In this document: positions 1 through 64,000 of the stretch, piece by piece
Layout of the letters: every line of letters starts with the position of its first letter
Numbering within the stretch: the first letter of the stretch is position 1
Origin: Vulcanimicrobiota bacterium
GTDB lineage: Bacteria; Vulcanimicrobiota; Vulcanimicrobiia; Vulcanimicrobiales; Vulcanimicrobiaceae
DNA: 64,000 nt
Direction: 5' to 3'
NCBI GenBank assembly: GCA_027306785.1
Contig: DAHUZB010000013.1
Span: forward strand, 62,001 to 126,000
The notes under the pieces: generated by a model
What the model was told of the DNA's origin: nothing
The model's input: only the letters and a program-made list of their open reading frames with translations
Database searches by the model: none
Made by a program: the position numbers and the translations under genes

Positions 1-2
1 GT

Positions 3-959
3 ATTTACGAGAATTTGGCCGATACGTTCGGCAACACGCCGCTGGTGAAGATCCCGCGGCTCAACGCCGGGCTCCCCGGCACCGTCCTCGTCAAGATGGA
101 ATCGTTCAACCCGGCGGGCTCGGTGAAGGATCGCATCGGGGTCGCGATGATCGAAGCCGCCGAACGTGACGGCCGCTTGCTTCCGGGCATGACGATCCTC
201 GAGCCGACCAGCGGGAACACCGGCATCGCGCTCGCCTTCGTCGCGGCGGCGAAGGGCTATCGCTGTATTCTCGTGATGCCCGACACGATGACGATCGAAC
301 GGCGCAATCTGCTCAAAGCCTACGGCGCGCAGGTCGTGTTGACGTCGGGTGCCGAGGGCATGAAGGGCGCGATCGCCAAGGCGAACGAGATTCACGCGAG
401 CGCGCCCACGCGCTACTTCGTCCCGCAGCAGTTCGAGAATCCGGCCAACCCGGAGATTCACTACCGCACGACGGGCGAAGAGATTCTGCGCGATACCGAC
501 GGCGCCGTGGATATCTTCGTCGCGATGGTCGGCACCGGCGGTACGATCAGCGGCGTGGGCAAGCTGCTCAAGGAGCGCAAGTCGGGCGTGCGCGTGATCG
601 CGGGCGAACCAGATGCCTCGCCCGTGCTCTCGGGCGGTGCGCCGGGTCCGCATAAGATTCAAGGCACCGGCACCGGCTTCGTGCCGACGGTGCTCGCGAC
701 CGATGTCTACGACGAGGTGATTCGCGTGAGCGATGCCGATGCGATCGCGACGGCGCGGCGCGCGGCGCGCGAAGAGGGGATGCTGATCGGCATCTCGGCG
801 GGGGCGAATCTGTGGGCCGCGCTGCAAGTAGCCGCTCGTCCCGAATCGAAGGGAAAGACGATCGTCACGATCGGCTGCGATACCGGCGAGCGCTACCTGA
901 GCAATCCGGTCTTCGCCGAACAAGAAGCCGTCGTGGTCGAGCCCGCTCTCGTCCCGTAA
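3..959 (+). CDS. cysK: Cysteine synthase (O-acetylserine sulfhydrylase), 5' end probably cut by window edge
   Basis: This pyridoxal-phosphate enzyme makes cysteine from O-acetylserine and sulfide in the cytoplasm. The PLP-lysine motif (PAGSVKDR), the phosphate/substrate loop ([11 protein letters not shown]) and the glycine-rich PLP phosphate loop (GTGGTISG) are all visible. Length is about the family norm of 310 residues. A TTG at 15 could start it, but the frame is open to the left edge. The residues before it ([15 protein letters not shown]) match the usual N-terminus of the family, so the real start is probably just outside the window. It is followed after 16 bp by an asparaginase gene and then metH, suggesting one sulfur/amino-acid operon. 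Confidence 0.93.
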
Positions 960-975
960 AGCGAAACCAAGCATC

Positions 976-2007
976 TTGCAGCAGCCTTCCGGAGCCCCGA
1001 TCGTCGAGGTCACGCGCGGTGACATCGTCGAATCCGTCCATCACGTCGCCGCGTGCGCCGCAACGCCTCGCGGCGACATCGTGTTCGCCGTCGGCGATGT
1101 CGAAACGCCCGTCTTCCTGCGTTCGACCGCCAAGCCGTTCATCGCCGCAGCCGCGCTCGCGGCGGGCGTGCGCGAAGCCTTCGATCTGAGCATGCACGAG
1201 ATCGCGGTGATGTGCGCCTCGCATTCCGGCGAGCCGTTTCACGTCGAAGCCGTGCGTTCGATCCTACGCAAAATCGGTCTCGATCCGAGCGCGCTGCAGT
1301 GCGGCCCGCATTTGCCCTACAACGAAGGCGCCGCCCATGCGATGCTGCGTGCGGGCGACGAGCCGAGCGCGTTGCACAACAACTGCTCGGGCAAACATGC
1401 GGGCATCCTCGCGCTCTGCACGGTGCTCGGTGCGGACATCGCAACCTATCTCGACGCCGCGAATCCCGCGCAGCAGGCGATCCTCGCTTTCTGCGCGAGG
1501 ATCTCCGACGACGATCCCGCGACCTGGCCGCTCGGCGTCGACGGCTGCGGCATTCCGGTCTACGCGACCGGCCTGCGCAAGGCGGCGATGGCGTTCGCGC
1601 GCTTCGCCTCGCTTACCGAACTCGCGCCGCGCGACGCGATGGCGCTCTTGACGGCGCGCGACGCGATGGTTTCCTACCCCGAGTACGTGGCGGGCACCGG
1701 CGAGTTCGACAGCGTGCTCATGCACGCGGCGGGCGGTGCGATCGCGTGCAAGGCGGGTGCCGAAGGCGTGCACGGCGTGGCGCTGATCCCGCAGGGGCTC
1801 GGCTTTGCAAGCAAGGTCGTCGACGGTACGGGCAGTCGGGCGCGCGCTCCGGTTACGATGGGGGCGCTGCGCGCGCTCGGCGCGCCGGCTGCGGCTGCGA
1901 CCGAGCTCCGGGCATTCGCCGAGCCGGTCGTGTATAATCGGGCTGGGCGAGCGGTCGGGGCGATCCGGCTGAGCGCCGACTTCGCCGTCGAACAAGCGAG
2001 TACATAA
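976..2007 (+). CDS. L-asparaginase II family (Rhizobium etli type)
   Basis: Predicted cytoplasmic asparaginase of the thermolabile R. etli family, unrelated to the E. coli type. It hydrolyses L-asparagine to aspartate and ammonia. The two Ser-Lys/Cys-Lys style motifs are present: RSTAK with Ser50 and Lys53, and NNCSGKH with Cys137 and Lys140. The third conserved motif DGCGIP has Cys191. Each position is shifted by +2 relative to the family residues Ser48, Lys51, Cys135, Lys138 and Cys189, as I recall them from established work. The chosen start is TTG at 976 because it keeps the whole N-terminal strand; no strong ribosome-binding site is visible. The gene lies 16 bp after cysK and 4 bp before metH, so co-transcription is likely. 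Confidence 0.85.
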   Translation: MQQPSGAPIVEVTRGDIVESVHHVAACAATPRGDIVFAVGDVETPVFLRSTAKPFIAAAALAAGVREAFDLSMHEIAVMCASHSGEPFHVEAVRSILRKIGLDPSALQCGPHLPYNEGAAHAMLRAGDEPSALHNNCSGKHAGILALCTVLGADIATYLDAANPAQQAILAFCARISDDDPATWPLGVDGCGIPVYATGLRKAAMAFARFASLTELAPRDAMALLTARDAMVSYPEYVAGTGEFDSVLMHAAGGAIACKAGAEGVHGVALIPQGLGFASKVVDGTGSRARAPVTMGALRALGAPAAAATELRAFAEPVVYNRAGRAVGAIRLSADFAVEQAST

Positions 2008-2011
2008 ACAA

Positions 2012-5000
2012 TTGAACGAGTATCTGCGCCTGCTCTCCGAGCGGGTTTTGGTGTACGACGGCGCCATGGGCACACAGCTCATGGCGCTCGATCTATCTGC
2101 CGCCGATTTCGGCGGCGAACGGTACCTCGGCTGTAACGAAGCGCTCGTGCTCACGCGGCCCGACGCGATCCGCGCGATTCACACCGCCTATCTCGAGGCG
2201 GGTGCCGACGTGGTAGAGACCGATTCGTTTACCGCATCGCGTCTGAAGCTCGACGAGTACGAGCTCGGCGAGAAGACGCACGAGATCAACGTCGCGGCGG
2301 CACGTCTCGCGCGCGAAGCGTGCGATGCGTTCTCCACGCCCGAGCGGCCGCGTTTCGTCGCGGGCTCGATGGGACCGACGGGCATGCTCGTCTCGTCCTC
2401 CGATCCCGCGCTCTCGAAGATTACGTTCGCCGAACTCGCCGACATCTACGGCGAACAGGCGCGCGGGTTGATCGAAGGCGGCGCCGATCTCTTGCTGCTC
2501 GAGACGATGCAGGATCTGCTCGAACTCAAAGCCGCGATCGCGGGGATCGTGCGCGAGTTCGAACGCGGTCTGCGGCGCGTCCCGATCCAGGCGCAACCGA
2601 CGCTCATTACCGAGGGGCGTATGCTGCTCGGCACCGACATTCGCGCGATCGCCGCGACGCTCGACGCGCTGCCGATCGACGTGATCGGCCTCAATTGCTC
2701 CACCGGCCCCGCGCAGATGCGCGATTCGGTGCGCTACCTCGCGGAAAACTCTCGCTGTTTCGTGAGCGTGATCCCGAACGCGGGCCTCCCGCTCATGGGC
2801 CCGAAAGGCGAGACGATCTATCCCGAATCACCCGACGAACTCGCGCGCGAACTCATCGCCTTCGTCACCGAGTTCGGCGTGAACGCGATCGGGGGCTGTT
2901 GCGGCAGCACGCCCGCGCACATTCGCGCCCTGCGCACCGCCGTCGACGCTCTCATCCCGCGCCGAAAACGTGTCACCTCGAGTTCGTCGAAGGGGCGCCC
3001 GCAGGTCGTCGCGAGCGCGATGACCGCCGTCGCGCTCGAACAGGAGCCGCGGCCGCTGCTCGTCGGCGAACGGATCAACAGCCAAGGCTCGCGCAAGATC
3101 AAACGCCTGCTGCTCGAGGAGAACTACGACGAGATCATGCTCGTCGCGCGCGAGCAGGTGGAGGGCGGTGCCCACGTTCTCGACGTGTGCTGCGCGCTCA
3201 CCGAACGCACCGACGAAGACGTGCAGATGCGCGAACTCGTGCGCCGTCTCGCGCAGTCGGTGGAAGCGCCGCTGATGATCGATTCCACCGAGCCGCGCGT
3301 GGTGCAGATCGCGCTCGAAAACTATCCGGGACGCGCGATCGTGAACTCGGTGCATCTCGAAGCGGGACGCGCGAAGATGGACGTGCTGCTACCGCTCGCG
3401 GTCGAACACGGTGCCGCGGTGGTGGCGCTTACGATCGACGAGCAGGGCATGGCGAAGACCGCGCAGCGCAAGCTCGAGGTCGCCGAGCGCATCCACGGCA
3501 TCGTGGTCGGTGAATACGGCCTGCCGCCGGGCGCGCTGATCTTCGACGATCTCACCTTCACGCTCGCGACCGGCGATCCCGAGTTCGCGAACTCGGCGGT
3601 CGAGACGATCGAGGGCATCCGCGCGATCAAACGCGCGCTGCCCGGCGTGCTCACCTCGCTCGGCGTCTCCAACGTCTCGTTCGGGCTCACGCCGCCCGCG
3701 CGCGCGGCGCTCAACTCGGTCTTCCTGCACCACTGCGTCGAGGCGGGCCTCGATGCGGCGCTCGTGCATGCCAAGGAGATCACTCCGTACGCGGAGATCG
3801 CGCCGAACGTACGCGAGCTCTGCGACGATCTCGTCTTCAATCGTCGTCCCGACGCGCTCGCGCGCGTGATCGAGCACTTCGAGGCGAACGCGGGGACGCT
3901 TCGGCAGGCTCAGGGTGACACGGCGGATGCGGACGCGACGCTGCCGATCGCGCAGCAAATTCACAACGCAATTCTCCGGCGGCGTAAGGACGGCATCGAA
4001 GCGAAGATCGATCTTGCGCTCCGCGAGCGCAATCCCGTCGACGTGCTCAACGAGATACTGCTGCCCGCGATGAAAGAGGTGGGCGATAAGTTCGGCGCGG
4101 GAGAACTGATTCTACCCTTCGTGCTACAGTCGGCCGAAGTGATGAAGAAGGCCGTCGCGCACCTGGAGCAGTTCCTCGAACGCAAAGAGGGCGCGACGAA
4201 GGGAACGGTCGTGCTCGCGACCGTCTTCGGCGACGTGCACGACATCGGCAAGAACCTCGTCAACACCATCCTCACCAACAACGGCTACACCGTGCACGAT
4301 CTCGGCAAACAGGTGCCGATGAACGTGATTTTGGAGAAGGCGCAGGAGGTGAAAGCCGACGCGATCGGGCTCTCGGCGCTGCTCGTCTCGACCAGCAAAC
4401 AGATGCCGATCTGCGTGGAGGAACAGGATAAACGCGGTCTGCGCTTTCCCGTGATCATCGGCGGTGCCGCGATCAACCGCGATTTCGGCCGGCGAATCGC
4501 GCTGCTCGATCAAGGCGAACGTTTCTTCGAACCCGGACTCTTCTACGCGAAGGATGCCTTCGAAGGGCTCGAGATCATGGATCGCCTCACGAGCGACCCC
4601 TCCGAGCGCGAACGCTTCATCGAGAAGATGCGCGCGGATGCGCTCGCGCAGCGCGAGCGGCAGCGCTCCGTCGTTGCGCGCGCCGCGAGCGAACCGAGCA
4701 TATCCGCCGTGAAGGCCGAGCACGCCGCGATTCCGCTGCCGCCCTTCCGGGGCGCGACCACGCTCGATACGATCGACGTCGCGGAGCTCTGGCCGTGCTT
4801 CGATCTCAAGAGCCTGTACCGGCTCTCCTGGGGTGCGAGCAACACCAAGGGCGAGGCGTTCGAGGCGCTCATGCGCGATGAGTTCACGCCGCGACTGCAC
4901 CGCTATCAGGCGGAGGCCGAGCGTGGCGGATTGCTCGTTCCGAAGGTTGCGTACGGGTATTTCCCGGCGGCGGGAATCGGCGACGATGTCGTGCTCTACG

Positions 5001-5497
5001 ATCCGCAGGATCGCGCGCGCGAGATCGCGCGCTTCCCCTTTGCGCGTCAAGCGGGCGGCGAACATCTTTGTCTCGCCGATTACCTGCGCGAGCCGCACGA
5101 GGGACTCGCGATCGACGTCGTCGCGCTGCAGGTCGTCACGGTCGGAACCGAGGCGGCCAAACGCACCGAAGCGCTGCAGGCCGCCGGCGACTACAGCGAA
5201 TCGTATTTTCTGCACGGCTTTACCGTGCAGGCTGCCGAGGCGCTGGCCGAGTGGACCCACCGGCGCATTCGCACCGAGCTCGGGCTCGAACCCGAGCGCG
5301 GGAAGCGCTACTCGTGGGGCTACGGTGCTTGTCCGGATCTCTCGCAGCACGAGATCGCTTTCCGCGTCCTCGACGCGCGGGCGCGGATCGGCGTCGAGCT
5401 CACCGAGGCGTTCCAGATCGTTCCGGAGCAATCGACGGCGGCGATCGTGATCCATCACCCGCGCGCGTCATACTTCAACGCGGCCGCCCTGCGCTAA
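2012..5497 (+). CDS. metH: Cobalamin-dependent methionine synthase
   Basis: Transfers a methyl group from methyltetrahydrofolate to homocysteine through cobalamin. All four modules are present in 1161 residues. The homocysteine-binding barrel (about 1-315) has zinc ligands Cys229, Cys296 and Cys297. The pterin-binding barrel spans about 345-610. The cap and B12 domains (about 650-880) include DVHDIGKN at 741-748, where His743 is the lower cobalt ligand. The AdoMet-binding reactivation domain spans about 910-1155. The start is TTG, 4 bp after the asparaginase stop. Two copies of a short dispersed repeat lie in frame in the linkers at residues ~320-329 and ~629-637, outside the catalytic folds. 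The BtuBCDF import genes at 16-22 kb plausibly supply its cofactor. Confidence 0.97.
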   Translation: MNEYLRLLSERVLVYDGAMGTQLMALDLSAADFGGERYLGCNEALVLTRPDAIRAIHTAYLEAGADVVETDSFTASRLKLDEYELGEKTHEINVAAARLAREACDAFSTPERPRFVAGSMGPTGMLVSSSDPALSKITFAELADIYGEQARGLIEGGADLLLLETMQDLLELKAAIAGIVREFERGLRRVPIQAQPTLITEGRMLLGTDIRAIAATLDALPIDVIGLNCSTGPAQMRDSVRYLAENSRCFVSVIPNAGLPLMGPKGETIYPESPDELARELIAFVTEFGVNAIGGCCGSTPAHIRALRTAVDALIPRRKRVTSSSSKGRPQVVASAMTAVALEQEPRPLLVGERINSQGSRKIKRLLLEENYDEIMLVAREQVEGGAHVLDVCCALTERTDEDVQMRELVRRLAQSVEAPLMIDSTEPRVVQIALENYPGRAIVNSVHLEAGRAKMDVLLPLAVEHGAAVVALTIDEQGMAKTAQRKLEVAERIHGIVVGEYGLPPGALIFDDLTFTLATGDPEFANSAVETIEGIRAIKRALPGVLTSLGVSNVSFGLTPPARAALNSVFLHHCVEAGLDAALVHAKEITPYAEIAPNVRELCDDLVFNRRPDALARVIEHFEANAGTLRQAQGDTADADATLPIAQQIHNAILRRRKDGIEAKIDLALRERNPVDVLNEILLPAMKEVGDKFGAGELILPFVLQSAEVMKKAVAHLEQFLERKEGATKGTVVLATVFGDVHDIGKNLVNTILTNNGYTVHDLGKQVPMNVILEKAQEVKADAIGLSALLVSTSKQMPICVEEQDKRGLRFPVIIGGAAINRDFGRRIALLDQGERFFEPGLFYAKDAFEGLEIMDRLTSDPSERERFIEKMRADALAQRERQRSVVARAASEPSISAVKAEHAAIPLPPFRGATTLDTIDVAELWPCFDLKSLYRLSWGASNTKGEAFEALMRDEFTPRLHRYQAEAERGGLLVPKVAYGYFPAAGIGDDVVLYDPQDRAREIARFPFARQAGGEHLCLADYLREPHEGLAIDVVALQVVTVGTEAAKRTEALQAAGDYSESYFLHGFTVQAAEALAEWTHRRIRTELGLEPERGKRYSWGYGACPDLSQHEIAFRVLDARARIGVELTEAFQIVPEQSTAAIVIHHPRASYFNAAALR
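2970..2996 (-). repeat. Dispersed palindromic-type repeat, copy 1 (in metH, inverted)
   Basis: Read on the minus strand this is a variant of the CCTTCGAC..GCTC..GGTGACAC repeat found again at 3898, 30462 and 56528. It is translated within metH as a Ser-rich stretch between the homocysteine and folate domains. About four bases differ from the nuoE copy, so it is an older or diverged copy. Confidence 0.6.
3898..3921 (+). repeat. Dispersed palindromic-type repeat, copy 2 (in metH)
   Basis: A 24-bp copy of the dispersed repeat, in frame in metH, differing at three positions from the copy at the start of nuoE. It encodes LRQAQGDT, exactly the same peptide as the nuoE N-terminus. It falls in the linker between the folate-binding barrel and the cobalamin cap domain. 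Confidence 0.75.
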
Positions 5498-5509
5498 AGG
5501 AGGGATTCG

Positions 5510-5782
5510 ATGTCGCTCCCGCTCGTCTATGTTGCGTGCGTCGCACTCGGCCTGGGACTGCTGCTCTGGCGACGCGGGTGGAAGAACGCGCTCCTCATGG
5601 CGCTCATTGCGTTCGCGATCGATGCGGCGTTCGAGCGAACGGTACGGGGTTTCGCGCAGCTCGCGCTCACGCTGGGGTTGTATGCGCTCCTCTCCGACGT
5701 GATCGGGCGCCTCGGTATCGGCAAGCGCCTCGGCTTCGGCCCTCCGCCGACCATAGAGGAATGGAACCGTCGGCAGAGGTGA
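5510..5782 (+). CDS. Small membrane protein of unknown function
   Basis: A 90-residue protein with two or three hydrophobic segments (about 4-20, 27-42 and 47-66), a basic stretch RRGWK after the first, and a polar C-terminus. I do not recognise a family. A strong Shine-Dalgarno (AGGAGG) ends 6 bases before the ATG and supports a real gene. It follows metH after 12 bp and precedes the TauE/SafE gene after 28 bp, so it probably belongs to the same transcription unit. Confidence 0.6.
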   Translation: MSLPLVYVACVALGLGLLLWRRGWKNALLMALIAFAIDAAFERTVRGFAQLALTLGLYALLSDVIGRLGIGKRLGFGPPPTIEEWNRRQR

Positions 5783-5810
5783 GGCTCGCCGATACCGAAG
5801 CAGGCGGGCT

Positions 5811-6701
5811 ATGAGCGTCCTCACCATCGTCATCGCGGCCCTCGTCGTGGTCGCGCTCGCCTTCGCGGTCATCTGGATACGCGAGATGCGCACGAGCGTC
5901 GGCTTCGCCTGGCCGACACCGGTGCAATTGCTGATCGGCCTCGTGACGGATTTTCTCGACACGCTCGGGATCGGCTCGTTCGCGCCGACGACCTCGCTCT
6001 TCAAGTTCTTCAAACTCGTTCCCGACGAGAAGATCCCGGGCACGCTCAACGTCGGTCACTCGCTCCCGACCGTCGCCGAGGCGCTCATCTACACCACGGT
6101 GATCGGGGTCGATCCGCTGACGATGGTCGCGCTGATCGCCGCGTCGGTCGTCGGGGCGTGGCTCGGCGCCGGGCTCGTCGCTCGCTGGCCGCGGCGCTAC
6201 GTGCAGATCGGCATGGGTGGAGCGCTCGCGGCGGCCGCGGTGCTCTTCGTGATGACGAATCTCAAGCTGTTTCCCGGCGGTGGAACCGCGCTCGGCCTGA
6301 GCGGTACGACGCTCGTGCTCGGCATCGTGATCAACTTCTGCCTCGGCGCCCTCATGACGATCGGCATCGGCCTCTACGCGCCGTGCCTGATCATGATCAG
6401 CCTGCTCGGCATGAATCCGCGCGCGGCGTTCCCGATCATGATGGGATCGTGCGCGTTCCTCATGCCGATCTCGAGCGTGCGCTTCGTCAAGTTCAACGCC
6501 TACGAGCTCAAAGCGGCGCTCGGCCTCACGCTCGGCGGCATTCCCGGCGTGCTGATCGCCGCGTTCATCGTGAAGTCGCTGCCGCTGCAGGCGGTGCGCT
6601 GGCTGGTCGTGCTCGTCGTGGTCTACGCGGCGTTCTCGATGCTGCGCTCGGCGATGCTCGAGCGCGCGAACCGCACGGCGGGATCGCCCGTTACGCCGTA
6701 G
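5811..6701 (+). CDS. TauE/SafE family membrane transporter (sulfite/sulfur-compound exporter family)
   Basis: A 296-residue integral membrane protein with about eight hydrophobic helices. It has the two-half layout of the TauE/SafE (DUF81) family, including the first-repeat motif region LVTDFLDTLGIGSFAPTTS and a matching glycine-rich stretch near 180-200 (GALMTIGIGLYAPC). The family exports sulfite, sulfoacetate or related small anions, but members differ in substrate. Its place downstream of cysK and metH suggests a role in sulfur metabolism; the substrate itself cannot be read from the sequence. The downstream gene starts 5 bases after the stop. Confidence 0.8.
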   Translation: MSVLTIVIAALVVVALAFAVIWIREMRTSVGFAWPTPVQLLIGLVTDFLDTLGIGSFAPTTSLFKFFKLVPDEKIPGTLNVGHSLPTVAEALIYTTVIGVDPLTMVALIAASVVGAWLGAGLVARWPRRYVQIGMGGALAAAAVLFVMTNLKLFPGGGTALGLSGTTLVLGIVINFCLGALMTIGIGLYAPCLIMISLLGMNPRAAFPIMMGSCAFLMPISSVRFVKFNAYELKAALGLTLGGIPGVLIAAFIVKSLPLQAVRWLVVLVVVYAAFSMLRSAMLERANRTAGSPVTP

Positions 6702-6705
6702 CGAC

Positions 6706-7167
6706 ATGCTCTACGGCCTCGCGATGAATCAGACGGGATCCGCGGTCGCAATCATCGCGCAGATGATCACGCCCGCGATTTTCATCCTTGCGTGCGGAAA
6801 CCTCGTGGCGAGCACGGTAACGCGCGTGGCGCGTGTCGTCGACCGCTCGCGCCTGCTGCTCGATGAGTCGCACGCGCACACCGCGCAGTCCGAAGCGCAC
6901 ACCTTCATCGCGGCCGAACTCGATGTCTACAAGCGCCGCGCGGAGCTCCTCGAGGGGGCGCTCACGTATTACTACGCGGCGATCGGTACGTTCGTGCTCG
7001 CGAGCCTCTTCGTTGCGATCAGCGCGCTCGTGAGTGCCGTCCTTTGGATCCCGACCGCGCTTACCGTGATCGGCGCGATCCTCGTGCTTTTGGGTGCGCT
7101 CGGATCCTTGCGCGAAGTTCGTTTAGCCACCGGAACTACGCGCAAACTCATCGACCGCGCCCTGTAA
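6706..7167 (+). CDS. DUF2721 family membrane protein
   Basis: A 153-residue protein matching the DUF2721 pattern. An N-terminal helix begins IAQMITPAIFILACG, followed by a conserved RVARVVDRSRLL segment, an amphipathic region rich in charged residues, and two C-terminal membrane helices (about 90-140). Function is unknown in the family. ATG at 6706 and ATG at 6724 are both possible starts; the second begins just before the conserved part (MNQTGSAVAIIAQM). It appears to end the rightward block that started with cysK, and the next gene converges on it from the minus strand. Confidence 0.7.
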   Translation: MLYGLAMNQTGSAVAIIAQMITPAIFILACGNLVASTVTRVARVVDRSRLLLDESHAHTAQSEAHTFIAAELDVYKRRAELLEGALTYYYAAIGTFVLASLFVAISALVSAVLWIPTALTVIGAILVLLGALGSLREVRLATGTTRKLIDRAL

Positions 7168-7183
7168 AGCGAGGCACGGGGAA

Positions 7184-8446
7184 TCACCGGTAGAGATCGC
7201 GGCGCGTCGCGGGGATCGTGACGCGGCCGTCCGCGTCGGGGCGCGCGAGCAGCGATTGGTGCAGGCCGATCGATCCGCTCTCGAACGAGACGGCGCTCGC
7301 GGCCATATAGAGCCGCCAGGTGCGATACGCGGTACTGCCCGCCTCGGCGATCGCGCTCTCGGCGTTGCGTTCCACGTTCGCGACCCACGCGCGCAACGTC
7401 CGCGCGTAGTGTTCGCGCAGGCTCTCGACGTCGCGCACTTCGAAGCCCGCGCGTTCGGCGATCGCGAGCATGTCGCCGATTGCGGTCAGATCGCCGTCGG
7501 GAAAGACGTAGCGGCGAATGAACGGGTTGCGCGGCGCGGTGCGTCCCGGACTCTGCTCGGTGATGCCGTGATTGAGAAAGAGCCCGCCCGGCCGGAGAGC
7601 GGTAAACGCCGCGCCGAAATACTCGGGCAGCTGCTCGCGTCCGACGTGCTCCACCATGCCGATGCTCGCGATGCGATCGAAGCGGCGCTTTCCGAGATCG
7701 CGGTAGTCGAGCAACTCCACGCTCGCGCGCTCGCGCAGGCCGAGCGCGTCGATGCGGCGGTTCGCTTCGTCGTACTGCGTGCGGCTGAGCGTGATGCCGA
7801 GCGCGCGCGCGCCGCGCCGCGCCGCGGCGATCACGAGGGCGCCCCAGCCGCAGCCGATATCGAGAAACGTCATCCCGGGCTCGAGGCGCAGCTTGCGCAG
7901 CACGTGCTCGAGCTTCGCCTGCTGTGCCTCTTCGAGCGTCGTTACGCCGTCGTCGTAATAGGCGCAACTGTAGACGAGCTCGCGATCCAGGAAGCTGCGG
8001 TAGAACGCGACCGGCTGATCGTAGTGAAACGCGATCGCGGCCCGATCGCGCTCGCGGGAATGCATCGTCCCCTGCAGCGCGGCGCCGTCCGCGTGCGCGC
8101 GGCCGTTGCGCGGTAGGCGCGCGAGCAGTAGCGCGATGCGCGCGCGTTCGATCGGCGAGCGCGCATCGCTTGCGTGGTTGAATGCGGAAATCGCGGCGCA
8201 GAGATCGCCCTCCACGTCGATCGCGCCGGTGAGGAAGGCTTCGCCCGCGTGCAGGTCAACGGGCGGAACGAGCGCGCGGCGCAGCGCGCCCGGATCGTTC
8301 ACGACGAAGGTGAAGTCGCGCTCGGCGGTGATGCTTGGAAGCTCGCTTCCATCCCAGAAGCGGAGGTCGAAATTGCGCCGGAAACGGTCGCCGAAGACGG
8401 TTTCGAGGACGGCCGCGTTCCGCGCCACGGTCGCGGATTCGCTCAT
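7184..8446 (-). CDS. cfa: Cyclopropane-fatty-acyl-phospholipid synthase family SAM methyltransferase
   Basis: Adds a methylene bridge from S-adenosylmethionine to unsaturated acyl chains of membrane phospholipids, or a closely related lipid methylation. The 420-residue protein has the two family parts: an N-terminal lipid-binding region (about 20-110) and a Rossmann methyltransferase whose SAM loop is DIGCGWG at 196-202. The upstream motif FHYDQP (140-145) and VGREQL further on are typical of the family. Length is near the 380-430 norm. The start codon lies 8 bp downstream of the nagA stop, so the two minus-strand genes are probably co-transcribed. Confidence 0.88.
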   Translation of the reverse strand: MSESATVARNAAVLETVFGDRFRRNFDLRFWDGSELPSITAERDFTFVVNDPGALRRALVPPVDLHAGEAFLTGAIDVEGDLCAAISAFNHASDARSPIERARIALLLARLPRNGRAHADGAALQGTMHSRERDRAAIAFHYDQPVAFYRSFLDRELVYSCAYYDDGVTTLEEAQQAKLEHVLRKLRLEPGMTFLDIGCGWGALVIAAARRGARALGITLSRTQYDEANRRIDALGLRERASVELLDYRDLGKRRFDRIASIGMVEHVGREQLPEYFGAAFTALRPGGLFLNHGITEQSPGRTAPRNPFIRRYVFPDGDLTAIGDMLAIAERAGFEVRDVESLREHYARTLRAWVANVERNAESAIAEAGSTAYRTWRLYMAASAVSFESGSIGLHQSLLARPDADGRVTIPATRRDLYR

Positions 8447-8454
8447 ACGACTCG

Positions 8455-9606
8455 CTACGACGCGAGCGTGGCCTTCTCCGTGCCGAGGCCGTAGACGATC
8501 TCGCCGCCGACCATCGTGCCCATGATCCCGTAGGATTCGTCCCAGAACGAGAGATCGGCGCGTAGGCCCGGGGCGATGCGTCCCATCTCGCTCTCGAGGC
8601 CGAGCAGTTTTGCGGGGGCGTGCGTCGCGGCCATGACGGCCTGCGCGAACGAAATCTCCGCGTACGACATGAAGTTACGCACCGCTTGGTCGATCCGCAG
8701 CGCGCTGCCCGCGATCGTGCCGTCGTCGGAACGCATCACACCGCCCTCGATGTGGTAGCTCGGATCGGGCGCGGGCATGACGTCGGTCGTGAGCACGATG
8801 CGATCGCCGAGCGTGCGGTAGAGAATGTCCACCATCACCGGTGAGACATGATAGCCGTCGCTGATCACCTGCACGAGCGTGCGCCGATCCTGAATGAATG
8901 CGGCGAGGATGGGCGGATCGCGGTGAATGAGCGGCGGCATGCCGTTGAATGCGTGCGTGAGCGAGCGAAACCCGAGTCCGATTGCGAGCAGGCCTTCGCG
9001 ATAGCGTGCGGCGGTGTGTCCCGCCGAGCAGACGACGCCGTGTTCGAGAAAAACGCGCGTCGCATCGGCGGCACCGTCGATCTCGGGTGCCATCGTCACG
9101 AGCAGGCAAGCGCCCTTACAAGCATCGATCATCTCTCGCGCGCGCTCCGCCGAGGGCGGCACGAGCCACTCTTGTCGGTGCACGCCGCGGAATTTCGGAT
9201 TGAGAAACGGGCCTTCGAAGTGGATGCCCAGACAGCGCGCGCCGCGCGGATCGTCCTCTTCGAGATCGTGCGCGGCATCGACGATATCCGACGCGGCGTG
9301 GAGCATCGATTCGAAGGGCGCCGTCATGATGCTCGCGACGAAGCCGGTCGCGCCCATGCGCGCATACTCGATCGCCGCGACCGGCACCGCGTTGCCGTGA
9401 TCGCGGTTGAAGAGCATCTCGCCCGCGCCGTTGGTGTGTACGTCGATCAGACCCGGCGCGATGCTGCTGCCGGGCGGGAGCGCGAGATCCGAGGGGCCGT
9501 CGGCGGGAAGGACGGCGGCGACGCGCCCATGCTCGATCGCGAGACGTCCGTAGGTGGAGGTGCCGTCACCGACGGCGAGCAGCGCGGGTCCAATGGTCAA
9601 CGTCAT
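8455..9606 (-). CDS. nagA: N-acetylglucosamine-6-phosphate deacetylase
   Basis: Removes the acetyl group from N-acetylglucosamine-6-phosphate, in amino-sugar catabolism and cell-wall recycling. The 383-residue amidohydrolase has APGLIDVHTNG, HFEGPFLNPKFRG, the metal histidine segments CSAGHTA and LTHAFNG, and the catalytic aspartate in LTTDVMPAP. The frame stays open far upstream, but ATG at 9606 gives the normal family length; the extension would run inside the dynamin gene and lacks family similarity. No nagB or transporter is adjacent. It sits between the dynamin-like gene (31 bp upstream) and cfa (8 bp downstream). Confidence 0.92.
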   Translation of the reverse strand: MTLTIGPALLAVGDGTSTYGRLAIEHGRVAAVLPADGPSDLALPPGSSIAPGLIDVHTNGAGEMLFNRDHGNAVPVAAIEYARMGATGFVASIMTAPFESMLHAASDIVDAAHDLEEDDPRGARCLGIHFEGPFLNPKFRGVHRQEWLVPPSAERAREMIDACKGACLLVTMAPEIDGAADATRVFLEHGVVCSAGHTAARYREGLLAIGLGFRSLTHAFNGMPPLIHRDPPILAAFIQDRRTLVQVISDGYHVSPVMVDILYRTLGDRIVLTTDVMPAPDPSYHIEGGVMRSDDGTIAGSALRIDQAVRNFMSYAEISFAQAVMAATHAPAKLLGLESEMGRIAPGLRADLSFWDESYGIMGTMVGGEIVYGLGTEKATLAS

Positions 9607-9637
9607 AGCCGACCCTTCGCGTTCGACGCCGCGGCCT

Positions 9638-12367
9638 TCAGCGCCCCTTGCCGAAAAGGCGCGCAAGGAAACCGGGGCGCGGCTCGCTTGCCGCTGCGGG
9701 CGCGGCCGTAACCGCCGCGATCTCGCGCGCCGCGCGCTCCAGGCGCTCGAGACGCGCCATGTGCGCTTCCGCGTGCGATTCGAGCGTGGTGCGCAGCGCC
9801 TCGGTCTCGTTCCAGCCTGCGGGCGCTCGCCCGGCCTCCTTGGCCTCGCCGTACTCGTGCGCCGAAACGACGTAGACGCGCTCGGCGGGTACGTTGCGCT
9901 CGCGCAGGTAGGCCTGCGCGAGTTCGACCACGTGGCGGCGCTCGCTCGAGGCCTCGTTATCGGCGATCGTGTGCACGAACTGCATCGGCTTGTTGAACTC
10001 GGCAACGCGTTCGTAAAGGCTCAGTTCGCGATCGGAGAGCTGCCGCGAGAAGAGGCAGAGGATCTCGCTTGCGTGCGAGGCGACGACCACGTTCACGTCT
10101 TCGGCGGTTGCGTCACCGGAATCGAACGCGGGCGCGTGCACGAGCACGAGCTCGCGCGGAAGCTTCCACGGCACGAGCACGAGCACCGGCGCGTCGGCCG
10201 CGTGTACGGAGGCATCCGCAAACGCGATTTCGCGCCATTCGCCGCCCTCGGCGAGCACGTAGGCCGCTTCGCGCTCGCCGTACCGCACGTGAATCGGAAA
10301 GCGCACGCTGCCCGCGATGTCGTCGGTGAGCACGACGCGCCCCGCGATCGCGTTGATCAGGCTGCTCTTTCCGCGGCGGAGCGCCCCCAGCACCGCGACG
10401 CGCCAGCGCGACGGACGCAGGCCGAGATCGTAGAGGTGCGGATCGAAACTCGCCGCGTCGTGCGCCATGCGCACCTCGTTCGCACCCGGATCGGCGGGCG
10501 CGATCTCCTCGTCGCGCTCCATGAAGGCCGCGACGCTCTCGCGCATCGTCTCGAGCGCGGATGCAAGCGCCGCGGCACGCGCCGTCAGTTCGTCGCTGCG
10601 TGTCGCGTGCTCGCCGCGCTCGTGCGCCGCGAGCGCGCGATCGATGCTGCCGATCTCGGCATCGCGCTTCTCGACGACCGCCGTCGAGATCGACTGCGCG
10701 AGTTCGTCGTAGATGCGCTGCAACCGCGCGCCGATGCGATCGGTGAACGAGAGCACCTCGGTGTGGAAGCGCGGGAAGATTTCGGCGCGCAGATCGGCGA
10801 TGAGTTCGCGCTTCATGTACGCGCCGTCGCGGCGGCTCGCGAAGCGCGTCCCGATATCGTGCACGAGCCCGATCGCCGGACCGCCGATCGCGTCGAGCAC
10901 GATCGTCGCGCGCAGGGCATCGCGCACCGCGCCGTTCCACAGACTGGTGCCCGGCTCGGCGCCGAACGCGCGCGCGGCGGCATCGTTCGGCGAAAACCGC
11001 ATCGGTACGAGCGCCTCCGCGGACGCAAGCGCACGTTCGATCTCGTCGGCCACATCGGCCGCCGCGGCGCGCGCTAACTCTTCCACCACGTGGGCGACGA
11101 CGCGATCGACGATGATATGCAAGCGCGCGCGATCGCGCAGCTTCGCCACGTCCGCCGTGTCGAATGCCTGCGCGAGCGCGCGTTCGAGATCGGTCGCGAG
11201 GTCGCGTCCACGCTCGTGCATCGCGCCGCGGACCGCGCCGCCGGCTCCGATGAGCGCGTTGCTCTCGGCGCGCGCGCGCTCGTCGAGTGCGTGAAGTTGC
11301 GGAAGTACGACTGCCCGCCGTTCGCCGAGCGCGCCGGGATCGAGTGCGAGCATCGCGAGATCGCCCGCGATCTGCGCGCGCTCGTCGGCGATCGTGGCCG
11401 AGACGCGGTCGCGCACGCGGCGCAGGCGCGCGCGGCCGGTGTTGCGGATCAGCGACGCGTCGAGCGCGGCGAGAAATTTGGGAAAGCGGCTCGCTTCCAC
11501 GCGCGGCGCATCCTGCGCGAGCGTGCCTTCGACGTATTCGCGCGCGGAGAGCGCGTAGACGTAGGTGCCGGGGGCGTGCACCGCCGCCATCGTCGCGATG
11601 CGTTCGTAGGCGTGTTCCCACGCGGGACGTCCGTCACCCTGCGCCTGCTCCCAGAGATCGATCTTGGTCTGCACGATGAAGATCGAATCGATGTGCTGAC
11701 GCACGATGCCGAGAAACGAGGCGTCGCCCTCGGTGAACGGCTGTTGCGTGTCGATGAGGTAGAGCACCGCGTCGGCGGTCGGTAAAAATTGCAGCGTCGC
11801 GCGGCGATGCGCCGGATTGATCGATGCGAGGCCGGGTGTATCGGCGACCGTGAACCCGCGCTCGAGGAAGGGCGAGTTCGTTTTGACGGCCACGCGCACG
11901 GGGGCTTCGCCCGCGTGCGACGGATCTTTCGTCGCGTCGTGAATCGTACCGACGTCGCCCGATCCCACCGCGATAAAGCGGTTCAGGCGATCGAGCGGGA
12001 TGCGCTCGCTGCGTCCGTCTTCGTAGATCGCGTGCGCTTCGTCGGTGGGGCCGTAATCGAGCTCGGTGATCGTCGCGGTCGACGGGTTGATGTCGGTCGC
12101 GAGCAGGCCGACGAGTTGCTTGTGGCCGCCCGCCGTCTCTTCGTGTCGGAATTTGCCGAGCAGCGCGTTGAGCAGGAACGATTTGCCGCTCGAGAACTCG
12201 CCGACGACCGCGAGCACGAACTTGCCGCTCTCCAAACGCGTGCGCGCGCGACGGACGCTCGCGCGTCGGTCGTCGGAGAGCAGCGGTTCGAGCGCGAGCA
12301 GACGCGCGACGAGATCGTCGCGCGTCTGCTCGTAGCGGCGCATGGCATCGGTATCGACGCGGCTCAC
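9638..12367 (-). CDS. Bacterial dynamin-like protein with two GTPase-type domains
   Basis: A 909-residue membrane-remodelling GTPase of the bacterial dynamin family. The first GTPase domain has the P-loop GEFSSGKS (56-63), G3 DTPG (176-179) and G4 TKID (234-237). A long helical middle region (about 300-640) should form the stalk. A second nucleotide-binding domain starts near 655 with GALRRGKSS, but the expected DTPG is replaced by a HAPAF segment and no clear G4 is seen, so it may be inactive. Two dynamin units in one chain recall Bacillus DynA, which tethers and protects membranes. The dps and phosphohexomutase genes lie upstream on the same strand. Confidence 0.85.
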   Translation of the reverse strand: MSRVDTDAMRRYEQTRDDLVARLLALEPLLSDDRRASVRRARTRLESGKFVLAVVGEFSSGKSFLLNALLGKFRHEETAGGHKQLVGLLATDINPSTATITELDYGPTDEAHAIYEDGRSERIPLDRLNRFIAVGSGDVGTIHDATKDPSHAGEAPVRVAVKTNSPFLERGFTVADTPGLASINPAHRRATLQFLPTADAVLYLIDTQQPFTEGDASFLGIVRQHIDSIFIVQTKIDLWEQAQGDGRPAWEHAYERIATMAAVHAPGTYVYALSAREYVEGTLAQDAPRVEASRFPKFLAALDASLIRNTGRARLRRVRDRVSATIADERAQIAGDLAMLALDPGALGERRAVVLPQLHALDERARAESNALIGAGGAVRGAMHERGRDLATDLERALAQAFDTADVAKLRDRARLHIIVDRVVAHVVEELARAAAADVADEIERALASAEALVPMRFSPNDAAARAFGAEPGTSLWNGAVRDALRATIVLDAIGGPAIGLVHDIGTRFASRRDGAYMKRELIADLRAEIFPRFHTEVLSFTDRIGARLQRIYDELAQSISTAVVEKRDAEIGSIDRALAAHERGEHATRSDELTARAAALASALETMRESVAAFMERDEEIAPADPGANEVRMAHDAASFDPHLYDLGLRPSRWRVAVLGALRRGKSSLINAIAGRVVLTDDIAGSVRFPIHVRYGEREAAYVLAEGGEWREIAFADASVHAADAPVLVLVPWKLPRELVLVHAPAFDSGDATAEDVNVVVASHASEILCLFSRQLSDRELSLYERVAEFNKPMQFVHTIADNEASSERRHVVELAQAYLRERNVPAERVYVVSAHEYGEAKEAGRAPAGWNETEALRTTLESHAEAHMARLERLERAAREIAAVTAAPAAASEPRPGFLARLFGKGR

Positions 12368-12385
12368 GGCGTGGTGATCGGCTCC

Positions 12386-12886
12386 TTAAGCGGTGCGCAG
12401 ATGCGCTTCGAGCATCCAGAGATTCTTATCGGCCGCGCGCGAGATCTCGGTGTAGAGATCCGATGTCGTGGCGTCGCCGAGTTCGGCGGTCTTGGCGATC
12501 GCTTCGCGCACGTGGTTGCCGAAGATCGCAAGGCGTTCCGCCAGCGCCTCGACGTGGGCGCGTCCGTCGATCGCGTGATGCGGATACTCGCCCAGGATCG
12601 AGCGCTCCGCCGCGATGCGCGCGGTCCCGAGCGCCGTATAGCCGAGTTGCAGCACGCGTTCGGCGAGCAGATCGACCGCCTCTTCGGCATCGTCGGCGAG
12701 CTTGTCGAAGAGCAGATGCAGCGAGTAGAACTCCGGTCCCGCCACGTTCCAGTGCGCTTGTTTGATCTGCGTCTTGAGATCGAGCGCGGTTGCGAGCGAG
12801 CCGTTCAGGAGTTGGGCGATCTCGAGCCGCGCGCCCTCGGGCAGCGCGACGCGGGTGCGATGGGTGTAGGTGGTTGCTTGTGCCAT
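12386..12886 (-). CDS. dps: Dps/ferritin-like DNA-protection protein
   Basis: A 166-residue four-helix protein of the Dps family, which forms a 12-subunit shell, oxidises and stores iron and shields DNA under stress. The ferroxidase-site motif is present: KQAHWNVAGPEF with its histidine, then LLFDKLADDAEEAVDLLAERV supplying the acidic ligands. The N-terminal tail carries a few basic residues that could contact DNA. The stop is 18 bp from the dynamin start, so the pair may be transcribed together. Membrane protection and oxidative-stress defence in one unit would fit, but that link is an inference. Confidence 0.88.
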   Translation of the reverse strand: MAQATTYTHRTRVALPEGARLEIAQLLNGSLATALDLKTQIKQAHWNVAGPEFYSLHLLFDKLADDAEEAVDLLAERVLQLGYTALGTARIAAERSILGEYPHHAIDGRAHVEALAERLAIFGNHVREAIAKTAELGDATTSDLYTEISRAADKNLWMLEAHLRTA

Positions 12887-12926
12887 AACAGAGCGTCAAC
12901 CCGCGCGCGAGCGCGGCGGTTGCGAA

Positions 12927-14276
12927 CTATCCTCGAATCAGCGCGAGCGCTTCGTCGCGGCGGCGCTCCATCACGGCCTTGCTGTCGCCTTCGACGTTGA
13001 GGCGCAGCAGCGGCTCGGTGTTCGATGGACGCACGTTCATCCACCAATCCGGATAGGCGATCGTGATGCCGTCGAGCTTGTCGATCTGCGCGTCGGCGTA
13101 GTGCGCCTCGAGCGCCGCGAGCTTGGCGGGCACGTCCTTGACCTCGCTGTTGATCTCGCCCGAACGAAAGCGGGTGTCGATCGGCGCGATCACGGCGCTC
13201 ACGGGCTCGTGCGCTTCGCTGAAGACCTCCAGGCACTGCATCAGCGCGATCATGCCCGAATCCGCGTACCAGTTCTTCTTGAAGTAGAAATGCCCCGAGT
13301 GCTCGCCGCCGAAGACGATATCTTCTTCGCGCATCATCTTCTTGATGATGGAATGGCCGACTTTCGAACGAATCGGCACGCCGCCCGCCTTCTCGACGAG
13401 TTCGGGCACGCTGCGGCTGCAGATGAGGTTGTAGAGAATCTTCGCGCCGGGCTCTTTTTTGAGCGTGTTGAGCGCGACGAGCGCGGTGACGGTGCTGCCG
13501 TCGATCAACTCGCCCTTCTCGTCCACGATGAACATGCGATCCGCGTCGCCGTCGAAGGCCACGCCGAGGTCGCAGCCGTGCTTGCGCACCGCGGCCTGCA
13601 GATCGACCATGTTTTCGGGCTCGATCGGGCTTGCGGGATGATTCGGAAAGGTGCCGTCGAGCTCGAAGTAGAGCGGGATCACCTCGCAGGGCAGATGCTT
13701 GAAGACGTGGGGTACCGTCTCGCCCGCCATGCCGTTGCCCGCGTCGATCGCGATCTTAAACGGCTTGATCTTCGTGCGGTCGATGAACGAGAGGCAGTGC
13801 TCGGCGAAGTCGTCGAGGATCGAGCGCTCGGTGATGCGTCCGGGCGTCGCCGCGGCGGGCGGCAGATCGCCCGCGAGCAGACGGTCGCGAATCTGCGCAA
13901 GCCCGGTCTCGAGCGAGATCGCCTCGGCCGCTTTGCGCGTGAACTTCATGCCGTTGTATTGCGCCGGGTTGTGCGAGGCCGTGATCATGACCCCGCCGTC
14001 GAAGCCGTACTTGCCGACCGCGAAGTAGAGCGCATCGGTCGAGACCATCCCGATATCGGTAACCTCGGCGCCCGCCTCGGTCGCGCCGCGCGCGAAGGCC
14101 TCGAAGAGGCGCTCGCCCGAGGGACGCATGTCGCGGCCCACCACGATTCGGTTGCCGCCGACGAGCGAAACGAAGCAGCGTCCGATACCGTAGGCGACCT
14201 CGTCGGAGAACTCGGCCGGATAAATCCCGCGGACGTCGTACGACTTGAAGAGAGCCGGACTCACGTGCAACTGCAT
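12927..14276 (-). CDS. Phosphomannomutase/phosphoglucomutase
   Basis: A 449-residue alpha-D-phosphohexomutase that interconverts 6-phospho and 1-phospho sugars for surface-polysaccharide precursors. The phosphoserine loop TASHNP contains Ser101, the Mg2+ loop DGDADRMF lies near 240, and the C-terminal phosphate-binding loop RPSNTEPLLRL is near 420. The order, spacing and length match the AlgC/ManB group acting on mannose and glucose phosphates; specificity cannot be decided from sequence alone. It is the first gene of the minus-strand block that continues with dps and the dynamin-like gene. A divergent phosphatase gene starts 81 bp away, so promoters for both should lie in 14277-14357. Confidence 0.92.
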   Translation of the reverse strand: MQLHVSPALFKSYDVRGIYPAEFSDEVAYGIGRCFVSLVGGNRIVVGRDMRPSGERLFEAFARGATEAGAEVTDIGMVSTDALYFAVGKYGFDGGVMITASHNPAQYNGMKFTRKAAEAISLETGLAQIRDRLLAGDLPPAAATPGRITERSILDDFAEHCLSFIDRTKIKPFKIAIDAGNGMAGETVPHVFKHLPCEVIPLYFELDGTFPNHPASPIEPENMVDLQAAVRKHGCDLGVAFDGDADRMFIVDEKGELIDGSTVTALVALNTLKKEPGAKILYNLICSRSVPELVEKAGGVPIRSKVGHSIIKKMMREEDIVFGGEHSGHFYFKKNWYADSGMIALMQCLEVFSEAHEPVSAVIAPIDTRFRSGEINSEVKDVPAKLAALEAHYADAQIDKLDGITIAYPDWWMNVRPSNTEPLLRLNVEGDSKAVMERRRDEALALIRG

Positions 14277-14357
14277 GGCTCACCCTCGTTCGGAAAGGTG
14301 AATGGCGACCCCTAGGGAGCAGCCGCGATCCACTATGCTACCAAAGTCGCCGCAGTC

Positions 14358-15737
14358 GTGAAGACGAGACCATCGCTCGCGTCGTGGATTCCCGGAACGG
14401 TCGTGTGGACGGCCTTCCTCGTGATCGCCGTCGTGATCGCGGTTCAGGGCGCGTTTCAGACGCGCGCCTCGATCGCTCGCACCTTCGCGGCCCAGTCCCG
14501 TATCGTGCAGGCGCAACTCGCGCTCGAGGAGATGCGGCGCTTGCAGATCGACGAGGAGAACTCGGTCCGCGGCTTCTCGCTCACCCGCGACCCGTTCTAC
14601 CGCACGCAGTATGCAAGCGCGGTGGCGCAATTCGAAAGCAAGCTCACCGAGGTGCGCGATGCGCTCGCGGGCCAGGGGCTGACCGCCGGCAGGCAGACGC
14701 TCGACGACTATGCGGCGCTGCAACGGAATTGGCGGCTCAAGATCGCCGAGCCGCTGCTCGCGGCGCCCGGTCGCGACGTGGCCGCGATCGATAAAGAGAA
14801 CAAGGTCTTCACCGACGTGGAGTCGCGGGCGGTGCAGGCCATTCGCGCGATGCTCGCGCAACGCAATGCCGCGCTCGCGCACAGCACGCAGGAACAGGTC
14901 AACCGCAACGCCTACGCCCGCGCGTTCTGGCTCGTGCTCTTCGGGTTGCTCGCGATTCTCTTCAACGGCTTCCGCGGTCGTCTGAACCGCGAACTCGAAG
15001 AAGAGCGCACGACGACCGAGATTCTGCAGCGCGCCTTCCGCAGCGAAGCGGTGCCGCTCCCCAACTGCGAGGTCGGTACGGCCTATCTCGCCGCGAGCAG
15101 CCACCTGGCGGTCGGCGGCGACGTCTTCGACGTCTACCGCCTCTCGGACACGCTCGCTCTGCTCTTGATCGCCGACGTGAGCGGTAAGGGCGTCGACGCG
15201 GCGGTCCTCACCGCGTTCATCAAGTTCACCATCCGCGGCATTGCGCTGCGCCGCCGCGATCCCGGAGCGATGCTCCAAGAGTTCAACACCGCGTTCTCGC
15301 AGACGGTCGAGAACCCGTATCTCTTCGTCTCGATGTTCGTGGGCGTGCTCGATACCGAAACCTTGCAATTACGGTACGCGAGCGCGGGGCACGATTCGGC
15401 CTTCATCCGACGTTCTACCGGCGTGCAGCAGCTCGCGGTCACCGGCCCCGTCCTCGGCGTCATGGAAGAGCCTTTCTCTACGAAGACCGTCTTTCTCGAG
15501 GACGGCGAGACGATCGTGCTTGCGACCGACGGCTTGACCGAGGCGCGCAACCGTCAAGGCGAGCAGTTGAACGAAGAGGGCGCGATGGCGCTCATTGCGG
15601 CGAGCAACGCACAACCGCAACTGCTCGCCGACGAACTGCTCGCGCAGGTGCGGGCGCTCGGCGGCAACGAGATGCGCGACGATCTTGCGGTGCTCGCGAT
15701 TCGCGTTCACGAAGCGGGGACGAGCGATGGGGCGTAG
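14358..15737 (+). CDS. Membrane CHASE3 sensor with SpoIIE-type PP2C phosphatase
   Basis: A 459-residue signalling protein. Helix 1 (about 13-32) and helix 2 (about 188-205) flank an extracytoplasmic helical segment with DEENSVRGFSLTRDP, typical of CHASE3 sensors. The cytoplasmic part is a PP2C phosphatase of the SpoIIE/RsbU kind with metal motifs GGDVFDVY (253-260), ADVSGKG (272-278) and the late Asp-Asp pair MRDDLAVL near 445. Such proteins usually dephosphorylate an anti-sigma-factor antagonist (STAS protein). No partner kinase or STAS gene is nearby, so the target is unknown. Its end overlaps the next gene by 11 bp. Confidence 0.85.
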   Translation: MKTRPSLASWIPGTVVWTAFLVIAVVIAVQGAFQTRASIARTFAAQSRIVQAQLALEEMRRLQIDEENSVRGFSLTRDPFYRTQYASAVAQFESKLTEVRDALAGQGLTAGRQTLDDYAALQRNWRLKIAEPLLAAPGRDVAAIDKENKVFTDVESRAVQAIRAMLAQRNAALAHSTQEQVNRNAYARAFWLVLFGLLAILFNGFRGRLNRELEEERTTTEILQRAFRSEAVPLPNCEVGTAYLAASSHLAVGGDVFDVYRLSDTLALLLIADVSGKGVDAAVLTAFIKFTIRGIALRRRDPGAMLQEFNTAFSQTVENPYLFVSMFVGVLDTETLQLRYASAGHDSAFIRRSTGVQQLAVTGPVLGVMEEPFSTKTVFLEDGETIVLATDGLTEARNRQGEQLNEEGAMALIAASNAQPQLLADELLAQVRALGGNEMRDDLAVLAIRVHEAGTSDGA

Positions 15738-16182
15738 TTGCGCGATCGCGTTGCTCGCTTGCGCGCTCGCCTTCGCGTGCGCGGCGGGGGCGCGCGCCGC
15801 GTGCAAGGTGCACATCGGCGATCGCGTCGCGCTCTACGGCACGAGCGACGATCCCGACGTCTTCATCTGGGATTCGCGCTTTCGCATGCGCGACTACGCG
15901 GGCGGCTCGTTCGATCAGATGCGGGCGCTGCTCCCGCACGCCACGCTCGCGCCCGCGGGGACGCGCGCGCGGGTGGAGGCCTGCGTGGCCGCTTTCGTGC
16001 AGTCGAAATATCTCTCGCAGCCCGACGACGCGGTCGGCGTGGTCATTACGAGCGGGCCGCTGCGCGGCACGCGCGGCTGGGTCGTCGGCGACGCGATCCG
16101 GGTGGTGTGGGGACCGCGCTACAAGACCGGAAAGACACGCGGACCGCGCGCCGTGTCGAGCCGCTCCACCGCGATGCCGTAG
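15727..16182 (+). CDS. Secreted protein of unknown function
   Basis: A 151-residue protein beginning with a clear signal peptide (hydrophobic 5-18, cleavage near Ala24) followed by a short domain with Cys26 and Cys84. I recognise no family; the GDRVALYG and RGWVVGDAIRVVWGP segments suggest a small beta-rich, SH3-like fold, as an inference only. ATG at 15727 lies inside the end of the phosphatase gene (11-bp overlap), so it is probably translated from the same message. Its last 64 bases overlap the convergent btuD gene. Confidence 0.55.
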   Translation: MGRSCAIALLACALAFACAAGARAACKVHIGDRVALYGTSDDPDVFIWDSRFRMRDYAGGSFDQMRALLPHATLAPAGTRARVEACVAAFVQSKYLSQPDDAVGVVITSGPLRGTRGWVVGDAIRVVWGPRYKTGKTRGPRAVSSRSTAMP

Positions 16183-16883
16183 GCGCTCTCCAGCGTCGCG
16201 GGATCGAGCACGCGCGCAGGCTCGTCGAAGGCGAGCATTCGTTCGCAGCCGAGCAGCATCAGGCGATCGGCGTAGGCGGCCGCCTCGTTGAGGTCGTGCA
16301 GCACGCAGAGGATCGTACGCCCGGCGCGGGCGAGATCGCGCAGCAGCGCGAGGATGCGATGCGCGACGCGCACGTCGAGATGGCTCGTCGGCTCGTCGAG
16401 GAGCAGCACCGGCGTACCCTGCGCGAGCCCCATCGCGATCCACGCGCGCTGGCGTTCGCCGCTCGAAAGCGTGGCGAAGGGACGATCGGCGAACGATTCC
16501 AGGCGAACGAGCGCGAGCGCTTCGTCGATCGCGCGCACGTCGTCGGCGCGCGGACTCCATTCCCACCAGCTGTGATGCGGAAAGCGACCGATCGCGATCA
16601 CCTCGCGCACCGAGAGCGCGTCGGTCATCGCATCGTCGCTCGCGACGAAGGCGATGCGGCGCGCGCGTTCGAGCGCGCTCATGCGCGCCACGTTCATTCC
16701 GTCGAGGCGAATCTCGCCCGCGAGCGGTGCGCGCAGTCCGCAAAGCGCGCGCAGCAGCGTCGTCTTCCCCACGCCGTTCGGCCCCAGCACCGCCACGAAC
16801 TCGCCCGCGCGTACCTCGCCCGCGATCTCGCGCACGAGCGTTCGCTCGCCGATGCCGATCGTTACGTCGTGCAGCGCGATCAC
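16119..16883 (-). CDS. btuD: Cobalamin/iron-siderophore ABC transporter ATP-binding protein
   Basis: A 254-residue ABC ATPase energising vitamin B12 import through BtuC. Walker A GPNGVGKT, the Q-loop region (FVASDDAM, with the usual Gln replaced by Ser/Asp), signature LSSGERQR, Walker B VLLLDEPT and the H-loop VLHDLN are in order. GTG at 16883 is chosen as start because it gives the normal ABC N-terminus and overlaps the btuC stop as GTGA (16880-16883), a typical translational-coupling junction. The family alone would also fit iron-siderophore import; the upstream btuB and cobalamin riboswitch make B12 the likely substrate. Confidence 0.88.
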   Translation of the reverse strand: MIALHDVTIGIGERTLVREIAGEVRAGEFVAVLGPNGVGKTTLLRALCGLRAPLAGEIRLDGMNVARMSALERARRIAFVASDDAMTDALSVREVIAIGRFPHHSWWEWSPRADDVRAIDEALALVRLESFADRPFATLSSGERQRAWIAMGLAQGTPVLLLDEPTSHLDVRVAHRILALLRDLARAGRTILCVLHDLNEAAAYADRLMLLGCERMLAFDEPARVLDPATLESAYGIAVERLDTARGPRVFPVL

Positions 16884-17857
16884 GCGCGCTGCTCCTGATG
16901 GAGATAGAGATACAGAAAGGCGGGTACGCCGATGAAGGCGAGCAGCACGCCGATCGGCAGTTCCGACGGCGCGACGACCGAACGCGCGATCGCGTCGGCG
17001 ACCGCGCACAGCCCGGCGCCGATCAGCGCGCTTGCGGGAAGGAGCGCGCGTGCATCCGAGCCGACCGTGCGTCGCGCGAGATGCGGCACGATCAGCCCGA
17101 TGAAGCCGACGACGCCCGCGAGCGTCACGCTCGCGGCGGTGAGCAGCGTCGCGGCGGCAAGGATCATCCACTGCGCGCGATCGACGTCGAGACCGACGGT
17201 GCGCGCGCGCAGATCGCCCGCGCGCAGCGCATTGAGCGCCGGAATGCACGCGATCGCGAGGAGTGCGCCCGCGCCGAGATAGGGTGCCGCGAAGCGCAGA
17301 TCGCTCCACGTGCGTCCGGCGATCGATCCGGCGAGCCACGCGAGAATCTGCTGCGCCGCATCGGGCGAGTTCGCGCGCGCGATCGCGAAGGCCACGATCG
17401 CGGAGAAGAGCGCCGACAGCGAGACGCCCGCGAGGATCAGGCGATTCGCGTCGATCCCGCTGCCGCGCCGCGCGAGCAGCGCGACCGCGATCGCCGCCGC
17501 CAGCCCGACCGCGAAGCCGAGCGCGGGCAGCAGCGGCGCGGCGATGCCCGCGAGGATCGCAAGCGCGATCGCCGCGGCGCAGCCCGCGCTCACGCCGGTG
17601 AGATACGGATCGACGAGCGGATTGCGCAGCAGGCCTTGGAGAAGTGCGCCCGCGAGTGCGAGCGCCGCGCCGACGCACGCGGCGATCGCGACGCGCGGCA
17701 GGCGCAACTGCCATACGATCGTCGCGGTCGCGCCCGAATGCGGGTGCGCGAGGGCGGCCAGCACGTCGTGCGGGGCGATCCAGCTACCGCCGACGAGCAG
17801 GCTCGCGCCGCACGCGAGGAGCGCGGCGAACGCGAGCACTGCAAGTCGAAGGGGCAT
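16880..17857 (-). CDS. btuC: Cobalamin ABC transporter permease (FecCD family)
   Basis: A 325-residue inner-membrane permease with roughly ten hydrophobic helices and the FecCD hallmarks: LRLPRVAIAACVGAALALAG near the N-terminus, GLLRNPLVDPYLTGVSAG around 75-92, and GVVGFIGLIVPHLAR near 265, which contacts the ATPase. ATG at 17857 lies 2 bp after the btuB stop, and the gene overlaps btuD by 4 bp, so btuB-btuC-btuD form one transcript beginning at the riboswitch. The periplasmic partner BtuF is encoded divergently at 21249. Confidence 0.9.
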   Translation of the reverse strand: MPLRLAVLAFAALLACGASLLVGGSWIAPHDVLAALAHPHSGATATIVWQLRLPRVAIAACVGAALALAGALLQGLLRNPLVDPYLTGVSAGCAAAIALAILAGIAAPLLPALGFAVGLAAAIAVALLARRGSGIDANRLILAGVSLSALFSAIVAFAIARANSPDAAQQILAWLAGSIAGRTWSDLRFAAPYLGAGALLAIACIPALNALRAGDLRARTVGLDVDRAQWMILAAATLLTAASVTLAGVVGFIGLIVPHLARRTVGSDARALLPASALIGAGLCAVADAIARSVVAPSELPIGVLLAFIGVPAFLYLYLHQEQRA

Positions 17858-17859
17858 CG

Positions 17860-19728
17860 TTACTTCGTCGAGAGTTCCACGGCGAAGGTGCGCCCGGGCA
17901 TCGGATAGCCCGCGATGGCGGCATACCGCTCGTTGCCGAGATTCTCACCGCGCAGCGTGAGCAGCAGCTTCGGCGCGATGCGCGCGCGTACGTAGGCTCC
18001 GAGCGTGCTGTAGGTGTCGGCTTGGAAGAAGAGCGGCTGCGTGTGATCGACCGCCGCTCGCGCGCTCTGCGCGCGCAGGCGAATGCCCGCCTCGTCGAAC
18101 CAGCCGCGCGCGCCGCCGTGCAGGTCGAGGCCGAGACTCGCGCTCACCACCGGATCGTTCGGCAGACGCATGCCGCTATCGAGGTTCTCCGCGCGGTAGA
18201 GATCGGTCAGCGCGAGCGTGGTGGTGATACCGTGGAAGGGCAGCGTGGAGGCATCGAGGGTGAACCCTTGCATGAACGCGTGATCGACGTTGCGCGGCCC
18301 GTAGATCGGGAAGCCGTTGGAATCGAACCCGACCGGAATCGAGACGATCAGATCGTTCGTGCGATTCGTGAACCACCCGAGCGTGATGCCGCCGAGCGCG
18401 CGACGGTCGGTCAGCGCGAGATCGCCGACGCCCGCGCGCTCCGGGTGCAGCCCGGCGTAGCCGTATCCCGGGAAGTAGAGTTCGCTTGCGTTCGGGGCGC
18501 GGAAGGCGCTCGCCGCATTCGCGCGCAGCGTGAAGGCGCCGATGTCGCGCATCCACCCGAGCGAGGGCGTGAGCGAACCGCCGAGCGAGCCGTCGCGCTC
18601 CGCGCGCAGACCGAACGAGAGCTCGCCCGCGGGCAGGATCAGGCTTTCTTGTGCGTAGGCGGCGCTCTGTGCGAGCGCGTTGCTCACGACGTTGCCGTTG
18701 CCGTCGTCCGAACGCACGACGCCGCGCGAGAGATCGACGCCGTAGATCGTTCGCTCGTGCGCGCCGTGCACGGTGTCGCGAAGTCCGACGCCGGTTCGGC
18801 CTTCGGTGTTCAACGACGTGAATTGCGTGTAGCACGAAGCGTCGGAGGCGGCGTTGCAGCCGAACGAGATGCGCTGCGATCCGCCGAAGAACTGCGCCAC
18901 CGCCTGCGATTGCGCGCGGTCGCGTTCGAGCGAGAGCGAGGCGTTGTCGTTGACGTCGTGCTCGCGGCTCGTCTCGGAATAGTAGGGAAAGAACCCGATC
19001 GCGCCGGTATCGTCGGATTCGCTCGTCGCGTTCAGCGTGGCGCGCACGTCGCCCAGCATGCGCGAACCGCCGTAGGTTGCGCTCGTGGCACGATAGTCGG
19101 CGTTATCGTGCAGCGTCGGATTCGGCGCGCCGTTCGATGCGCTCGGCGGGAGCGCGTAGGCGTTGGTCGCGACCGTGCGATCGAAGGAGAATCCGCCTCC
19201 GGACACGCGCACCTCGCGATCGTCGAAACTGCCGTAGCGGATCAGCGCGGAACGTGCCGGGGCGGCGTCGGTGAGAATGTTGATGATGCCGCCGATCGCG
19301 CCCGTGCCGTAGAGCGTGGAACCGCCGCCCTCCACGATCTCGATGCGGCGCACGCCCGCGGTCGAGAAGTTGCCGAGCTCGACCGAGTTCGCGAGCTCAC
19401 CGGAGATCGGCGCGCCGTTCACGAGCACGAGCACCTGCGCCGAGCTGCTGCCGCGGATGCCGTAATCGACGCTCGCGCCGATCGGTCCGTAGGCGGCGTA
19501 CTCGACGCCGGGAACGTCGGCGAGCGCGTCACCGACGGTGCGGTAGCCGCGTCGCGCGATCTCGGCGGCGGTCACGACGTAGGTGGTGCGGATCGCGTCA
19601 TGCAGCGTGGTCTCCGAACGATCGCTCGTGACCACGTGCGCGATCTGCGGCGGCGCGCTCGGCGCGGGAGAGGGAGAAACGACGGTGATCGCCGCGGCAA
19701 CGACGCGCAGCGCTCCGATGAGAGCCAT
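17860..19728 (-). CDS. btuB: TonB-dependent outer-membrane cobalamin receptor
   Basis: A 622-residue outer-membrane receptor. After a signal peptide comes the plug domain: DALADVPGVEYAAYGP, the GIRGSS..VLVLVNG core and VRRIEIVEGGGSTLYG about 60-160. A long beta-barrel follows and ends near a typical aromatic/hydrophobic C-terminus (RTFAVELSTK). The frame is open much further upstream but overlaps cobB; ATG at 19728 is preceded by an AAGGAAGG ribosome-binding site with 9-base spacing. The cobalamin riboswitch immediately upstream identifies the ligand as B12 or a cobinamide. The gene is evidence for an outer membrane in this organism. Confidence 0.92.
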   Translation of the reverse strand: MALIGALRVVAAAITVVSPSPAPSAPPQIAHVVTSDRSETTLHDAIRTTYVVTAAEIARRGYRTVGDALADVPGVEYAAYGPIGASVDYGIRGSSSAQVLVLVNGAPISGELANSVELGNFSTAGVRRIEIVEGGGSTLYGTGAIGGIINILTDAAPARSALIRYGSFDDREVRVSGGGFSFDRTVATNAYALPPSASNGAPNPTLHDNADYRATSATYGGSRMLGDVRATLNATSESDDTGAIGFFPYYSETSREHDVNDNASLSLERDRAQSQAVAQFFGGSQRISFGCNAASDASCYTQFTSLNTEGRTGVGLRDTVHGAHERTIYGVDLSRGVVRSDDGNGNVVSNALAQSAAYAQESLILPAGELSFGLRAERDGSLGGSLTPSLGWMRDIGAFTLRANAASAFRAPNASELYFPGYGYAGLHPERAGVGDLALTDRRALGGITLGWFTNRTNDLIVSIPVGFDSNGFPIYGPRNVDHAFMQGFTLDASTLPFHGITTTLALTDLYRAENLDSGMRLPNDPVVSASLGLDLHGGARGWFDEAGIRLRAQSARAAVDHTQPLFFQADTYSTLGAYVRARIAPKLLLTLRGENLGNERYAAIAGYPMPGRTFAVELSTK

Positions 19729-19775
19729 GGATGACGACCTTCCTTTTCGCGAGGAACGAATCAGTGCATATCGGA

Positions 19776-19940
19776 CTGCTGCGGTATCCTGACTCGCAGA
19801 TCGTCGCCTCGGATCGCTCCGTGTTCCGCGCCTTCCCACTCGCGAACGAGCAGTGACGACGGAACGGCTCCCTGCATACAGTGGCGCGACCGTGCCGGAC
19901 TTACACCGGCTTCCCGCGCTGCAGACCTGAGCGGCCAGGA
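19776..19940 (-). promoter_or_regulatory. Cobalamin riboswitch upstream of btuB
   Basis: Read on the minus strand the segment shows the conserved core GGGAAGCCGGTGTAAGTCCG near 19896-19915. This is followed by CGCCACTGTA and, about 80 bases later, a B12 box GAGTCAGGATACC near 19785-19797. These blocks, in this order, define the adenosylcobalamin-sensing aptamer family. The btuB ribosome-binding site is about 30 bases downstream, close enough for B12 to block translation or transcription. Exact ends of the outer stem were not determined. Confidence 0.92.
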
Positions 19941-19983
19941 TTGGCAGAGGCGTGGACGCGGACCTGCTGGAACCGAAGCGGCC

Positions 19984-21279
19984 GTGCAGAACGCGCTCGG
20001 CATCGTCGCGATCGGGACCGGTGAAGGGAAGACGCTGGTCGCACTCGCGCTCGCGCGTGCGCTCGCGCGCGGCGGATACGCCGTCGCGCCGTTCAAAGTC
20101 GGGCCGGATTTTCTCGATGCGCGGCTCTACGAGGTCGCTTGCGGGCTGCGCGCGCGCAACCTCGATCTCTACCTCGACGGCGCGGAGCGCGTGCGCGACG
20201 AACTCGCGCACGCCGAGCGCGACGGCCGCGCGGTCGTGGTCGAGGGCATGATGGGACTCTTCGACGGCGACGACGAGGGTGCGACGTCGAGCGCGCACGT
20301 GCTCGCCCTCGCGGAGATGCCGGCGCTGCTCGTCGTGGACGGCTGGCGCATGTCGCAGTCCGCGGCGGCCGTCGCGCTCGGGTGTGCCGCGATGCAGCCG
20401 CGGGTCGCGCTGCGCGGCGTGATTCTCAACCGCAGCGGCGGCGGCGCGCACGAGCGCGCGGTACGCCGCGCGTGCGAAGCGGCGGGCATTCCGTTGCTCG
20501 CCGCGCTGCCGTACGACGCGGGTTGGGCGATTCCCGAACGTCATCTGGGGCTCGCCGTCGACGGCCTGCCGGGCCTCGACGCGATGCTCGACGCGGTCGC
20601 CGCGCGTCTTGCCGAACAGCTCGATCTGCATGCGTTGTTCGGTCGACCGCAGGCGCCCGCGCCCGCGCCCGCGGCACCGTCGAGCGGCCCGACGATCGCG
20701 TACGCGGCCGATGAGGCGCTGTGGTTCACCTATCCGCAGACGCTTGATGCGCTCGCGCAACTCGCGCGGCCGGTGCCCTTCTCCCCGCTGCGCGATCGCG
20801 AGCTTCCGCCCGGCACGCGCGGGATTTGGCTCGGCGGCGGCTATCCGGAGACGCACGCCGCCGCGCTCGAAGCGAACGTCGCGATGCGGGCTGCCATCCG
20901 GGACGCCGCGGCGAGCGGCGTCCCGATCTACGCGGAGTGCGGCGGCTACATGTATCTCGCCGACGCGCTCGAGACGGCGCAGGGGCGCCATGCGATGGCG
21001 GGCGTGTTGCGCGGTTCGACGACGATCGCGCAGCCGCGCCTCACCATCGGCTATCGCTCGCTGCGCGCCGCGCACGCGACGCTCTTCGACGACGCGGGCG
21101 AGACGGTACGCGGCTACGAATTCCACTCCGCATCCTCGGCGATCGACGAGCCCCCCGCCTACGACGGGCCCGGCGATCGCGGCGCGCTCGGCGCCGATCT
21201 GCTCGCCGGGTTTCTCCACCGACGCTTCTTTCCGGGAGATCGAACGATATGGCGCTTCGTCGAACGCTGCGCGCGCTGA
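19984..21279 (+). CDS. cobB: Cobyrinate a,c-diamide synthase
   Basis: Glutamine-dependent amidase that converts the a and c carboxyls of (hydrogeno)cobyrinate to amides in corrin synthesis. The 431-residue protein has the N-terminal ATP-binding domain (IGTGEGKT, 9-16, a variant P-loop; FKVGPDFLDARL) and VVEGMMGLFDG. The C-terminal class-I glutamine amidotransferase half has the nucleophile cysteine in YAECGGYMYLA near 315-325 and a late HSAS histidine. GTG at 19984 is the only sensible start. It diverges from btuB and overlaps btuF by 31 bp. No other ring-synthesis genes are in the window. Confidence 0.9.
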   Translation: MQNALGIVAIGTGEGKTLVALALARALARGGYAVAPFKVGPDFLDARLYEVACGLRARNLDLYLDGAERVRDELAHAERDGRAVVVEGMMGLFDGDDEGATSSAHVLALAEMPALLVVDGWRMSQSAAAVALGCAAMQPRVALRGVILNRSGGGAHERAVRRACEAAGIPLLAALPYDAGWAIPERHLGLAVDGLPGLDAMLDAVAARLAEQLDLHALFGRPQAPAPAPAAPSSGPTIAYAADEALWFTYPQTLDALAQLARPVPFSPLRDRELPPGTRGIWLGGGYPETHAAALEANVAMRAAIRDAAASGVPIYAECGGYMYLADALETAQGRHAMAGVLRGSTTIAQPRLTIGYRSLRAAHATLFDDAGETVRGYEFHSASSAIDEPPAYDGPGDRGALGADLLAGFLHRRFFPGDRTIWRFVERCAR

Positions 21280-22082
21280 TTCTGCTCGCCGTCCTCGCCG
21301 CGAGCGGGCTCGCGCCCGCGCGCGCAGCCGACGTGCGGGTGGTCGCGCTCATCCCGTCGCTCGCGCAGGATGCCTTCGCGATCGGCGCCCACGTCGTTGC
21401 GGTCTCGCGCTTCACGGGCGACGTGGCGCAGGCGCGCGGGCTGCCGCGCGTCGCGGATTTTCAGAGCGTCGACGTGGAACGCATCGTCGCGCTCCATCCC
21501 GATGTCGTGGTCGGGATTCCGTCGCAGGAACGCTACACGGCGCCGCTGCGGCGCCTGGGCGTACGCGTCGTGCTCGTCCCCGACGACTCGTACGACGATA
21601 TCTTTCGCGACATCGAGGCGCTCGGCACGCTGACGCATCGGCAGGCGCGCGCTCGCGCGTTGATCGCCTCGTTGCGCGCACGGACCGCGCGTCTGGTGGA
21701 GCTCGCGCGTGCGGTGCACGGGCGCCCGTCGGTCTTCGTCGCGCTCGGCACCGGTCCGGTCTGGACCGCGGGCGCGGGTTCGTATGTCGGGCGTTTGATC
21801 GAGCTTGCGGGCGGGCGCAACGCGGCGGCCGATCTGCGGCAGCCGTGGGGGGCCTACAGCGCCGAAGCGCTGCTGCGCGCGCAGCCCGATGCGATCGTGA
21901 CCGGGCCCGACACGCACCTGCATGACGTGCTCGACCGCGAACCCTGGCGGAGCTTGCGCGCCGTGCGCGAAGGGCACGTTTTCACCACGAACGATCCGCG
22001 CATCGAAGATGCGCTCTTCCGTCCGGGACCGGACTATAATGAGGGACTCCGCTGGCTGATCGAACGCTTGTCGTCGCTGTAG
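21249..22082 (+). CDS. btuF: Cobalamin-binding periplasmic protein of ABC transporter
   Basis: A 277-residue substrate-binding protein of the helical-backbone (BtuF/FhuD) class. A signal peptide covers about 1-26. The mature protein opens VVALIPSLAQDAFAIGAHVVAV, and VERIVALHPDVVVG plus RVVLVPDDSYDDI are typical of metal-chelate binders. It would deliver B12 from BtuB to BtuC-BtuD. ATG at 21249 lies inside the end of cobB, and its own end overlaps the probable start of hflX; all three are likely on one message. Binding of another chelate cannot be excluded by sequence, but context favours cobalamin. Confidence 0.87.
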   Translation: MALRRTLRALILLAVLAASGLAPARAADVRVVALIPSLAQDAFAIGAHVVAVSRFTGDVAQARGLPRVADFQSVDVERIVALHPDVVVGIPSQERYTAPLRRLGVRVVLVPDDSYDDIFRDIEALGTLTHRQARARALIASLRARTARLVELARAVHGRPSVFVALGTGPVWTAGAGSYVGRLIELAGGRNAAADLRQPWGAYSAEALLRAQPDAIVTGPDTHLHDVLDREPWRSLRAVREGHVFTTNDPRIEDALFRPGPDYNEGLRWLIERLSSL

Positions 22083-23110
22083 ATACGCAGGATCCGCGAC
22101 GCCCGCTCGAACCCGAACTCCTGGAATTCGAAGCGCTCGCGCAAGCCGCGGGCGCCGAGATCGTCGAACGCATCGTGCAGCGGCGTCCGCACGTCGATCC
22201 CGCCACGCTCGTGGGCAGCGGCAAGGCGCAGGAGATCGCCGAGCGCGCGAAAGCGCTCGACGCGAAACTCGTGCTCGTGCTCAACGATCTGCGTCCGCGC
22301 CAGCGCAAGAATTTGGAGCGGGTGATCAGCGTGCCGATCGTCGATCGCACGATGCTGATTCTCGACGTCTTCGCGCGCCACGCGCGCAGCCGCGAAGGCA
22401 AGCTGCAGGTGGAGCTCGCGCAACTGCGTTTTCGTCAGTCGAACCTGATCGGGGTCGGCGCGGATCTCTCGCGCCTGGGCGGCGGCATCGGCACGCGCGG
22501 CCCCGGCGAGACGAAGCTCGAAGTCGATCGGCGTCGCATTCAGACGCGCATCAGCGTGCTGCGCAAGCAACTGGAGGACGTGCGGCGTCAGCGGGGCACG
22601 CGGCGCGCGGCGCCGCACCGCGAACCGCTCGTCGCGCTCGTCGGCTACACCAACGTCGGCAAGTCCTCGCTGCTCAACGCGCTCGCGCGCAGCGACGCCT
22701 TCGTGGCCGACCAACCCTTCGCGACGCTCGATCCGACGATTCGCCGCGTCTATCTCGCGCCGGAGCGCTACGTGCGCATGGCCGATACCGTCGGCTTCAT
22801 CACCGATCTGCCCAAGGATTTGGTGAACGCGTTTCTCGCGACGCTCGAGGAGTTGCGCGAGGCCGATCTGCTCGTGCACGTGCTCGATGCATCGAACCCC
22901 GATTGGCCGCGCCAGCGCGCGGCGGTCGAGGCGATTCTGCACGAACTCGAGCTGGATGCGGCCCCACGCCTGCTCGTCTTCAACAAGATTGACGCGGCGC
23001 CGGGCGAGCCGCCCGGTGAGCCCGGCGCGCTTGCGGTGAGCGCTCGCTCGGGCGTGGGACTCGACGAGCTGCGCGCGGCGATCGTCGAGCGGAGCGCCGC
23101 CCCGGCGTAG
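22052..23110 (+). CDS. hflX: Ribosome-associated GTPase HflX, probable CTG start
   Basis: HflX splits stalled or hibernating ribosomes. The N-terminal domain contains RRPHVDPATLVGSGKAQE, then the conserved RTMLILDVFARHARSREGK and GIGTRGPGETKLE. The GTPase domain has G1 GYTNVGKSS, G3 DTVGF and G4 NKID. Conserved residues extend upstream of the first GTG (22175) to a stop at 22040, and no ATG, GTG or TTG lies in that stretch. The only plausible start is CTG at 22052, with GAGGG 6 bases before it, giving 352 residues. This overlaps btuF by 31 bp. The downstream protease starts 20 bases after the stop. Confidence 0.88.
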   Translation: MADRTLVVAVDTQDPRRPLEPELLEFEALAQAAGAEIVERIVQRRPHVDPATLVGSGKAQEIAERAKALDAKLVLVLNDLRPRQRKNLERVISVPIVDRTMLILDVFARHARSREGKLQVELAQLRFRQSNLIGVGADLSRLGGGIGTRGPGETKLEVDRRRIQTRISVLRKQLEDVRRQRGTRRAAPHREPLVALVGYTNVGKSSLLNALARSDAFVADQPFATLDPTIRRVYLAPERYVRMADTVGFITDLPKDLVNAFLATLEELREADLLVHVLDASNPDWPRQRAAVEAILHELELDAAPRLLVFNKIDAAPGEPPGEPGALAVSARSGVGLDELRAAIVERSAAPA

Positions 23111-23130
23111 CGAACATCCATCGCGATCCC

Positions 23131-23832
23131 ATGCGTATCTCCGTGCTCGCGCTCATCGCAGCGCTCTCCCTCGTCGTGTCCGCATGTTCGCCCGGCTATC
23201 CGGACGATCGCGTCGTGCGTTCGATTCGCGCATTGCGCCCGTCGGTCGTGCTGCTGACCATGCGCGTGCCGCCCGAGAAGAAGAGCGACGGCTACGACGA
23301 TGCGTACGCGACGGGCGTGGTCGTCGCGAGCGGGCGGTGGGGCAGCGACATTCTGACCGTCGCGCATGCGGTGGACGGCGCATGGCGCATGCACGCGACC
23401 GTCGACAACACGCGCAAGGTCCCGGCACACGTGGTCGCCATGAACAAGACGCTCGACGTCGCGCTCGTGCGCACCGCGGCACCCGATCTCACCGTCGCCT
23501 CGCTCGGGCACTCATCGCAGCTCGAATCGCAGATCGGACGCGACATCGGCGTGCTCGGCTATCCGATCCCGGACGAGTTTCAAGACGAGAATCTCGGCCT
23601 CGCCACCTCGGTCAACGTGGGGCGACTTTCGTCGATTCGCAAGGATGCGCTCGAAGTCGCGCTCCCGATCGTACCCGGTGAGAGCGGCGGTCCGATCTTC
23701 CTTACCGATACGGGCGAGATCATCGGGATCGCCGAGTCTCGTTTCGACGACGAGCATTCGATCGGATTCGCGCTGCCGATCGACGACGCGCGCACCTTTC
23801 TTCACCGTCACGACGCCGAACACGGCTTCTAG
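23131..23832 (+). CDS. Lipoprotein trypsin-like serine protease
   Basis: A 233-residue chymotrypsin-fold protease of the S1C/DegP type without a PDZ domain. A lipoprotein signal ends in VSAC with Cys19 as lipidation site. The catalytic triad is His79 (LTVAHAV), Asp109 (KTLDVAL) and Ser185 (GESGGPIF). It would act on the periplasmic face of a membrane, probably in protein quality control; substrates are unknown. It follows hflX after 20 bp. Its stop shares the CTAG at 23829-23832 with the convergent channel gene. Confidence 0.82.
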   Translation: MRISVLALIAALSLVVSACSPGYPDDRVVRSIRALRPSVVLLTMRVPPEKKSDGYDDAYATGVVVASGRWGSDILTVAHAVDGAWRMHATVDNTRKVPAHVVAMNKTLDVALVRTAAPDLTVASLGHSSQLESQIGRDIGVLGYPIPDEFQDENLGLATSVNVGRLSSIRKDALEVALPIVPGESGGPIFLTDTGEIIGIAESRFDDEHSIGFALPIDDARTFLHRHDAEHGF

Positions 23833-24950
23833 TGGTGCGGGTGGTCGAGCGACGCGCGGTCGCCGACCCATTGTAGCGGCGGAATCGAGAAGAAGTGCGC
23901 GAGGGCGTCGAGCGAGCCCGCGTACTCGGCCCGCAATTGGGCAAAGCGTTCCCAGGCACGCTCGCGCTCGTGCAGGTCGTAGCCCGCGTTCGCGAGCCGG
24001 TCGCAGGCGTGATCGAACTCCGCGCGCGTGATGCCCGCGTCGTGCGTGGTCACGCGCACGTGAAAGTAGCGCGCGAGATCGTTCGCGGCGTGACGGCCGA
24101 GATTGTGAAAGATGCGCGCTTCGCCCGCGCTGCACTTCACGGTCGTGAGCGCGAGCGTGGCGGCGTCGAGCAGCGTGCCGAGCGTGCCGACCCACGATTG
24201 GTTGTCGTGACTCGAGCGAAAATACGCGAGCGTGGGATAGGCGAGGTGCGTCTCCATCACCACCGCGCACCACTGCTGGGCGTCGCGCATGAGGGCGGGC
24301 AGGCCTTCGGTTACCCCGGCGTAGCCCGCGATCGCGAGCAGCCCGATGCCGCTCGGCGGCATCCCGGCGCGCGCGCCGATCTGCACGACGAAGGCCTCGC
24401 GCGTTTGGAACGAGCCGAAGATCGCGAATAAATAGGCGGTGGTGGTGGAGACGACGGCGAGGCCCGATGCGCCCGCCGCGAGCGAGATCAGCCGCGTGAC
24501 GCCGTTCGATCCCACGAAATCGCCGAAGCCGATCGTGAAGTACGCGGTTCCCGCGAAGTAGAGCGCCTGCGGAAAGGTCTCGATCGTCGGCCGCACGCCA
24601 GCGCGCAGCGCGAAGAGCATCAGCCCGTAGCCGAAGAGCAGCAGAAGCGACCAGAGCGCGAGAATCGCGATGAGATTGAACGGCGCGAAGACCGCGAGCA
24701 AATCCTCGCGGCGTTCGTCGTCGCGCGGATGGATGCGCCACGCGAGCGAGGGCCACAGGCCCCAGAGCAGCCGCGTCTGATACGAGCTCGGCCGGAACCG
24801 GCGGCCGACCGCGCGCGGCACGATCACCGACTGAAAGACGTCGTTGAGCGCGAGCGCGACCAGGATCGCGCCGACGGCGAGTTCGACGATCGTAACGGCG
24901 AGCATCTCGACGGGAGAGTTCAACGCGCGCTCGCCGAAGGCTTTGCGCAT
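23829..24950 (-). CDS. Two-transmembrane ion-channel family protein
   Basis: A protein of about 373 residues with an N-terminal membrane helix, a second group of helices and a potassium-channel-like pore loop, TAYFTIGFGDFVG (filter TIGFGD instead of the usual TVGYGD). A further helix is followed by a roughly 190-residue soluble C-terminal domain unlike RCK/TrkA-N, lacking an obvious nucleotide-binding glycine motif. ATG at 24950 has a GAGGGTGAG ribosome site, but its start codon overlaps that of cobU on the other strand; ATG at 24905 would begin directly at the first helix. GTG at 24968 is also in frame. Confidence 0.75.
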   Translation of the reverse strand: MRKAFGERALNSPVEMLAVTIVELAVGAILVALALNDVFQSVIVPRAVGRRFRPSSYQTRLLWGLWPSLAWRIHPRDDERREDLLAVFAPFNLIAILALWSLLLLFGYGLMLFALRAGVRPTIETFPQALYFAGTAYFTIGFGDFVGSNGVTRLISLAAGASGLAVVSTTTAYLFAIFGSFQTREAFVVQIGARAGMPPSGIGLLAIAGYAGVTEGLPALMRDAQQWCAVVMETHLAYPTLAYFRSSHDNQSWVGTLGTLLDAATLALTTVKCSAGEARIFHNLGRHAANDLARYFHVRVTTHDAGITRAEFDHACDRLANAGYDLHERERAWERFAQLRAEYAGSLDALAHFFSIPPLQWVGDRASLDHPHH

Positions 24951-25527
24951 GGCGCTCACCCTCGTCACCGGCCCCGTGCGTTCCGGAAAAAGCCGCTTCG
25001 TCGTGCAGATCGCGCAGGCATCGGGCAGGCGCGTGCGCTTCGTCGCGACCGCGCTGCGCGATGAACGCGACGACGAATGGGATGCGCGGCTGCGCAGGCA
25101 TCGTCACGATCGTCCGAGCGCGTGGGAGACGATCGAGAGCGCGGAGCTCGGACATCGCGAACTCCTCGCGCTCTTCGCGCGCGCCGACGAGTCGGAGAGC
25201 ATCGTCTTCGATGCCCTCGGCACGTGGCTTGCGGCGCGCATCGGCACGCAGATCGAGGCCTTCGAGCGCGACTACGCGGCGTTCGAGGCGCGATTGGATG
25301 CCGAGGCCGGCGAGCTCGCGAGCGCGATGCTCGGCTCGCGCGCGCAGGTGGTGGTGGTGGCCGAAGAGGTCGGATGGGACGTCGTCCCCGTCGCGGCTTC
25401 GGCGCGGCTTTTTCGCGACGTGCTCGGGCGGATGAAGCAGCGGCTCGCCGCCGAGAGCGAGCGCGCGTACCTGGTCGTGTGCGGCTACGCGCTCGACCTG
25501 CGCGCGCTCGGTACGACGATCGCGTGA
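24949..25527 (+). CDS. cobU: Adenosylcobinamide kinase / adenosylcobinamide-phosphate guanylyltransferase
   Basis: A 192-residue bifunctional enzyme that phosphorylates adenosylcobinamide and then attaches GMP, activating it for the nucleotide loop of B12. The P-loop GPVRSGKS is at 8-15, and RHRHDRPSAWETIE and EEVGWDVVP are family motifs. ATG at 24949 is chosen because the conserved N-terminus begins immediately there (MALTLVTGPVRSGKS); GAAGG lies 8 bases upstream. With btuBCDF and cobB it indicates corrinoid salvage as well as uptake. Neither cobS nor cobT is in the window. Confidence 0.92.
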   Translation: MALTLVTGPVRSGKSRFVVQIAQASGRRVRFVATALRDERDDEWDARLRRHRHDRPSAWETIESAELGHRELLALFARADESESIVFDALGTWLAARIGTQIEAFERDYAAFEARLDAEAGELASAMLGSRAQVVVVAEEVGWDVVPVAASARLFRDVLGRMKQRLAAESERAYLVVCGYALDLRALGTTIA

Positions 25528-25534
25528 CCCGCGC

Positions 25535-27124
25535 GTGACGAACGCGCTGCTGCTCGTCGTGCTCCTCGCCGCGGTCGTCGCGATCGCGGTCGCGGCCAAA
25601 CGCGCGGCCGTGCCCTATCCGATCGCATTCGTCTTCGGCGGCATCGCGCTTGCGTTCGTGCCGAATCTTCCACGACCGCACATCGATCCGAATCTGATCT
25701 TTTTGATCGTGCTGCCGCCGCTGCTCTACGGCGGCGGCTGGTCGACCGATTGGGACGAATTTCGGCGAAATCTGCGGCCGATCGCGCTGCTGGCCTTCGG
25801 TCTCGTCGTCTTCACTACGCTCGTGGTGGCGTACGTCGCGCACGCGCTCGCGGGATTGAGCCTGCCGATGGCCTTCATTCTCGGAGCGATCGTCGCGCCG
25901 CCCGACGCGGTCGCCGCCGAGGCCGTGTTCGCGCGGCTCGCCGTGCCGCGTCGGATCGTCGCGGTGCTCACCGGCGAGGGATTGGTGAACGACGCGACCG
26001 CGCTCGTGCTCTATCGCTTCGCGGTCGCGGCGGCGGTTTCGGGGCTCTTTTCGTTCGCGCACGCGAGCGCGGCATTCGTGATCGCCTCGGTCGGCGGAAT
26101 CGCGATCGGGCTCGCGAGCGGGCTTGCGATCGAGGCGGTGCTGCGCCTGCTCGCGCGCGGCGACCTGCGCGACGCGACGATCTCGAACGTGTTGTTGCTG
26201 CTCGCACCGTATGCCGCCTATCTGCCCGCCGACGCGCTCGGCACCTCGGGCGTGCTCGCGGTGGTTGCCGCGGCGATCTATCTGAGCCGTCGCTCGGTCA
26301 CGGCGCTCGACGCCGAAGGGCGCATCGTCGGTGCGGCGGTGTGGCAGGTGATGATCTTCCTCCTCAACGCGCTCGTCTTTCTGTTGATCGGCTTGGAATT
26401 GCCCGGCATCGTCGCGTCGCTCGCATCGACGCGACGTTTCGTCGATGACGCGCTGCTGGTGAGTCTCGTCGTGATCCTCGTGCGCATCGTCTGGGTCTTT
26501 CCGGCGACGTGGCTCCCGCGGCTTTTCAGCGCGCGTGTGCGGCGCGACGATCCCCTACCGTCGTGGCGCTCCGTCGGCGTCATCGCGTGGAGCGGAATGC
26601 GTGGGATCGTCTCCCTCGCCGCGGCGCTCGCCCTGCCCTACACCGACGCGCACGGCGCGCCGCTCGCGGGTCGCGCGGAGATCATCTTCATCACGCTCTG
26701 CGTGATCGTCGCGACGCTGATCGTGCAGGGACTCTCGCTTGCGCCGCTGATTCGCGCGCTCGGCATCGGCGAGACGCACGCGCGGCGTCGCCTGGAGACG
26801 ACGATTCGCATCCGCGCGCTCGAAGCGGCCGTCGCGCATCTGCGAACGCTCGAATCCGGCTTCGCCTCACCGCGGCAATGGGAGGTGGCCGGGCGGATCC
26901 TCGGCGCCTACGAGCAGCGCATCGATCATCTGCGCGGTCACCTGCATGCGCCGGGCGAGGAGCCGAACGCGAGCGAGAGCGCGGTCGCGCATACGCTCGA
27001 ACGCGCGACGCTCGATGCCGAACGCGACGAGATCGCGCGACTTCGCCGCGCCGGGGAGATCCCCGACGACGTCTTTCGGGCGATCGAGTACGACCTCGAT
27101 CTCGCCGATCTGCGGCTGCGCTAG
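25535..27124 (+). CDS. CPA1-family Na+(K+)/H+ antiporter
   Basis: A 529-residue integral membrane exchanger with about twelve helices in residues 1-410 and a charged, helical cytoplasmic tail (about 420-529). The transport-site pair is in GEGLVNDATALVL (Asn-Asp), preceded by ILGAIVAPPDAVAAEAVF where many relatives have a TDP motif. A WSGMRGIVSLAAALALP segment follows, all typical of the NhaP/bacterial NHE group. It exchanges cytoplasmic Na+ or K+ for protons. GTG at 25535 is the start, 7 bp after cobU. Its stop shares CTAG (27121-27124) with the convergent gene. Confidence 0.88.
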   Translation: MTNALLLVVLLAAVVAIAVAAKRAAVPYPIAFVFGGIALAFVPNLPRPHIDPNLIFLIVLPPLLYGGGWSTDWDEFRRNLRPIALLAFGLVVFTTLVVAYVAHALAGLSLPMAFILGAIVAPPDAVAAEAVFARLAVPRRIVAVLTGEGLVNDATALVLYRFAVAAAVSGLFSFAHASAAFVIASVGGIAIGLASGLAIEAVLRLLARGDLRDATISNVLLLLAPYAAYLPADALGTSGVLAVVAAAIYLSRRSVTALDAEGRIVGAAVWQVMIFLLNALVFLLIGLELPGIVASLASTRRFVDDALLVSLVVILVRIVWVFPATWLPRLFSARVRRDDPLPSWRSVGVIAWSGMRGIVSLAAALALPYTDAHGAPLAGRAEIIFITLCVIVATLIVQGLSLAPLIRALGIGETHARRRLETTIRIRALEAAVAHLRTLESGFASPRQWEVAGRILGAYEQRIDHLRGHLHAPGEEPNASESAVAHTLERATLDAERDEIARLRRAGEIPDDVFRAIEYDLDLADLRLR

Positions 27125-27624
27125 GGCGTCGCGCTCGCGCTTGCGGTCGGGCTCGGGCTCGGGCTCGCGACGGCCGCGGCGCTCGGCGTGGCGGAGGGGG
27201 CCGCCGTGGCGCCCGGCGGAGACCAGGTGGGTACGGCCGTCGCCGCGGGCGTCGGCGTGGCGGGCGGCGCGAGGGTCGGCGTGCCCGCGGGCAGCGAGAG
27301 GGGCACGAGGCGCAGGTAGCCGGCCGAGACCGTCTTGTTCTTGTGGACCAGCAGCGCGCGTTGATCCGTGCTGTACCCCGGCATGCGGGCGACCACGATC
27401 TGGCGGCCGATCGGGATGCTCGGGAGGGTGAAGGCCCCCTCGGGATCGGCGGTGCCGGTGTAGAGCGAGCCCACCGAGACCAGGGCGTTCGGGATCGGGC
27501 GATTGGTGGTTGCGTCGAGCACGCGGCCGGTGACCGAGCCGTAATCCTGCACGCCCACCACGTTGTTGTTGCAGCTGTCGCCGAGTGCGAGCAGCAGCAC
27601 GAGTCCCAGCACGAGATTGCGCAT
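27121..27624 (-). CDS. Secreted protein with carboxypeptidase-regulatory-like domain
   Basis: A 167-residue exported protein. A hydrophobic signal segment (about 3-16) ends near a cysteine (Cys18), though the preceding residues are not a clean lipobox. A single beta-sandwich follows (about 28-110), opening GSVTGRVLDATTNRPIPNALVSV, the hallmark of the carboxypeptidase regulatory-like fold. The last 55 residues are Pro/Thr/Ala/Ser-rich, low-complexity and probably extended. The frame is open further upstream, but ATG at 27624 gives the signal peptide. Similar domains occur in the usher-like protein at 58210. Confidence 0.65.
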   Translation of the reverse strand: MRNLVLGLVLLLALGDSCNNNVVGVQDYGSVTGRVLDATTNRPIPNALVSVGSLYTGTADPEGAFTLPSIPIGRQIVVARMPGYSTDQRALLVHKNKTVSAGYLRLVPLSLPAGTPTLAPPATPTPAATAVPTWSPPGATAAPSATPSAAAVASPSPSPTASASATP

Positions 27625-27768
27625 ACCGACGAGAGTACGCGCTCCGTCTCGGACGTGCCTGTGCTTGCTGCGGTATAGGTCGAATTGATCCATTGGACGG
27701 CTTTGATCCATCCAATCACGAGGAATTGGCGGGCAATTCACGGTCGTTTCCCAGGTAAACGGCAGACT

Positions 27769-27786
27769 TTGTGAAAAATTTCACAA
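27769..27786. promoter_or_regulatory. Rex-type redox operator before nuoA
   Basis: TTGTGAAAAATTTCACAA has two perfect 8-base arms around a 2-base centre. It matches the well-known binding site of the NADH/NAD+-sensing repressor Rex (TTGTGAAANNTTTCACAA). It ends 3 bases before the nuoA ATG, so bound Rex would block transcription or initiation of the NADH dehydrogenase operon. No rex gene is in the window. The rest of 27625-27789 holds a GAATTG-GCGGG-CAATTC inverted repeat at 27723-27739 but no convincing promoter hexamers. Confidence 0.75.
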
Positions 27787-27789
27787 GCC

Positions 27790-28143
27790 ATGAATCCGTA
27801 CGGACCGGTCGCCATCTATTTGTGCGTCGCGCTCGCGGCTGCACTGCTCTTTACTTTTTTGCCCGGGTTGCTCGGGCGCGCGAAGCCCAATCCGCAAAAA
27901 CAAGAGGCCTATGAGTGCGGCGTCGAGCCCACCTCCGCCGTGCACGGCCGCTTTCCGGTGCGCTTCTATCTCATCGCGATGCTCTTCGTCATCTTCGACG
28001 TCGAGGCGGCGTCGTTCTATCCGTGGGCGGTGCAGATGCACGCGCTACGGGTCTTCGGCCTCGTCGAGATGATCGTGTTCGTGATCGTGCTCGCGATCGG
28101 CTACGCGTACGTGTGGAAGAAAGGCGGATTCCAGTGGAGATAA
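27790..28143 (+). CDS. nuoA: NADH-quinone oxidoreductase subunit A
   Basis: A 117-residue membrane subunit of respiratory complex I with three helices (about 5-28, 60-80 and 85-107). The conserved loop [15 protein letters not shown] carries the family's key cysteine, and [13 protein letters not shown] includes the conserved acidic pair in the second helix. It is first in the operon. The start ATG follows the Rex operator by 3 bases with no evident ribosome-binding site, so the message may have a very short or unusual leader. Confidence 0.95.
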
Positions 28144-28613
28144 GCCCCGGACAATTCTTGCTCGCGCGTCTCGACGATGTCGCGCGCTGGGCGCAGAGCT
28201 CGTCGGTCTGGCCGCTCACGATGGGTCTGGCCTGCTGCGCGATCGAGATGATGACGGTCACTTCGGCCGAGTACGATATCGCGCGACTCGGATCGGAAGT
28301 CTTCCGCAGTTCGCCGCGCCAGGCCGATTTGATGATCGTTTCAGGGCGCGTCTCGCAGAAGATGGCGCCCGTGGTCAAGCGTCTGTACGATCAGATGGCC
28401 GATCCCAAGTGGGTGATCTCGATGGGTGCCTGCGCGAGTTCGGGCGGCGTGTTCGACAACTACGCGGTCGTGCAAGGCATCGATACCGTGATTCCGGTCG
28501 ACGTCTACGTCCCCGGCTGTCCGCCCACGCCCGACGGCTTGCTCTACGCGGTTAATTTGATTCAGCAGCAGATTCGCGAAGGCGGACGCGGCGGAATCCT
28601 CGCCCGCTCGTAA
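28134..28613 (+). CDS. nuoB: NADH-quinone oxidoreductase subunit B
   Basis: A 159-residue peripheral-arm subunit holding the terminal iron-sulfur cluster N2 that reduces quinone. Ligands are the tandem cysteines of [10 protein letters not shown], the cysteine of GACASSGG and that of [11 protein letters not shown] at 28134 is chosen as start because it gives the standard short N-terminus; it overlaps the end of nuoA by 10 bp, implying coupled translation. Length matches the core of the family. Confidence 0.95.
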
Positions 28614-28643
28614 TCCTCACCCCTCATCGCCGAAGAGACGACT

Positions 28644-29240
28644 ATGCCAAGCACGCAAACACCGCCGATCGCGGGTACCGCGATCGATCCGCCGAGCCTG
28701 CGCCCGCCGATCGACGACGCGCTGATCGAACGCGTCGCGCCGAGCGAGCTGCTCGCGCGCCTCACCGCGCTCAAGGCCGAAGGCTATTCGATGCTGCTCG
28801 ATCTCGGAGCGGTCGATTATCTCGGCCGCACGCCGCGTTTCGACGTCGTGTACCATCTGCTGAAGATGCCGACCGCGGCGGCGAGCGTGGCGCACGTGGG
28901 TACGCCCACACGCTTGCGCGTGCTCTGCGGCGTGGAGGACGGCGAGCATCTGCCGACCGCGATGACGCTCTGGCCGTCGGCCGATTGGGCCGAGCGCGAG
29001 GTCTTCGATCTCTACGGCATCGTCTTCGACGGACACGCCGATCTTCGCCGCATTCAGATGCCGCACGATTGGGAGGGCTATCCGTTGCGCAAGGATTACG
29101 CGCTGCGCGGACCGGCTCGCGAGCGCGCGCCGCGTCCGGCGTTCGCGCTCAAGAGCAACGTGCAGGCCGGCATTCCGCCGACGGGCCGCACGCTCGAAGC
29201 GCTTCAAGAGCAGATCAAGAACGCGGGTGACGCCGAGTGA
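28644..29240 (+). CDS. nuoC: NADH-quinone oxidoreductase subunit C
   Basis: A 198-residue 30-kDa subunit of the peripheral arm, separate from NuoD here rather than fused as in E. coli. The core contains LLDLGAVDYLG, the region AEREVFDLYGIVFDGHADLRRI, and MPHDWEGYPLRKDY, the family signature. A proline-rich stretch of about 25 residues precedes the fold. The gap to nuoB (30 bp) is among the few in the operon; the 3' end overlaps the nuoD GTG as GTGA. Confidence 0.94.
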   Translation: MPSTQTPPIAGTAIDPPSLRPPIDDALIERVAPSELLARLTALKAEGYSMLLDLGAVDYLGRTPRFDVVYHLLKMPTAAASVAHVGTPTRLRVLCGVEDGEHLPTAMTLWPSADWAEREVFDLYGIVFDGHADLRRIQMPHDWEGYPLRKDYALRGPARERAPRPAFALKSNVQAGIPPTGRTLEALQEQIKNAGDAE

Positions 29241-30457
29241 GTATGTCGACGACGCCCCTCACGCCGGAGATCGTCTCGCAAGAGGGCAATTCGATGGTGC
29301 TCTCGATGGGGCCGCAGCATCCCTCCACGCACGGCGTGCTGCAGATCATGCTCGAGATCGAAGGTGAGACGGTCGTGACCGCGGAGCCGGAGATCGGCTA
29401 CCTGCACACCGGCATCGAGAAGAACTGCGAGAACCTTTTTTGGTCGCAGGTGCAGACGAACGTCGAGCGCATGGATTACCTGGCGCCGTCCTCGAACGCA
29501 CTCTGCTACGTGCTCGCGGTCGAGAAGCTGCTCGGGATCTCCGATCGTATCCCCGAGCGCGCGCAAGCGATTCGCGTGCTCCAGGCGGAGCTCACTCGCA
29601 TCGCCTCGCACTGCGTGCAGCTCGGCACGCACGCGATCGATCTCGGTGCGATCTCGGTCTTTTTCTACTGCTTCGACCTGCGCGAGAACATTCTCGATCT
29701 GCAAGAAGCCGCGGGCGGCGCGCGCATGCACCCGAATTATCTGCGCGTCGGCGGCCTCAACGGCGACCTGCCCGACGGATACGTCGCACGCCTCGACGCG
29801 CTGATCGAAAAGTTCCCGGGACGCATGAAAGATCTGCGCGGGCTGCTGCAGGCAAATCCGATCTTCCAAGACCGCACGATCGACGTGGGCTATCTGAGCC
29901 CCGAAGACGCGATCGCCTGGAACGTGACCGGTCCGTCGCTGCGCGGTTCGGGCATCGCCTACGACGTGCGTAAGGCCTTCCCGTACTCCGGCTACGAGCA
30001 GTATCAGTTCGACATCCCGACGCGCACCGAATGCGACGCCTACGCACGCTTCCTCGTGCGCCTCGACGAGATGGAAGAGTCGATGCGTATCGTCGAACAG
30101 GCGCGCAAGCGACTCGATCAGGCGGGCCCCGTCGCGATCGACGATCCGAAGATCTTCGCGCCGCCCAAAGAGACGATAGCGCTCTCGATGGAAGCGCTGA
30201 TCCATCACTTCAAGATCGTGAGCGAAGGCTTCCGCGTGCCGCCCGGCGACGTCTATCAGAGCGTCGAGGGACCGCGCGGCGAGCTCGGCTACTACATCGT
30301 GAGCAACGGCGAGAACAAGCCGTACCGTCTGCGCACGCGTCCGGCGAGCCTCTACAATCTTCAGGCGCTCAAGCGCATGGCTCCGGGCAATCTGATCGCC
30401 GATCTCGTGGTGCAGATCGGATCGCTCGATCCCGTCTTCGGAGAGGTGGACCGCTGA
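29237..30457 (+). CDS. nuoD: NADH-quinone oxidoreductase subunit D
   Basis: A 406-residue 49-kDa subunit forming the quinone-binding pocket with NuoB. MGPQHPSTHGVLQIML near the N-terminus contains the conserved histidines of the quinone site, and EPEIGYLHTGIEKNCE and the C-terminal DPVFGEVDR are family signatures. It starts with GTG at 29237 (overlapping the nuoC stop) or, two codons later, ATG at 29243. Its stop overlaps the nuoE ATG by one base (TGATG). Confidence 0.95.
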   Translation: MSMSTTPLTPEIVSQEGNSMVLSMGPQHPSTHGVLQIMLEIEGETVVTAEPEIGYLHTGIEKNCENLFWSQVQTNVERMDYLAPSSNALCYVLAVEKLLGISDRIPERAQAIRVLQAELTRIASHCVQLGTHAIDLGAISVFFYCFDLRENILDLQEAAGGARMHPNYLRVGGLNGDLPDGYVARLDALIEKFPGRMKDLRGLLQANPIFQDRTIDVGYLSPEDAIAWNVTGPSLRGSGIAYDVRKAFPYSGYEQYQFDIPTRTECDAYARFLVRLDEMEESMRIVEQARKRLDQAGPVAIDDPKIFAPPKETIALSMEALIHHFKIVSEGFRVPPGDVYQSVEGPRGELGYYIVSNGENKPYRLRTRPASLYNLQALKRMAPGNLIADLVVQIGSLDPVFGEVDR

Positions 30458-31314
30458 TGGCCCTTCGACAAGCTCAGGGTGACACCGCAGCTCAGGGTGA
30501 CACCGCAGCTCAGGGTGACACCGCAGCTCAGGGTGACGCGGCGGCGTTCGATTTTGCGGGGCTTGCGGCGCGTCTGCGGCCGCAGTGCGAAGCGCTCGTG
30601 GCGCAGTACGAACAGCCGCGCTCGGCGCTCTTGCCGATGATGCATCTCTTTCAGGAGCATCAGGGCTACGTTTCGCAGGATGCCATGCGCTTTGCCGCGG
30701 ATCTGCTCGGGCTCTCGCCCGCCGTCGTCGAATCGACGGTATCGTTCTACACGCTGTTCTTCCGTAAGCCGGTCGGCAAGTACATGCTGCAAGTCTGCCG
30801 CGGGCTCATGTGCGAGCTCAACGGCGCGGAAGCGACGATGGCGCTCTTTCGCGAGAAGCTCGGCATCGGGCACCTGGAGACGACCGACGACGGCCTTTTC
30901 TCGTACGAAGAAGTCGAATGTCTCGCGGCGTGCGACAAGGCGCCGTGCATGCAAGTCAATCTCGAGTTTCTCTACAACCTCACGCCCGCGATGATCGATG
31001 AGATGCTCGAGCTCATGCGCACGGGCACCTACGCGATCGCGCCGATGGTGCAGACCGCGAAACCCGAGCGCACGTGGAAGGTCGGGCAGGACGCGCAGGT
31101 GGCGCTCGGCGGCAAGTCGCCTGGCACGCTCAACGCAACCGATCCGAACAACGCGGGCGGCGTCGGCGATGCGAGCGGCGTGATCATGCTCGACCGCTTC
31201 GTCAGCAAGGACGTCGCCTTCACCGCACGCTCGCGCGAGCGTCTCGTCCGCGACGCGCGTGCGGTCGCCGAGATCGTCGAAGAAGAAGGAGCGAACGGTC
31301 ATGCCGGTCACTAA
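30457..31314 (+). CDS. nuoE: NADH-quinone oxidoreductase subunit E with repeat-derived N-terminus and long C-terminal extension
   Basis: A 24-kDa-type NADH-dehydrogenase module subunit binding cluster N1a. The ligands have canonical spacing: Cys114 and Cys119, then Cys155 and Cys159. The protein has 285 residues against the usual 160-180. Residues 3-29 come from a dispersed DNA repeat and its tandem 18-bp expansion, giving AAQGDT units. Residues ~192-285 after the thioredoxin-like fold are an extra tail without a recognised domain. ATG at 30457 follows the nuoD stop as TGATG. The gene overlaps nuoF by 14 bp. Confidence 0.93.
   Translation: MALRQAQGDTAAQGDTAAQGDTAAQGDAAAFDFAGLAARLRPQCEALVAQYEQPRSALLPMMHLFQEHQGYVSQDAMRFAADLLGLSPAVVESTVSFYTLFFRKPVGKYMLQVCRGLMCELNGAEATMALFREKLGIGHLETTDDGLFSYEEVECLAACDKAPCMQVNLEFLYNLTPAMIDEMLELMRTGTYAIAPMVQTAKPERTWKVGQDAQVALGGKSPGTLNATDPNNAGGVGDASGVIMLDRFVSKDVAFTARSRERLVRDARAVAEIVEEEGANGHAGH
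30462..30540 (+). repeat. Dispersed repeat with 18-bp tandem expansion in nuoE
   Basis: A full copy of the dispersed 24-bp repeat at 30462-30485 is followed by tandem copies of an 18-bp unit CTCAGGGTGACACCGCAG at 30473-30490, 30491-30508 and 30509-30526, plus a partial unit at 30527-30540. Because 18 is a multiple of 3 the array stays in frame and adds six residues per copy. The copies are identical, indicating recent expansion by slippage. Confidence 0.9.
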
Positions 31315-32560
31315 GGTGCTCACGGCCGGGATCGGCGAGGCCGATCTGCGCGATATCAGCGTCTACCGGGCGCGCGGCGGTTACAAGCAATGGGAACGTG
31401 CGGTGCGCGATCTCAAACCCGCCGACGTGATGGAAGCCTGCGACAAGTCCGGCCTGCGCGGTCGCGGCGGCGCCGGATTTCCCACCGGACGCAAGTGGAG
31501 CTTTCTGCCGAACAACGGCAAGCCGCGCTACATGGTCTGCAACTGCGACGAGGCCGAACCGGGCACGTTCAAAGACCACATGCTGCTCGAAGAGACGCCG
31601 CATCTGGTGCTCGAGGGCATTCTGCTCGGCGCCTACGGCATCGGCTGTACGCACGCGTACATCTACATCCGCGGTGAATTCAAGCGCGGCTATCAGATCT
31701 TTCAAAAGGCCATCGACGACGCGCGCGCGGCGGGGCTGCTCGGTAAGAACATCCTCGGGACCGGCCTCGATATCGAGGTGACGGCGCACCGCGGCGCGGG
31801 CGCGTACATCTGCGGCGAAGAGACGGGGTTGCTCAACTCGCTCGAAGGCAAGCGCGGCGAGCCGCGTCTCAAGCCGCCGTTCCCGGCGATCGCCGGTCTC
31901 TACGGCATGCCGACGGTCGTGAACAACGTCGAGACGCTCGCCTATCTCGTGCCGATTCTCGAAAAGGGCGCGGATTGGTTTGCCTCGGTCGGCACCGAGC
32001 GCAGCAAGGGCTACAAGATCGTTTCGGTCTCCGGCCACGTGCAGAAGCCGGGGAACTACGAAGTGCCGATCGGTACGACCGTGCGCGAGATCATCGAGAT
32101 CGCGGGCGGACTGCGCCCCGGCCGCACGTTCGCGGCGGTGCAGCCCGGCGGACAGTCGTCGGCCTGCATCTTCGAAGAGCATCTCGACTATCCGTACGAC
32201 TACGAGTCGATGGCGAAGGCCGGGTCGATGCTCGGCTCGGGCGCGTTCACCGTCTTCGACGACACGACCGACTGGGTGAAGGCCGCGCTCAACTCGGTGC
32301 GCTTCTACGCACACGAGTCGTGCGGGCAGTGCACGCCGTGCCGCGAAGGCGGCCACTGGCTCGAGCGCGTGCTGCATCGCTTCGTCGAAGGACGCGGATT
32401 GCGCAGCGACCTCGAGATGATTCGCCGCGTCAGCGGCACGATCACGGGCTTGAATCTCTGCGCGCTCGGCGATTCGATCGAACCGTTTTTGAAGTCGGTG
32501 GTCAATCGGTTTCCAGAACAGTTCGAGGCGCGGGTCATGCAGGAGCTGACGCCGGCATGA
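31301..32560 (+). CDS. nuoF: NADH-quinone oxidoreductase subunit F
   Basis: A 419-residue 51-kDa subunit that oxidises NADH and carries FMN and cluster N3. The nucleotide-binding motif GLRGRGGAGFPTGRKW lies near 45-60, the FMN region CNCDEAEPGTFKD near 80, an ICGEETGLL segment near 170, and the iron-sulfur motif ESCGQCTPC with a later cysteine near the end. ATG at 31301 overlaps nuoE by 14 bp. The stop codon lies at the very start of an inverted-repeat element that separates it from nuoG. Confidence 0.95.
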   Translation: MPVTKVLTAGIGEADLRDISVYRARGGYKQWERAVRDLKPADVMEACDKSGLRGRGGAGFPTGRKWSFLPNNGKPRYMVCNCDEAEPGTFKDHMLLEETPHLVLEGILLGAYGIGCTHAYIYIRGEFKRGYQIFQKAIDDARAAGLLGKNILGTGLDIEVTAHRGAGAYICGEETGLLNSLEGKRGEPRLKPPFPAIAGLYGMPTVVNNVETLAYLVPILEKGADWFASVGTERSKGYKIVSVSGHVQKPGNYEVPIGTTVREIIEIAGGLRPGRTFAAVQPGGQSSACIFEEHLDYPYDYESMAKAGSMLGSGAFTVFDDTTDWVKAALNSVRFYAHESCGQCTPCREGGHWLERVLHRFVEGRGLRSDLEMIRRVSGTITGLNLCALGDSIEPFLKSVVNRFPEQFEARVMQELTPA

Positions 32561-32700
32561 TCGCGACGCACATCCCGTCGCCGGGGACGCCCGCACGTTT
32601 CCATCCATGGAAACGTGCTACTGCCTCACATCGCGCTCCCGCCCTCCGGGCTCCGCGCGATGCTGAGAGCCCCCGGCGCCGGAATGCGCGCCGCGATCAT
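32557..32700. repeat. 144-bp inverted-repeat element between nuoF and nuoG
   Basis: Two 30-base arms, 32557-32586 and 32671-32700, are inverted copies of each other at 26 of 30 positions. Inside lies a second, perfect hairpin: 12-base arms at 32593-32604 and 32607-32618 around CC. A further CGCG-bounded GC-rich stretch at 32633-32659 can also fold. The element fills most of the 176-bp gap between nuoF and nuoG, and the nuoF stop lies in its left arm. It has no coding role that I can see. It may be a mobile MITE-like palindrome or a structured RNA processing/attenuation site. Confidence 0.75.
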
Positions 32701-32736
32701 GCCTACATTTTGCACTCGCTTATGGGTTGGATATAG

Positions 32737-34728
32737 ATGGCCGAAGCGGCTACTGAGATGGTGAAGCTGACGATTGACGGGGTGCCGGTCGAGGTTCCGA
32801 AGGGCACGTTGTTGGTCGAGGCGGCGAAGAAGATCAAGCAAGAGATTCCGGTCTATTGCTACCATACGAAGCTCGGCCCCGCCGGGCTTTGCCGCGTGTG
32901 CCTGGTCGAGGTCGAAGGCATGCCCAAGCTGCAGATCGGTTGCAATACGCCGGTCGCCGACGGCATGGTCGTGCACACGCGTAACGAGAAGGTCGAGTCC
33001 GGGCGCTCGATGATCCTCGAGCTGCTGCTCGTGAATCATCCGCTCGATTGTCCGATCTGCGATAAGGGCGGCGAGTGCGATCTGCAGGATTACGCGATGG
33101 CCTACGGGCGCGGCGCGTCGGATGTTGCGGATCCCAAACAGAGCAAGCCGAAGGGCGTCGATCTCGGGCCGACGATCGTGCTCGACGAAGAGCGCTGCGT
33201 GGTCTGTCAGCGCTGCGTGCGCTTCGACGACATCATCGCGGGCGAACGTCAGTTGGTCGTGAAGGATCGCGGACACAACGACATCATCGCGACCTCGACG
33301 GGCGATCCGTACCGCCACAATTTCACCGGGAACGTGACCGAGCTCTGTCCGGTCGGCGCGCTCACCTCGAAGACGTACCGCTTCAAGTCGCGGCCGTGGG
33401 ATCTCAATCGCACCGAGACTAGCTGCACGCAGTGCGCGGTCGGCTGCCGTCAATTCGCCGACGTGCGCTACGGCACGCTCGTGCGCACGATGTCGGTCGA
33501 GAACGACGATGCGATTTCGGACGGCTGGCTCTGCGATCGCGGCCGCTACAACATCGGGTATCTCGGCGCACCCGAACGGCTCACGCAGCCGCTCTACAAG
33601 CAGAACGGGCAGTTCGTGCAGATCGGCTGGGACGATGCGTTCGCGCTCTGGGCCAAGGCGATCAACGACGCGCGGGCCGCGGGCAAAGCGGTCGGGGCGC
33701 TCGGCGGCGGACGCCTATTCAACGAAGAGGCCTATCTGCTCGGGTACGTCATGCGCGCGCTCGGCGTGAAAAATCTCGATTGGCGTACGGGCCGACAGCT
33801 GCAGGCGTCGCCGGGCGCGAACGCGAGCTACGAGGCGCTGGAGAATGCGTCGTCGATCGTGATCGCGGGCGACATCGCCGAACTCGCGCCGGTGCTTTGG
33901 CTACGCATCATCAAAGCCGTCACGCGTAAAGGCGCGCGCCTGGTGCGCGTCGGTGCGTGCGGTGCGGCACCGGGCTTTGCCCACACCGACGTGACGAACG
34001 CGGGCGAGGCGGCGCAGGCCGTCGCGGCCGAGGGCGGCGTCGCGATCGTGTGGGACGGCGCCGATCTCGCGCTCGGCGCGGCGCTCGCCGCGACGTTCGC
34101 GTCGCGTTCGCCGCTTGCGTACATCGCGAGCGAGCAGAGCAACGCGCGCGGCGCCGAAGCGATGGGCCTGCTCCCGACCGACGGCGGCGCCGATTTCACG
34201 AAGATCGCCGCCGATGCGGCGAACGGTGCCTACGGCGTGCTCGCGCTCTTCGGTGCGAATCCGCTACGGAATGCGCCGAACGCGGAGACGATGCGCGGGG
34301 CGCTGCAGGCGACGCCGTTCACGGTGGTGAGCGAGCTCTTCATGACCGAGAGCGCGCAAGCCGCGACGCTCGTGCTTCCGGCCAAGAGCGCGTTCGAGAA
34401 GAGCGGTACGGTGATCGATATCGCGGGCGATCTGCTGCCGGTCAATGCCTCGCTGCAAGCGCCGGTCGGTGCGCTCTCCGATCTCGAGATGCTGATCGGC
34501 CTCGCGCAGCAATTCGATCTCGCGCTACCGACGAGCGAAGAGCTCGATGCGGCGGTGATCGCCCGTGCGGCCAAGCCGCTCGCGGCGGCGCTCGGCGAGG
34601 CGCGCTACGCGACGAGCGAGCCGCTCGCGCCGAGTTCGTCGCGGTCGATTTGGGACGGCGGCGGTACGTGCGCGCATGACGACCGTATCGCGACGCTGCG
34701 TCGCGAACCCGTGAAGGTGGGTGCCTAG
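32737..34728 (+). CDS. nuoG: NADH-quinone oxidoreductase subunit G
   Basis: A 663-residue subunit at the top of the electron-transfer arm. The N-terminal ferredoxin domain binds a 2Fe-2S cluster (cysteines in YCYHTKLGPAGLCRVCLVE and IGCNTP). It is followed by the His/Cys-ligated cluster motif HPLDCPICDKGGECDLQD, then a 4Fe-4S pair (CVVCQRCVR, TELCPVGA). The rest is a molybdopterin-oxidoreductase-like fold that binds no molybdenum in complex I; its first motif CTQCAVGC may hold the N7-type cluster seen in some bacteria. The start ATG lies 36 bases after the inverted-repeat element. Confidence 0.94.
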   Translation: MAEAATEMVKLTIDGVPVEVPKGTLLVEAAKKIKQEIPVYCYHTKLGPAGLCRVCLVEVEGMPKLQIGCNTPVADGMVVHTRNEKVESGRSMILELLLVNHPLDCPICDKGGECDLQDYAMAYGRGASDVADPKQSKPKGVDLGPTIVLDEERCVVCQRCVRFDDIIAGERQLVVKDRGHNDIIATSTGDPYRHNFTGNVTELCPVGALTSKTYRFKSRPWDLNRTETSCTQCAVGCRQFADVRYGTLVRTMSVENDDAISDGWLCDRGRYNIGYLGAPERLTQPLYKQNGQFVQIGWDDAFALWAKAINDARAAGKAVGALGGGRLFNEEAYLLGYVMRALGVKNLDWRTGRQLQASPGANASYEALENASSIVIAGDIAELAPVLWLRIIKAVTRKGARLVRVGACGAAPGFAHTDVTNAGEAAQAVAAEGGVAIVWDGADLALGAALAATFASRSPLAYIASEQSNARGAEAMGLLPTDGGADFTKIAADAANGAYGVLALFGANPLRNAPNAETMRGALQATPFTVVSELFMTESAQAATLVLPAKSAFEKSGTVIDIAGDLLPVNASLQAPVGALSDLEMLIGLAQQFDLALPTSEELDAAVIARAAKPLAAALGEARYATSEPLAPSSSRSIWDGGGTCAHDDRIATLRREPVKVGA

Positions 34729-34730
34729 CC

Positions 34731-35714
34731 GTGAACGTTCCCGACTGGATCATCATCCTCATCAAGTCCGCGATTCTGCTGCTCGTCGTGGTGACGACCT
34801 TCGCGTACGCGATGCTCGCGGAGCGCAAGGTGCTCGGCTGGATGCAGTTGCGCCCGGGGCCGAACCGCGTGGGTCCGTGGGGCCTCATGCAGCCCGCGGC
34901 CGATGCCGCGAAACTGATCCTCAAAGAAGATCTCACGCCGAAGACGGCCGATCCGCTGATCTATCGGCTCGCGCCGTTCATCTCGCTGCTGACCGCGTTT
35001 TCGGTCTACGCGATCATTCCGTTCGGCGCCGACGCGTCGGGTGCGTGGGCGATCGGCAACGTTAACGCGGGCATCCTCTTGCTGATGGCGATCACCTCGA
35101 TCGGCGTCTACGGGATCTCGCTCGGCGGCTGGGCCTCGGGCTCGAAGTACCCGCTGCTCGGCAGCGTGCGCGCCACCGCGCAGATGATCAGCTACGAGCT
35201 CGGCATGTCGCTCTCGTTCATCGGCGTGCTGATCCTCGCCGGTACGACCTCGCTCGACGGCATCGTCAACGCGCAGGTGCATCAGTGGTTCATCGTCCCG
35301 CAGATCCTGGGCTTTCTGATCTACATCATCACCGCGGTCGCCGAGACGAACCGCGTGCCGTTCGACCTCGTCGAGGCCGAGACCGAACTCGTCGCGGGTT
35401 TCCACACCGAATATTCGGGTCTGCGCTTCGGCCTGTTCTTCATCGCCGAGTACGTCAACATGCTGACGGTCTCGTGCATCGCGACGCTGCTCTTCCTGGG
35501 CGGTTGGAACGCGCCGTTCGGGCTCACGATGATCCCCGGCGTGGTCTGGTTCATCGTCAAGATCTCGTTCTTCATGTTCTTCTATATGTGGCTGCGCGCT
35601 ACGCTGCCGCGCTTCCGGTACGATCGTCTGATGGCGTTCGGCTGGAAAGTGCTGCTGCCGCTCGCGACGCTCAACCTCGTCGTCACGGCGATCATCGTCG
35701 CTCTCAAAGGCTAG
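34731..35714 (+). CDS. nuoH: NADH-quinone oxidoreductase subunit H
   Basis: A 327-residue membrane subunit with about eight helices that links the quinone site to the proton pumps. Family signatures ERKVLGWMQLRPGPNRVGPWG (30-50 region), the long acidic loop ETNRVPFDLVEAETELVAGFHTEYSG (cited in part) and WLRATLPRFRYDRLM are present. GTG at 34731 starts 2 bases after the nuoG stop. Confidence 0.95.
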   Translation: MNVPDWIIILIKSAILLLVVVTTFAYAMLAERKVLGWMQLRPGPNRVGPWGLMQPAADAAKLILKEDLTPKTADPLIYRLAPFISLLTAFSVYAIIPFGADASGAWAIGNVNAGILLLMAITSIGVYGISLGGWASGSKYPLLGSVRATAQMISYELGMSLSFIGVLILAGTTSLDGIVNAQVHQWFIVPQILGFLIYIITAVAETNRVPFDLVEAETELVAGFHTEYSGLRFGLFFIAEYVNMLTVSCIATLLFLGGWNAPFGLTMIPGVVWFIVKISFFMFFYMWLRATLPRFRYDRLMAFGWKVLLPLATLNLVVTAIIVALKG

Positions 35715-35717
35715 ACC

Positions 35718-36314
35718 ATGAGAAAACAACTCTACAACGTGGGCGCGATCCTCAAGGGGCTTTCGATCACGTTCAAGTTCATGTTCGCGAAGCGTCCGAC
35801 GATCGAGTATCCGTCGGTGAAGAAGCAGCACGCGCCGCGCTTTCACGGCCTGCACGAACTGCGTCGTTACGCGGACGGTAAAGAGCGCTGCATCGGCTGC
35901 GAGCTCTGCTCGAGCGCCTGTCCGGCCAACGCCATCACGGTGATCGGCGCGGAGAATACGCCCGAGAGCCGCAAGTCGCCCGGCGAACGCCATGCCGCTC
36001 GCTACGAGATCGACGAACTGCGCTGCATCTTCTGCGGCATGTGTGAAGAGGCGTGTCCGACCGACGCGATCGTGCTCACGCCGCGCTTCGAGATGGCCGA
36101 CTATCGTCGCGGATCGTTCATCTACGCCAAGGATCGCCTGCTGGTGCCGCCCGAAGCGGGCGTCGGCACGCCGCCCGACGAGCGTCCGAACGGCATTCCC
36201 GCCGACCTGGGCCGTGTCGCCGAGGTGAAGTCGACGATCGACATCACCGCGGGGTACGGCGCGACGCATCGCGGCGAGATTCTCAAGACGCAGCGACGGG
36301 GGCTCGCGGGCTGA
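35718..36314 (+). CDS. nuoI: NADH-quinone oxidoreductase subunit I
   Basis: A 198-residue peripheral subunit with two 4Fe-4S clusters (N6a, N6b). The ligands lie in CIGCELCSSACPANA and CIFCGMCEEACPTDA, the classic double-ferredoxin pattern. An N-terminal amphipathic helix of about 40 residues should lie on the membrane. About 35 residues at the C-terminus, rich in Gly and Pro, extend past the usual fold. Its stop overlaps nuoJ as TGATG. Confidence 0.95.
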   Translation: MRKQLYNVGAILKGLSITFKFMFAKRPTIEYPSVKKQHAPRFHGLHELRRYADGKERCIGCELCSSACPANAITVIGAENTPESRKSPGERHAARYEIDELRCIFCGMCEEACPTDAIVLTPRFEMADYRRGSFIYAKDRLLVPPEAGVGTPPDERPNGIPADLGRVAEVKSTIDITAGYGATHRGEILKTQRRGLAG

Positions 36315-36919
36315 TGATCGCATTCTCGATTCTCGCCGTCATGTTGCTCGCGACCGCGATCTGGACGATCTCGGCCAAAAAGCCGGTCTACAGCGTCGTC
36401 GCTCTGCTCGCGCACTTCGCCGCGCTCGCCGCGACCTATCTGATGCTGCACGCCGAGTTCTTGGCGGTGATTCAGCTGATCGTCTACTCGGGCGCGATCC
36501 TGATCCTCTTCCTCTTCGTGATCGCGCTGCTCTCGTCGGGCGTCGCACCGTTCTCGGTCGGCCCGAACAAGATGCCGAAGCTCGCCGTTCCGGCGGTCGT
36601 CCTCGCGCTCGTCGCGCTCGGCGCGCTCAGCTACGGGGTCGCGCATCTCGCGGCTCCGACCGTGACCGCGACGCCCGGTGCGGCGCCGCTCGGCCCGGTC
36701 GGCGCGGCCGACGTCTTCGGCTCGGTCGCCGACTTCGGCAAAGCGCTCTTCACGACGTATCTGCTGCCGTTCGAAATCACGGCGCTCGTGCTGATGGTCG
36801 CGGTCATCGGCGTGATCCTGCTCGCGGGCGATCGTACGCCGTACGTCGCGACCGAGAAGCAGGCGCGCGAGGTGCGCCGTGAGATGCGCGAGGCGATCGT
36901 GCGCGGAGGTGATCGCTAA
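36314..36919 (+). CDS. nuoJ: NADH-quinone oxidoreductase subunit J
   Basis: A 201-residue membrane subunit with five predicted helices. Helix 3 holds the conserved LIVYSGAILILFLFVIALL stretch, which includes the pi-bulge region important for coupling. ATG at 36314 overlaps the nuoI stop by one base, and the following nuoK ATG directly abuts the stop codon. A frame open upstream of 36314 is only the overlap with nuoI. Confidence 0.93.
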   Translation: MIAFSILAVMLLATAIWTISAKKPVYSVVALLAHFAALAATYLMLHAEFLAVIQLIVYSGAILILFLFVIALLSSGVAPFSVGPNKMPKLAVPAVVLALVALGALSYGVAHLAAPTVTATPGAAPLGPVGAADVFGSVADFGKALFTTYLLPFEITALVLMVAVIGVILLAGDRTPYVATEKQAREVRREMREAIVRGGDR

Positions 36920-37234
36920 ATGCTCCCGATGTCGGTTCCCTTGATCGACTACGTCGCGCTTTCGTCGGTGATCTTTTTCATCGGCGTCGCGGGCGTGCTC
37001 GTGCGGCGCAATCCGCTGATCGTCCTCATGTCGATCGAGCTGATGTTCAACGCCGCGAACCTGCTCTTCATGGCGTTCGCCCGCGCGTGGGGCAACAACG
37101 CCGGACACATCTTCGCCTTCCTCGTCATCACCGTCGCGGCCGCGGAGGCCGCGATCGGCCTCGCCATCGTGGTGACGGTCTTCCGCACGGCGCGGCACGT
37201 CGATGTCGACGACGTCTCGCTGATGAAGGGCTAA
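36920..37234 (+). CDS. nuoK: NADH-quinone oxidoreductase subunit K
   Basis: A 104-residue, three-helix subunit of the membrane arm. The conserved SIELMFNAANLLFMAF (helix 2) and ITVAAAEAAIGLAIVV (helix 3) segments each carry the buried glutamate used in proton transfer. Length and layout match the family. It starts immediately after the nuoJ stop and ends 7 bases before nuoL. Confidence 0.95.
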   Translation: MLPMSVPLIDYVALSSVIFFIGVAGVLVRRNPLIVLMSIELMFNAANLLFMAFARAWGNNAGHIFAFLVITVAAAEAAIGLAIVVTVFRTARHVDVDDVSLMKG

Positions 37235-37241
37235 CGCCGCC

Positions 37242-39236
37242 ATGCATTATCAGATGGGCAATTCCGGTTCGTATCCGCTGCTGCTGCTGCTCTGGCTGCT
37301 GCCGCTCGCGGGCGCGATCGTCATCTGGGCCTTCGGCCCGCAGCTCAAGCGCCTCGCGGGCGCGCTCGGGTCGGCCGTCGTCGGCGCCTCGTTCGTCGCG
37401 ACGCTGCTCTCGTGGCACGACGGCACGCAATCGGTCGCGGGCGCGGGGGCGAATCTCGTCGGCGCGCATCAGGCGCTCGTCTCGTGGCTGCCGGGCTTCG
37501 ATTTCGGTCTGCTGCTCGATCCGCTCTCGCTGCTGTGGGTCTGCATCATCACCGGCGTCGGCTTCCTGATCCACGTGTACTCGATCGGGTACATGTACGA
37601 CGACAAGGCCTTCGCGCGATTCTTCGCCTTTTTGAATTTCTTCGTCTTCGCGATGCTCACGCTCGTGCTCTCCGATAACTTCGTCGGACTGCTCGTCGGC
37701 TGGGGCCTCGTCGGTCTCGCGTCGTACTTCCTGATCGGTTTCTGGTTCGAGAAACCGTCGGCGGTCGCGGCGGCGCGCAAAGCCTTCGTCATCAACGTCG
37801 CAGGCGACGTCGGCATCATGTTCGCGATCTTCATGATCGTCGCGAGCGTGCACTCGATCGCCTTCGGCGATGTCTTCGGCAACGTCGGCAGCTTGAGCAC
37901 GCCGTGGCTGCTCGCGATCTGCATCTGTCTCTTCATCGGCGCCGCCGCCAAATCGGCGCAGGTGCCGCTGCACACCTGGCTTCCCGACGCGATGGAGGGT
38001 CCGACGCCGGTCTCCGCGCTCATCCACGCCGCGACGATGGTCACCGCGGGCGTCTATCTCGTCGCGCGCTGCGCACCGCTCTGGAGTCAGAACGCCGATG
38101 CGCAGTTGCTGGTGGGTATCATCGGCGGCATCACCGCGCTCGCGGGCGCCATCCTCGGCTGCGCTCAGTGGGATATCAAACGTATCCTCGCCTATTCGAC
38201 GATGTCGCAGATCGGCTACATGATCATGGGCGTCGGCGTGGGTGCTTACGAAGGCGGCGTCGCGCACTTCTTCACGCACGCGTTCTTCAAAGCGCAGCTC
38301 TTCCTCGGCTCGGGTCTCATCATCCACGCGCTCGCGAACGAACAGGACGTGCGCCGCATGGGCGGCCTGATGAAGAAGCTGCCCTTCGCGTTCGTCGCGA
38401 TGCTCGTCGGCGTGCTCGCGATCTGCGGTATCCCGGGCTTCAGCGGTTCGTTCAGTAAAGACGCGGTGATCTACGGCACGCTGCAGCACGGGCACCCGAT
38501 CCTCTACGCGATCGGTATCCTGACCGCGGGTCTCACCGCGTACTACATGTTCCGTCTGCTCTTCGTCACGTTCTTCGGCAGCTATCGCGGCGATGTGGAT
38601 CCCTCGGATCTCGGTATTCGTCATCCCGAGCTCGCGGGCACCGCGCACGCCGCGCACGACGATCATCACGGCGAGCACCATGCGCCGGCATGGCTGATGA
38701 ACGTGCCGGTCGGCATCCTGATCGTGCCGTCGATCTTCGCGGGTTGGCTGCTCTTCGGCGGCGAGCATTCGCCGTGGGCGCAGTTCTTCGCGCAGCAGTT
38801 CCCGCACCCGACGCTTCCGACGCCCGCGATCAGCGAGCTCACGACGACGTTGATCGTGCTCGCCTGCGTGGCGGTCGGGATCGGCGTCGCGTACGCACGC
38901 TACGCGACGGCCGCCGCGCAAGCCGACGCCGTCGAGCGTCTGCGCGGCGAGTCGGTGCGCATGCCCGCGCTGCTCACCAACGCGTTCTACTTCGATGCGG
39001 CGCTCGATCTGCTGTTCGTGCGTACCTCGCAACTGTTCGGTACGATCTTCGGACGTCTGATCGATCCGCAGATCATCGACGGCGCCGTGCGCGAGACCGC
39101 GTTCTCGGCGCAATGGCTCGGCACGCTCGTGCGCTCGTTCCAAACCGGGCTCGTGCGCGCGTACGCGTTCGTGCTGGTGATCGGCGTCGCGTGCTTTCTC
39201 GTCTACTACGCGGTGATCTCCGGAGGGCTCCACTAG
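37242..39236 (+). CDS. nuoL: NADH-quinone oxidoreductase subunit L
   Basis: A 664-residue antiporter-like proton-pumping subunit with about sixteen helices. Typical motifs are GWGLVGLASYFLIGFW, AKSAQVPLHTWLPDAMEGPTPVSALIHAATMV (lysine and histidine of the proton path, cited in part) and the C-terminal lateral helix expected after residue 500. The His-rich stretch HAAHDDHHGEHHA near 473-485 lies in a loop. The nuoM ATG begins the base after its stop. Confidence 0.95.
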   Translation: MHYQMGNSGSYPLLLLLWLLPLAGAIVIWAFGPQLKRLAGALGSAVVGASFVATLLSWHDGTQSVAGAGANLVGAHQALVSWLPGFDFGLLLDPLSLLWVCIITGVGFLIHVYSIGYMYDDKAFARFFAFLNFFVFAMLTLVLSDNFVGLLVGWGLVGLASYFLIGFWFEKPSAVAAARKAFVINVAGDVGIMFAIFMIVASVHSIAFGDVFGNVGSLSTPWLLAICICLFIGAAAKSAQVPLHTWLPDAMEGPTPVSALIHAATMVTAGVYLVARCAPLWSQNADAQLLVGIIGGITALAGAILGCAQWDIKRILAYSTMSQIGYMIMGVGVGAYEGGVAHFFTHAFFKAQLFLGSGLIIHALANEQDVRRMGGLMKKLPFAFVAMLVGVLAICGIPGFSGSFSKDAVIYGTLQHGHPILYAIGILTAGLTAYYMFRLLFVTFFGSYRGDVDPSDLGIRHPELAGTAHAAHDDHHGEHHAPAWLMNVPVGILIVPSIFAGWLLFGGEHSPWAQFFAQQFPHPTLPTPAISELTTTLIVLACVAVGIGVAYARYATAAAQADAVERLRGESVRMPALLTNAFYFDAALDLLFVRTSQLFGTIFGRLIDPQIIDGAVRETAFSAQWLGTLVRSFQTGLVRAYAFVLVIGVACFLVYYAVISGGLH

Positions 39237-40658
39237 ATGCTCGTGCTCTCGCTCGTCCTCGTTCCGATCGTCGCGGGCTTCGTCTTGCTCGTGCTACGCA
39301 ACGAGAACCCCGTGATGAGCCGCACCGTCGGTGCGCTCGTCGCGGCCTTCACCTTCGGCGCGGCGATCGCCGCGCACGGTCAGGAGTGGAGCTATCGCTG
39401 GCTCACGCGCCCGTTCGTCGCGAGCTTCCACATCGGCGATACCGCGATCTCGTACTGGCTCGTGCTGCTCCTCGCGATCTGCACCTTCTGCGCGATCCTC
39501 GCGGCGAGCGTGCCGCGTCAGCGGGCCTTCGTCGGCCAGATGCTGCTGCTGGAAGGCGCGATGATGGGGCTCTTCCTCGCGCGCGATCTGCTGCTCTTCG
39601 CGCTCTTCTGGGATCTGATGCTGCTCCCGGTCTTCTTCGTGCTCCTCGGGTGGGGCGAGCACGTCGCGACCGCGTGGCGCTACTTCATCTACAACTTCGC
39701 GGGCGGGCTCTTCTTGCTGCTTGCGACCGCCGCGTTCGGCGCGCTCTACGGCTCGACCGACGTGATCGGCCGCAGCGACGTGCACCTTGCGGGCGCGTGG
39801 GTGCCGTGGATCTTCTGGGGATTCGCGGTCGCCTTCTTGGTGAAGACGCCGGTGTGGCCGCTCCACACCTGGATGCCGCTCACCTATAGCGATACGCCCT
39901 CGCCGATGGTCGCCGTCGTCTCGGCGGTGCAGTCGAAGGGCGGGCTCTACGGTTTCATCGCGATCGGCATGGCGTTCATGCCGGAGTACGTGAAGGCGTA
40001 CGCGCCCATCCTCATCGTGCTCGGCGTGATCTCGCTGCTCTACGGCGCGTTCGTCGCGGTGACGCAGAACGACGCCAAACGCGTCGTCGCATACTCGTCG
40101 CTCTCGCATTTGGGCCTGATCGTCGTCGCGCTCGCATCGCTGAATGCGACCGCGCTGCAAGGCGCGCTGATCTACATGATCGCGCACGGCCTGTTCTCGG
40201 CCGCGCTCTTCCTCGTGCTCGGCTTCGTCGAGTCGCGCGAGGAGACGCGTTCGCTCGTGCGTTTGGGCGGTATCGGCGCGACGAATCCGCGCCTCGCGGG
40301 CGCGCTCTGCATCGCGGCGCTCGCGGCGCTCGGGCTGCCGGGCCTCGCGGGCTTCGTCGGCGAGCTGATCATCCTCACCGGCATCTTCCAGGCGGGACTG
40401 ACGTGGGCGGCGATCCTCGCACTGATTCCGATCGTGCTCGCCTCGGCCTACATGCTGCGTCTCTTCCAGGGGATCATGAACGGCCCGCAGGTCCCCGATC
40501 TCCCCGTTCGCCGCGATCTCGGCTGGCTCGAAGGCCTCGCGCTCGCGCCGCTCGTGCTCGCGCTCGTCGTGCTCGGCGTCAATCCGCACGCGCTCACGAC
40601 CTTCGACACCGGCGCCTACAACGCGGTCGCGACCACGCTGCAAGGAGGAACCCGATGA
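39237..40658 (+). CDS. nuoM: NADH-quinone oxidoreductase subunit M
   Basis: A 473-residue antiporter-like proton-pumping subunit with about fourteen helices. FALFWDLMLLPVFFVLLGWG near 120-140 supplies the conserved glutamate-equivalent region, and FLVKTPVWPLHTWMPLTYSDTPSP carries the conserved lysine and the HTW motif. A later lysine lies in TQNDAKRVVAYSSLSHLG. The end overlaps nuoN as ATGA. Confidence 0.95.
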   Translation: MLVLSLVLVPIVAGFVLLVLRNENPVMSRTVGALVAAFTFGAAIAAHGQEWSYRWLTRPFVASFHIGDTAISYWLVLLLAICTFCAILAASVPRQRAFVGQMLLLEGAMMGLFLARDLLLFALFWDLMLLPVFFVLLGWGEHVATAWRYFIYNFAGGLFLLLATAAFGALYGSTDVIGRSDVHLAGAWVPWIFWGFAVAFLVKTPVWPLHTWMPLTYSDTPSPMVAVVSAVQSKGGLYGFIAIGMAFMPEYVKAYAPILIVLGVISLLYGAFVAVTQNDAKRVVAYSSLSHLGLIVVALASLNATALQGALIYMIAHGLFSAALFLVLGFVESREETRSLVRLGGIGATNPRLAGALCIAALAALGLPGLAGFVGELIILTGIFQAGLTWAAILALIPIVLASAYMLRLFQGIMNGPQVPDLPVRRDLGWLEGLALAPLVLALVVLGVNPHALTTFDTGAYNAVATTLQGGTR

Positions 40659-42085
40659 CCGTCAACGTGACGAGCGCCGATTGGTACGCGCTCGCTCCGA
40701 TCTCCATCGTCGCGATCACCGCGCTCGTCGTGCTGCTCGCCGACCTCTTTGCGCCCAAGCACGTGAATCGCTATCTCGCGATCGTGCTCGCCGTGCTCGG
40801 CATCGTCGTCGCGGCGACCGATTGCAAGGCGGCCTACGCGCACGACTTCGCCGCCTTCGGCGGGGCGTTCATCGTCGGCGGCTTCAGCGTGGTCTTTCAG
40901 GAGATCATCCTGATCGCCGCGCTCGGGTCGGTCGTGCTCTACGGTGCGATCGGCAAAGACGACCGCATCGCGGGCGCGATCGCGTTGATGCTCTGGTCGG
41001 CCTGCGGCGCGATGCTGATGGCGGGCGCCGGCAGCTTGATGACGATCTTCCTCGGCATCGAACTGCTCTCGCTCGCGCTCTACTGCCTGTGCGGCCTCGC
41101 CGATCGTCCGACCGCGCGCGAAGCGGCGTTCAAATATCTCATCCTCAGCTCGGTCGCGTCGGGCTTCATGCTCTACGGGATGGCGATGCTCTTCGGGGCG
41201 AGCGGCAGCGTCGCGCTCGCCGATCTCACGAACCCGGTGCTCGCGTCGAATCCGCTGCTCTGGATCGGCGGCGGACTCTTTCTGGTCGGCATCTCGTTCA
41301 AGCTGAGCCTGGTGCCGTTCCATGCCTGGTCGCCCGATGTCTACGAAGGCGCGCCACTCCCGGTGACGGCCTTCATGAGCGTCGCGACCAAGGCGGGCAC
41401 GCTCGCCGTCTTCGCCCGCTTCGTCTATGCCGCGATGCCCTCGGGCGTCGCCGATCGCCTCCTGCTGCCGATCTGGATCGTCGCGGGTATCTCGATGATC
41501 GCCGGTAACGTGGGCATGCTCGCGCAGCACGATCTCAAGCGCCTGCTCGCGTACTCGGGCATCGCGCAGATCGGCTACATGCTCGCCGCGCTCGCGGGCG
41601 GCACCGCGCTCGGCATGCGCTATGCGATCTTCTATCTCGCCGCGTACACGTTCATGAACCTCGGCGCGTTTGCGATCGCCGCCCTGATCTCCGACGATGC
41701 CGAGCAGGGTTCGCGCCTCGCGAATTACCGCGGCCTCGCGCAGAAGTCGCCCGCGGCGGCCGCGCTGATGACGGTCTTCCTGCTCGCGCTCGCGGGTCTG
41801 CCCCCGACCGCGGGCTTCCTCGGAAAGATCCTGATCCTCTCCACGACCGCGAGCGCGGGGTACGTGTGGCTCGGCATCGCGCTCATCGTCGGCACCGCGA
41901 TCTCGCTCTATGCCTACGCGAAGATCATCCGTGCGATGTATCAACGCGACGAACACGCGCACACGCATGCCGCGCATCCGTTCGTACCGCTCGCGTGGGC
42001 GAGCGCGATCGTCTGCTGCGTCGCCGTGGTCGTGCTTACGTTCGTCCCGCCGGCACTTCGCGACGTACTGCCGCTCGTGCGATGA
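40655..42085 (+). CDS. nuoN: NADH-quinone oxidoreductase subunit N
   Basis: A 476-residue third antiporter-like subunit, with about fourteen helices. FLGIELLSLALYCLCGL carries the conserved glutamate. The LSLVPFHAWSPDVYEGAP segment and later AQHDLKRLLAYSGIAQIGY supply the lysines and histidine of the proton channel. ATG at 40655 is preceded by AAGGAGGA, a strong ribosome site, and overlaps the nuoM stop as ATGA. The final ATGA couples it to a MarR gene. Confidence 0.95.
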   Translation: MTVNVTSADWYALAPISIVAITALVVLLADLFAPKHVNRYLAIVLAVLGIVVAATDCKAAYAHDFAAFGGAFIVGGFSVVFQEIILIAALGSVVLYGAIGKDDRIAGAIALMLWSACGAMLMAGAGSLMTIFLGIELLSLALYCLCGLADRPTAREAAFKYLILSSVASGFMLYGMAMLFGASGSVALADLTNPVLASNPLLWIGGGLFLVGISFKLSLVPFHAWSPDVYEGAPLPVTAFMSVATKAGTLAVFARFVYAAMPSGVADRLLLPIWIVAGISMIAGNVGMLAQHDLKRLLAYSGIAQIGYMLAALAGGTALGMRYAIFYLAAYTFMNLGAFAIAALISDDAEQGSRLANYRGLAQKSPAAAALMTVFLLALAGLPPTAGFLGKILILSTTASAGYVWLGIALIVGTAISLYAYAKIIRAMYQRDEHAHTHAAHPFVPLAWASAIVCCVAVVVLTFVPPALRDVLPLVR

Positions 42086-42504
42086 CCGAGAAACCCGAGG
42101 TACTGCGGACGCTCGGTGCGGCGGTGCGCGCGATTCGCGCGCGCGTCGACCGGGCGCTGCAGACCGAGGGGCTCCGGCTCGGACAGTATCAGGTCATTCG
42201 CATCCTCTGGGAGCGCGACGGACGCACGCCGCGTGAGATTGCGGCCGAACTCGGGGTCGAGATGCCGACGATCACCCGCACCGTGCAACGGATGGTGCGT
42301 GACGGCTTCGTCCGACGCGAGGCCCATCCGGGGGATGCGCGCTCGGTGCGCATCTACGTCACCCCGCTCGGCGAACGCCTGCGCGACTCGGTGACGCGCA
42401 TGCTCGATCGGGAGACCGAGGCGGCGCTCTCCGGCTTCTCCGCGACCGAACGGCGAACGCTGGTTCGGCTCCTCGAACGCTTTGCGGCAAACGCGCGAGA
42501 CTGA
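42082..42504 (+). CDS. MarR-family transcriptional regulator coupled to nuoN
   Basis: A 140-residue winged-helix repressor. LRLGQYQVIRILWERDGRTPREIAAEL and the recognition helix MPTITRTVQRMVRDGFVRRE are followed by the wing ARSVRIYVTPLGERLRD, the MarR pattern. ATG at 42082 overlaps the nuoN stop as ATGA, so it is translated with the complex I operon. MarR proteins sense small phenolic molecules, disulfide stress or similar; no ligand can be read here. Its targets may include its own operon or the TPR gene that follows after 81 bp, but no palindromic operator stands out. Confidence 0.85.
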   Translation: MTEKPEVLRTLGAAVRAIRARVDRALQTEGLRLGQYQVIRILWERDGRTPREIAAELGVEMPTITRTVQRMVRDGFVRREAHPGDARSVRIYVTPLGERLRDSVTRMLDRETEAALSGFSATERRTLVRLLERFAANARD

Positions 42505-42585
42505 AGGCGCGTCACGACCGGAGCCTCCCGGTCGCTTCGAATTCGGAGTAAGATAAAGCAACCGAAGCTCGGAGGTCCGCCTCGC

Positions 42586-43773
42586 ATGGTACGCCGCTCG
42601 CTCTTGGCCCTTCTCGTCGCGCTCGCGCTCGGATTCGGCGCATGGCCCTCGGCGGCGCGCGCGCAACTGACCACCTTGCAGGTCAATCCGGATACCGTGC
42701 TCGACGGCTTCGCGAACGATCCGCAGGGTGCGATCCGAGCCGCGCGTCAACTGATCGCGCAGGGGCATATGGACCAAGCGATTCGCGCGCTCGAGCGGTA
42801 CGTGACGATCCATCCGGGCAATCTCGATCCGCGCCGCTTCCTCGGCGATCTCTACTTTCGTACCGGTCAGTTGAAACGTGCGGCGTTTACCTATCGCGAG
42901 ATCCTGCGCTTTAACCCGGGCGACAAAGAGACGCACAACCGCCTCGGCACGGTCTATGCGGTCGAGAACCGGATCGACGATGCGATCGCGCAGTTCAACG
43001 CCGCGCTGCCGGGCACCGATTCGGTCTACGATTTGGTCGAGCTCCATCAGCGCAAGGGCGACTTCGACTCGTATCGGGCGCAGATGGATCGCCTCGGGTC
43101 GGATTTTCCGAACGATCCGGGCATTCAATCCGAGGTCGGCCAGATCTACAACGCGATCCACCAACCCTACGAAGCCTCGATGTATTTCAAGCGCGCGCTC
43201 GATACCGATCCGAACTCCCTCACCGCGCTCAACGGACTCGGGCTCTCCTATCTGGACATGCACGATTACGTGCAGGCGCAGACGCAGTTCTTGACCTGTC
43301 TACGCGTCGATCCGACGGCTTATCCGTGCGAGGACGATTTGGGCGCGGCGCTGCTCGAAGCCAAGGAGTACACGCGCGCGAAGCAGGCGCTCGATCGCGC
43401 GCACACGCTCGCGCCCGAGCGCGCCGAGACCTACGTGAATTACGGGTATCTCGCCGATGCGCGCGGCGATTGGGAGCGCGCCACCGCGTACTACGCGCAA
43501 GCGATCGCGATCGATCCCTACGTGCGCGAGGCCTACATCGATCTCGGGCTCGCCTACGAAGAGCATAAGCTCTATCCGCTGGCCGAGGCCGCGCTGCTCA
43601 AGGGGCTCGCCGCGGTGACCGACGACGGACGGCTGCACGTGCTGCTCGGCAACGCCTATGCGGCGCAGGGGGAACGCGCGAAGGCGCTCGCACAGTATCG
43701 GCTTGCGCTCGCGGGCACCGATCCCGACGCGCAGCGGATCGCGCGCGAATCGCTGCCGCGCAGCAAGAGCTGA
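42586..43773 (+). CDS. Secreted tetratricopeptide-repeat protein
   Basis: A 395-residue exported protein with a signal peptide (about 1-26, cleavage after AARA) and about eight TPR helix pairs filling the rest (from 45 to 390), seen as repeated A..Y..AL.L.P patterns. TPR arrays scaffold protein complexes; the partner is unknown. A GGAGGT ribosome-binding site lies ahead of the ATG. The 81-bp gap after marR contains a CGACCG-8-CGGTCG inverted repeat without a T-run. The convergent ridA gene lies 3 bp downstream. Confidence 0.75.
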   Translation: MVRRSLLALLVALALGFGAWPSAARAQLTTLQVNPDTVLDGFANDPQGAIRAARQLIAQGHMDQAIRALERYVTIHPGNLDPRRFLGDLYFRTGQLKRAAFTYREILRFNPGDKETHNRLGTVYAVENRIDDAIAQFNAALPGTDSVYDLVELHQRKGDFDSYRAQMDRLGSDFPNDPGIQSEVGQIYNAIHQPYEASMYFKRALDTDPNSLTALNGLGLSYLDMHDYVQAQTQFLTCLRVDPTAYPCEDDLGAALLEAKEYTRAKQALDRAHTLAPERAETYVNYGYLADARGDWERATAYYAQAIAIDPYVREAYIDLGLAYEEHKLYPLAEAALLKGLAAVTDDGRLHVLLGNAYAAQGERAKALAQYRLALAGTDPDAQRIARESLPRSKS

Positions 43774-43776
43774 GCG

Positions 43777-44157
43777 CTAGCGGCGCGCGATCGCTTCGAT
43801 CTCGACCCGCACGCCGCGCGGAAGTCCGGCGACCGCGACGGTCGAACGCGCCGGCTTCGCGTCGCCGAAATAGCGTGCGTACACCTCGTTGACCGCGGCG
43901 AAATCGTTCATATCGACGAGGAAGATCGTCGTCTTCACCACGTCGTCGAACGTGTAGCCGCCCGCTTCGAGCACCGCTCCGAGATTTTCGAGCACGCGCG
44001 CGGTCTGTGCCGCCGCGTCGCCCGCCACGACCTCGCCGGTTGCGGGATCGAGCGCGATCTGACCCGAGCAGAAAAGCTCTTTTCCGGAACGTACCGCTTG
44101 GCTATAGGGACCGATCGGCGCCGGTGCCGCGTCGGTGAGGACGATCTCGCGCGACAT
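43777..44157 (-). CDS. ridA: RidA family enamine/imine deaminase
   Basis: A 126-residue trimeric protein that hydrolyses reactive enamines formed by PLP enzymes such as threonine dehydratase. Visible family features are APAPIGPYSQAV at the N-terminus, FCSGQIALDPATGE, the arginine in KPARSTVAVAGLP that binds the carboxylate, and the C-terminal VRVEIEAIAR. Start ATG at 44157 overlaps the aldo/keto reductase stop as TGATG on the minus strand. Confidence 0.92.
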   Translation of the reverse strand: MSREIVLTDAAPAPIGPYSQAVRSGKELFCSGQIALDPATGEVVAGDAAAQTARVLENLGAVLEAGGYTFDDVVKTTIFLVDMNDFAAVNEVYARYFGDAKPARSTVAVAGLPRGVRVEIEAIARR

Positions 44158-45188
44158 CAGACCGTCGCACCTTCGCGCGTCATCACGCCTTTGAACGCCA
44201 TCGGCGGCTCGTCGATGCCGAAGTTGCGCGCATAGAGTTCGTCGATCGTCGCGAGTTCGTCTGCGGTAAGCGCGGGCGATTCGGTCGCCGCCGCGAACTC
44301 GACGAGCTGTTCGCGATCGTAGATGTTCGGCAGAATCGTCATCACGCGCGGCTCGTGCAGCAGCCACTGAATCGCGGCCTGTCCGAGCGTGCGGTTCGGT
44401 TTCTCGAGGAAGCGCAGCTGCTCGACTTTCTTGACGCCGTTGACCAGCCACGAACGCGGGCGATGGCGGCGATGATCGTTCTCGGGGAAGACGGTGTCCT
44501 CGGTGTAGTGCCCTTCGAGCATCCCGCTCGCGTGCGGAACGCGGATCATGTAGCCCGTGTCGGCGCCGGAGTCGTAGGCGGCTTTGATCTGTTCGTTGCC
44601 GGGAAACTGCTCGAGCAGGCTCCAGATGATCTGCAGCGAGCTCACGTTGTGCAGCTTCACCGCGTCGACGCCTTCGTACAAAAATCCGATCGCCGGTCCG
44701 AGCGCGACGCCGTACATGCGGATCTTCCCTTCGCGCTTGAGCGCTTCGAGGGTCTCCCACATCTGCTCGTCGTGCACGTGATGCATCTTCGCGTTGTGGA
44801 GCTGGTAGATGTCGACGTAGTCGGTGCCCATGCGGCGCAGCGACTCGTCGAGCGCTTTGCGAATGAACGCGGGCGAGACGTCCTGCGGCAACTCCATTTG
44901 CCCGCGCCGTTCACCGCCGTGCGTGTAAAAATCGTACCCGAACTTGGTCGCGAGCACGACCTTGTCGCGGCGATCGCCGAACGCTTTGCGCAACTGCTCC
45001 TCGCTGCGCCCGTTGCCGTAGGTGTCGGCCGCGTCGTAGAAGGTGACGCCGAGATCGTAGGCCTCGTGCAGCATCTTCACCGCATCGTCGTCGGTCATCT
45101 CGCCCCACCATCCGGTCGAGGTGGTCCACATGCCGAAGCCGACCTCGGAGACGGTGACGTCGCTGTTCGGATAGGTACGATATCGCAT
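44157..45188 (-). CDS. Aldo/keto reductase
   Basis: A 343-residue NADPH-dependent reductase of carbonyl groups with a TIM-barrel fold. The catalytic tetrad is visible: Asp and Tyr in DAADTYGNG, Lys in VVLATKFGY and His in VDIYQLHN. The substrate is not predictable. ATG at 45188 overlaps, on the opposite strand, the ATG at 45187 of the decarboxylase gene (shared CATG). One of the two starts may therefore be further in. It is followed directly by ridA. Confidence 0.85.
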   Translation of the reverse strand: MRYRTYPNSDVTVSEVGFGMWTTSTGWWGEMTDDDAVKMLHEAYDLGVTFYDAADTYGNGRSEEQLRKAFGDRRDKVVLATKFGYDFYTHGGERRGQMELPQDVSPAFIRKALDESLRRMGTDYVDIYQLHNAKMHHVHDEQMWETLEALKREGKIRMYGVALGPAIGFLYEGVDAVKLHNVSSLQIIWSLLEQFPGNEQIKAAYDSGADTGYMIRVPHASGMLEGHYTEDTVFPENDHRRHRPRSWLVNGVKKVEQLRFLEKPNRTLGQAAIQWLLHEPRVMTILPNIYDREQLVEFAAATESPALTADELATIDELYARNFGIDEPPMAFKGVMTREGATV

Positions 45189-46677
45189 GGCTTCTAGGGC
45201 TCTCCTGGTGCGCGCGGGAATGCGAAAAGATTCTTCGCGAGACGGCGCCAACCCCCGTATTGTGGAACAGCTCGAGACGTTCGAAGACGACTTTGCGCGG
45301 GTTGCCCGCTGGATCGAGGCCTACCTGAAGCACCCCGAACGCTATCGGGTGCTGCCCGCCGCCCGCCCCGGCGAGATCGCGGCGCGACTGCCCGATGCCC
45401 CGCCCGAGCAGGGCGAGCCGTTCGAGGCGATCATGCGCGATTTCGAGGATGTGATCGTGCCCGGGATCACGCATTGGAATCACCCGCGGTTTTTCGCCTA
45501 CTTCGCGACCAGCTCGGTGCCCGCGGCGATCGCCGCCGAGGCCCTGGCGGCGACGCTCGACGTGAAGGTGATGCTGTGGCGCACCTCGCCCGCCGCGGCC
45601 GAGCTCGAGTCGGTCGTGATGCGCTGGCTCGGACGCCTGCTCGGGGTGCCGGAGAGCTGGACCGGGATCATCTACGATACGGCATCGATTGCCGGTTTCA
45701 CCGCGCTCGCCGCCGCTCGTGAATCGCTCGGTCTCGCGATCCGCGAGGAGGGCATGACCGGGCGTGCGCTCCCGGTGCTGCGCGTCTACGCGACCGAGCA
45801 CACGCATTCGCACATCGAGAAGGCCGCGATCGCCCTCGGCATCGGGCATCGCAACGTGGTAAAGGTGCCGTGTGACGCGCAGTACCGCATGGATCCCGCC
45901 GCCCTCGCGCGTGCGATCGATGAAGATGTCGCCGCCGGGATGCGACCGCTCGCAATCGTCGCGACCGTCGGTACGACCTCGACCACCGCGGTCGATCCGG
46001 TCGCGCGCATCGCCGAGGTCGCGCGCGAGCGCGGCGTGTGGCTGCACGTCGACGCCGCCTATGCGGGCGTAGCGGCGATGCTGCCCGAGCAGCGGGGGCT
46101 CATGGACGGCGTCGATGCGGCCGATTCGCTCGTGGTCAATCCGCACAAGTGGCTGTTCATCCCGATGGATTGCTCGGTGCTCTTTCTACGCGACGAAGCG
46201 ACGGTACGCCGCGCGTTCAGTCTGGTGCCCGAGTATCTCACCACGACCGACGGCGACGTGCGCAACTACATGGATTACGGATTGCAGTTGGGCCGCAGGT
46301 TTCGCGCGCTCAAACTCTGGTTCGTGCTGCGGCACCTCGGCGTCGAGCAGATGCGCGATCGCCTGCGCGAGCACATCGCGCTCGCCCAGCGCTTCGCGCG
46401 GTGGGTGGGCGCCGAGGACGGCTGGGAGATCTGCGCGCCGCATCCGCTCTCGGTCGTCTGCTTCCGGCTCCGTCCGCACGGGATCGACGACGAGTCCGAG
46501 CTCGAACGGATCAACGCCGCCCTGCTCGAGCGCGTCAACGCGACCGGGGAGATGTTCGTCTCGCACACCAAGATCGACGGACGCTACGTGCTGCGCCTGG
46601 CGATCGGCAACGCGCGTACGACCGAGGCCGACGTGGCCGCCGCATGGCAGATCCTGCGCCGCGAGGCGCGCGGCTGA
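45187..46677 (+). CDS. PLP-dependent group II amino-acid decarboxylase (aromatic-L-amino-acid decarboxylase type)
   Basis: A 496-residue decarboxylase of the DOPA/tryptophan/glutamate class. The PLP lysine is Lys321 in VNPHKWLF, the PLP-ring aspartate is in HVDAAYAG, and TVGTTSTTAVDP and ITHWNHPRFFAYF are family motifs. The latter favour aromatic amino acids over glutamate. The real start may be ATG 45220 or GTG 45261, because the first ATG overlaps the divergent aldo/keto reductase start and adds about 25 unconserved residues. Products could be aromatic amines; RidA next door may manage imine by-products, as an inference. Confidence 0.86.
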   Translation: MASRALLVRAGMRKDSSRDGANPRIVEQLETFEDDFARVARWIEAYLKHPERYRVLPAARPGEIAARLPDAPPEQGEPFEAIMRDFEDVIVPGITHWNHPRFFAYFATSSVPAAIAAEALAATLDVKVMLWRTSPAAAELESVVMRWLGRLLGVPESWTGIIYDTASIAGFTALAAARESLGLAIREEGMTGRALPVLRVYATEHTHSHIEKAAIALGIGHRNVVKVPCDAQYRMDPAALARAIDEDVAAGMRPLAIVATVGTTSTTAVDPVARIAEVARERGVWLHVDAAYAGVAAMLPEQRGLMDGVDAADSLVVNPHKWLFIPMDCSVLFLRDEATVRRAFSLVPEYLTTTDGDVRNYMDYGLQLGRRFRALKLWFVLRHLGVEQMRDRLREHIALAQRFARWVGAEDGWEICAPHPLSVVCFRLRPHGIDDESELERINAALLERVNATGEMFVSHTKIDGRYVLRLAIGNARTTEADVAAAWQILRREARG

Positions 46678-46679
46678 CG

Positions 46680-48035
46680 ATGTCGCGTACGCGTGCGGGG
46701 TCGCGCGGCGCCGTCTTCATGCTCGCGCTCATGGCGTTGACGATCGCGATCGGCGTCGCGGCCTACGCCGCGATCGATTCCAACCGCGCGATGGTGCTCG
46801 CGGGAAGCGCTGCCCGCGAAGAGCTCGCGGTTCTGCTCAACAACGTCCTCGACGAGGAGACCGGCGTGCGCGGGTATCTCGCTACGCGCAATCGCCTCTT
46901 CCTCGCACCCTACGACGCCGCGCAACGTGACTATCCGCAGCGCTACGCACGGCTTCTGCGCGATCTGCGGGCGCCGATGTACGCGCAGACCCGCGCGGAA
47001 CTGGCCGGCTTCGACGCGCTGCACGCGCGTTGGGAGCGAGACACGCTCGCGCCGTTGCTCGCGTCCCGGGGGCGGGGCGTCACACTCGCGCTCGAGCTGC
47101 GCGGCAAAGCACAGGTCGATGCGATGCGGGCCCGGGCGGCCGCCGTCGGGCGCACGCTCGATCGGGTGAACCGACGCGAGCGCCGCTTCACGACCGCGGT
47201 CATCGGCGGCACGATCGGCGGCATCGTGCTCCTCACCGCGCTCTTCGGCTCGCTCGCGCTGCGGGCGGAGTCGCGACGCGCCGAGCAAGAGCGCGCGTTG
47301 CGCACCGAGATCGCCGAGCGCAACGATGCGCTCGAGCAGAGCAATCGCGCGCTCGAGGAGTTCGCGTACGTCGCTTCGCACGATCTCCAGGAGCCGCTAC
47401 GCACGGTCGCGAGCTTCGCCGGACTGTTGCAGCAGCGTTACCTCGGGCGGCTCGACGCAGAGGCCGACGAGTTTCTGCACTATATCGTCGACGGTGCGAC
47501 GCGCATGCGCGCGTTGATCGCCGATGTCCTCGAATACTCGCGGGTGACGACGCAAGGAGCGCCGCTGGAGCCGGTCCCGCTGCAGCGCGTCCTCGATCGC
47601 ACGCGTGCGGCGCTGCGCGTCTCGCTCGACGAGCGCGGCGCGGTGATCTCGTCGGACTCGCTTCCCACGGTGCTCGGCGACGAACGTCAACTCGAACAAG
47701 TCTTTCAGAATCTGATCGGGAACGCGCTGAAGTACCATCGCGGCGAGCATCCTCGCATCGAGATCCTCGCATCGAGCGGCTCGGACGGAATCGTGACGAT
47801 CGGCGTGCGTGACGACGGCATCGGCATCGCACCGGAGCATCACGATGCGGTCTTCGGCATCTTTTCGCGCCTGCACTCGCGAGGGGAGTATGCGGGCAAC
47901 GGCATCGGACTTGCGATCTGCAAACGTGTGATCGAACGACACGGAGGCCGTATTCGGCTCGAATCCGAACCAGGACGCGGAACGACCGTCTATTTTACGC
48001 TCTCGTCTGCGGAGGAACGAAGCGGTGCAGCCTGA
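46680..48035 (+). CDS. CHASE3-type membrane sensor histidine kinase
   Basis: A 451-residue kinase. Helices at about 11-31 and 172-195 flank an extracytoplasmic CHASE3-like helical sensor with DEETGVRGYLATRN at 58-71. A coiled coil leads to the phospho-acceptor His234 in VASHDLQEPLR. The ATPase domain has N box IGNALKYH, G1 VRDDGIGI and G2 GNGIGLAI. The LQEPL acceptor and the adjacent receiver protein resemble phytochrome-type kinases. It overlaps the next gene by 11 bp, so the two probably form a signalling pair. Confidence 0.88.
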   Translation: MSRTRAGSRGAVFMLALMALTIAIGVAAYAAIDSNRAMVLAGSAAREELAVLLNNVLDEETGVRGYLATRNRLFLAPYDAAQRDYPQRYARLLRDLRAPMYAQTRAELAGFDALHARWERDTLAPLLASRGRGVTLALELRGKAQVDAMRARAAAVGRTLDRVNRRERRFTTAVIGGTIGGIVLLTALFGSLALRAESRRAEQERALRTEIAERNDALEQSNRALEEFAYVASHDLQEPLRTVASFAGLLQQRYLGRLDAEADEFLHYIVDGATRMRALIADVLEYSRVTTQGAPLEPVPLQRVLDRTRAALRVSLDERGAVISSDSLPTVLGDERQLEQVFQNLIGNALKYHRGEHPRIEILASSGSDGIVTIGVRDDGIGIAPEHHDAVFGIFSRLHSRGEYAGNGIGLAICKRVIERHGGRIRLESEPGRGTTVYFTLSSAEERSGAA

Positions 48036-49485
48036 TCGCGGTGCCGTGAAGGTACTGCTCGTCGAAGATAATCCCGCCGATGCCGCGCTGACCGGCCGAA
48101 TGCTCGGCGACGCCTTCGAGGTGACGCACGTCGAGACGCTGGCCGCCGCGATCGACGCCGTCGTCGCGCGATGCTTCGATGCGGCGCTGCTCGACATGAC
48201 GTTGCCCGACGCGGCGAGTCTCGATGCTCTGGCACGCCTGCGCGAGGCGGCTCCGCTGCTGCCGATCGTGATCCTGAGCGGGAGCGAAGACGAACGTGCG
48301 ATGGCGGGCGCCGTGCGCGCCGGAGCGCAGGAGTATCTGCGCAAAGGCGAGGTTACCGAAGCGAATCTACGGCGTTCGCTGCGCTATGCGATCGAACGCG
48401 AGGAGCTTCGGGAGCGTCTCGCCGCGTCGATCGACGAACTCGAACGCCAGCGCGCCGCGGTCGTGCATCTGCATCAGCTCAAGAACGATCTGATCGCGGT
48501 CCTCGCGCACGACATCAAGGGCCCGCTCACCTCGATCGTCGGCTTCTCCGAGCTGCTCGAAGAGGGCTTACTCGACGGCGACGCGGCGATCGATGCCGCG
48601 CGGACGATCCGTACCAACGCGCAGCGCCTCGCGACGCTCGCGAACGACGTGCTCGCGCTCTCGCGCGTGGAGCACGGGGATCTCGAGATCGCGGACGATC
48701 GCGTCGATCTCGTCGACGTGGTGCGCAAGGTCGTCGATCTGCACGGTACGGAGCGGGAGATTCGGGTCGATGCGCCCGCGGCGGGCGCCGCGGTTCGCGG
48801 CGATCGCGAACGCTTGGTGCAAGTGCTCGACAACCTGTTGCGCAATGCGATCAAGTATTCGCCGGGCGGCGAGCCGATCGAGATCGCCTTCGCCGAAGGC
48901 GACGGAACGATTCGCCTGACCGTGCGCGACCGAGGTATCGGTATTCCGCCCGAGGAGACCGAGCGGCTCTTCGAGCGTTTCGCGCGCGGCTCGAATGCTC
49001 GCAAGGCGAAGATCGCGGGCACCGGGATCGGACTCTTCATCGTGAAGATGATCGTCGAGCGTCACGGCGGGCGTATCGAGGTCGAGAGCGCGCTCGGAGC
49101 GGGCAGTGCGTTTACCGTCGTGCTCCCGTCGTACGACGCGCTCGGCGCCGTCCGTCAAGGGCGAATCCTGCTCTTGATGGCGGATCAGGCGCTCTCGCGC
49201 TTTGCAGCCTTCGAACTGCGCGCGCGCGGACTGCGCGTGCGCGAGGTCGCCGCGCTCGACGAGGCGGCGGCGACGGCGCGCGACGGCGACGCGCTCGTCG
49301 TCGATGCCGCGCTTGCCGGCTGCGACGAGGTGCGCGCGGCGTTGAAGGGCGTGCGGCACGTGCGGTTCGTCGGGCTCACCGCGGAGCCGGTGCCGGGGTG
49401 GGATGCAACGCTGCGTCAGCCGTTTTTGGTGAGCGAGCTCCTCGATGCGCTCGGACCGTCGAGCTCGCTCTTCGCGCTTCAGTAG
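48025..49485 (+). CDS. Hybrid response regulator-histidine kinase with degenerate C-terminal receiver
   Basis: A 486-residue cytoplasmic protein. The N-terminal receiver has the acid pair Glu14-Asp15, phospho-acceptor Asp57 (LLDMTLPD) and Lys107. A kinase core follows: His162 in LAHDIKGPLTS, N box LLRNAIKYSPG, G1 VRDRGIGIP and G2 GTGIGLFI. Residues ~378-480 look like a second receiver fold (LVVDAAL, GLTAEP), but the invariant Lys of the KPF motif is Gln (RQPF), so it is probably not phosphorylated. GTG at 48025 has GGAGGA 8 bases upstream. It overlaps the upstream kinase and, by 7 bp, the convergent glnA. Confidence 0.86.
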   Translation: MQPDRGAVKVLLVEDNPADAALTGRMLGDAFEVTHVETLAAAIDAVVARCFDAALLDMTLPDAASLDALARLREAAPLLPIVILSGSEDERAMAGAVRAGAQEYLRKGEVTEANLRRSLRYAIEREELRERLAASIDELERQRAAVVHLHQLKNDLIAVLAHDIKGPLTSIVGFSELLEEGLLDGDAAIDAARTIRTNAQRLATLANDVLALSRVEHGDLEIADDRVDLVDVVRKVVDLHGTEREIRVDAPAAGAAVRGDRERLVQVLDNLLRNAIKYSPGGEPIEIAFAEGDGTIRLTVRDRGIGIPPEETERLFERFARGSNARKAKIAGTGIGLFIVKMIVERHGGRIEVESALGAGSAFTVVLPSYDALGAVRQGRILLLMADQALSRFAAFELRARGLRVREVAALDEAAATARDGDALVVDAALAGCDEVRAALKGVRHVRFVGLTAEPVPGWDATLRQPFLVSELLDALGPSSSLFALQ

Positions 49486-50792
49486 AGACGAAGATAGGCG
49501 CGATGTTCCCAGGGATGCACCGCGCGTCGGTACGATTCGTACTCCGCGAGCTTTGCGTCGCGGAATGCATGGTAGAGATGATCGCCGAGCGCGGCGCGCA
49601 CGACGGCGTCGCCGTCGAGTTCGACGATCGCCTGCCGCAGCGATTTCGGCAGCACGGTGATGCCCGCTTCGCGGCGCTCGCGCTCGCTCAAATCGTAGCT
49701 GCTGCCTGCGAGCGCCGAACTCGGCAGGGTCGCGCGCTCCACGCCGTCGGCCGCCGCGCCGAGCAGGACGGCGAGCGCGAGATACGGATTGCAGGCGGGA
49801 TCGGGGCTGCGCATCTCGATGTGGCGCGGACGCTGTGCGGGGGGCACTCGCACGAGGGCGTTCGCGCTACGCTCCGACCACACGGTGTAGATCGGCGCAT
49901 CCCACGCGGCGACGAGGCGCTTGTACGAATTGACGGTCGAGTTGCAGATCGCGGTCGTCGCGGGCGCGTGCTGCAAGAGGCCGCCGATCGTGTAGAGCAT
50001 CGTCTGTTCGTCGGTTGCTTCCCCGAGCATGAACGCGACGTGCATGCCGCTGCCGGCGCGATCCGCGAGCGGCTTGGGCATGAAGGTCGCATCGAGCCCG
50101 CAGCCCGCCGCGAGATGCTTGGCCACCGTGCGCAGCGTAAGGATGTTATCGGCCGCGGCGAGCGGATCGCAGGCGGCGAAGTCGATCTCGTGCTGGCCCG
50201 CGCCGTGCTCGTGATGCGCGGACGCGACGCGAATACCCATCGCGCCGAGCGCCGCGACGATCGCGTTACGTGCGTCCTCGCCGCGATCGTTTGCCGAGAA
50301 GTCGAAGTACGAGCCCACGTCGGAGGTGCGCGTGGATCCGAACTCGGTCGCGTCGCGTTCGAAGAGGTAGAACTCGGCTTCGATTGCGATCTGCAGATCC
50401 GGCAACGCGCGCGACGCCGCTTCGGTCGCGCGGCGCAGGGTGGTGCGTGGGCACCCTTCGAACGGCGAGCCGTCCGACATTGCGATGTCGCAGATGAGTC
50501 GGGCCTCGCCGCTCTCCGGCGTCGACCACGGATAGAGCGCGAAGGTCGCGGGATCGGGGCGCAGCACCATGTCGAGCTCTTCGCCGCGCACGAACCCGTC
50601 GATCGATCCGCCGTCGAAGGTGATGCGCCCGTCGAACGCGGCCTCGAGTTCGGCGACCGGGATCGAGACGTTCTTGCTCACGCCGAAGATATCGGCGAAG
50701 ACGAGCCGCACGAAGCGCACGTTGCGCTCCTTGGCGAGTTTGATTGCGTCGCGCCTGGTCGGGGTCGCCGGGGGTTTAGGTGTGGAGTGCAT
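49479..50792 (-). CDS. glnA: Glutamine synthetase type I (alpha-like)
   Basis: A 437-residue ATP-dependent enzyme joining ammonia to glutamate. Motifs in order: FADIFGVSKNVSIP near the N-terminus with the catalytic aspartate, FDGGSIDGF, EAEFYLF, HHEHGAGQHEIDF, FMPKP..GSGMH and NSTVNSYKRLV. The length and C-terminal SERERREAGI resemble the Bacillus GSI-alpha type and lack the adenylylation tyrosine context of enteric GS. A gamma-glutamyl-polyamine synthetase relative is possible. It overlaps pucR by 17 bp and is probably co-transcribed with it. Confidence 0.88.
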   Translation of the reverse strand: MHSTPKPPATPTRRDAIKLAKERNVRFVRLVFADIFGVSKNVSIPVAELEAAFDGRITFDGGSIDGFVRGEELDMVLRPDPATFALYPWSTPESGEARLICDIAMSDGSPFEGCPRTTLRRATEAASRALPDLQIAIEAEFYLFERDATEFGSTRTSDVGSYFDFSANDRGEDARNAIVAALGAMGIRVASAHHEHGAGQHEIDFAACDPLAAADNILTLRTVAKHLAAGCGLDATFMPKPLADRAGSGMHVAFMLGEATDEQTMLYTIGGLLQHAPATTAICNSTVNSYKRLVAAWDAPIYTVWSERSANALVRVPPAQRPRHIEMRSPDPACNPYLALAVLLGAAADGVERATLPSSALAGSSYDLSERERREAGITVLPKSLRQAIVELDGDAVVRAALGDHLYHAFRDAKLAEYESYRRAVHPWEHRAYLRLY

Positions 50793-51900
50793 CGATCGCC
50801 ATCGCTAGTCGGAGAGTGAGTTGGTCGTGTTCGCTTTCGAGCGAGCGTCCGGCGATCTCGCCGATCTGGCGAAGCCGGTAAAAAACGGTGTGACGGTGGA
50901 CGTTCAGCTCCGCCGCGGCGGTCTTCACGTTCTGTCCGTTTGCAAAGTAGAGGCGCAGCGTGCGTTCGAGTTCGGTCTGATGCTTCTCGTCGTACGCCCG
51001 TAGCGGAGCGAGCACGAGCGCGGAGAAGGCGCGCAGCTCCTCGACGCTCGCGCCGCGGTAGAGCAGCGGATAGGCGCCGAGTTCGTCGATGCTGCAGACG
51101 GAGCCGCTGCCGCGCGTGCGCCGCACGATCGCGAGCGCCGCTTCAGCCTCCGCGAGCAGTCGGTGCAGGTCGAGCAGCGGGGCGGGGCCCGCGATGCCGC
51201 CGGTGACGCGCAGTCCGGCTCGCCGCTTGGCCGCGCTCTTCGGCAGCAGCGCTGCCGCGGTGCGCGCGCGCGCGGCGTCGACCTCGCGCTCGGCCGGGAG
51301 GATCGCGACGAGCGTCGCGCCGCGTTCCACGGTGCCGACCTCGGCATCGCCCGCGCGGAACGCTTCGCCGACGAGCGCGCGCAGGTCGCTCGCCGCACCC
51401 TCGCCGTCGCTTGCTTCTGCCTCGACCACCGCGCAGCAGTACTGCGTCGCAAGCGCGATGCCGCGCACCGCCGCATCGTCGCGGGCGGCGGTGAGATCGT
51501 GATAGGCGGCGTCGAGCACGCTCTCCCAGAACGACTGTCGCCGCGCGCGTCCTCCGCCGCTCTCGCGGGCGAGTTCGACCGAGATCGTTGCCGCCGCAAG
51601 ACGCGCGGCTGCCGCCAGGCCATCGAGCTGCTTGGCCGGAGCGACGACCGAGAGGCGGCCGAGCGGTGCGTCGGCGGGGCCGATCGGCAGCGTACGCAGC
51701 GTCGGGTCGGCTGCGCCGCGCGCGGTGGCGGGCAGCGAGCGCGTGCCGGCGCTCGCCAGGTGGCGCCATTGCGCATCTTCGATGAGCACGCCCGCGCCCG
51801 TCTGCTCGGCGAGAAACGCGGCGAGGGCCGTCGTGCCGCCGCCGGATGCGGCGACGCGCGCGAGGCCCTCGGCGAACTCGACGAGCCGGTCGGAAGTCAT
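50776..51900 (-). CDS. PucR/CdaR-type transcriptional regulator
   Basis: A 374-residue regulator with a central GGDEF-like degenerate sensor region (about 150-290) and a C-terminal PucR helix-turn-helix: LERTLRLYFANGQNVKTAAA followed by LNVHRHTVFYRLRQIGEI. Relatives activate purine, sugar-acid or amino-acid catabolism genes. Its 3' end overlaps glnA by 17 bp, so it probably controls nitrogen assimilation through that gene. The N-terminal 100 residues may be a GAF-like ligand domain, unverified. Confidence 0.82.
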   Translation of the reverse strand: MTSDRLVEFAEGLARVAASGGGTTALAAFLAEQTGAGVLIEDAQWRHLASAGTRSLPATARGAADPTLRTLPIGPADAPLGRLSVVAPAKQLDGLAAAARLAAATISVELARESGGGRARRQSFWESVLDAAYHDLTAARDDAAVRGIALATQYCCAVVEAEASDGEGAASDLRALVGEAFRAGDAEVGTVERGATLVAILPAEREVDAARARTAAALLPKSAAKRRAGLRVTGGIAGPAPLLDLHRLLAEAEAALAIVRRTRGSGSVCSIDELGAYPLLYRGASVEELRAFSALVLAPLRAYDEKHQTELERTLRLYFANGQNVKTAAAELNVHRHTVFYRLRQIGEIAGRSLESEHDQLTLRLAMAIDALHT

Positions 51901-51944
51901 GCTCGCCAGCTTCGGCGAAGGAGTCCCTCGTTACTTGGACGCCG

Positions 51945-53753
51945 ATGGACGCTAACGAACGCTGCGAGGCCCTGACCTCGCTCTACGAAGACACCCCGGA
52001 TGCGGTCGTACTCTACGATCGCAGCGGCACCGTCATCGGCGCCAACGACGCCGCTCGCCACCTGACCGGCTACGAGATCGGCGAGATGCTCGGCTCTTCG
52101 TATCGGCTCCACGTGGCTCCGCGCGACCGCGAACTCGTCGAGCTTGCCTTTCAATCCGCCCTCGCGGGTGCGACCGATCACTTCGACACGAGCGTCCGCC
52201 ATAAGGACGGCTCGATCGTACCGGTCGAGTGTTACGTCTTCCCCGCGCGCATCGGCGACCGGCTGGTCGGCGTCTTCGCTCAGGCGCGCGATATCGTCGC
52301 GCTGCGTTCGGCCGAGTCGTCGCTCTCGCTCAATCAGGAACGCTTCCGCTCGCTCTTCGAGTACCATCCCGACGGCATCATGGAACTCAAGGCCGACGGG
52401 ACGATGTCGCGTGTCAACGTCGGGCTCGAAAGCGAGACCGGCTTTTACGGCGAGCAGCTGGTCGGAAAGTCCTGGACGGAACTGATCGCGCCCGAGCACC
52501 GCGCCGATGCGGACGAGTTGCTGCGCTCGGCCATGCGCGGCGAGGCCGTGGAGCACGACAGCCTGCTGCTCGATCGTCTCGGCAATCGGATCGACGTGCA
52601 GCTCAAACTCGTGCCGTTGCGCGCGGGCGATTCGGTGCGCGGCGCCTACGCGATCTTCAAGAATGCGAGCGCGCAGAAGAACGCCGAGCGCAAGATCGCG
52701 ACACGCAGCGAGCAGATTCGCCGCCTCTACATGGTCGCCGCCTCGCGCGGCGAGTCGCTCGATGCGCAGATCGACGCGACGCTCGCGCTCGGCGTCGAGC
52801 TCTTCGGGTGGGACGAAGGCTATATCGTCCACTTCGCGAGCGATCGGCTCGTCGTGCGTAATACGGTCGGCTCCGGCGTGCTGCGCAAGGACTCGACGTA
52901 TCCCATCGAAGCGACGTTCGCGCGTTTCGTACTCGAACCGGGGAAGGATCAGCTCTTCATCGCCGATGCCGATCGGCCGGAGTGGCGCGGCGACTCGGCG
53001 CGGGCGATCGGTCCGTGGCGCTCGTACTTCATCGTGGCGGTCGACGTGGGAGGCGAACGCTACGGAGCGCTCGTCTTCGCGAGTCGCTCGCCGCACCACG
53101 ACGAGTTGGATTCGAGCGAACGCGATATGCTGCAGTTGATGGGGCTCTTCGCCGCTTCGGCGATCGAGCGCGCGTCGCAGAGCGAGCGCATCGAACAGAT
53201 GGCGTTCAACGACGCGCTGACCGGCCTGCCTAACCGCCTGCTTTTCAGCGACCGTATCGAGAACACGCTCGCGACGGCGCGCCGTTACGAACGCGGCTTC
53301 GCGGTGATGTACCTCGACATCGATAAGTTCAAGCACATCAACGATAAATACGGCCACGCGGTCGGTGACGAGACGCTGCGCCGGGTCGCGCAGCGTCTGC
53401 GTGCGACGACGCGCGAGAGCGATACCGTCTCGCGTTTCGGCGGCGACGAGTTCGTGATCTTGCAGCCCATCGTCGACGGGCCGAGCGACGCGGCGGATCT
53501 CGCGCGTAAGCTCAACGTCGCGATGCAGGAGCCGGTGGTCATCGAGGGTGTCGCGCACGCGGTACAGCTCAGCGCGGGAATCGCGCTCTATCCGTCGGAT
53601 GCGCAGACGATCGAGGGCTTGATGGAGGCCGCGGATCGCGCGCTCTACCGCGCCAAGCGCGAAGGGCGCAATCGCTGGTGCTTCGCCGACGCGGAGCTCG
53701 CGCGTCGCGAACTGCGCAGACGCCCCGTCAGCCGCCGAGAAGCCGCGGAATAA
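51945..53753 (+). CDS. Diguanylate cyclase with two PAS and one GAF domain
   Basis: A 602-residue soluble signalling enzyme. PAS domains at about 8-130 and 135-255, GAF at about 275-425 and GGDEF from about 430 are recognisable. The active-site motif is intact (GGDEF at 499-503), preceded five residues earlier by RESD, an inhibitory I-site, so it should make cyclic di-GMP under product control. No EAL domain is present. ATG at 51945 is taken; the 44-bp gap to the divergent pucR must hold both promoters. Confidence 0.88.
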   Translation: MDANERCEALTSLYEDTPDAVVLYDRSGTVIGANDAARHLTGYEIGEMLGSSYRLHVAPRDRELVELAFQSALAGATDHFDTSVRHKDGSIVPVECYVFPARIGDRLVGVFAQARDIVALRSAESSLSLNQERFRSLFEYHPDGIMELKADGTMSRVNVGLESETGFYGEQLVGKSWTELIAPEHRADADELLRSAMRGEAVEHDSLLLDRLGNRIDVQLKLVPLRAGDSVRGAYAIFKNASAQKNAERKIATRSEQIRRLYMVAASRGESLDAQIDATLALGVELFGWDEGYIVHFASDRLVVRNTVGSGVLRKDSTYPIEATFARFVLEPGKDQLFIADADRPEWRGDSARAIGPWRSYFIVAVDVGGERYGALVFASRSPHHDELDSSERDMLQLMGLFAASAIERASQSERIEQMAFNDALTGLPNRLLFSDRIENTLATARRYERGFAVMYLDIDKFKHINDKYGHAVGDETLRRVAQRLRATTRESDTVSRFGGDEFVILQPIVDGPSDAADLARKLNVAMQEPVVIEGVAHAVQLSAGIALYPSDAQTIEGLMEAADRALYRAKREGRNRWCFADAELARRELRRRPVSRREAAE

Positions 53754-53758
53754 ATCGG

Positions 53759-55069
53759 TTACGTACCGACGCCGGGGAAAAACTGCTGGATCGTCGAGAC
53801 GATGGTCAGAACGCCGACGATGATGACGGTCGCCCACGCGATCGAATTGAAGACGATCCCGTTGGTCCACGTTCCCATGATGCGTTTGTTGTTGATCAAG
53901 AGGAGCATGAGCACGAGCACGATCGGGAGCAAGACGCCGTTGAGCACCTGCGAGTAGAAGATAATTGCGAGTAGCGGCGAGTGTGGGATCAGCACGACGC
54001 CCCCGCCGATCACGATGAGCGCGAGATAGAGCCCGTAAAAGATCGGGGCTTCCGTGAACGAGTTGTCTACGCCGCGTTCGAAGCCGAAGGCCTCGCATAC
54101 GTAGTATGCCGTGGAGAGCGGGAGAATCGACGCGGTGAAGATCGCGGCATTGAGCAACCCGATCGCGAAGAGCAGAGACGCAAACTTTCCGGCCAGCGGA
54201 GCGAGCGCGGCCGCGACGTCGCCCGCATCGTTGATTTGCAGCGGATGGGCCGCGTGAAGATTGTGAACGTAGATCGTAGCCGCGCTGGAGACGATGATGA
54301 AGAAGGCGATGACGTCGGTGATGACCGAGCCGACGACGACATCGATCCGGCTGTAGTGATAGTCGTTCTTCGTGACACCTTTGTCGACGACGGCCGACTG
54401 AATGTAGAATTGCATCCAGGGCGAGATCGTGGTTCCGATCACGCCGATCGCCATCAAGAGATAGGCGCTGTTCGGGGTGAAATGCGGAAAAAACGTCTGC
54501 GATGCGACTTGGTGCCAGTCCGGATGCACGAGGATGCCGCTGACGACATACGCGAGGTACACGATGCAGAACGCGAAAAAGACGCGTTCCACGATCTTGT
54601 AGTTTCCGCGAGTGACGGTGAGAAAGACGAACAGTGCCGCCACCGGTACCAGAACATACTTCGAAAGCAACGGAACGTACGTCTGGAGGATCGGCGAAGC
54701 GGATGCGATGCCCGCGAACTCCGCGGCGGTGTTGCCGAGATCGCCGAGTACGAAGAGCAGTAGCACCCAAAAAGTGACCTTGACGCCGAAGTTCTCGCGG
54801 ATGAGATCGGCGAGACCTTTGCCGGTGATCGCGCCCATGCGGGCACACATTTCTTGCGTTACGATAAGCGCGGCGGTGACCGGAATCAGTAACCAAAGCA
54901 GCGTGTACCCGAACTGCGCGCCCGCGAGGGAGTAAGTGGTGATGCCGCCGACATCGTTGTCCGCATTCGCCGTGATGATTCCCGGTCCGATGATGGATAG
55001 GAACATCAGCACCGATCGAAGCGCCATGCGCCAGCGCGGAGAAATGTTTGGTTTGGCCGGTGAGTTCAT
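53759..55069 (-). CDS. Nramp-related divalent-metal transporter without the canonical metal-binding motifs
   Basis: A 436-residue membrane protein with about eleven helices of the LeuT-like Nramp fold. In helix 1 the canonical Asp-Pro-Gly-Asn is missing and the equivalent stretch reads ADNDVGG (36-42). In helix 6 the canonical Met-Pro-His is replaced by GTTISPWMQ (212-220). This pattern resembles the Nramp-related group reported for Mg2+ rather than Mn2+/Fe2+ transport. The M-box upstream and the MgtE-N/CBS partner 6 bp upstream agree with Mg2+, though Mn2+ remains possible. Confidence 0.82.
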   Translation of the reverse strand: MNSPAKPNISPRWRMALRSVLMFLSIIGPGIITANADNDVGGITTYSLAGAQFGYTLLWLLIPVTAALIVTQEMCARMGAITGKGLADLIRENFGVKVTFWVLLLFVLGDLGNTAAEFAGIASASPILQTYVPLLSKYVLVPVAALFVFLTVTRGNYKIVERVFFAFCIVYLAYVVSGILVHPDWHQVASQTFFPHFTPNSAYLLMAIGVIGTTISPWMQFYIQSAVVDKGVTKNDYHYSRIDVVVGSVITDVIAFFIIVSSAATIYVHNLHAAHPLQINDAGDVAAALAPLAGKFASLLFAIGLLNAAIFTASILPLSTAYYVCEAFGFERGVDNSFTEAPIFYGLYLALIVIGGGVVLIPHSPLLAIIFYSQVLNGVLLPIVLVLMLLLINNKRIMGTWTNGIVFNSIAWATVIIVGVLTIVSTIQQFFPGVGT

Positions 55070-55075
55070 CGCGTG

Positions 55076-56368
55076 CTAGCGCTCCTCGCGCGCGCGTGTG
55101 ACGTGGCGGGTGATCTTCGGAAGCCGCTTTGCAACGTCGGCGGGCATGATCGCATCGATGGCGTCGTCGACGGTCACGATGCCGAGCATCTTTCCGCTCT
55201 CGTCGACGACGGGAATCGCGAGCATGTCGTAACGCGCGATCGTCGCCGCGACCTCTTCCGACGATGCGTCGGGACGGATCGAGACGATCTCGGTCGCCAT
55301 GATCGACTCGATCGTCGCTTCGGGATCGGCGAGCAGCAGGGTGCGCAGGCTGAGCACCCCGAGCAGCAGATCCTCGCGGTCGACCACGTAGAGGTAGTAG
55401 ATGAACTCGCTGGTCGGCGCGATCTCGCGAATCTTGCGAATCGTCGCTTCGGCGGTGCGATGCGGGTAGATCCAGGTATAGTCGGTCGTCATCAGGCCGC
55501 CCGCGCTGTCTTCCGCATACTGCACGAGCGCACGTAGCTCGCTCGCCGTGTACTCGTTCATCTCGGCGAGCAGCTCTTGCTGCTGCTCCTCGTCGAGCTC
55601 GGCGAGCAGGTCGGCCGCATCGTCGGCGTCCATCTCCTCGATGATGTCCGCGGCGCGCTCGGTGCCGATATCTTCGATCAGCGAACGCTGCGTGTCGGCG
55701 TCGAGATGTTCGAATGCGTCGGCGGCGGTCTCGTCGTCGAGCTGCCGCACCACCGCCGCCGCCTCGCGCGACGAGAGGTCGCCGATGATCTCGGCCAGTT
55801 CCGAAGGGTGCAGCCGCGCGAGTTTGCTCTCCTTGACCGAGAGGCTCACCTGGGCCGGATTGTTTTCGCGGATGGGCGCCACCGAGTCCCACGCGATCAT
55901 CGAGCGCGGAATCGCGCGATAGATGCCGGGCGTGAAGCGTTTGCCGAACGATTTGAGCCCCAAACGACGCAGTAGCCCGGCGACGCCGACATCGGCCGCC
56001 ACCACGCGCAACGTGTTGCCCGCGCGCGCGATCTCCAGGTCGTTGATGCGCACGACTTTGCGGCCGTCGACGTCGACGATCTGCTTATCGAGCAGGTCGG
56101 CGATCAGAAAGAGCGCCTCTTGTTCGGGCGGCGCGGGCTCCTTCGGTGTGGTCGTCAACGCGATCGCGCCGTGCGGATCGAACTCGGCCACGGTCTCGAT
56201 GGGCGCGAAGCGCGGGCCCTGGGCGGTCCTGATGATCAGCCCGTCGATCTTCGGAAAAACGTCGTCGGGCTTGTTGACGAGAAAATCGCTCACCTTGCCG
56301 ATCGGGAGATCGTCCACGGTCGCCTTGCGGCCGACCAGCTCCGAGATGAATCCGTCGGTAAACGCCAC
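55076..56368 (-). CDS. PRC-barrel/MgtE-N/CBS magnesium-sensor protein (no channel domain)
   Basis: A 430-residue soluble protein. N-terminal PRC-barrel-like beta segments (about 1-165) lead to an MgtE_N superhelical domain (about 185-295, acidic repeats such as MDADDAADLLAEL) and a CBS pair (about 300-420, ending VVDESGKMLGIVTVDDAID). The transmembrane channel of MgtE is absent. It probably gates or senses Mg2+ for the Nramp-like transporter encoded 6 bp downstream. GTG at 56368 is chosen over the GTG at 56398 because GGAGG sits 9 bases upstream of it and the terminator hairpin at 56400-56431 stays outside the gene. Confidence 0.82.
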   Translation of the reverse strand: MAFTDGFISELVGRKATVDDLPIGKVSDFLVNKPDDVFPKIDGLIIRTAQGPRFAPIETVAEFDPHGAIALTTTPKEPAPPEQEALFLIADLLDKQIVDVDGRKVVRINDLEIARAGNTLRVVAADVGVAGLLRRLGLKSFGKRFTPGIYRAIPRSMIAWDSVAPIRENNPAQVSLSVKESKLARLHPSELAEIIGDLSSREAAAVVRQLDDETAADAFEHLDADTQRSLIEDIGTERAADIIEEMDADDAADLLAELDEEQQQELLAEMNEYTASELRALVQYAEDSAGGLMTTDYTWIYPHRTAEATIRKIREIAPTSEFIYYLYVVDREDLLLGVLSLRTLLLADPEATIESIMATEIVSIRPDASSEEVAATIARYDMLAIPVVDESGKMLGIVTVDDAIDAIMPADVAKRLPKITRHVTRAREER

Positions 56369-56399
56369 GCTGCACCACCTCCTCTCCGCGCCGAACACG

Positions 56400-56431
56400 A
56401 AAAACGCCGTCCGCCTCGCAGGCAGTCGGCG
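56400..56431 (-). terminator. Intrinsic terminator in the M-box leader
   Basis: On the minus strand two 12-base arms (56420-56431 and 56405-56416) with three mismatched pairs enclose a 3-base loop and are followed directly by TTTTT. It lies between the M-box and the GTG start, the position where an Mg2+-bound M-box would terminate transcription. A second hairpin (GGAC..GACCGATTTCGGTCC) precedes it and could take part in switching. Confidence 0.82.
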
Positions 56432-56464
56432 CGAAAGAGAAGAGGACCGAAATCGGTCGTCCTA

Positions 56465-56675
56465 ACCCCATCGTCCGAGCTTTGGCACCACGCATCGTAG
56501 AGAGCTCCGTGACCCGCGGCTCACGTTGTCATCCTGAGCCTGTCGAAGGACGCCCTCAGCCGCGTTAGACATCGCCTTAGCTCGGCGCAGTCTGTTCTAC
56601 CTCACTTGGCGTCTCTCGACGTTTCGGGGCAGCGGCTTGTGTATCGCGTGGACGCCTCACCTAGCGAGGTATCCT
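56465..56675 (-). promoter_or_regulatory. M-box (ykoK) Mg2+ riboswitch
   Basis: Minus-strand reading shows M-box blocks in the family's order: CTAGGTGAGGC near 56653-56663, then CCGCTGCCCCGAAACGTC, AGACGCCAAGTGAGG and ACAGA. At the 3' end comes GCCAAAGCTCGGACGATG near 56469-56486. This is the aptamer class that folds with Mg2+ and switches off Mg2+ transporters. A TATACT box at 56681-56686 may be its -10 element; no good -35 was found. The rest of 56369-56718 is this leader, its terminator and an inserted repeat. Confidence 0.88.
56528..56551 (-). repeat. Dispersed repeat copy inside the M-box
   Basis: On the minus strand the sequence reads GTCCTTCGACAGGCTCAGGATGAC, the common form of the repeat seen in metH and nuoE. 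It occupies the peripheral 3' part of the M-box between the GCGGCTGAGGG segment and the conserved GCCAAAGCTC block. Confidence 0.85.
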
Positions 56676-56718
56676 CTTCAAGTATAGGCGGGGGCGTCAA
56701 CCCTGCGGGCGCGTGGCG

Positions 56719-57972
56719 CTAGAGGGCGTTGACGAGAAGCGAGGTGAGCTGCTGAGTGCTCACTTCCATCTGCGAGAGCACCGTCGTGCCGACGCTGACG
56801 AGGATCTGCTCCTTCGTGAAGTTGGTCGTGGCGGCCGCGATGTTGAGATCGCGAATCGAGCTTTCGCTTGCGATCTGGTTGACGGTCTGGATCGACGCGT
56901 CTTCCGCAGCCGCGTTCAGTGAGACGATCTGGGCGCCGAGTTGCGCGCGCTGCGCGGTGACCGTGTTCAGCGCGTTGTCGAGGCGCGTTTGCGCGGCGTA
57001 ACTCTGAAGATCGTCGCCGACGACGATCTCGTTGATCCCGAGCGCGGCGGTGTTCGTGGCATTGATCGAGACGCTGATCACGCTGCCCTCACTCGATCCC
57101 GTGTTCACCGTCAGCGGTTGGCCGCCGCTCGCGTACTGGGTCGGCTCCGTTACGAGGTAGGCCGCTTTGCCGACATCGTTGACCGTGATGGGCGCGTTCC
57201 ACGTGAACTGAAACACCTGCTGATTTGCTGCGTTGAATACTTGGTAATTGCCGCCCGGCGGCGGCGCGCCCAGCTCTTGGAAATAATTCGTCCCGGGCGT
57301 GACGTGAAAAACATTGACTTGCGTAGGTCCGAACGAAGGATCGGGACTCGACACCGTCACCGTCGTTTGAATGAGATTCGTCGTCGGGTCGTACGAGTCG
57401 ATGGTGAAGCTCATCTGCGCTTGCTGCTCGGCAGGCGCGTTCGATACGCCGGTGCCGTCGGCAAGCAGCGGATCGATCAGCGTCTGCGTCGTTCCGCCGA
57501 CCGTCGGATTCTGCTCGAAGATGAAATACGGCGCCTGCTGCTGCGTGTTCGAGAGGCTGCCGTCGAGCAAGTGCAGCCCGTTGAAATTCGTATTGCTCGA
57601 GATACGGTTGATCTCCAGGCCGAGCTGATCGAGCTCGGCTTGGATGTCTGCGATATTCGTCGTCGAGTTGAGCCCCGAGCGTGCCTCGACCGTCAGCGAG
57701 CGCATGCGCTGCAGGATCAACGTGATCGTCGCGAGCGCGCCGTCGGCGACGGTGAGCGCGTTGTTTGCGGTCTGGATGTTGGTGACACCCTGCTGCAAAC
57801 CGTTGCTGACCGATCGCAGCGATTCGGCGATCGCGAGACCGCTCGGATCGTCCGCGGCGGAGTTGATCCGCAGTCCCGACGAGAGCTGCGTCACCGCGGT
57901 GCGTAGCTTCTGCTGCTGCGCGTTGAGGTTGTAGTCTACGACACCGAAGGCATCGCTATACCCGATACGCAT
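56719..57972 (-). CDS. fliC: Flagellin, isolated from other flagellar genes
   Basis: A 417-residue filament protein. The N-terminal D0/D1 part has LRTAVTQLSSGLRINSAADD-type residues and SGLAIAESLRS near 45. The C-terminal D1/D0 part has AAEDASIQTVNQIASESSIR and the terminal coiled-coil helix ending LTSLLVNAL. The variable middle (about 140-330) is beta-rich and Thr/Gln/Asn-rich. No hook, chaperone (fliS), cap (fliD) or export gene is nearby. The C-terminal Leu-rich tail suits export by the flagellar type III system, so other flagellar genes should lie elsewhere. A GAGGG stretch lies 12 bases before the start. Confidence 0.9.
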   Translation of the reverse strand: MRIGYSDAFGVVDYNLNAQQQKLRTAVTQLSSGLRINSAADDPSGLAIAESLRSVSNGLQQGVTNIQTANNALTVADGALATITLILQRMRSLTVEARSGLNSTTNIADIQAELDQLGLEINRISSNTNFNGLHLLDGSLSNTQQQAPYFIFEQNPTVGGTTQTLIDPLLADGTGVSNAPAEQQAQMSFTIDSYDPTTNLIQTTVTVSSPDPSFGPTQVNVFHVTPGTNYFQELGAPPPGGNYQVFNAANQQVFQFTWNAPITVNDVGKAAYLVTEPTQYASGGQPLTVNTGSSEGSVISVSINATNTAALGINEIVVGDDLQSYAAQTRLDNALNTVTAQRAQLGAQIVSLNAAAEDASIQTVNQIASESSIRDLNIAAATTNFTKEQILVSVGTTVLSQMEVSTQQLTSLLVNAL

Positions 57973-58005
57973 CAGGCGATGCCCTCGGAGGCGGAACGTG
58001 AAGAA

Positions 58006-58114
58006 ACAGAGCGCGTCATCCGTGACTGCTCTGTCTGAGGCTTCCTTCCTCGACGTGCTATCTCAAGCACATCCATGTTCCGTCTGTATTCTCCCATCCG
58101 TGGTATGAATACAG
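58006..58114 (-). ncRNA. Candidate structured leader of the flagellin mRNA
   Basis: Transcribed toward flagellin, the segment can form four consecutive hairpins: CTGTATTC/GAATACAG (58084-58091 with 58107-58114), GTGCT/AGCAC (58055-58059 with 58066-58070), GAGG/CCTC (58037-58040 with 58048-58051) and ACAGAGC/GCTCTGT (58006-58012 with 58028-58034). The last encloses a GTCA-CGGA-TGAC inner stem. It is followed by TTCTTC about 30 bases before the ATG, terminator- or attenuator-like. I cannot match it to a known riboswitch class. Confidence 0.45.
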
Positions 58115-58155
58115 CCGCCGACGTCCCCGGAAGACACCGACGCCTATATGGGTTT

Positions 58156-58185
58156 AGTATCGGCCCGATAACCAAAAGATTGCAA
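58156..58185 (-). promoter_or_regulatory. Candidate flagellin promoter with palindromic operator
   Basis: On the minus strand TTGCAA (58180-58185) and GATACT (58156-58161) are 18 bases apart, a reasonable sigma-70-type promoter about 180 bases before flagellin. A perfect TATCGG-C-CCGATA palindrome at 58158-58170 overlaps the -10 region and could bind a regulator. It also lies about 40 bases before the divergent usher-like gene. A sigma-28 reading (GCCGATAC) lacks a matching TAAA element. Confidence 0.4.
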
Positions 58186-58209
58186 TCAATTAGCGGCCCT
58201 GATGTGTAA

Positions 58210-61200
58210 ATGTTCGGCGTAGGCGCCGAACCCTTGTATGCGATGGGTCGGCCATTGCAGGTCATTGGCCTGCTCCTCATGATCATTGGCCTGTTTGGCT
58301 CCACGATGCTGCTCAGCGGGAACGCGGGGCTCGTCGCGTTGGCCGACCCGTGCGTTCCCGGCGGCGGCGAGCAACCGGTAACGCAGGTCACTCCCACGCC
58401 CGTTCCGCCGCGCCCGTCCGGCGCGCCCGCGAAGGAGCTGAACTCCTACCCGGTCTTCGCGCCGACCCAGACCCTCGTCACCCCGACGCCGAGTCCCACC
58501 CCGAGCCCAACCCCGAGGCCGGTCGCGACCGCCTCGCCCGCCGACGCGAAGCTGCCGCCGTGTCCCTCACACGCGCATCGCCTCTTCGGCTCGGGGCCGA
58601 TCATCTTTTCCGGGAACGGCTCGCTCGATCTCGGCTCGCACCGCTCGCAGAGCAGCGGGCAGGCGACCACCCAGAGCACCGCGCAGAGTCAGGTCGGGGT
58701 CGCGATGAGCTTCTCGGTCTCGCGCCGTACCGACGAATCCTCGCTCGCGATCACGCAGGCGCTCGGATCGTTCAACGGGGTCTACAACGCCGCGCAGATC
58801 AACGTGAATTACAGTACGCCGAAGTATCTGCTCGATTACGGTACGATCAGCGGCCCCGCCGACACGCAGCTCTCGAACGGCTCCTTCAATCAGGGCATCA
58901 CCTTCGGGGTCCCGCTCGGCACGCAGGAATGGGATCTGATCGGCGCCCACACGATCGGCGCGAACGGGGAGGGCTTCCGCGTCGGCGCGCTGCGCCACTC
59001 GAGCACCTCGCGCAACGGCACGCTCTTCTCGCAGACGCTCTACGACGCGTTCGGCGAGCAGTCGCACGGGAGCGCGGTGACGCTCGATCTCGCGGTCAGT
59101 CATTTCGGGCCGTCCTCGTCGACGCGTTTCGAGGCCGCCGCATCGAAGGCGCACGGGATCCCGAACGTGCCCGACGGCCTGCGCTTCGCCTACGGTAGCA
59201 ATCTGAACTTCAATGGCGCCGCCTCGTCGACCGACCTGAGCTACGTGCACATTCCGGATGCCTACGTCGCGCTCGGGCAGGTGCAGTACGCACAGTCGCA
59301 GCTTCAGGTGACGCGTCGGAACACGCTCTTCCACGGCATCCTCACGCTCAACTACGCGAGCTTGCGTTCGATCGTGAGCGGGGTCGCGTCACGCTCCTCG
59401 CACGAGGCGCTCAACTATAATCTGCCGCTCGGGAGCCGGATCAACACGCAGTGGCTGCTCAACTACGCCACCACCGAGTCCGGCGGCGATACCTCGCGCG
59501 AACGCGATGCGGGGCTACAGCTCAGCGAGCAGTTCGGCGGGGCGAATCTTCAGGAGAGCTTGCAGAGCAGCGTGGTGAGCGATGCACAGGCCGGGACCTC
59601 GGCGCAGCGACAGATCGCGTTCGACGTCTCGCGTCAGCTCTTCGGCGGCTACGCAAGCGGCGAGATCAGCGAGCTCAACGCGAGCGGCATCGGCGCGAGC
59701 GGCTCGATTCGTAGCGTGCAGGCCGAGTACACGCGCCAGTTCGGCTACAAGACGGAGCTCTCGTTCACGGCCGCGAGCACGCACAGTACGGTGACGGGCA
59801 GCGGCTACAGCGCGACCGACCAGTTCACCACCACCTACGGCGTGCTGCGGCGGCTCTCGCCGGTCGTCGCGTTGCGCGCCACCTACGGGCGCACGCGTCA
59901 GAGCGGCGGGTTCGGCGGGAGCAGTTCCTACCTCAATTTCGATATCGTCGGACCGCTCGCGATCGGCACCGCCTCGCGCTATACGGGACGTCCGAATCCC
60001 AACCTACCCGCCGTGATCGACGGCCACGTCTTCCTCCAGACCGGGTCCACGTCGTACGGGTTGACCGGGCAGCGCGGCTTCCCGAACGTGCTCGTCACGC
60101 TCGACGGCGGCCAGACGCAGCGCACCGACGCCGCGGGCTCCTACGAGTTCCGCTTCGTGCGGCCGGGGCCGCACATCGTCTCGATCGCGCCCGGCACCCT
60201 GCCGGCGGGCGTCGTCGCCGACTCGAGCTCGCAGAGCATCGAGGTGCAGGGCGGCCAGATCGCAACCGTCGACTTCTCGGCCGGGCAGTTCGCCGCGGTC
60301 GGCGGGCGCGTGGTGCAGCGCATCAACGGCTCGATCCAGCCGGTGCCGGGCGTCCTGATCGTGGTCGACGGCACCGAGCAGGGCTACAGCGGAAACGACG
60401 GCGTCTACCAGATCGGGCATTTGAGCGCGGGCAAGCACACGGTGAAGGTCTCGACCGATACGCTGCCCGCCACCCTGTCGGTCCTCGGACCGAGCTCGAA
60501 AGCGGTGAACGTCAACGTCGGCTCGGTGACCAAGCTCGACTGGACGCTGACCGGGCTCGGCTCGATTTCGGGCGTCGTGCTCTTTACCGCGAATAGCGGC
60601 TTCGGCGATCTGATCGGTGCGCCGAACGTCTACGTCGTCGCCCATCCCGGCGAGCACGCCTCGATCACCGGTGCCGACGGTCACTTCATCATCGACAACC
60701 TGCCGCCGGGGAGCTACACGCTCACGCTCGACGAGGACACGCTCCCCGACGGCCAGGGCATCATCGATGCGCCGGACGGCCCCGTCGATGTCACCGGCGA
60801 AGAAGCGGTCCAAGGCGTCACCTTCAAGATCGGACCGCAGGCCAAGCAGGTCATCATGTCCTTCGGCGGCGGCGCGAGCGCGGCGGTGAGCGCGAACTTC
60901 CGCCCCGAAAAGGTACCGCCGAACTCGATTGCCACCCTCATCGTGACGACCAGCGAGGCGCACCCGAAATCGGTCACGGCCCAGGCTGATCTGTTCGGGA
61001 CGATTCCCCTGCGCTACGACAAGGCGGCGCGGGCGTGGATCGCCCGAATCGTCGTCTCACCCACGGTCGCCAACGGCGATTACCCGGTGCACGTGGACGT
61101 GGAGGGCCCGAAGAGCGGCAGCACCGACACGACGCTGACCGTGAATAACAGCGTGCCGCTCATCTATGCGCGCGGTACGCCCGCCAAGCCGCGTCCCGGG

Positions 61201-61404
61201 CAGCTCATTCACGTGGTCGCGCGCGTGGTAGCCGACGTGCGCGGCGGGGAAGAGGTCGTGCTCGAGGACGGGCAACACTTCACGCTGCCCACGCCGCACC
61301 GCGGCATCATCACCTTCTCGTTCCACGCAACCCACCCGCTGCCGTACCACGGGCTCGTCCTCACGCGGACGGGCCAACGCATCCCATTTGTCATCGGACC
61401 GTGA
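58210..61404 (+). CDS. Usher-like outer-membrane protein with repeated beta-sandwich domains
   Basis: A 1064-residue exported protein. A hydrophobic signal (about 17-38) is followed by a Pro/Thr-rich linker (58-110, TPTPSPTPSPTP). A roughly 450-residue region (130-590) of alternating polar/hydrophobic strands has the look of an outer-membrane barrel. Three successive carboxypeptidase-regulatory-like beta-sandwiches (about 600-692, 696-782 and 785-876) contain LPPGSYTLTL-type turns, and an Ig-like C-terminus follows (895-1064). The plan resembles alpha-class fimbrial ushers with C-terminal sandwich domains, but I see no clear FimD motif. ATG at 58210 or 58243 may start it. Pilin- and chaperone-like genes follow. 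Confidence 0.6.
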   Translation: MFGVGAEPLYAMGRPLQVIGLLLMIIGLFGSTMLLSGNAGLVALADPCVPGGGEQPVTQVTPTPVPPRPSGAPAKELNSYPVFAPTQTLVTPTPSPTPSPTPRPVATASPADAKLPPCPSHAHRLFGSGPIIFSGNGSLDLGSHRSQSSGQATTQSTAQSQVGVAMSFSVSRRTDESSLAITQALGSFNGVYNAAQINVNYSTPKYLLDYGTISGPADTQLSNGSFNQGITFGVPLGTQEWDLIGAHTIGANGEGFRVGALRHSSTSRNGTLFSQTLYDAFGEQSHGSAVTLDLAVSHFGPSSSTRFEAAASKAHGIPNVPDGLRFAYGSNLNFNGAASSTDLSYVHIPDAYVALGQVQYAQSQLQVTRRNTLFHGILTLNYASLRSIVSGVASRSSHEALNYNLPLGSRINTQWLLNYATTESGGDTSRERDAGLQLSEQFGGANLQESLQSSVVSDAQAGTSAQRQIAFDVSRQLFGGYASGEISELNASGIGASGSIRSVQAEYTRQFGYKTELSFTAASTHSTVTGSGYSATDQFTTTYGVLRRLSPVVALRATYGRTRQSGGFGGSSSYLNFDIVGPLAIGTASRYTGRPNPNLPAVIDGHVFLQTGSTSYGLTGQRGFPNVLVTLDGGQTQRTDAAGSYEFRFVRPGPHIVSIAPGTLPAGVVADSSSQSIEVQGGQIATVDFSAGQFAAVGGRVVQRINGSIQPVPGVLIVVDGTEQGYSGNDGVYQIGHLSAGKHTVKVSTDTLPATLSVLGPSSKAVNVNVGSVTKLDWTLTGLGSISGVVLFTANSGFGDLIGAPNVYVVAHPGEHASITGADGHFIIDNLPPGSYTLTLDEDTLPDGQGIIDAPDGPVDVTGEEAVQGVTFKIGPQAKQVIMSFGGGASAAVSANFRPEKVPPNSIATLIVTTSEAHPKSVTAQADLFGTIPLRYDKAARAWIARIVVSPTVANGDYPVHVDVEGPKSGSTDTTLTVNNSVPLIYARGTPAKPRPGQLIHVVARVVADVRGGEEVVLEDGQHFTLPTPHRGIITFSFHATHPLPYHGLVLTRTGQRIPFVIGP

Positions 61405-61572
61405 GGCGCGAGTAAACCGGTAGTTAAGAATCGCCGGAAAACGACCAAACACGTGAGGGCATGCTCGGTCGCTGCCGAAGATGACTATGTGGACACGCGA
61501 GGAGTGCGTGTCACGGAGGCTCGGTACATTGCCAGCCCTCTTAAGCATTTGCAACGAGAAAGGATTCCTCGA

Positions 61573-62334
61573 GTGAAGCGAGCTCTAACTTTAGCGGTTG
61601 CTCTCGTGGGCGCGGCGGCAATGGGTAGCCAAGCGCTTGCAGCCGGCACCGTCAGCGGCTATGGTTCCGTCAAACTGCAGTGGAACGTCGCGGTCGCCCT
61701 CAACGCCGTGATCCACACCAACTACACCTCGGCCTTCGCCTACGGCGGCGCGACCGCCGCAGTCGGTTCGAACGGCTCGGGCAGCTGCACGGCGGCGCCG
61801 GCGCAGACCGCCGATCTGAACATCGCCTTCGGCACGATCACCCCGTCGTTCAGCGGCACGCAGGGCTGCGACTACCAGAACGCGGTCGGCGTCTCAGTCC
61901 AGACCAACGACACCGCCGGCTTCTCGGTGTATCAGTACCTCGATACGGCGATGCCGACCGGCACCAACCTCTGCGCCTTCCCGAACAACGCGTCGAAGAC
62001 GTTCCCGATCACCCCGGGCGCGACGATCACCACCTCGCAGTGGACGACCGCTCCGACCGCGTACGGCGGTAGCTGTGCCGCGGGCGGCGCTGCCATCACC
62101 AACGCCGGTACGATCGTAAACGCGGGCGGCGGTGCGGCGACCTACGCGACGGCACCGGCGACCGGTGAGTACGCGACCTCGACCGCGGGCACGGGCCAGC
62201 AGTTCCTCAGCTACACGACGGCGGCCGGTACGGCCGTGCTCGGTGGCGAGGACCTGCAGCTCAACATCGCGAGCAGCGCGGCGTCGGGTAACAACATCAC
62301 CAACATCATGACGCTCCAGTTCGTCGCCAACTAA
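61573..62334 (+). CDS. Secreted pilin-like fibre subunit
   Basis: A 253-residue exported protein with a classical signal peptide (hydrophobic 5-22, cleavage after QALA). The mature part is rich in Ala, Thr, Gly and Asn, nearly free of Lys, and has four cysteines in GSCTAAP, QGCDYQN, TNLCAFP and GGSCAAGG that could form two disulfides. It ends in a beta-strand-like LQFVAN. Composition and context suggest a fimbrial major subunit or spore-coat-U-like protein. GTG at 61573 is chosen for the AAAGGA site 8 bases upstream and the immediate signal peptide. The 168-bp gap before it holds a GACACGC-7-GCGTGTC inverted repeat at 61489-61509. Confidence 0.6.
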   Translation: MKRALTLAVALVGAAAMGSQALAAGTVSGYGSVKLQWNVAVALNAVIHTNYTSAFAYGGATAAVGSNGSGSCTAAPAQTADLNIAFGTITPSFSGTQGCDYQNAVGVSVQTNDTAGFSVYQYLDTAMPTGTNLCAFPNNASKTFPITPGATITTSQWTTAPTAYGGSCAAGGAAITNAGTIVNAGGGAATYATAPATGEYATSTAGTGQQFLSYTTAAGTAVLGGEDLQLNIASSAASGNNITNIMTLQFVAN

Positions 62335-62380
62335 GCGGCGGATTCAGGCAACCTAATAGGAGAGAGACGTCGAGCCGAAT

Positions 62381-63175
62381 ATGACGGGTGGAATGAAACG
62401 GTCTATCCGGGCCCTCGCGGCCACCGCCCTCATCGTCCTCGGGACGACCTATCCGGCTCCGGCGGATCTCTCCCTCGATGTCGCCCCGGCGAAGATCGAG
62501 ATGCAAGTGGCGCCGGGAACCACGCAGACGATTCCGATCACGGTGCGGAACAGCAGCAGCTCTCCGCTCCACATTCAGGCCTCGCTCGTGGATTTCTCGG
62601 TCAGCCCCGGCGGTCAGTATATCTTCGCCAAGCCCGGAACCGACCGATACTCGCTCGCGGGATGGGCGACGGTCAATCCACGAGAGTTCGACGTTCCTCC
62701 GAACTCGTTCCAACTCGTGCGATTGACCGTCAACATCCCGCACGGGATCGTCGGTGAATATTCGGGGATCGCGTTCTTCCAGACGCGTCCGCTACGCCAC
62801 TCGGGCGGCGGCATCTCGTTCTCGGAACGCGTCGCTTCGAAGATTTATCTGTACGGCGCGAAGTCGATCCGTCTCGACGGTGCGATCGACGATATCGCGG
62901 TCAAGCAAACCTCGATCGGCGAGCGTTTTCTGATCGGTTTCAAAAATACGGGAACGGCGCATCTCTACCTCAACGGCCGCGTCGAGATTCGCAAAGGATC
63001 GGACGTCGTCGCCAGGGTGCAGCTGCCGTCTCAGGTCCTCGTCGAACGCGGCGGTCGCCGCGTCATCGAGGCCTACAGCGAGAAACTGCCGCGCGGAACC
63101 TATTCGGCGCTTGCGCTGATCGATTTCGGCGGACCGAACCTCGCGGGCGGTCAGACCTCGTTCACCGTCAAGTAA
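62381..63175 (+). CDS. PapD-like periplasmic chaperone
   Basis: A 264-residue exported protein with a signal peptide (about 9-28) and two beta-sandwich domains. The first opens LSLDVAPAKIEMQVAPGTTQTIPI and continues WATVNPREFDVPPNSFQLVRLTV, the pattern of immunoglobulin-like pilus chaperones. The second (about 145-264) includes RVASKIYLYG and FKNTGTAHLYLNGRVEI. Such chaperones complete the fold of fibre subunits before export. Position between the pilin-like gene and another secreted protein fits. ATG 62381 or ATG 62393 could start it. Confidence 0.68.
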   Translation: MTGGMKRSIRALAATALIVLGTTYPAPADLSLDVAPAKIEMQVAPGTTQTIPITVRNSSSSPLHIQASLVDFSVSPGGQYIFAKPGTDRYSLAGWATVNPREFDVPPNSFQLVRLTVNIPHGIVGEYSGIAFFQTRPLRHSGGGISFSERVASKIYLYGAKSIRLDGAIDDIAVKQTSIGERFLIGFKNTGTAHLYLNGRVEIRKGSDVVARVQLPSQVLVERGGRRVIEAYSEKLPRGTYSALALIDFGGPNLAGGQTSFTVK

Positions 63176-63238
63176 GACCCGCTCGTGCGTTCGCGGCGAC
63201 GCGCGCGCACAACGACTAAGGAGAGTCTGGAGAGCAGG

Positions 63239-64000
63239 ATGTCTCGGTACGCACGGTTTCTACTGACGCTTCTCGCGATCGTCGCGGCGATCGCCGGTGC
63301 GCTCGGCGGTGCCCGCGTCGCCGGAGCGATGCCGCCGCGGCCGATCGATGTGCCGCAGCCGATCAAGCATCCGATCGTCTCTCCGCTTCCCTTGCGCACG
63401 CCGCATCTGCCGCTCGGCGGATCGGTCTCACCCTCGCAATCGCCCGCGCCCGGAGCCGGTGCACCCGGAACGACCGTGCAAGGCGGCGTCCCGGTTAACG
63501 CCTCGGGATGGCAGCTCGCGCACGGCATGCCGCCGCGTCCGGGGCGCGTTCCGAAGCTTTCGCAGTTCCTCGTGCGTCAGGGGAAGACGCGCTTCGTCGT
63601 GCGGCCCTCGCTCGGAGCCCGGTCGGTTCAGGCGGTCCCGCTCTCGCGTCTGCCCGGGCACGCGCGCCCGATGAACTCGCAGGGCGGTACGATCGTACTC
63701 ACCGGCGACTCCACGAACTACTTCGAGAACGACATCACGCTGCAGTACGGCTCCGCCGTCTACCTGTGGTGCGAAAATCTGCAGGCAAACGATGTCTATC
63801 AGTATGTGATCTGGCCGCCGGACGGCTCGGGCCCCTACGTCGATAACGGCCAGATTCAAGGTGCATTCCGCGTCGACGGTGCGGGCGATTGCCGCAATTA
63901 CGAGTACTTCAATCTGTCGACGCCGTTCAACCTCGGCGGAAGTCCGAACACGGTCGCGGGCTCGGCCTATCCCGGCGTGTGGACGATCGCGATGTACGAT
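63239..64000 (+). CDS. Secreted protein of the fibre cluster, 3' end outside the window
   Basis: At least 254 residues, open to the right edge. A signal peptide (about 8-32) is followed by a Pro-rich linker (33-80, repeated PxPL and PSPAPG) and a basic stretch (100-150). A beta-rich domain from about 155 follows (GGTIVLTGDSTNYFENDITL), with two cysteines (WCENLQ and GDCRNYEYF) that may form a disulfide. I do not recognise the family. As the fourth secreted gene after usher, subunit and chaperone, it may be a tip adhesin or minor subunit, which is inference. A GGAGAGCAGG ribosome site precedes the ATG. Confidence 0.6.
   Translation, partial: MSRYARFLLTLLAIVAAIAGALGGARVAGAMPPRPIDVPQPIKHPIVSPLPLRTPHLPLGGSVSPSQSPAPGAGAPGTTVQGGVPVNASGWQLAHGMPPRPGRVPKLSQFLVRQGKTRFVVRPSLGARSVQAVPLSRLPGHARPMNSQGGTIVLTGDSTNYFENDITLQYGSAVYLWCENLQANDVYQYVIWPPDGSGPYVDNGQIQGAFRVDGAGDCRNYEYFNLSTPFNLGGSPNTVAGSAYPGVWTIAMYD

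Follow-up and report, generated by a model that had tools for sequence, protein, structure and literature searches.

A probable divergent chaperone-usher gene cluster next to a flagellin gene in a Vulcanimicrobiota bacterium

Most work on chaperone-usher systems concerns Proteobacteria, where FimCD, PapCD, CsuCD and EcpBC serve as the points of comparison used here. In FimD a plug gates the pore and an N-domain docks the chaperone, whilst in PapD-type chaperones basic residues hold the C-terminus of the subunit. The other described assemblies close to this locus are the WxL / WxLIP clusters of the Lactobacillales and Bacillales. For these, AlphaFold places a strand of WxLIP into WxL (PMC10599100), an insertion that we find reminiscent of strand donation.

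We analyzed a 64,000-nucleotide window of DNA from a Vulcanimicrobiota bacterium whose genome is 3.14 Mb and 96% complete. A sequence-only reading of this window had noted four secreted proteins encoded in a single direction and had proposed a divergent chaperone-usher-like fibre system in an uncultured diderm phylum. The four open reading frames were verified in the window (Table 1), but the full set comprises six same-direction genes, P1 to P6, with the end of P4 and all of P5 and P6 lying beyond the window end. P5 (225 amino acids) and P6 (about 240 amino acids) are also secreted, and the gene ends overlap. The proposal itself largely holds: profile comparison found homology of P1 to ushers and of P3 to PapD-type chaperones, with clean reversed controls in both cases, the fibre being putative, and we regard the cluster as quite probably a divergent chaperone-usher system. 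No published description of it was found in the open-access literature searched.

Table 1. Features of the locus, in positions of the 64,000-nucleotide window.
Feature	Position	Strand	Basis
Divergent flagellin gene; not claimed as part of the fibre machine	56719..57972	-	Pfam Flagellin_N 1e-31
P1, usher-like outer-membrane protein, 1,053 aa	58243..61404	+	ORF 58210-61404, likely start ATG 58243
P1, predicted beta-barrel region, residues about 131-580 of the 58210 ORF	58600..59949	+	AlphaFold, Foldseek
P1, C-terminal sandwich 1 (SdrD_B/CarboxypepD-like), aligned with usher CTD1	60010..60279	+	Pfam, AlphaFold, profile alignment
P1, C-terminal sandwich 2 (CarboxypepD_reg), aligned with usher CTD2	60292..60549	+	Pfam, AlphaFold, profile alignment
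P1, sandwich 3 (CarboxypepD-like), extra relative to FimD	60559..60837	+	Pfam, AlphaFold
P1, two terminal Ig-like sandwich domains	60886..61398	+	AlphaFold secondary structure, pLDDT about 85-92
P2, secreted four-cysteine subunit, chain ending in its last strand	61573..62334	+	ORF, homologue alignment
P3, two-Ig-domain chaperone, without C-terminal membrane helix	62393..63175	+	AlphaFold, Foldseek, hhalign
P4, large secreted protein with C-terminal subunit domain homologous to P2; first 254 of 1,372 aa in window	63239..64000 (gene ends outside)	+	ORF, profile comparison

P1 starts with a signal ending ALA/D and a Pro/Thr-rich linker, both as previously read. Residues 111-1064 were modelled with AlphaFold from an alignment of 33 homologues (mean pLDDT 80.6), giving 24 confident barrel strands from residue 178 on, preceded by a low-confidence N-terminal hairpin and followed by five sandwich domains. 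P1 is predicted to be a 24-strand outer-membrane barrel of usher size, and the barrel of some 450 residues first guessed at residues 130-590 was recovered by structure prediction at nearly that place (Table 1). The only Pfam matches were to CarboxypepD_reg-type domains, in three stretches of the C-terminal half (E 3e-15). The three carboxypeptidase-like sandwiches of the sequence-only reading thus stand, whilst its single Ig-like end is replaced by two sandwich domains. The barrel model contains no plug-sized insertion, the longest gap between strands being about 12 residues, and no usher N-domain was found in the model, where what comes ahead of the barrel is the signal, the Pro/Thr linker and a stretch of low confidence.

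When the P1 model was compared with the PDB using Foldseek, places 1-11 were all taken by FimD or PapC (E 1.7e-16 to 1.7e-11), with the other barrels MtrB (3e-7) and LptD (2e-6) below them. Barrel-only usher entries scored 2e-7 to 4e-7, close to MtrB and ahead of LptD, and therefore the strong full-length match rests on the barrel together with the sandwiches.

Pfam Usher (PF00577) had no match in the genome of this bacterium nor in any of 33 P1 homologues, and sequence searches of the PDB with P1, P2, P3, P5 and the P4 tail returned nothing useful. Using hhalign against canonical ushers (16 from Eremiobacterota and eight from E. coli K-12), P1 aligned at 98.1% probability (E 9e-14, 353 columns; reversed controls 0.5-2.5%), the alignment running from the second barrel half through CTD1 and CTD2. 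The C-terminal part alone reached 96%, whilst the barrel alone was weak (41-61%, reversed below 1%) and, against the eight E. coli K-12 ushers alone, gave a probability of 1%, no better than reversed. An early 64% match was discarded, as the barrel did no better than reversed against those eight, and the larger usher set decided the matter. Because of the 98.1% profile match with clean reversed controls, which includes CTD1-CTD2, P1 is on profile evidence an usher homologue, though one that lies outside the Pfam Usher model and is without the two domains that define the FimD type. The earlier statement that this usher lacks familiar FimD motifs did not survive, since the first two C-terminal sandwiches of P1 align with usher CTD1 and CTD2.

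In its usher-sized barrel followed by CTD1-CTD2 sandwiches, P1 resembles the ushers of FimCD, PapCD, CsuCD and EcpBC, and the locus further shares with those systems a two-Ig-domain chaperone, small subunits that end in a strand, a single gene direction, and a large protein (P4) with a C-terminal subunit domain. EcpC of E. coli likewise has no PF00577 match, and its C-terminal CooC_C domain also reads as CarboxypepD_reg, so that ushers beyond the reach of PF00577 and with a CarboxypepD-like C-terminal domain do exist. Unlike FimD-type ushers, P1 has no predicted plug, carries a Pro/Thr linker in place of the N-domain, and has three more C-terminal domains. An usher seemingly without plug and N-domain would test which usher parts are essential. 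Unlike classical systems, the locus is missed by both Pfam Usher (P1) and PapD_N (P3), its subunits are unrelated to theirs by sequence, it has six genes including a giant, and it is separate from the canonical systems of the phylum. A branch missed by the standard models would raise the count of chaperone-usher systems in uncultured diderms.

P3 was modelled by AlphaFold as two Ig domains (pLDDT 90.6), with no C-terminal transmembrane helix, the chain stopping at its last strand. Its best Foldseek match was the WxLIP of Enterococcus faecium (E 1.5e-12), with the PapD-type chaperones YadV, FimC, CupB2, CsuC and CfaA following from 5e-9 on. With hhalign, P3 aligned with canonical chaperones at 98.1% (E 7e-14, 218 columns across both domains; reversed 0.2-0.4%). 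The third protein had been read as a two-domain PapD-like chaperone; the homology is borne out, but the nearest solved fold is WxLIP rather than PapD. Pfam PapD_N (PF00345) did not match P3, whilst WxLIP_PGBD (DUF916) matched 34 of 36 P3 homologues, mostly below the cut-off (best 2e-7), and no match to the WxLIP host-binding domain was found. Lys38, Arg101, Arg150 and Lys154 of P3 are invariant or near-invariant, and the alignments disagree on their register with the classical Arg/Lys pair or with CsuC Arg89; Lys38 was weighed as the counterpart of PapD Arg8, on which the alignments also disagree.

As predicted from the sequence, P2 is lysine-poor (3 Lys) and has four cysteines, which are conserved in 30 homologues. 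Profile comparison showed P2 to be homologous to P5 (98.8%) and to the C-terminal stretch of P4, about 130 residues long (91.8%), the P4 tail being weakly similar to P5 (67%); no link was detected between P6 and P2 or P4. The fourth protein, earlier described as secreted and unknown, is indeed secreted, and is refined here to a 1,372-residue giant with a C-terminal subunit domain. By analogy, this layout is that of tip adhesins and also of large WxL proteins. In nearly all homologues of P2, P4, P5 and P6 the C-terminus lies inside an alternating hydrophobic strand. None of the four showed detectable homology to known fimbrial subunit families. A WxL identity for P2 and P4 was considered and found unsupported, with no WxL match for P2, P4, P5 or the P4 tail.

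In a profile search of 149 genomes of the phylum, 41 had P1 at full or almost full length, two of them in two copies (43 P1 genes), and of 60 relatives 21 had a P3 homologue. The pattern is a flagellin gene on the minus strand, then P1, P2 and P3, followed by P5, P6 and P4 or, in the closest groups, by P4, P5 and P6. Thirty further loci from named assemblies (Candidatus Eremiobacterota / WPS-2 where a phylum is given) show the same layout, except one (L070) in which P4 has moved to directly after P1. Gene order was constant across all complete loci examined, the position of P4 aside, and because it is so maintained the arrangement reflects more than chance. Conserved neighbours in relatives and a predicted barrel in P1, the two points on which the sequence-only reading had staked its proposal, were both borne out.

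In the working that we infer from these genes, signal peptides would export all the proteins to the periplasm, where P3 would cap the incomplete Ig-like P2 and P5, and probably also P6 and the P4 tail, by strand donation. P1 would form the 24-strand outer-membrane pore, with its C-terminal sandwiches receiving the chaperone-subunit complexes; strand exchange would then join the subunits, which would be pushed out through P1. The giant P4 would leave first, its subunit domain being C-terminal as in tip adhesins, and P2 and P5 would follow as the stalk of a putative fibre that may be adhesive. Several observations weigh against this working: the weak sequence match of the barrel alone and its Foldseek closeness to MtrB, the missing plug and N-domain, subunits unlike those of known fimbriae, and the WxLIP-like fold of P3.

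The likeness of P3 to WxLIP suggests another arrangement, a WxL-like surface complex in which P1 would be an anchor or a separate porin, whilst a WxLIP-type P3 would remain associated with P2, P5 and P4 at the cell wall or outer membrane. The fold match of P3 and its mostly below-cut-off similarity to WxLIP_PGBD point this way, as do small and large partners with a common C-terminal domain; a small protein, a large protein and a WxLIP make up the WxL cluster layout (PMC10599100), and the P4 tail, with TYTL at its end, contains a W-x-L-like motif. However, unlike WxL / WxLIP clusters, this set belongs to a diderm host and includes an outer-membrane barrel protein, P3 is without the C-terminal membrane helix, and neither WxL nor host-binding-domain matches were found. 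Given also the usher homologue in every set and the 98% match of P3 to PapD-type chaperones, we think a WxL-like complex unlikely. Even less credence goes to P1 being a large porin or an exporter of other cargo (polysaccharide, lipid, or an MtrB-like electron-transfer conduit), with its neighbors as surface proteins but not its cargo. The barrel-only comparison does score MtrB and LptD too, and the sequence signal of the barrel itself to ushers is weak, but the 98.1% match that includes CTD1-CTD2 and the constant linkage with subunits and a PapD-type chaperone homologue make such a role very improbable.

The chaperone-usher reading is compatible with a further one, a flagellum-associated device in which the exported subunits would coat, cap or modify a special flagellin filament. 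A divergent flagellin gene lies within 1 kb of 41 of the 43 P1 genes, and a flagellar-type FlhA occurs in 38 of the 41 genomes with P1, compared with 8 of the 62 that lack P1 within the same two families, a contrast that is inflated by kinship since the genomes are related and the counts not independent. Nevertheless, the adjacency may stem from shared regulation or ancestry, and we know of no chaperone-usher system that works in this way; we give this putative flagellar tie only a small chance. The neighboring flagellin is one of six in the genome, its first 12 or so residues do not match Flagellin_N, and it is perhaps a special filament protein. Upstream of it, genes for an NRAMP-type and a CBS/MgtE-like transporter (window 53759-56398; L001:760-3369) are conserved in many relatives. 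FHIPEP proteins in the phylum come in two grades, the flagellar type (E below 1e-245) and a lower-scoring kind (about 1e-190) that is present in most non-flagellated genomes and is perhaps part of a non-flagellar type III export system. Vulcanimicrobium alpinus, a member of the phylum in culture, has no flagellin gene; it is a diderm with an LPS-covered outer membrane (PMC9758169), a point in favour of the chaperone-usher reading.

A broader and rather doubtful idea, which we offer tentatively, is that the P3 family bridges monoderm WxLIP and PapD-type chaperones. WxL complexes and chaperone-usher fibres would then have a common origin, and the present cluster, whose usher lacks a plug and bears CarboxypepD sandwiches, would be a surviving intermediate or a sister type linked to a special flagellin. 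Through P3, a possible relationship between WxLIP and PapD-type chaperones would become directly testable.

Several such systems, the P1-P6 one among them, seem to exist in the phylum. Pfam Usher identified canonical ushers in 23 of the 149 genomes, and PapD_N identified PapD chaperones in 23 as well, in both cases away from the P1 locus; nine genomes carry canonical usher systems alongside P1. The canonical loci L097-L114 contain SCPU-like subunits together with PapD_N and PF00577 proteins. A shorter second locus type (L040-L045) has a P3 homologue, small secreted subunits and a protein of ~700 amino acids with a Cu_amine_oxidN1-like N-terminal domain and C-terminal sandwiches that resemble those of P1; homology to P1 is confined to these sandwiches, and we do not claim a barrel for these partners. 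In the loci L115-L118, which extend to a distant family within the phylum, P3 homologues adjoin proteins of 817-899 amino acids with a P1-type C-terminal array, and profile comparison of the L118 protein with P1 gave a 638-column alignment at 98.1%.
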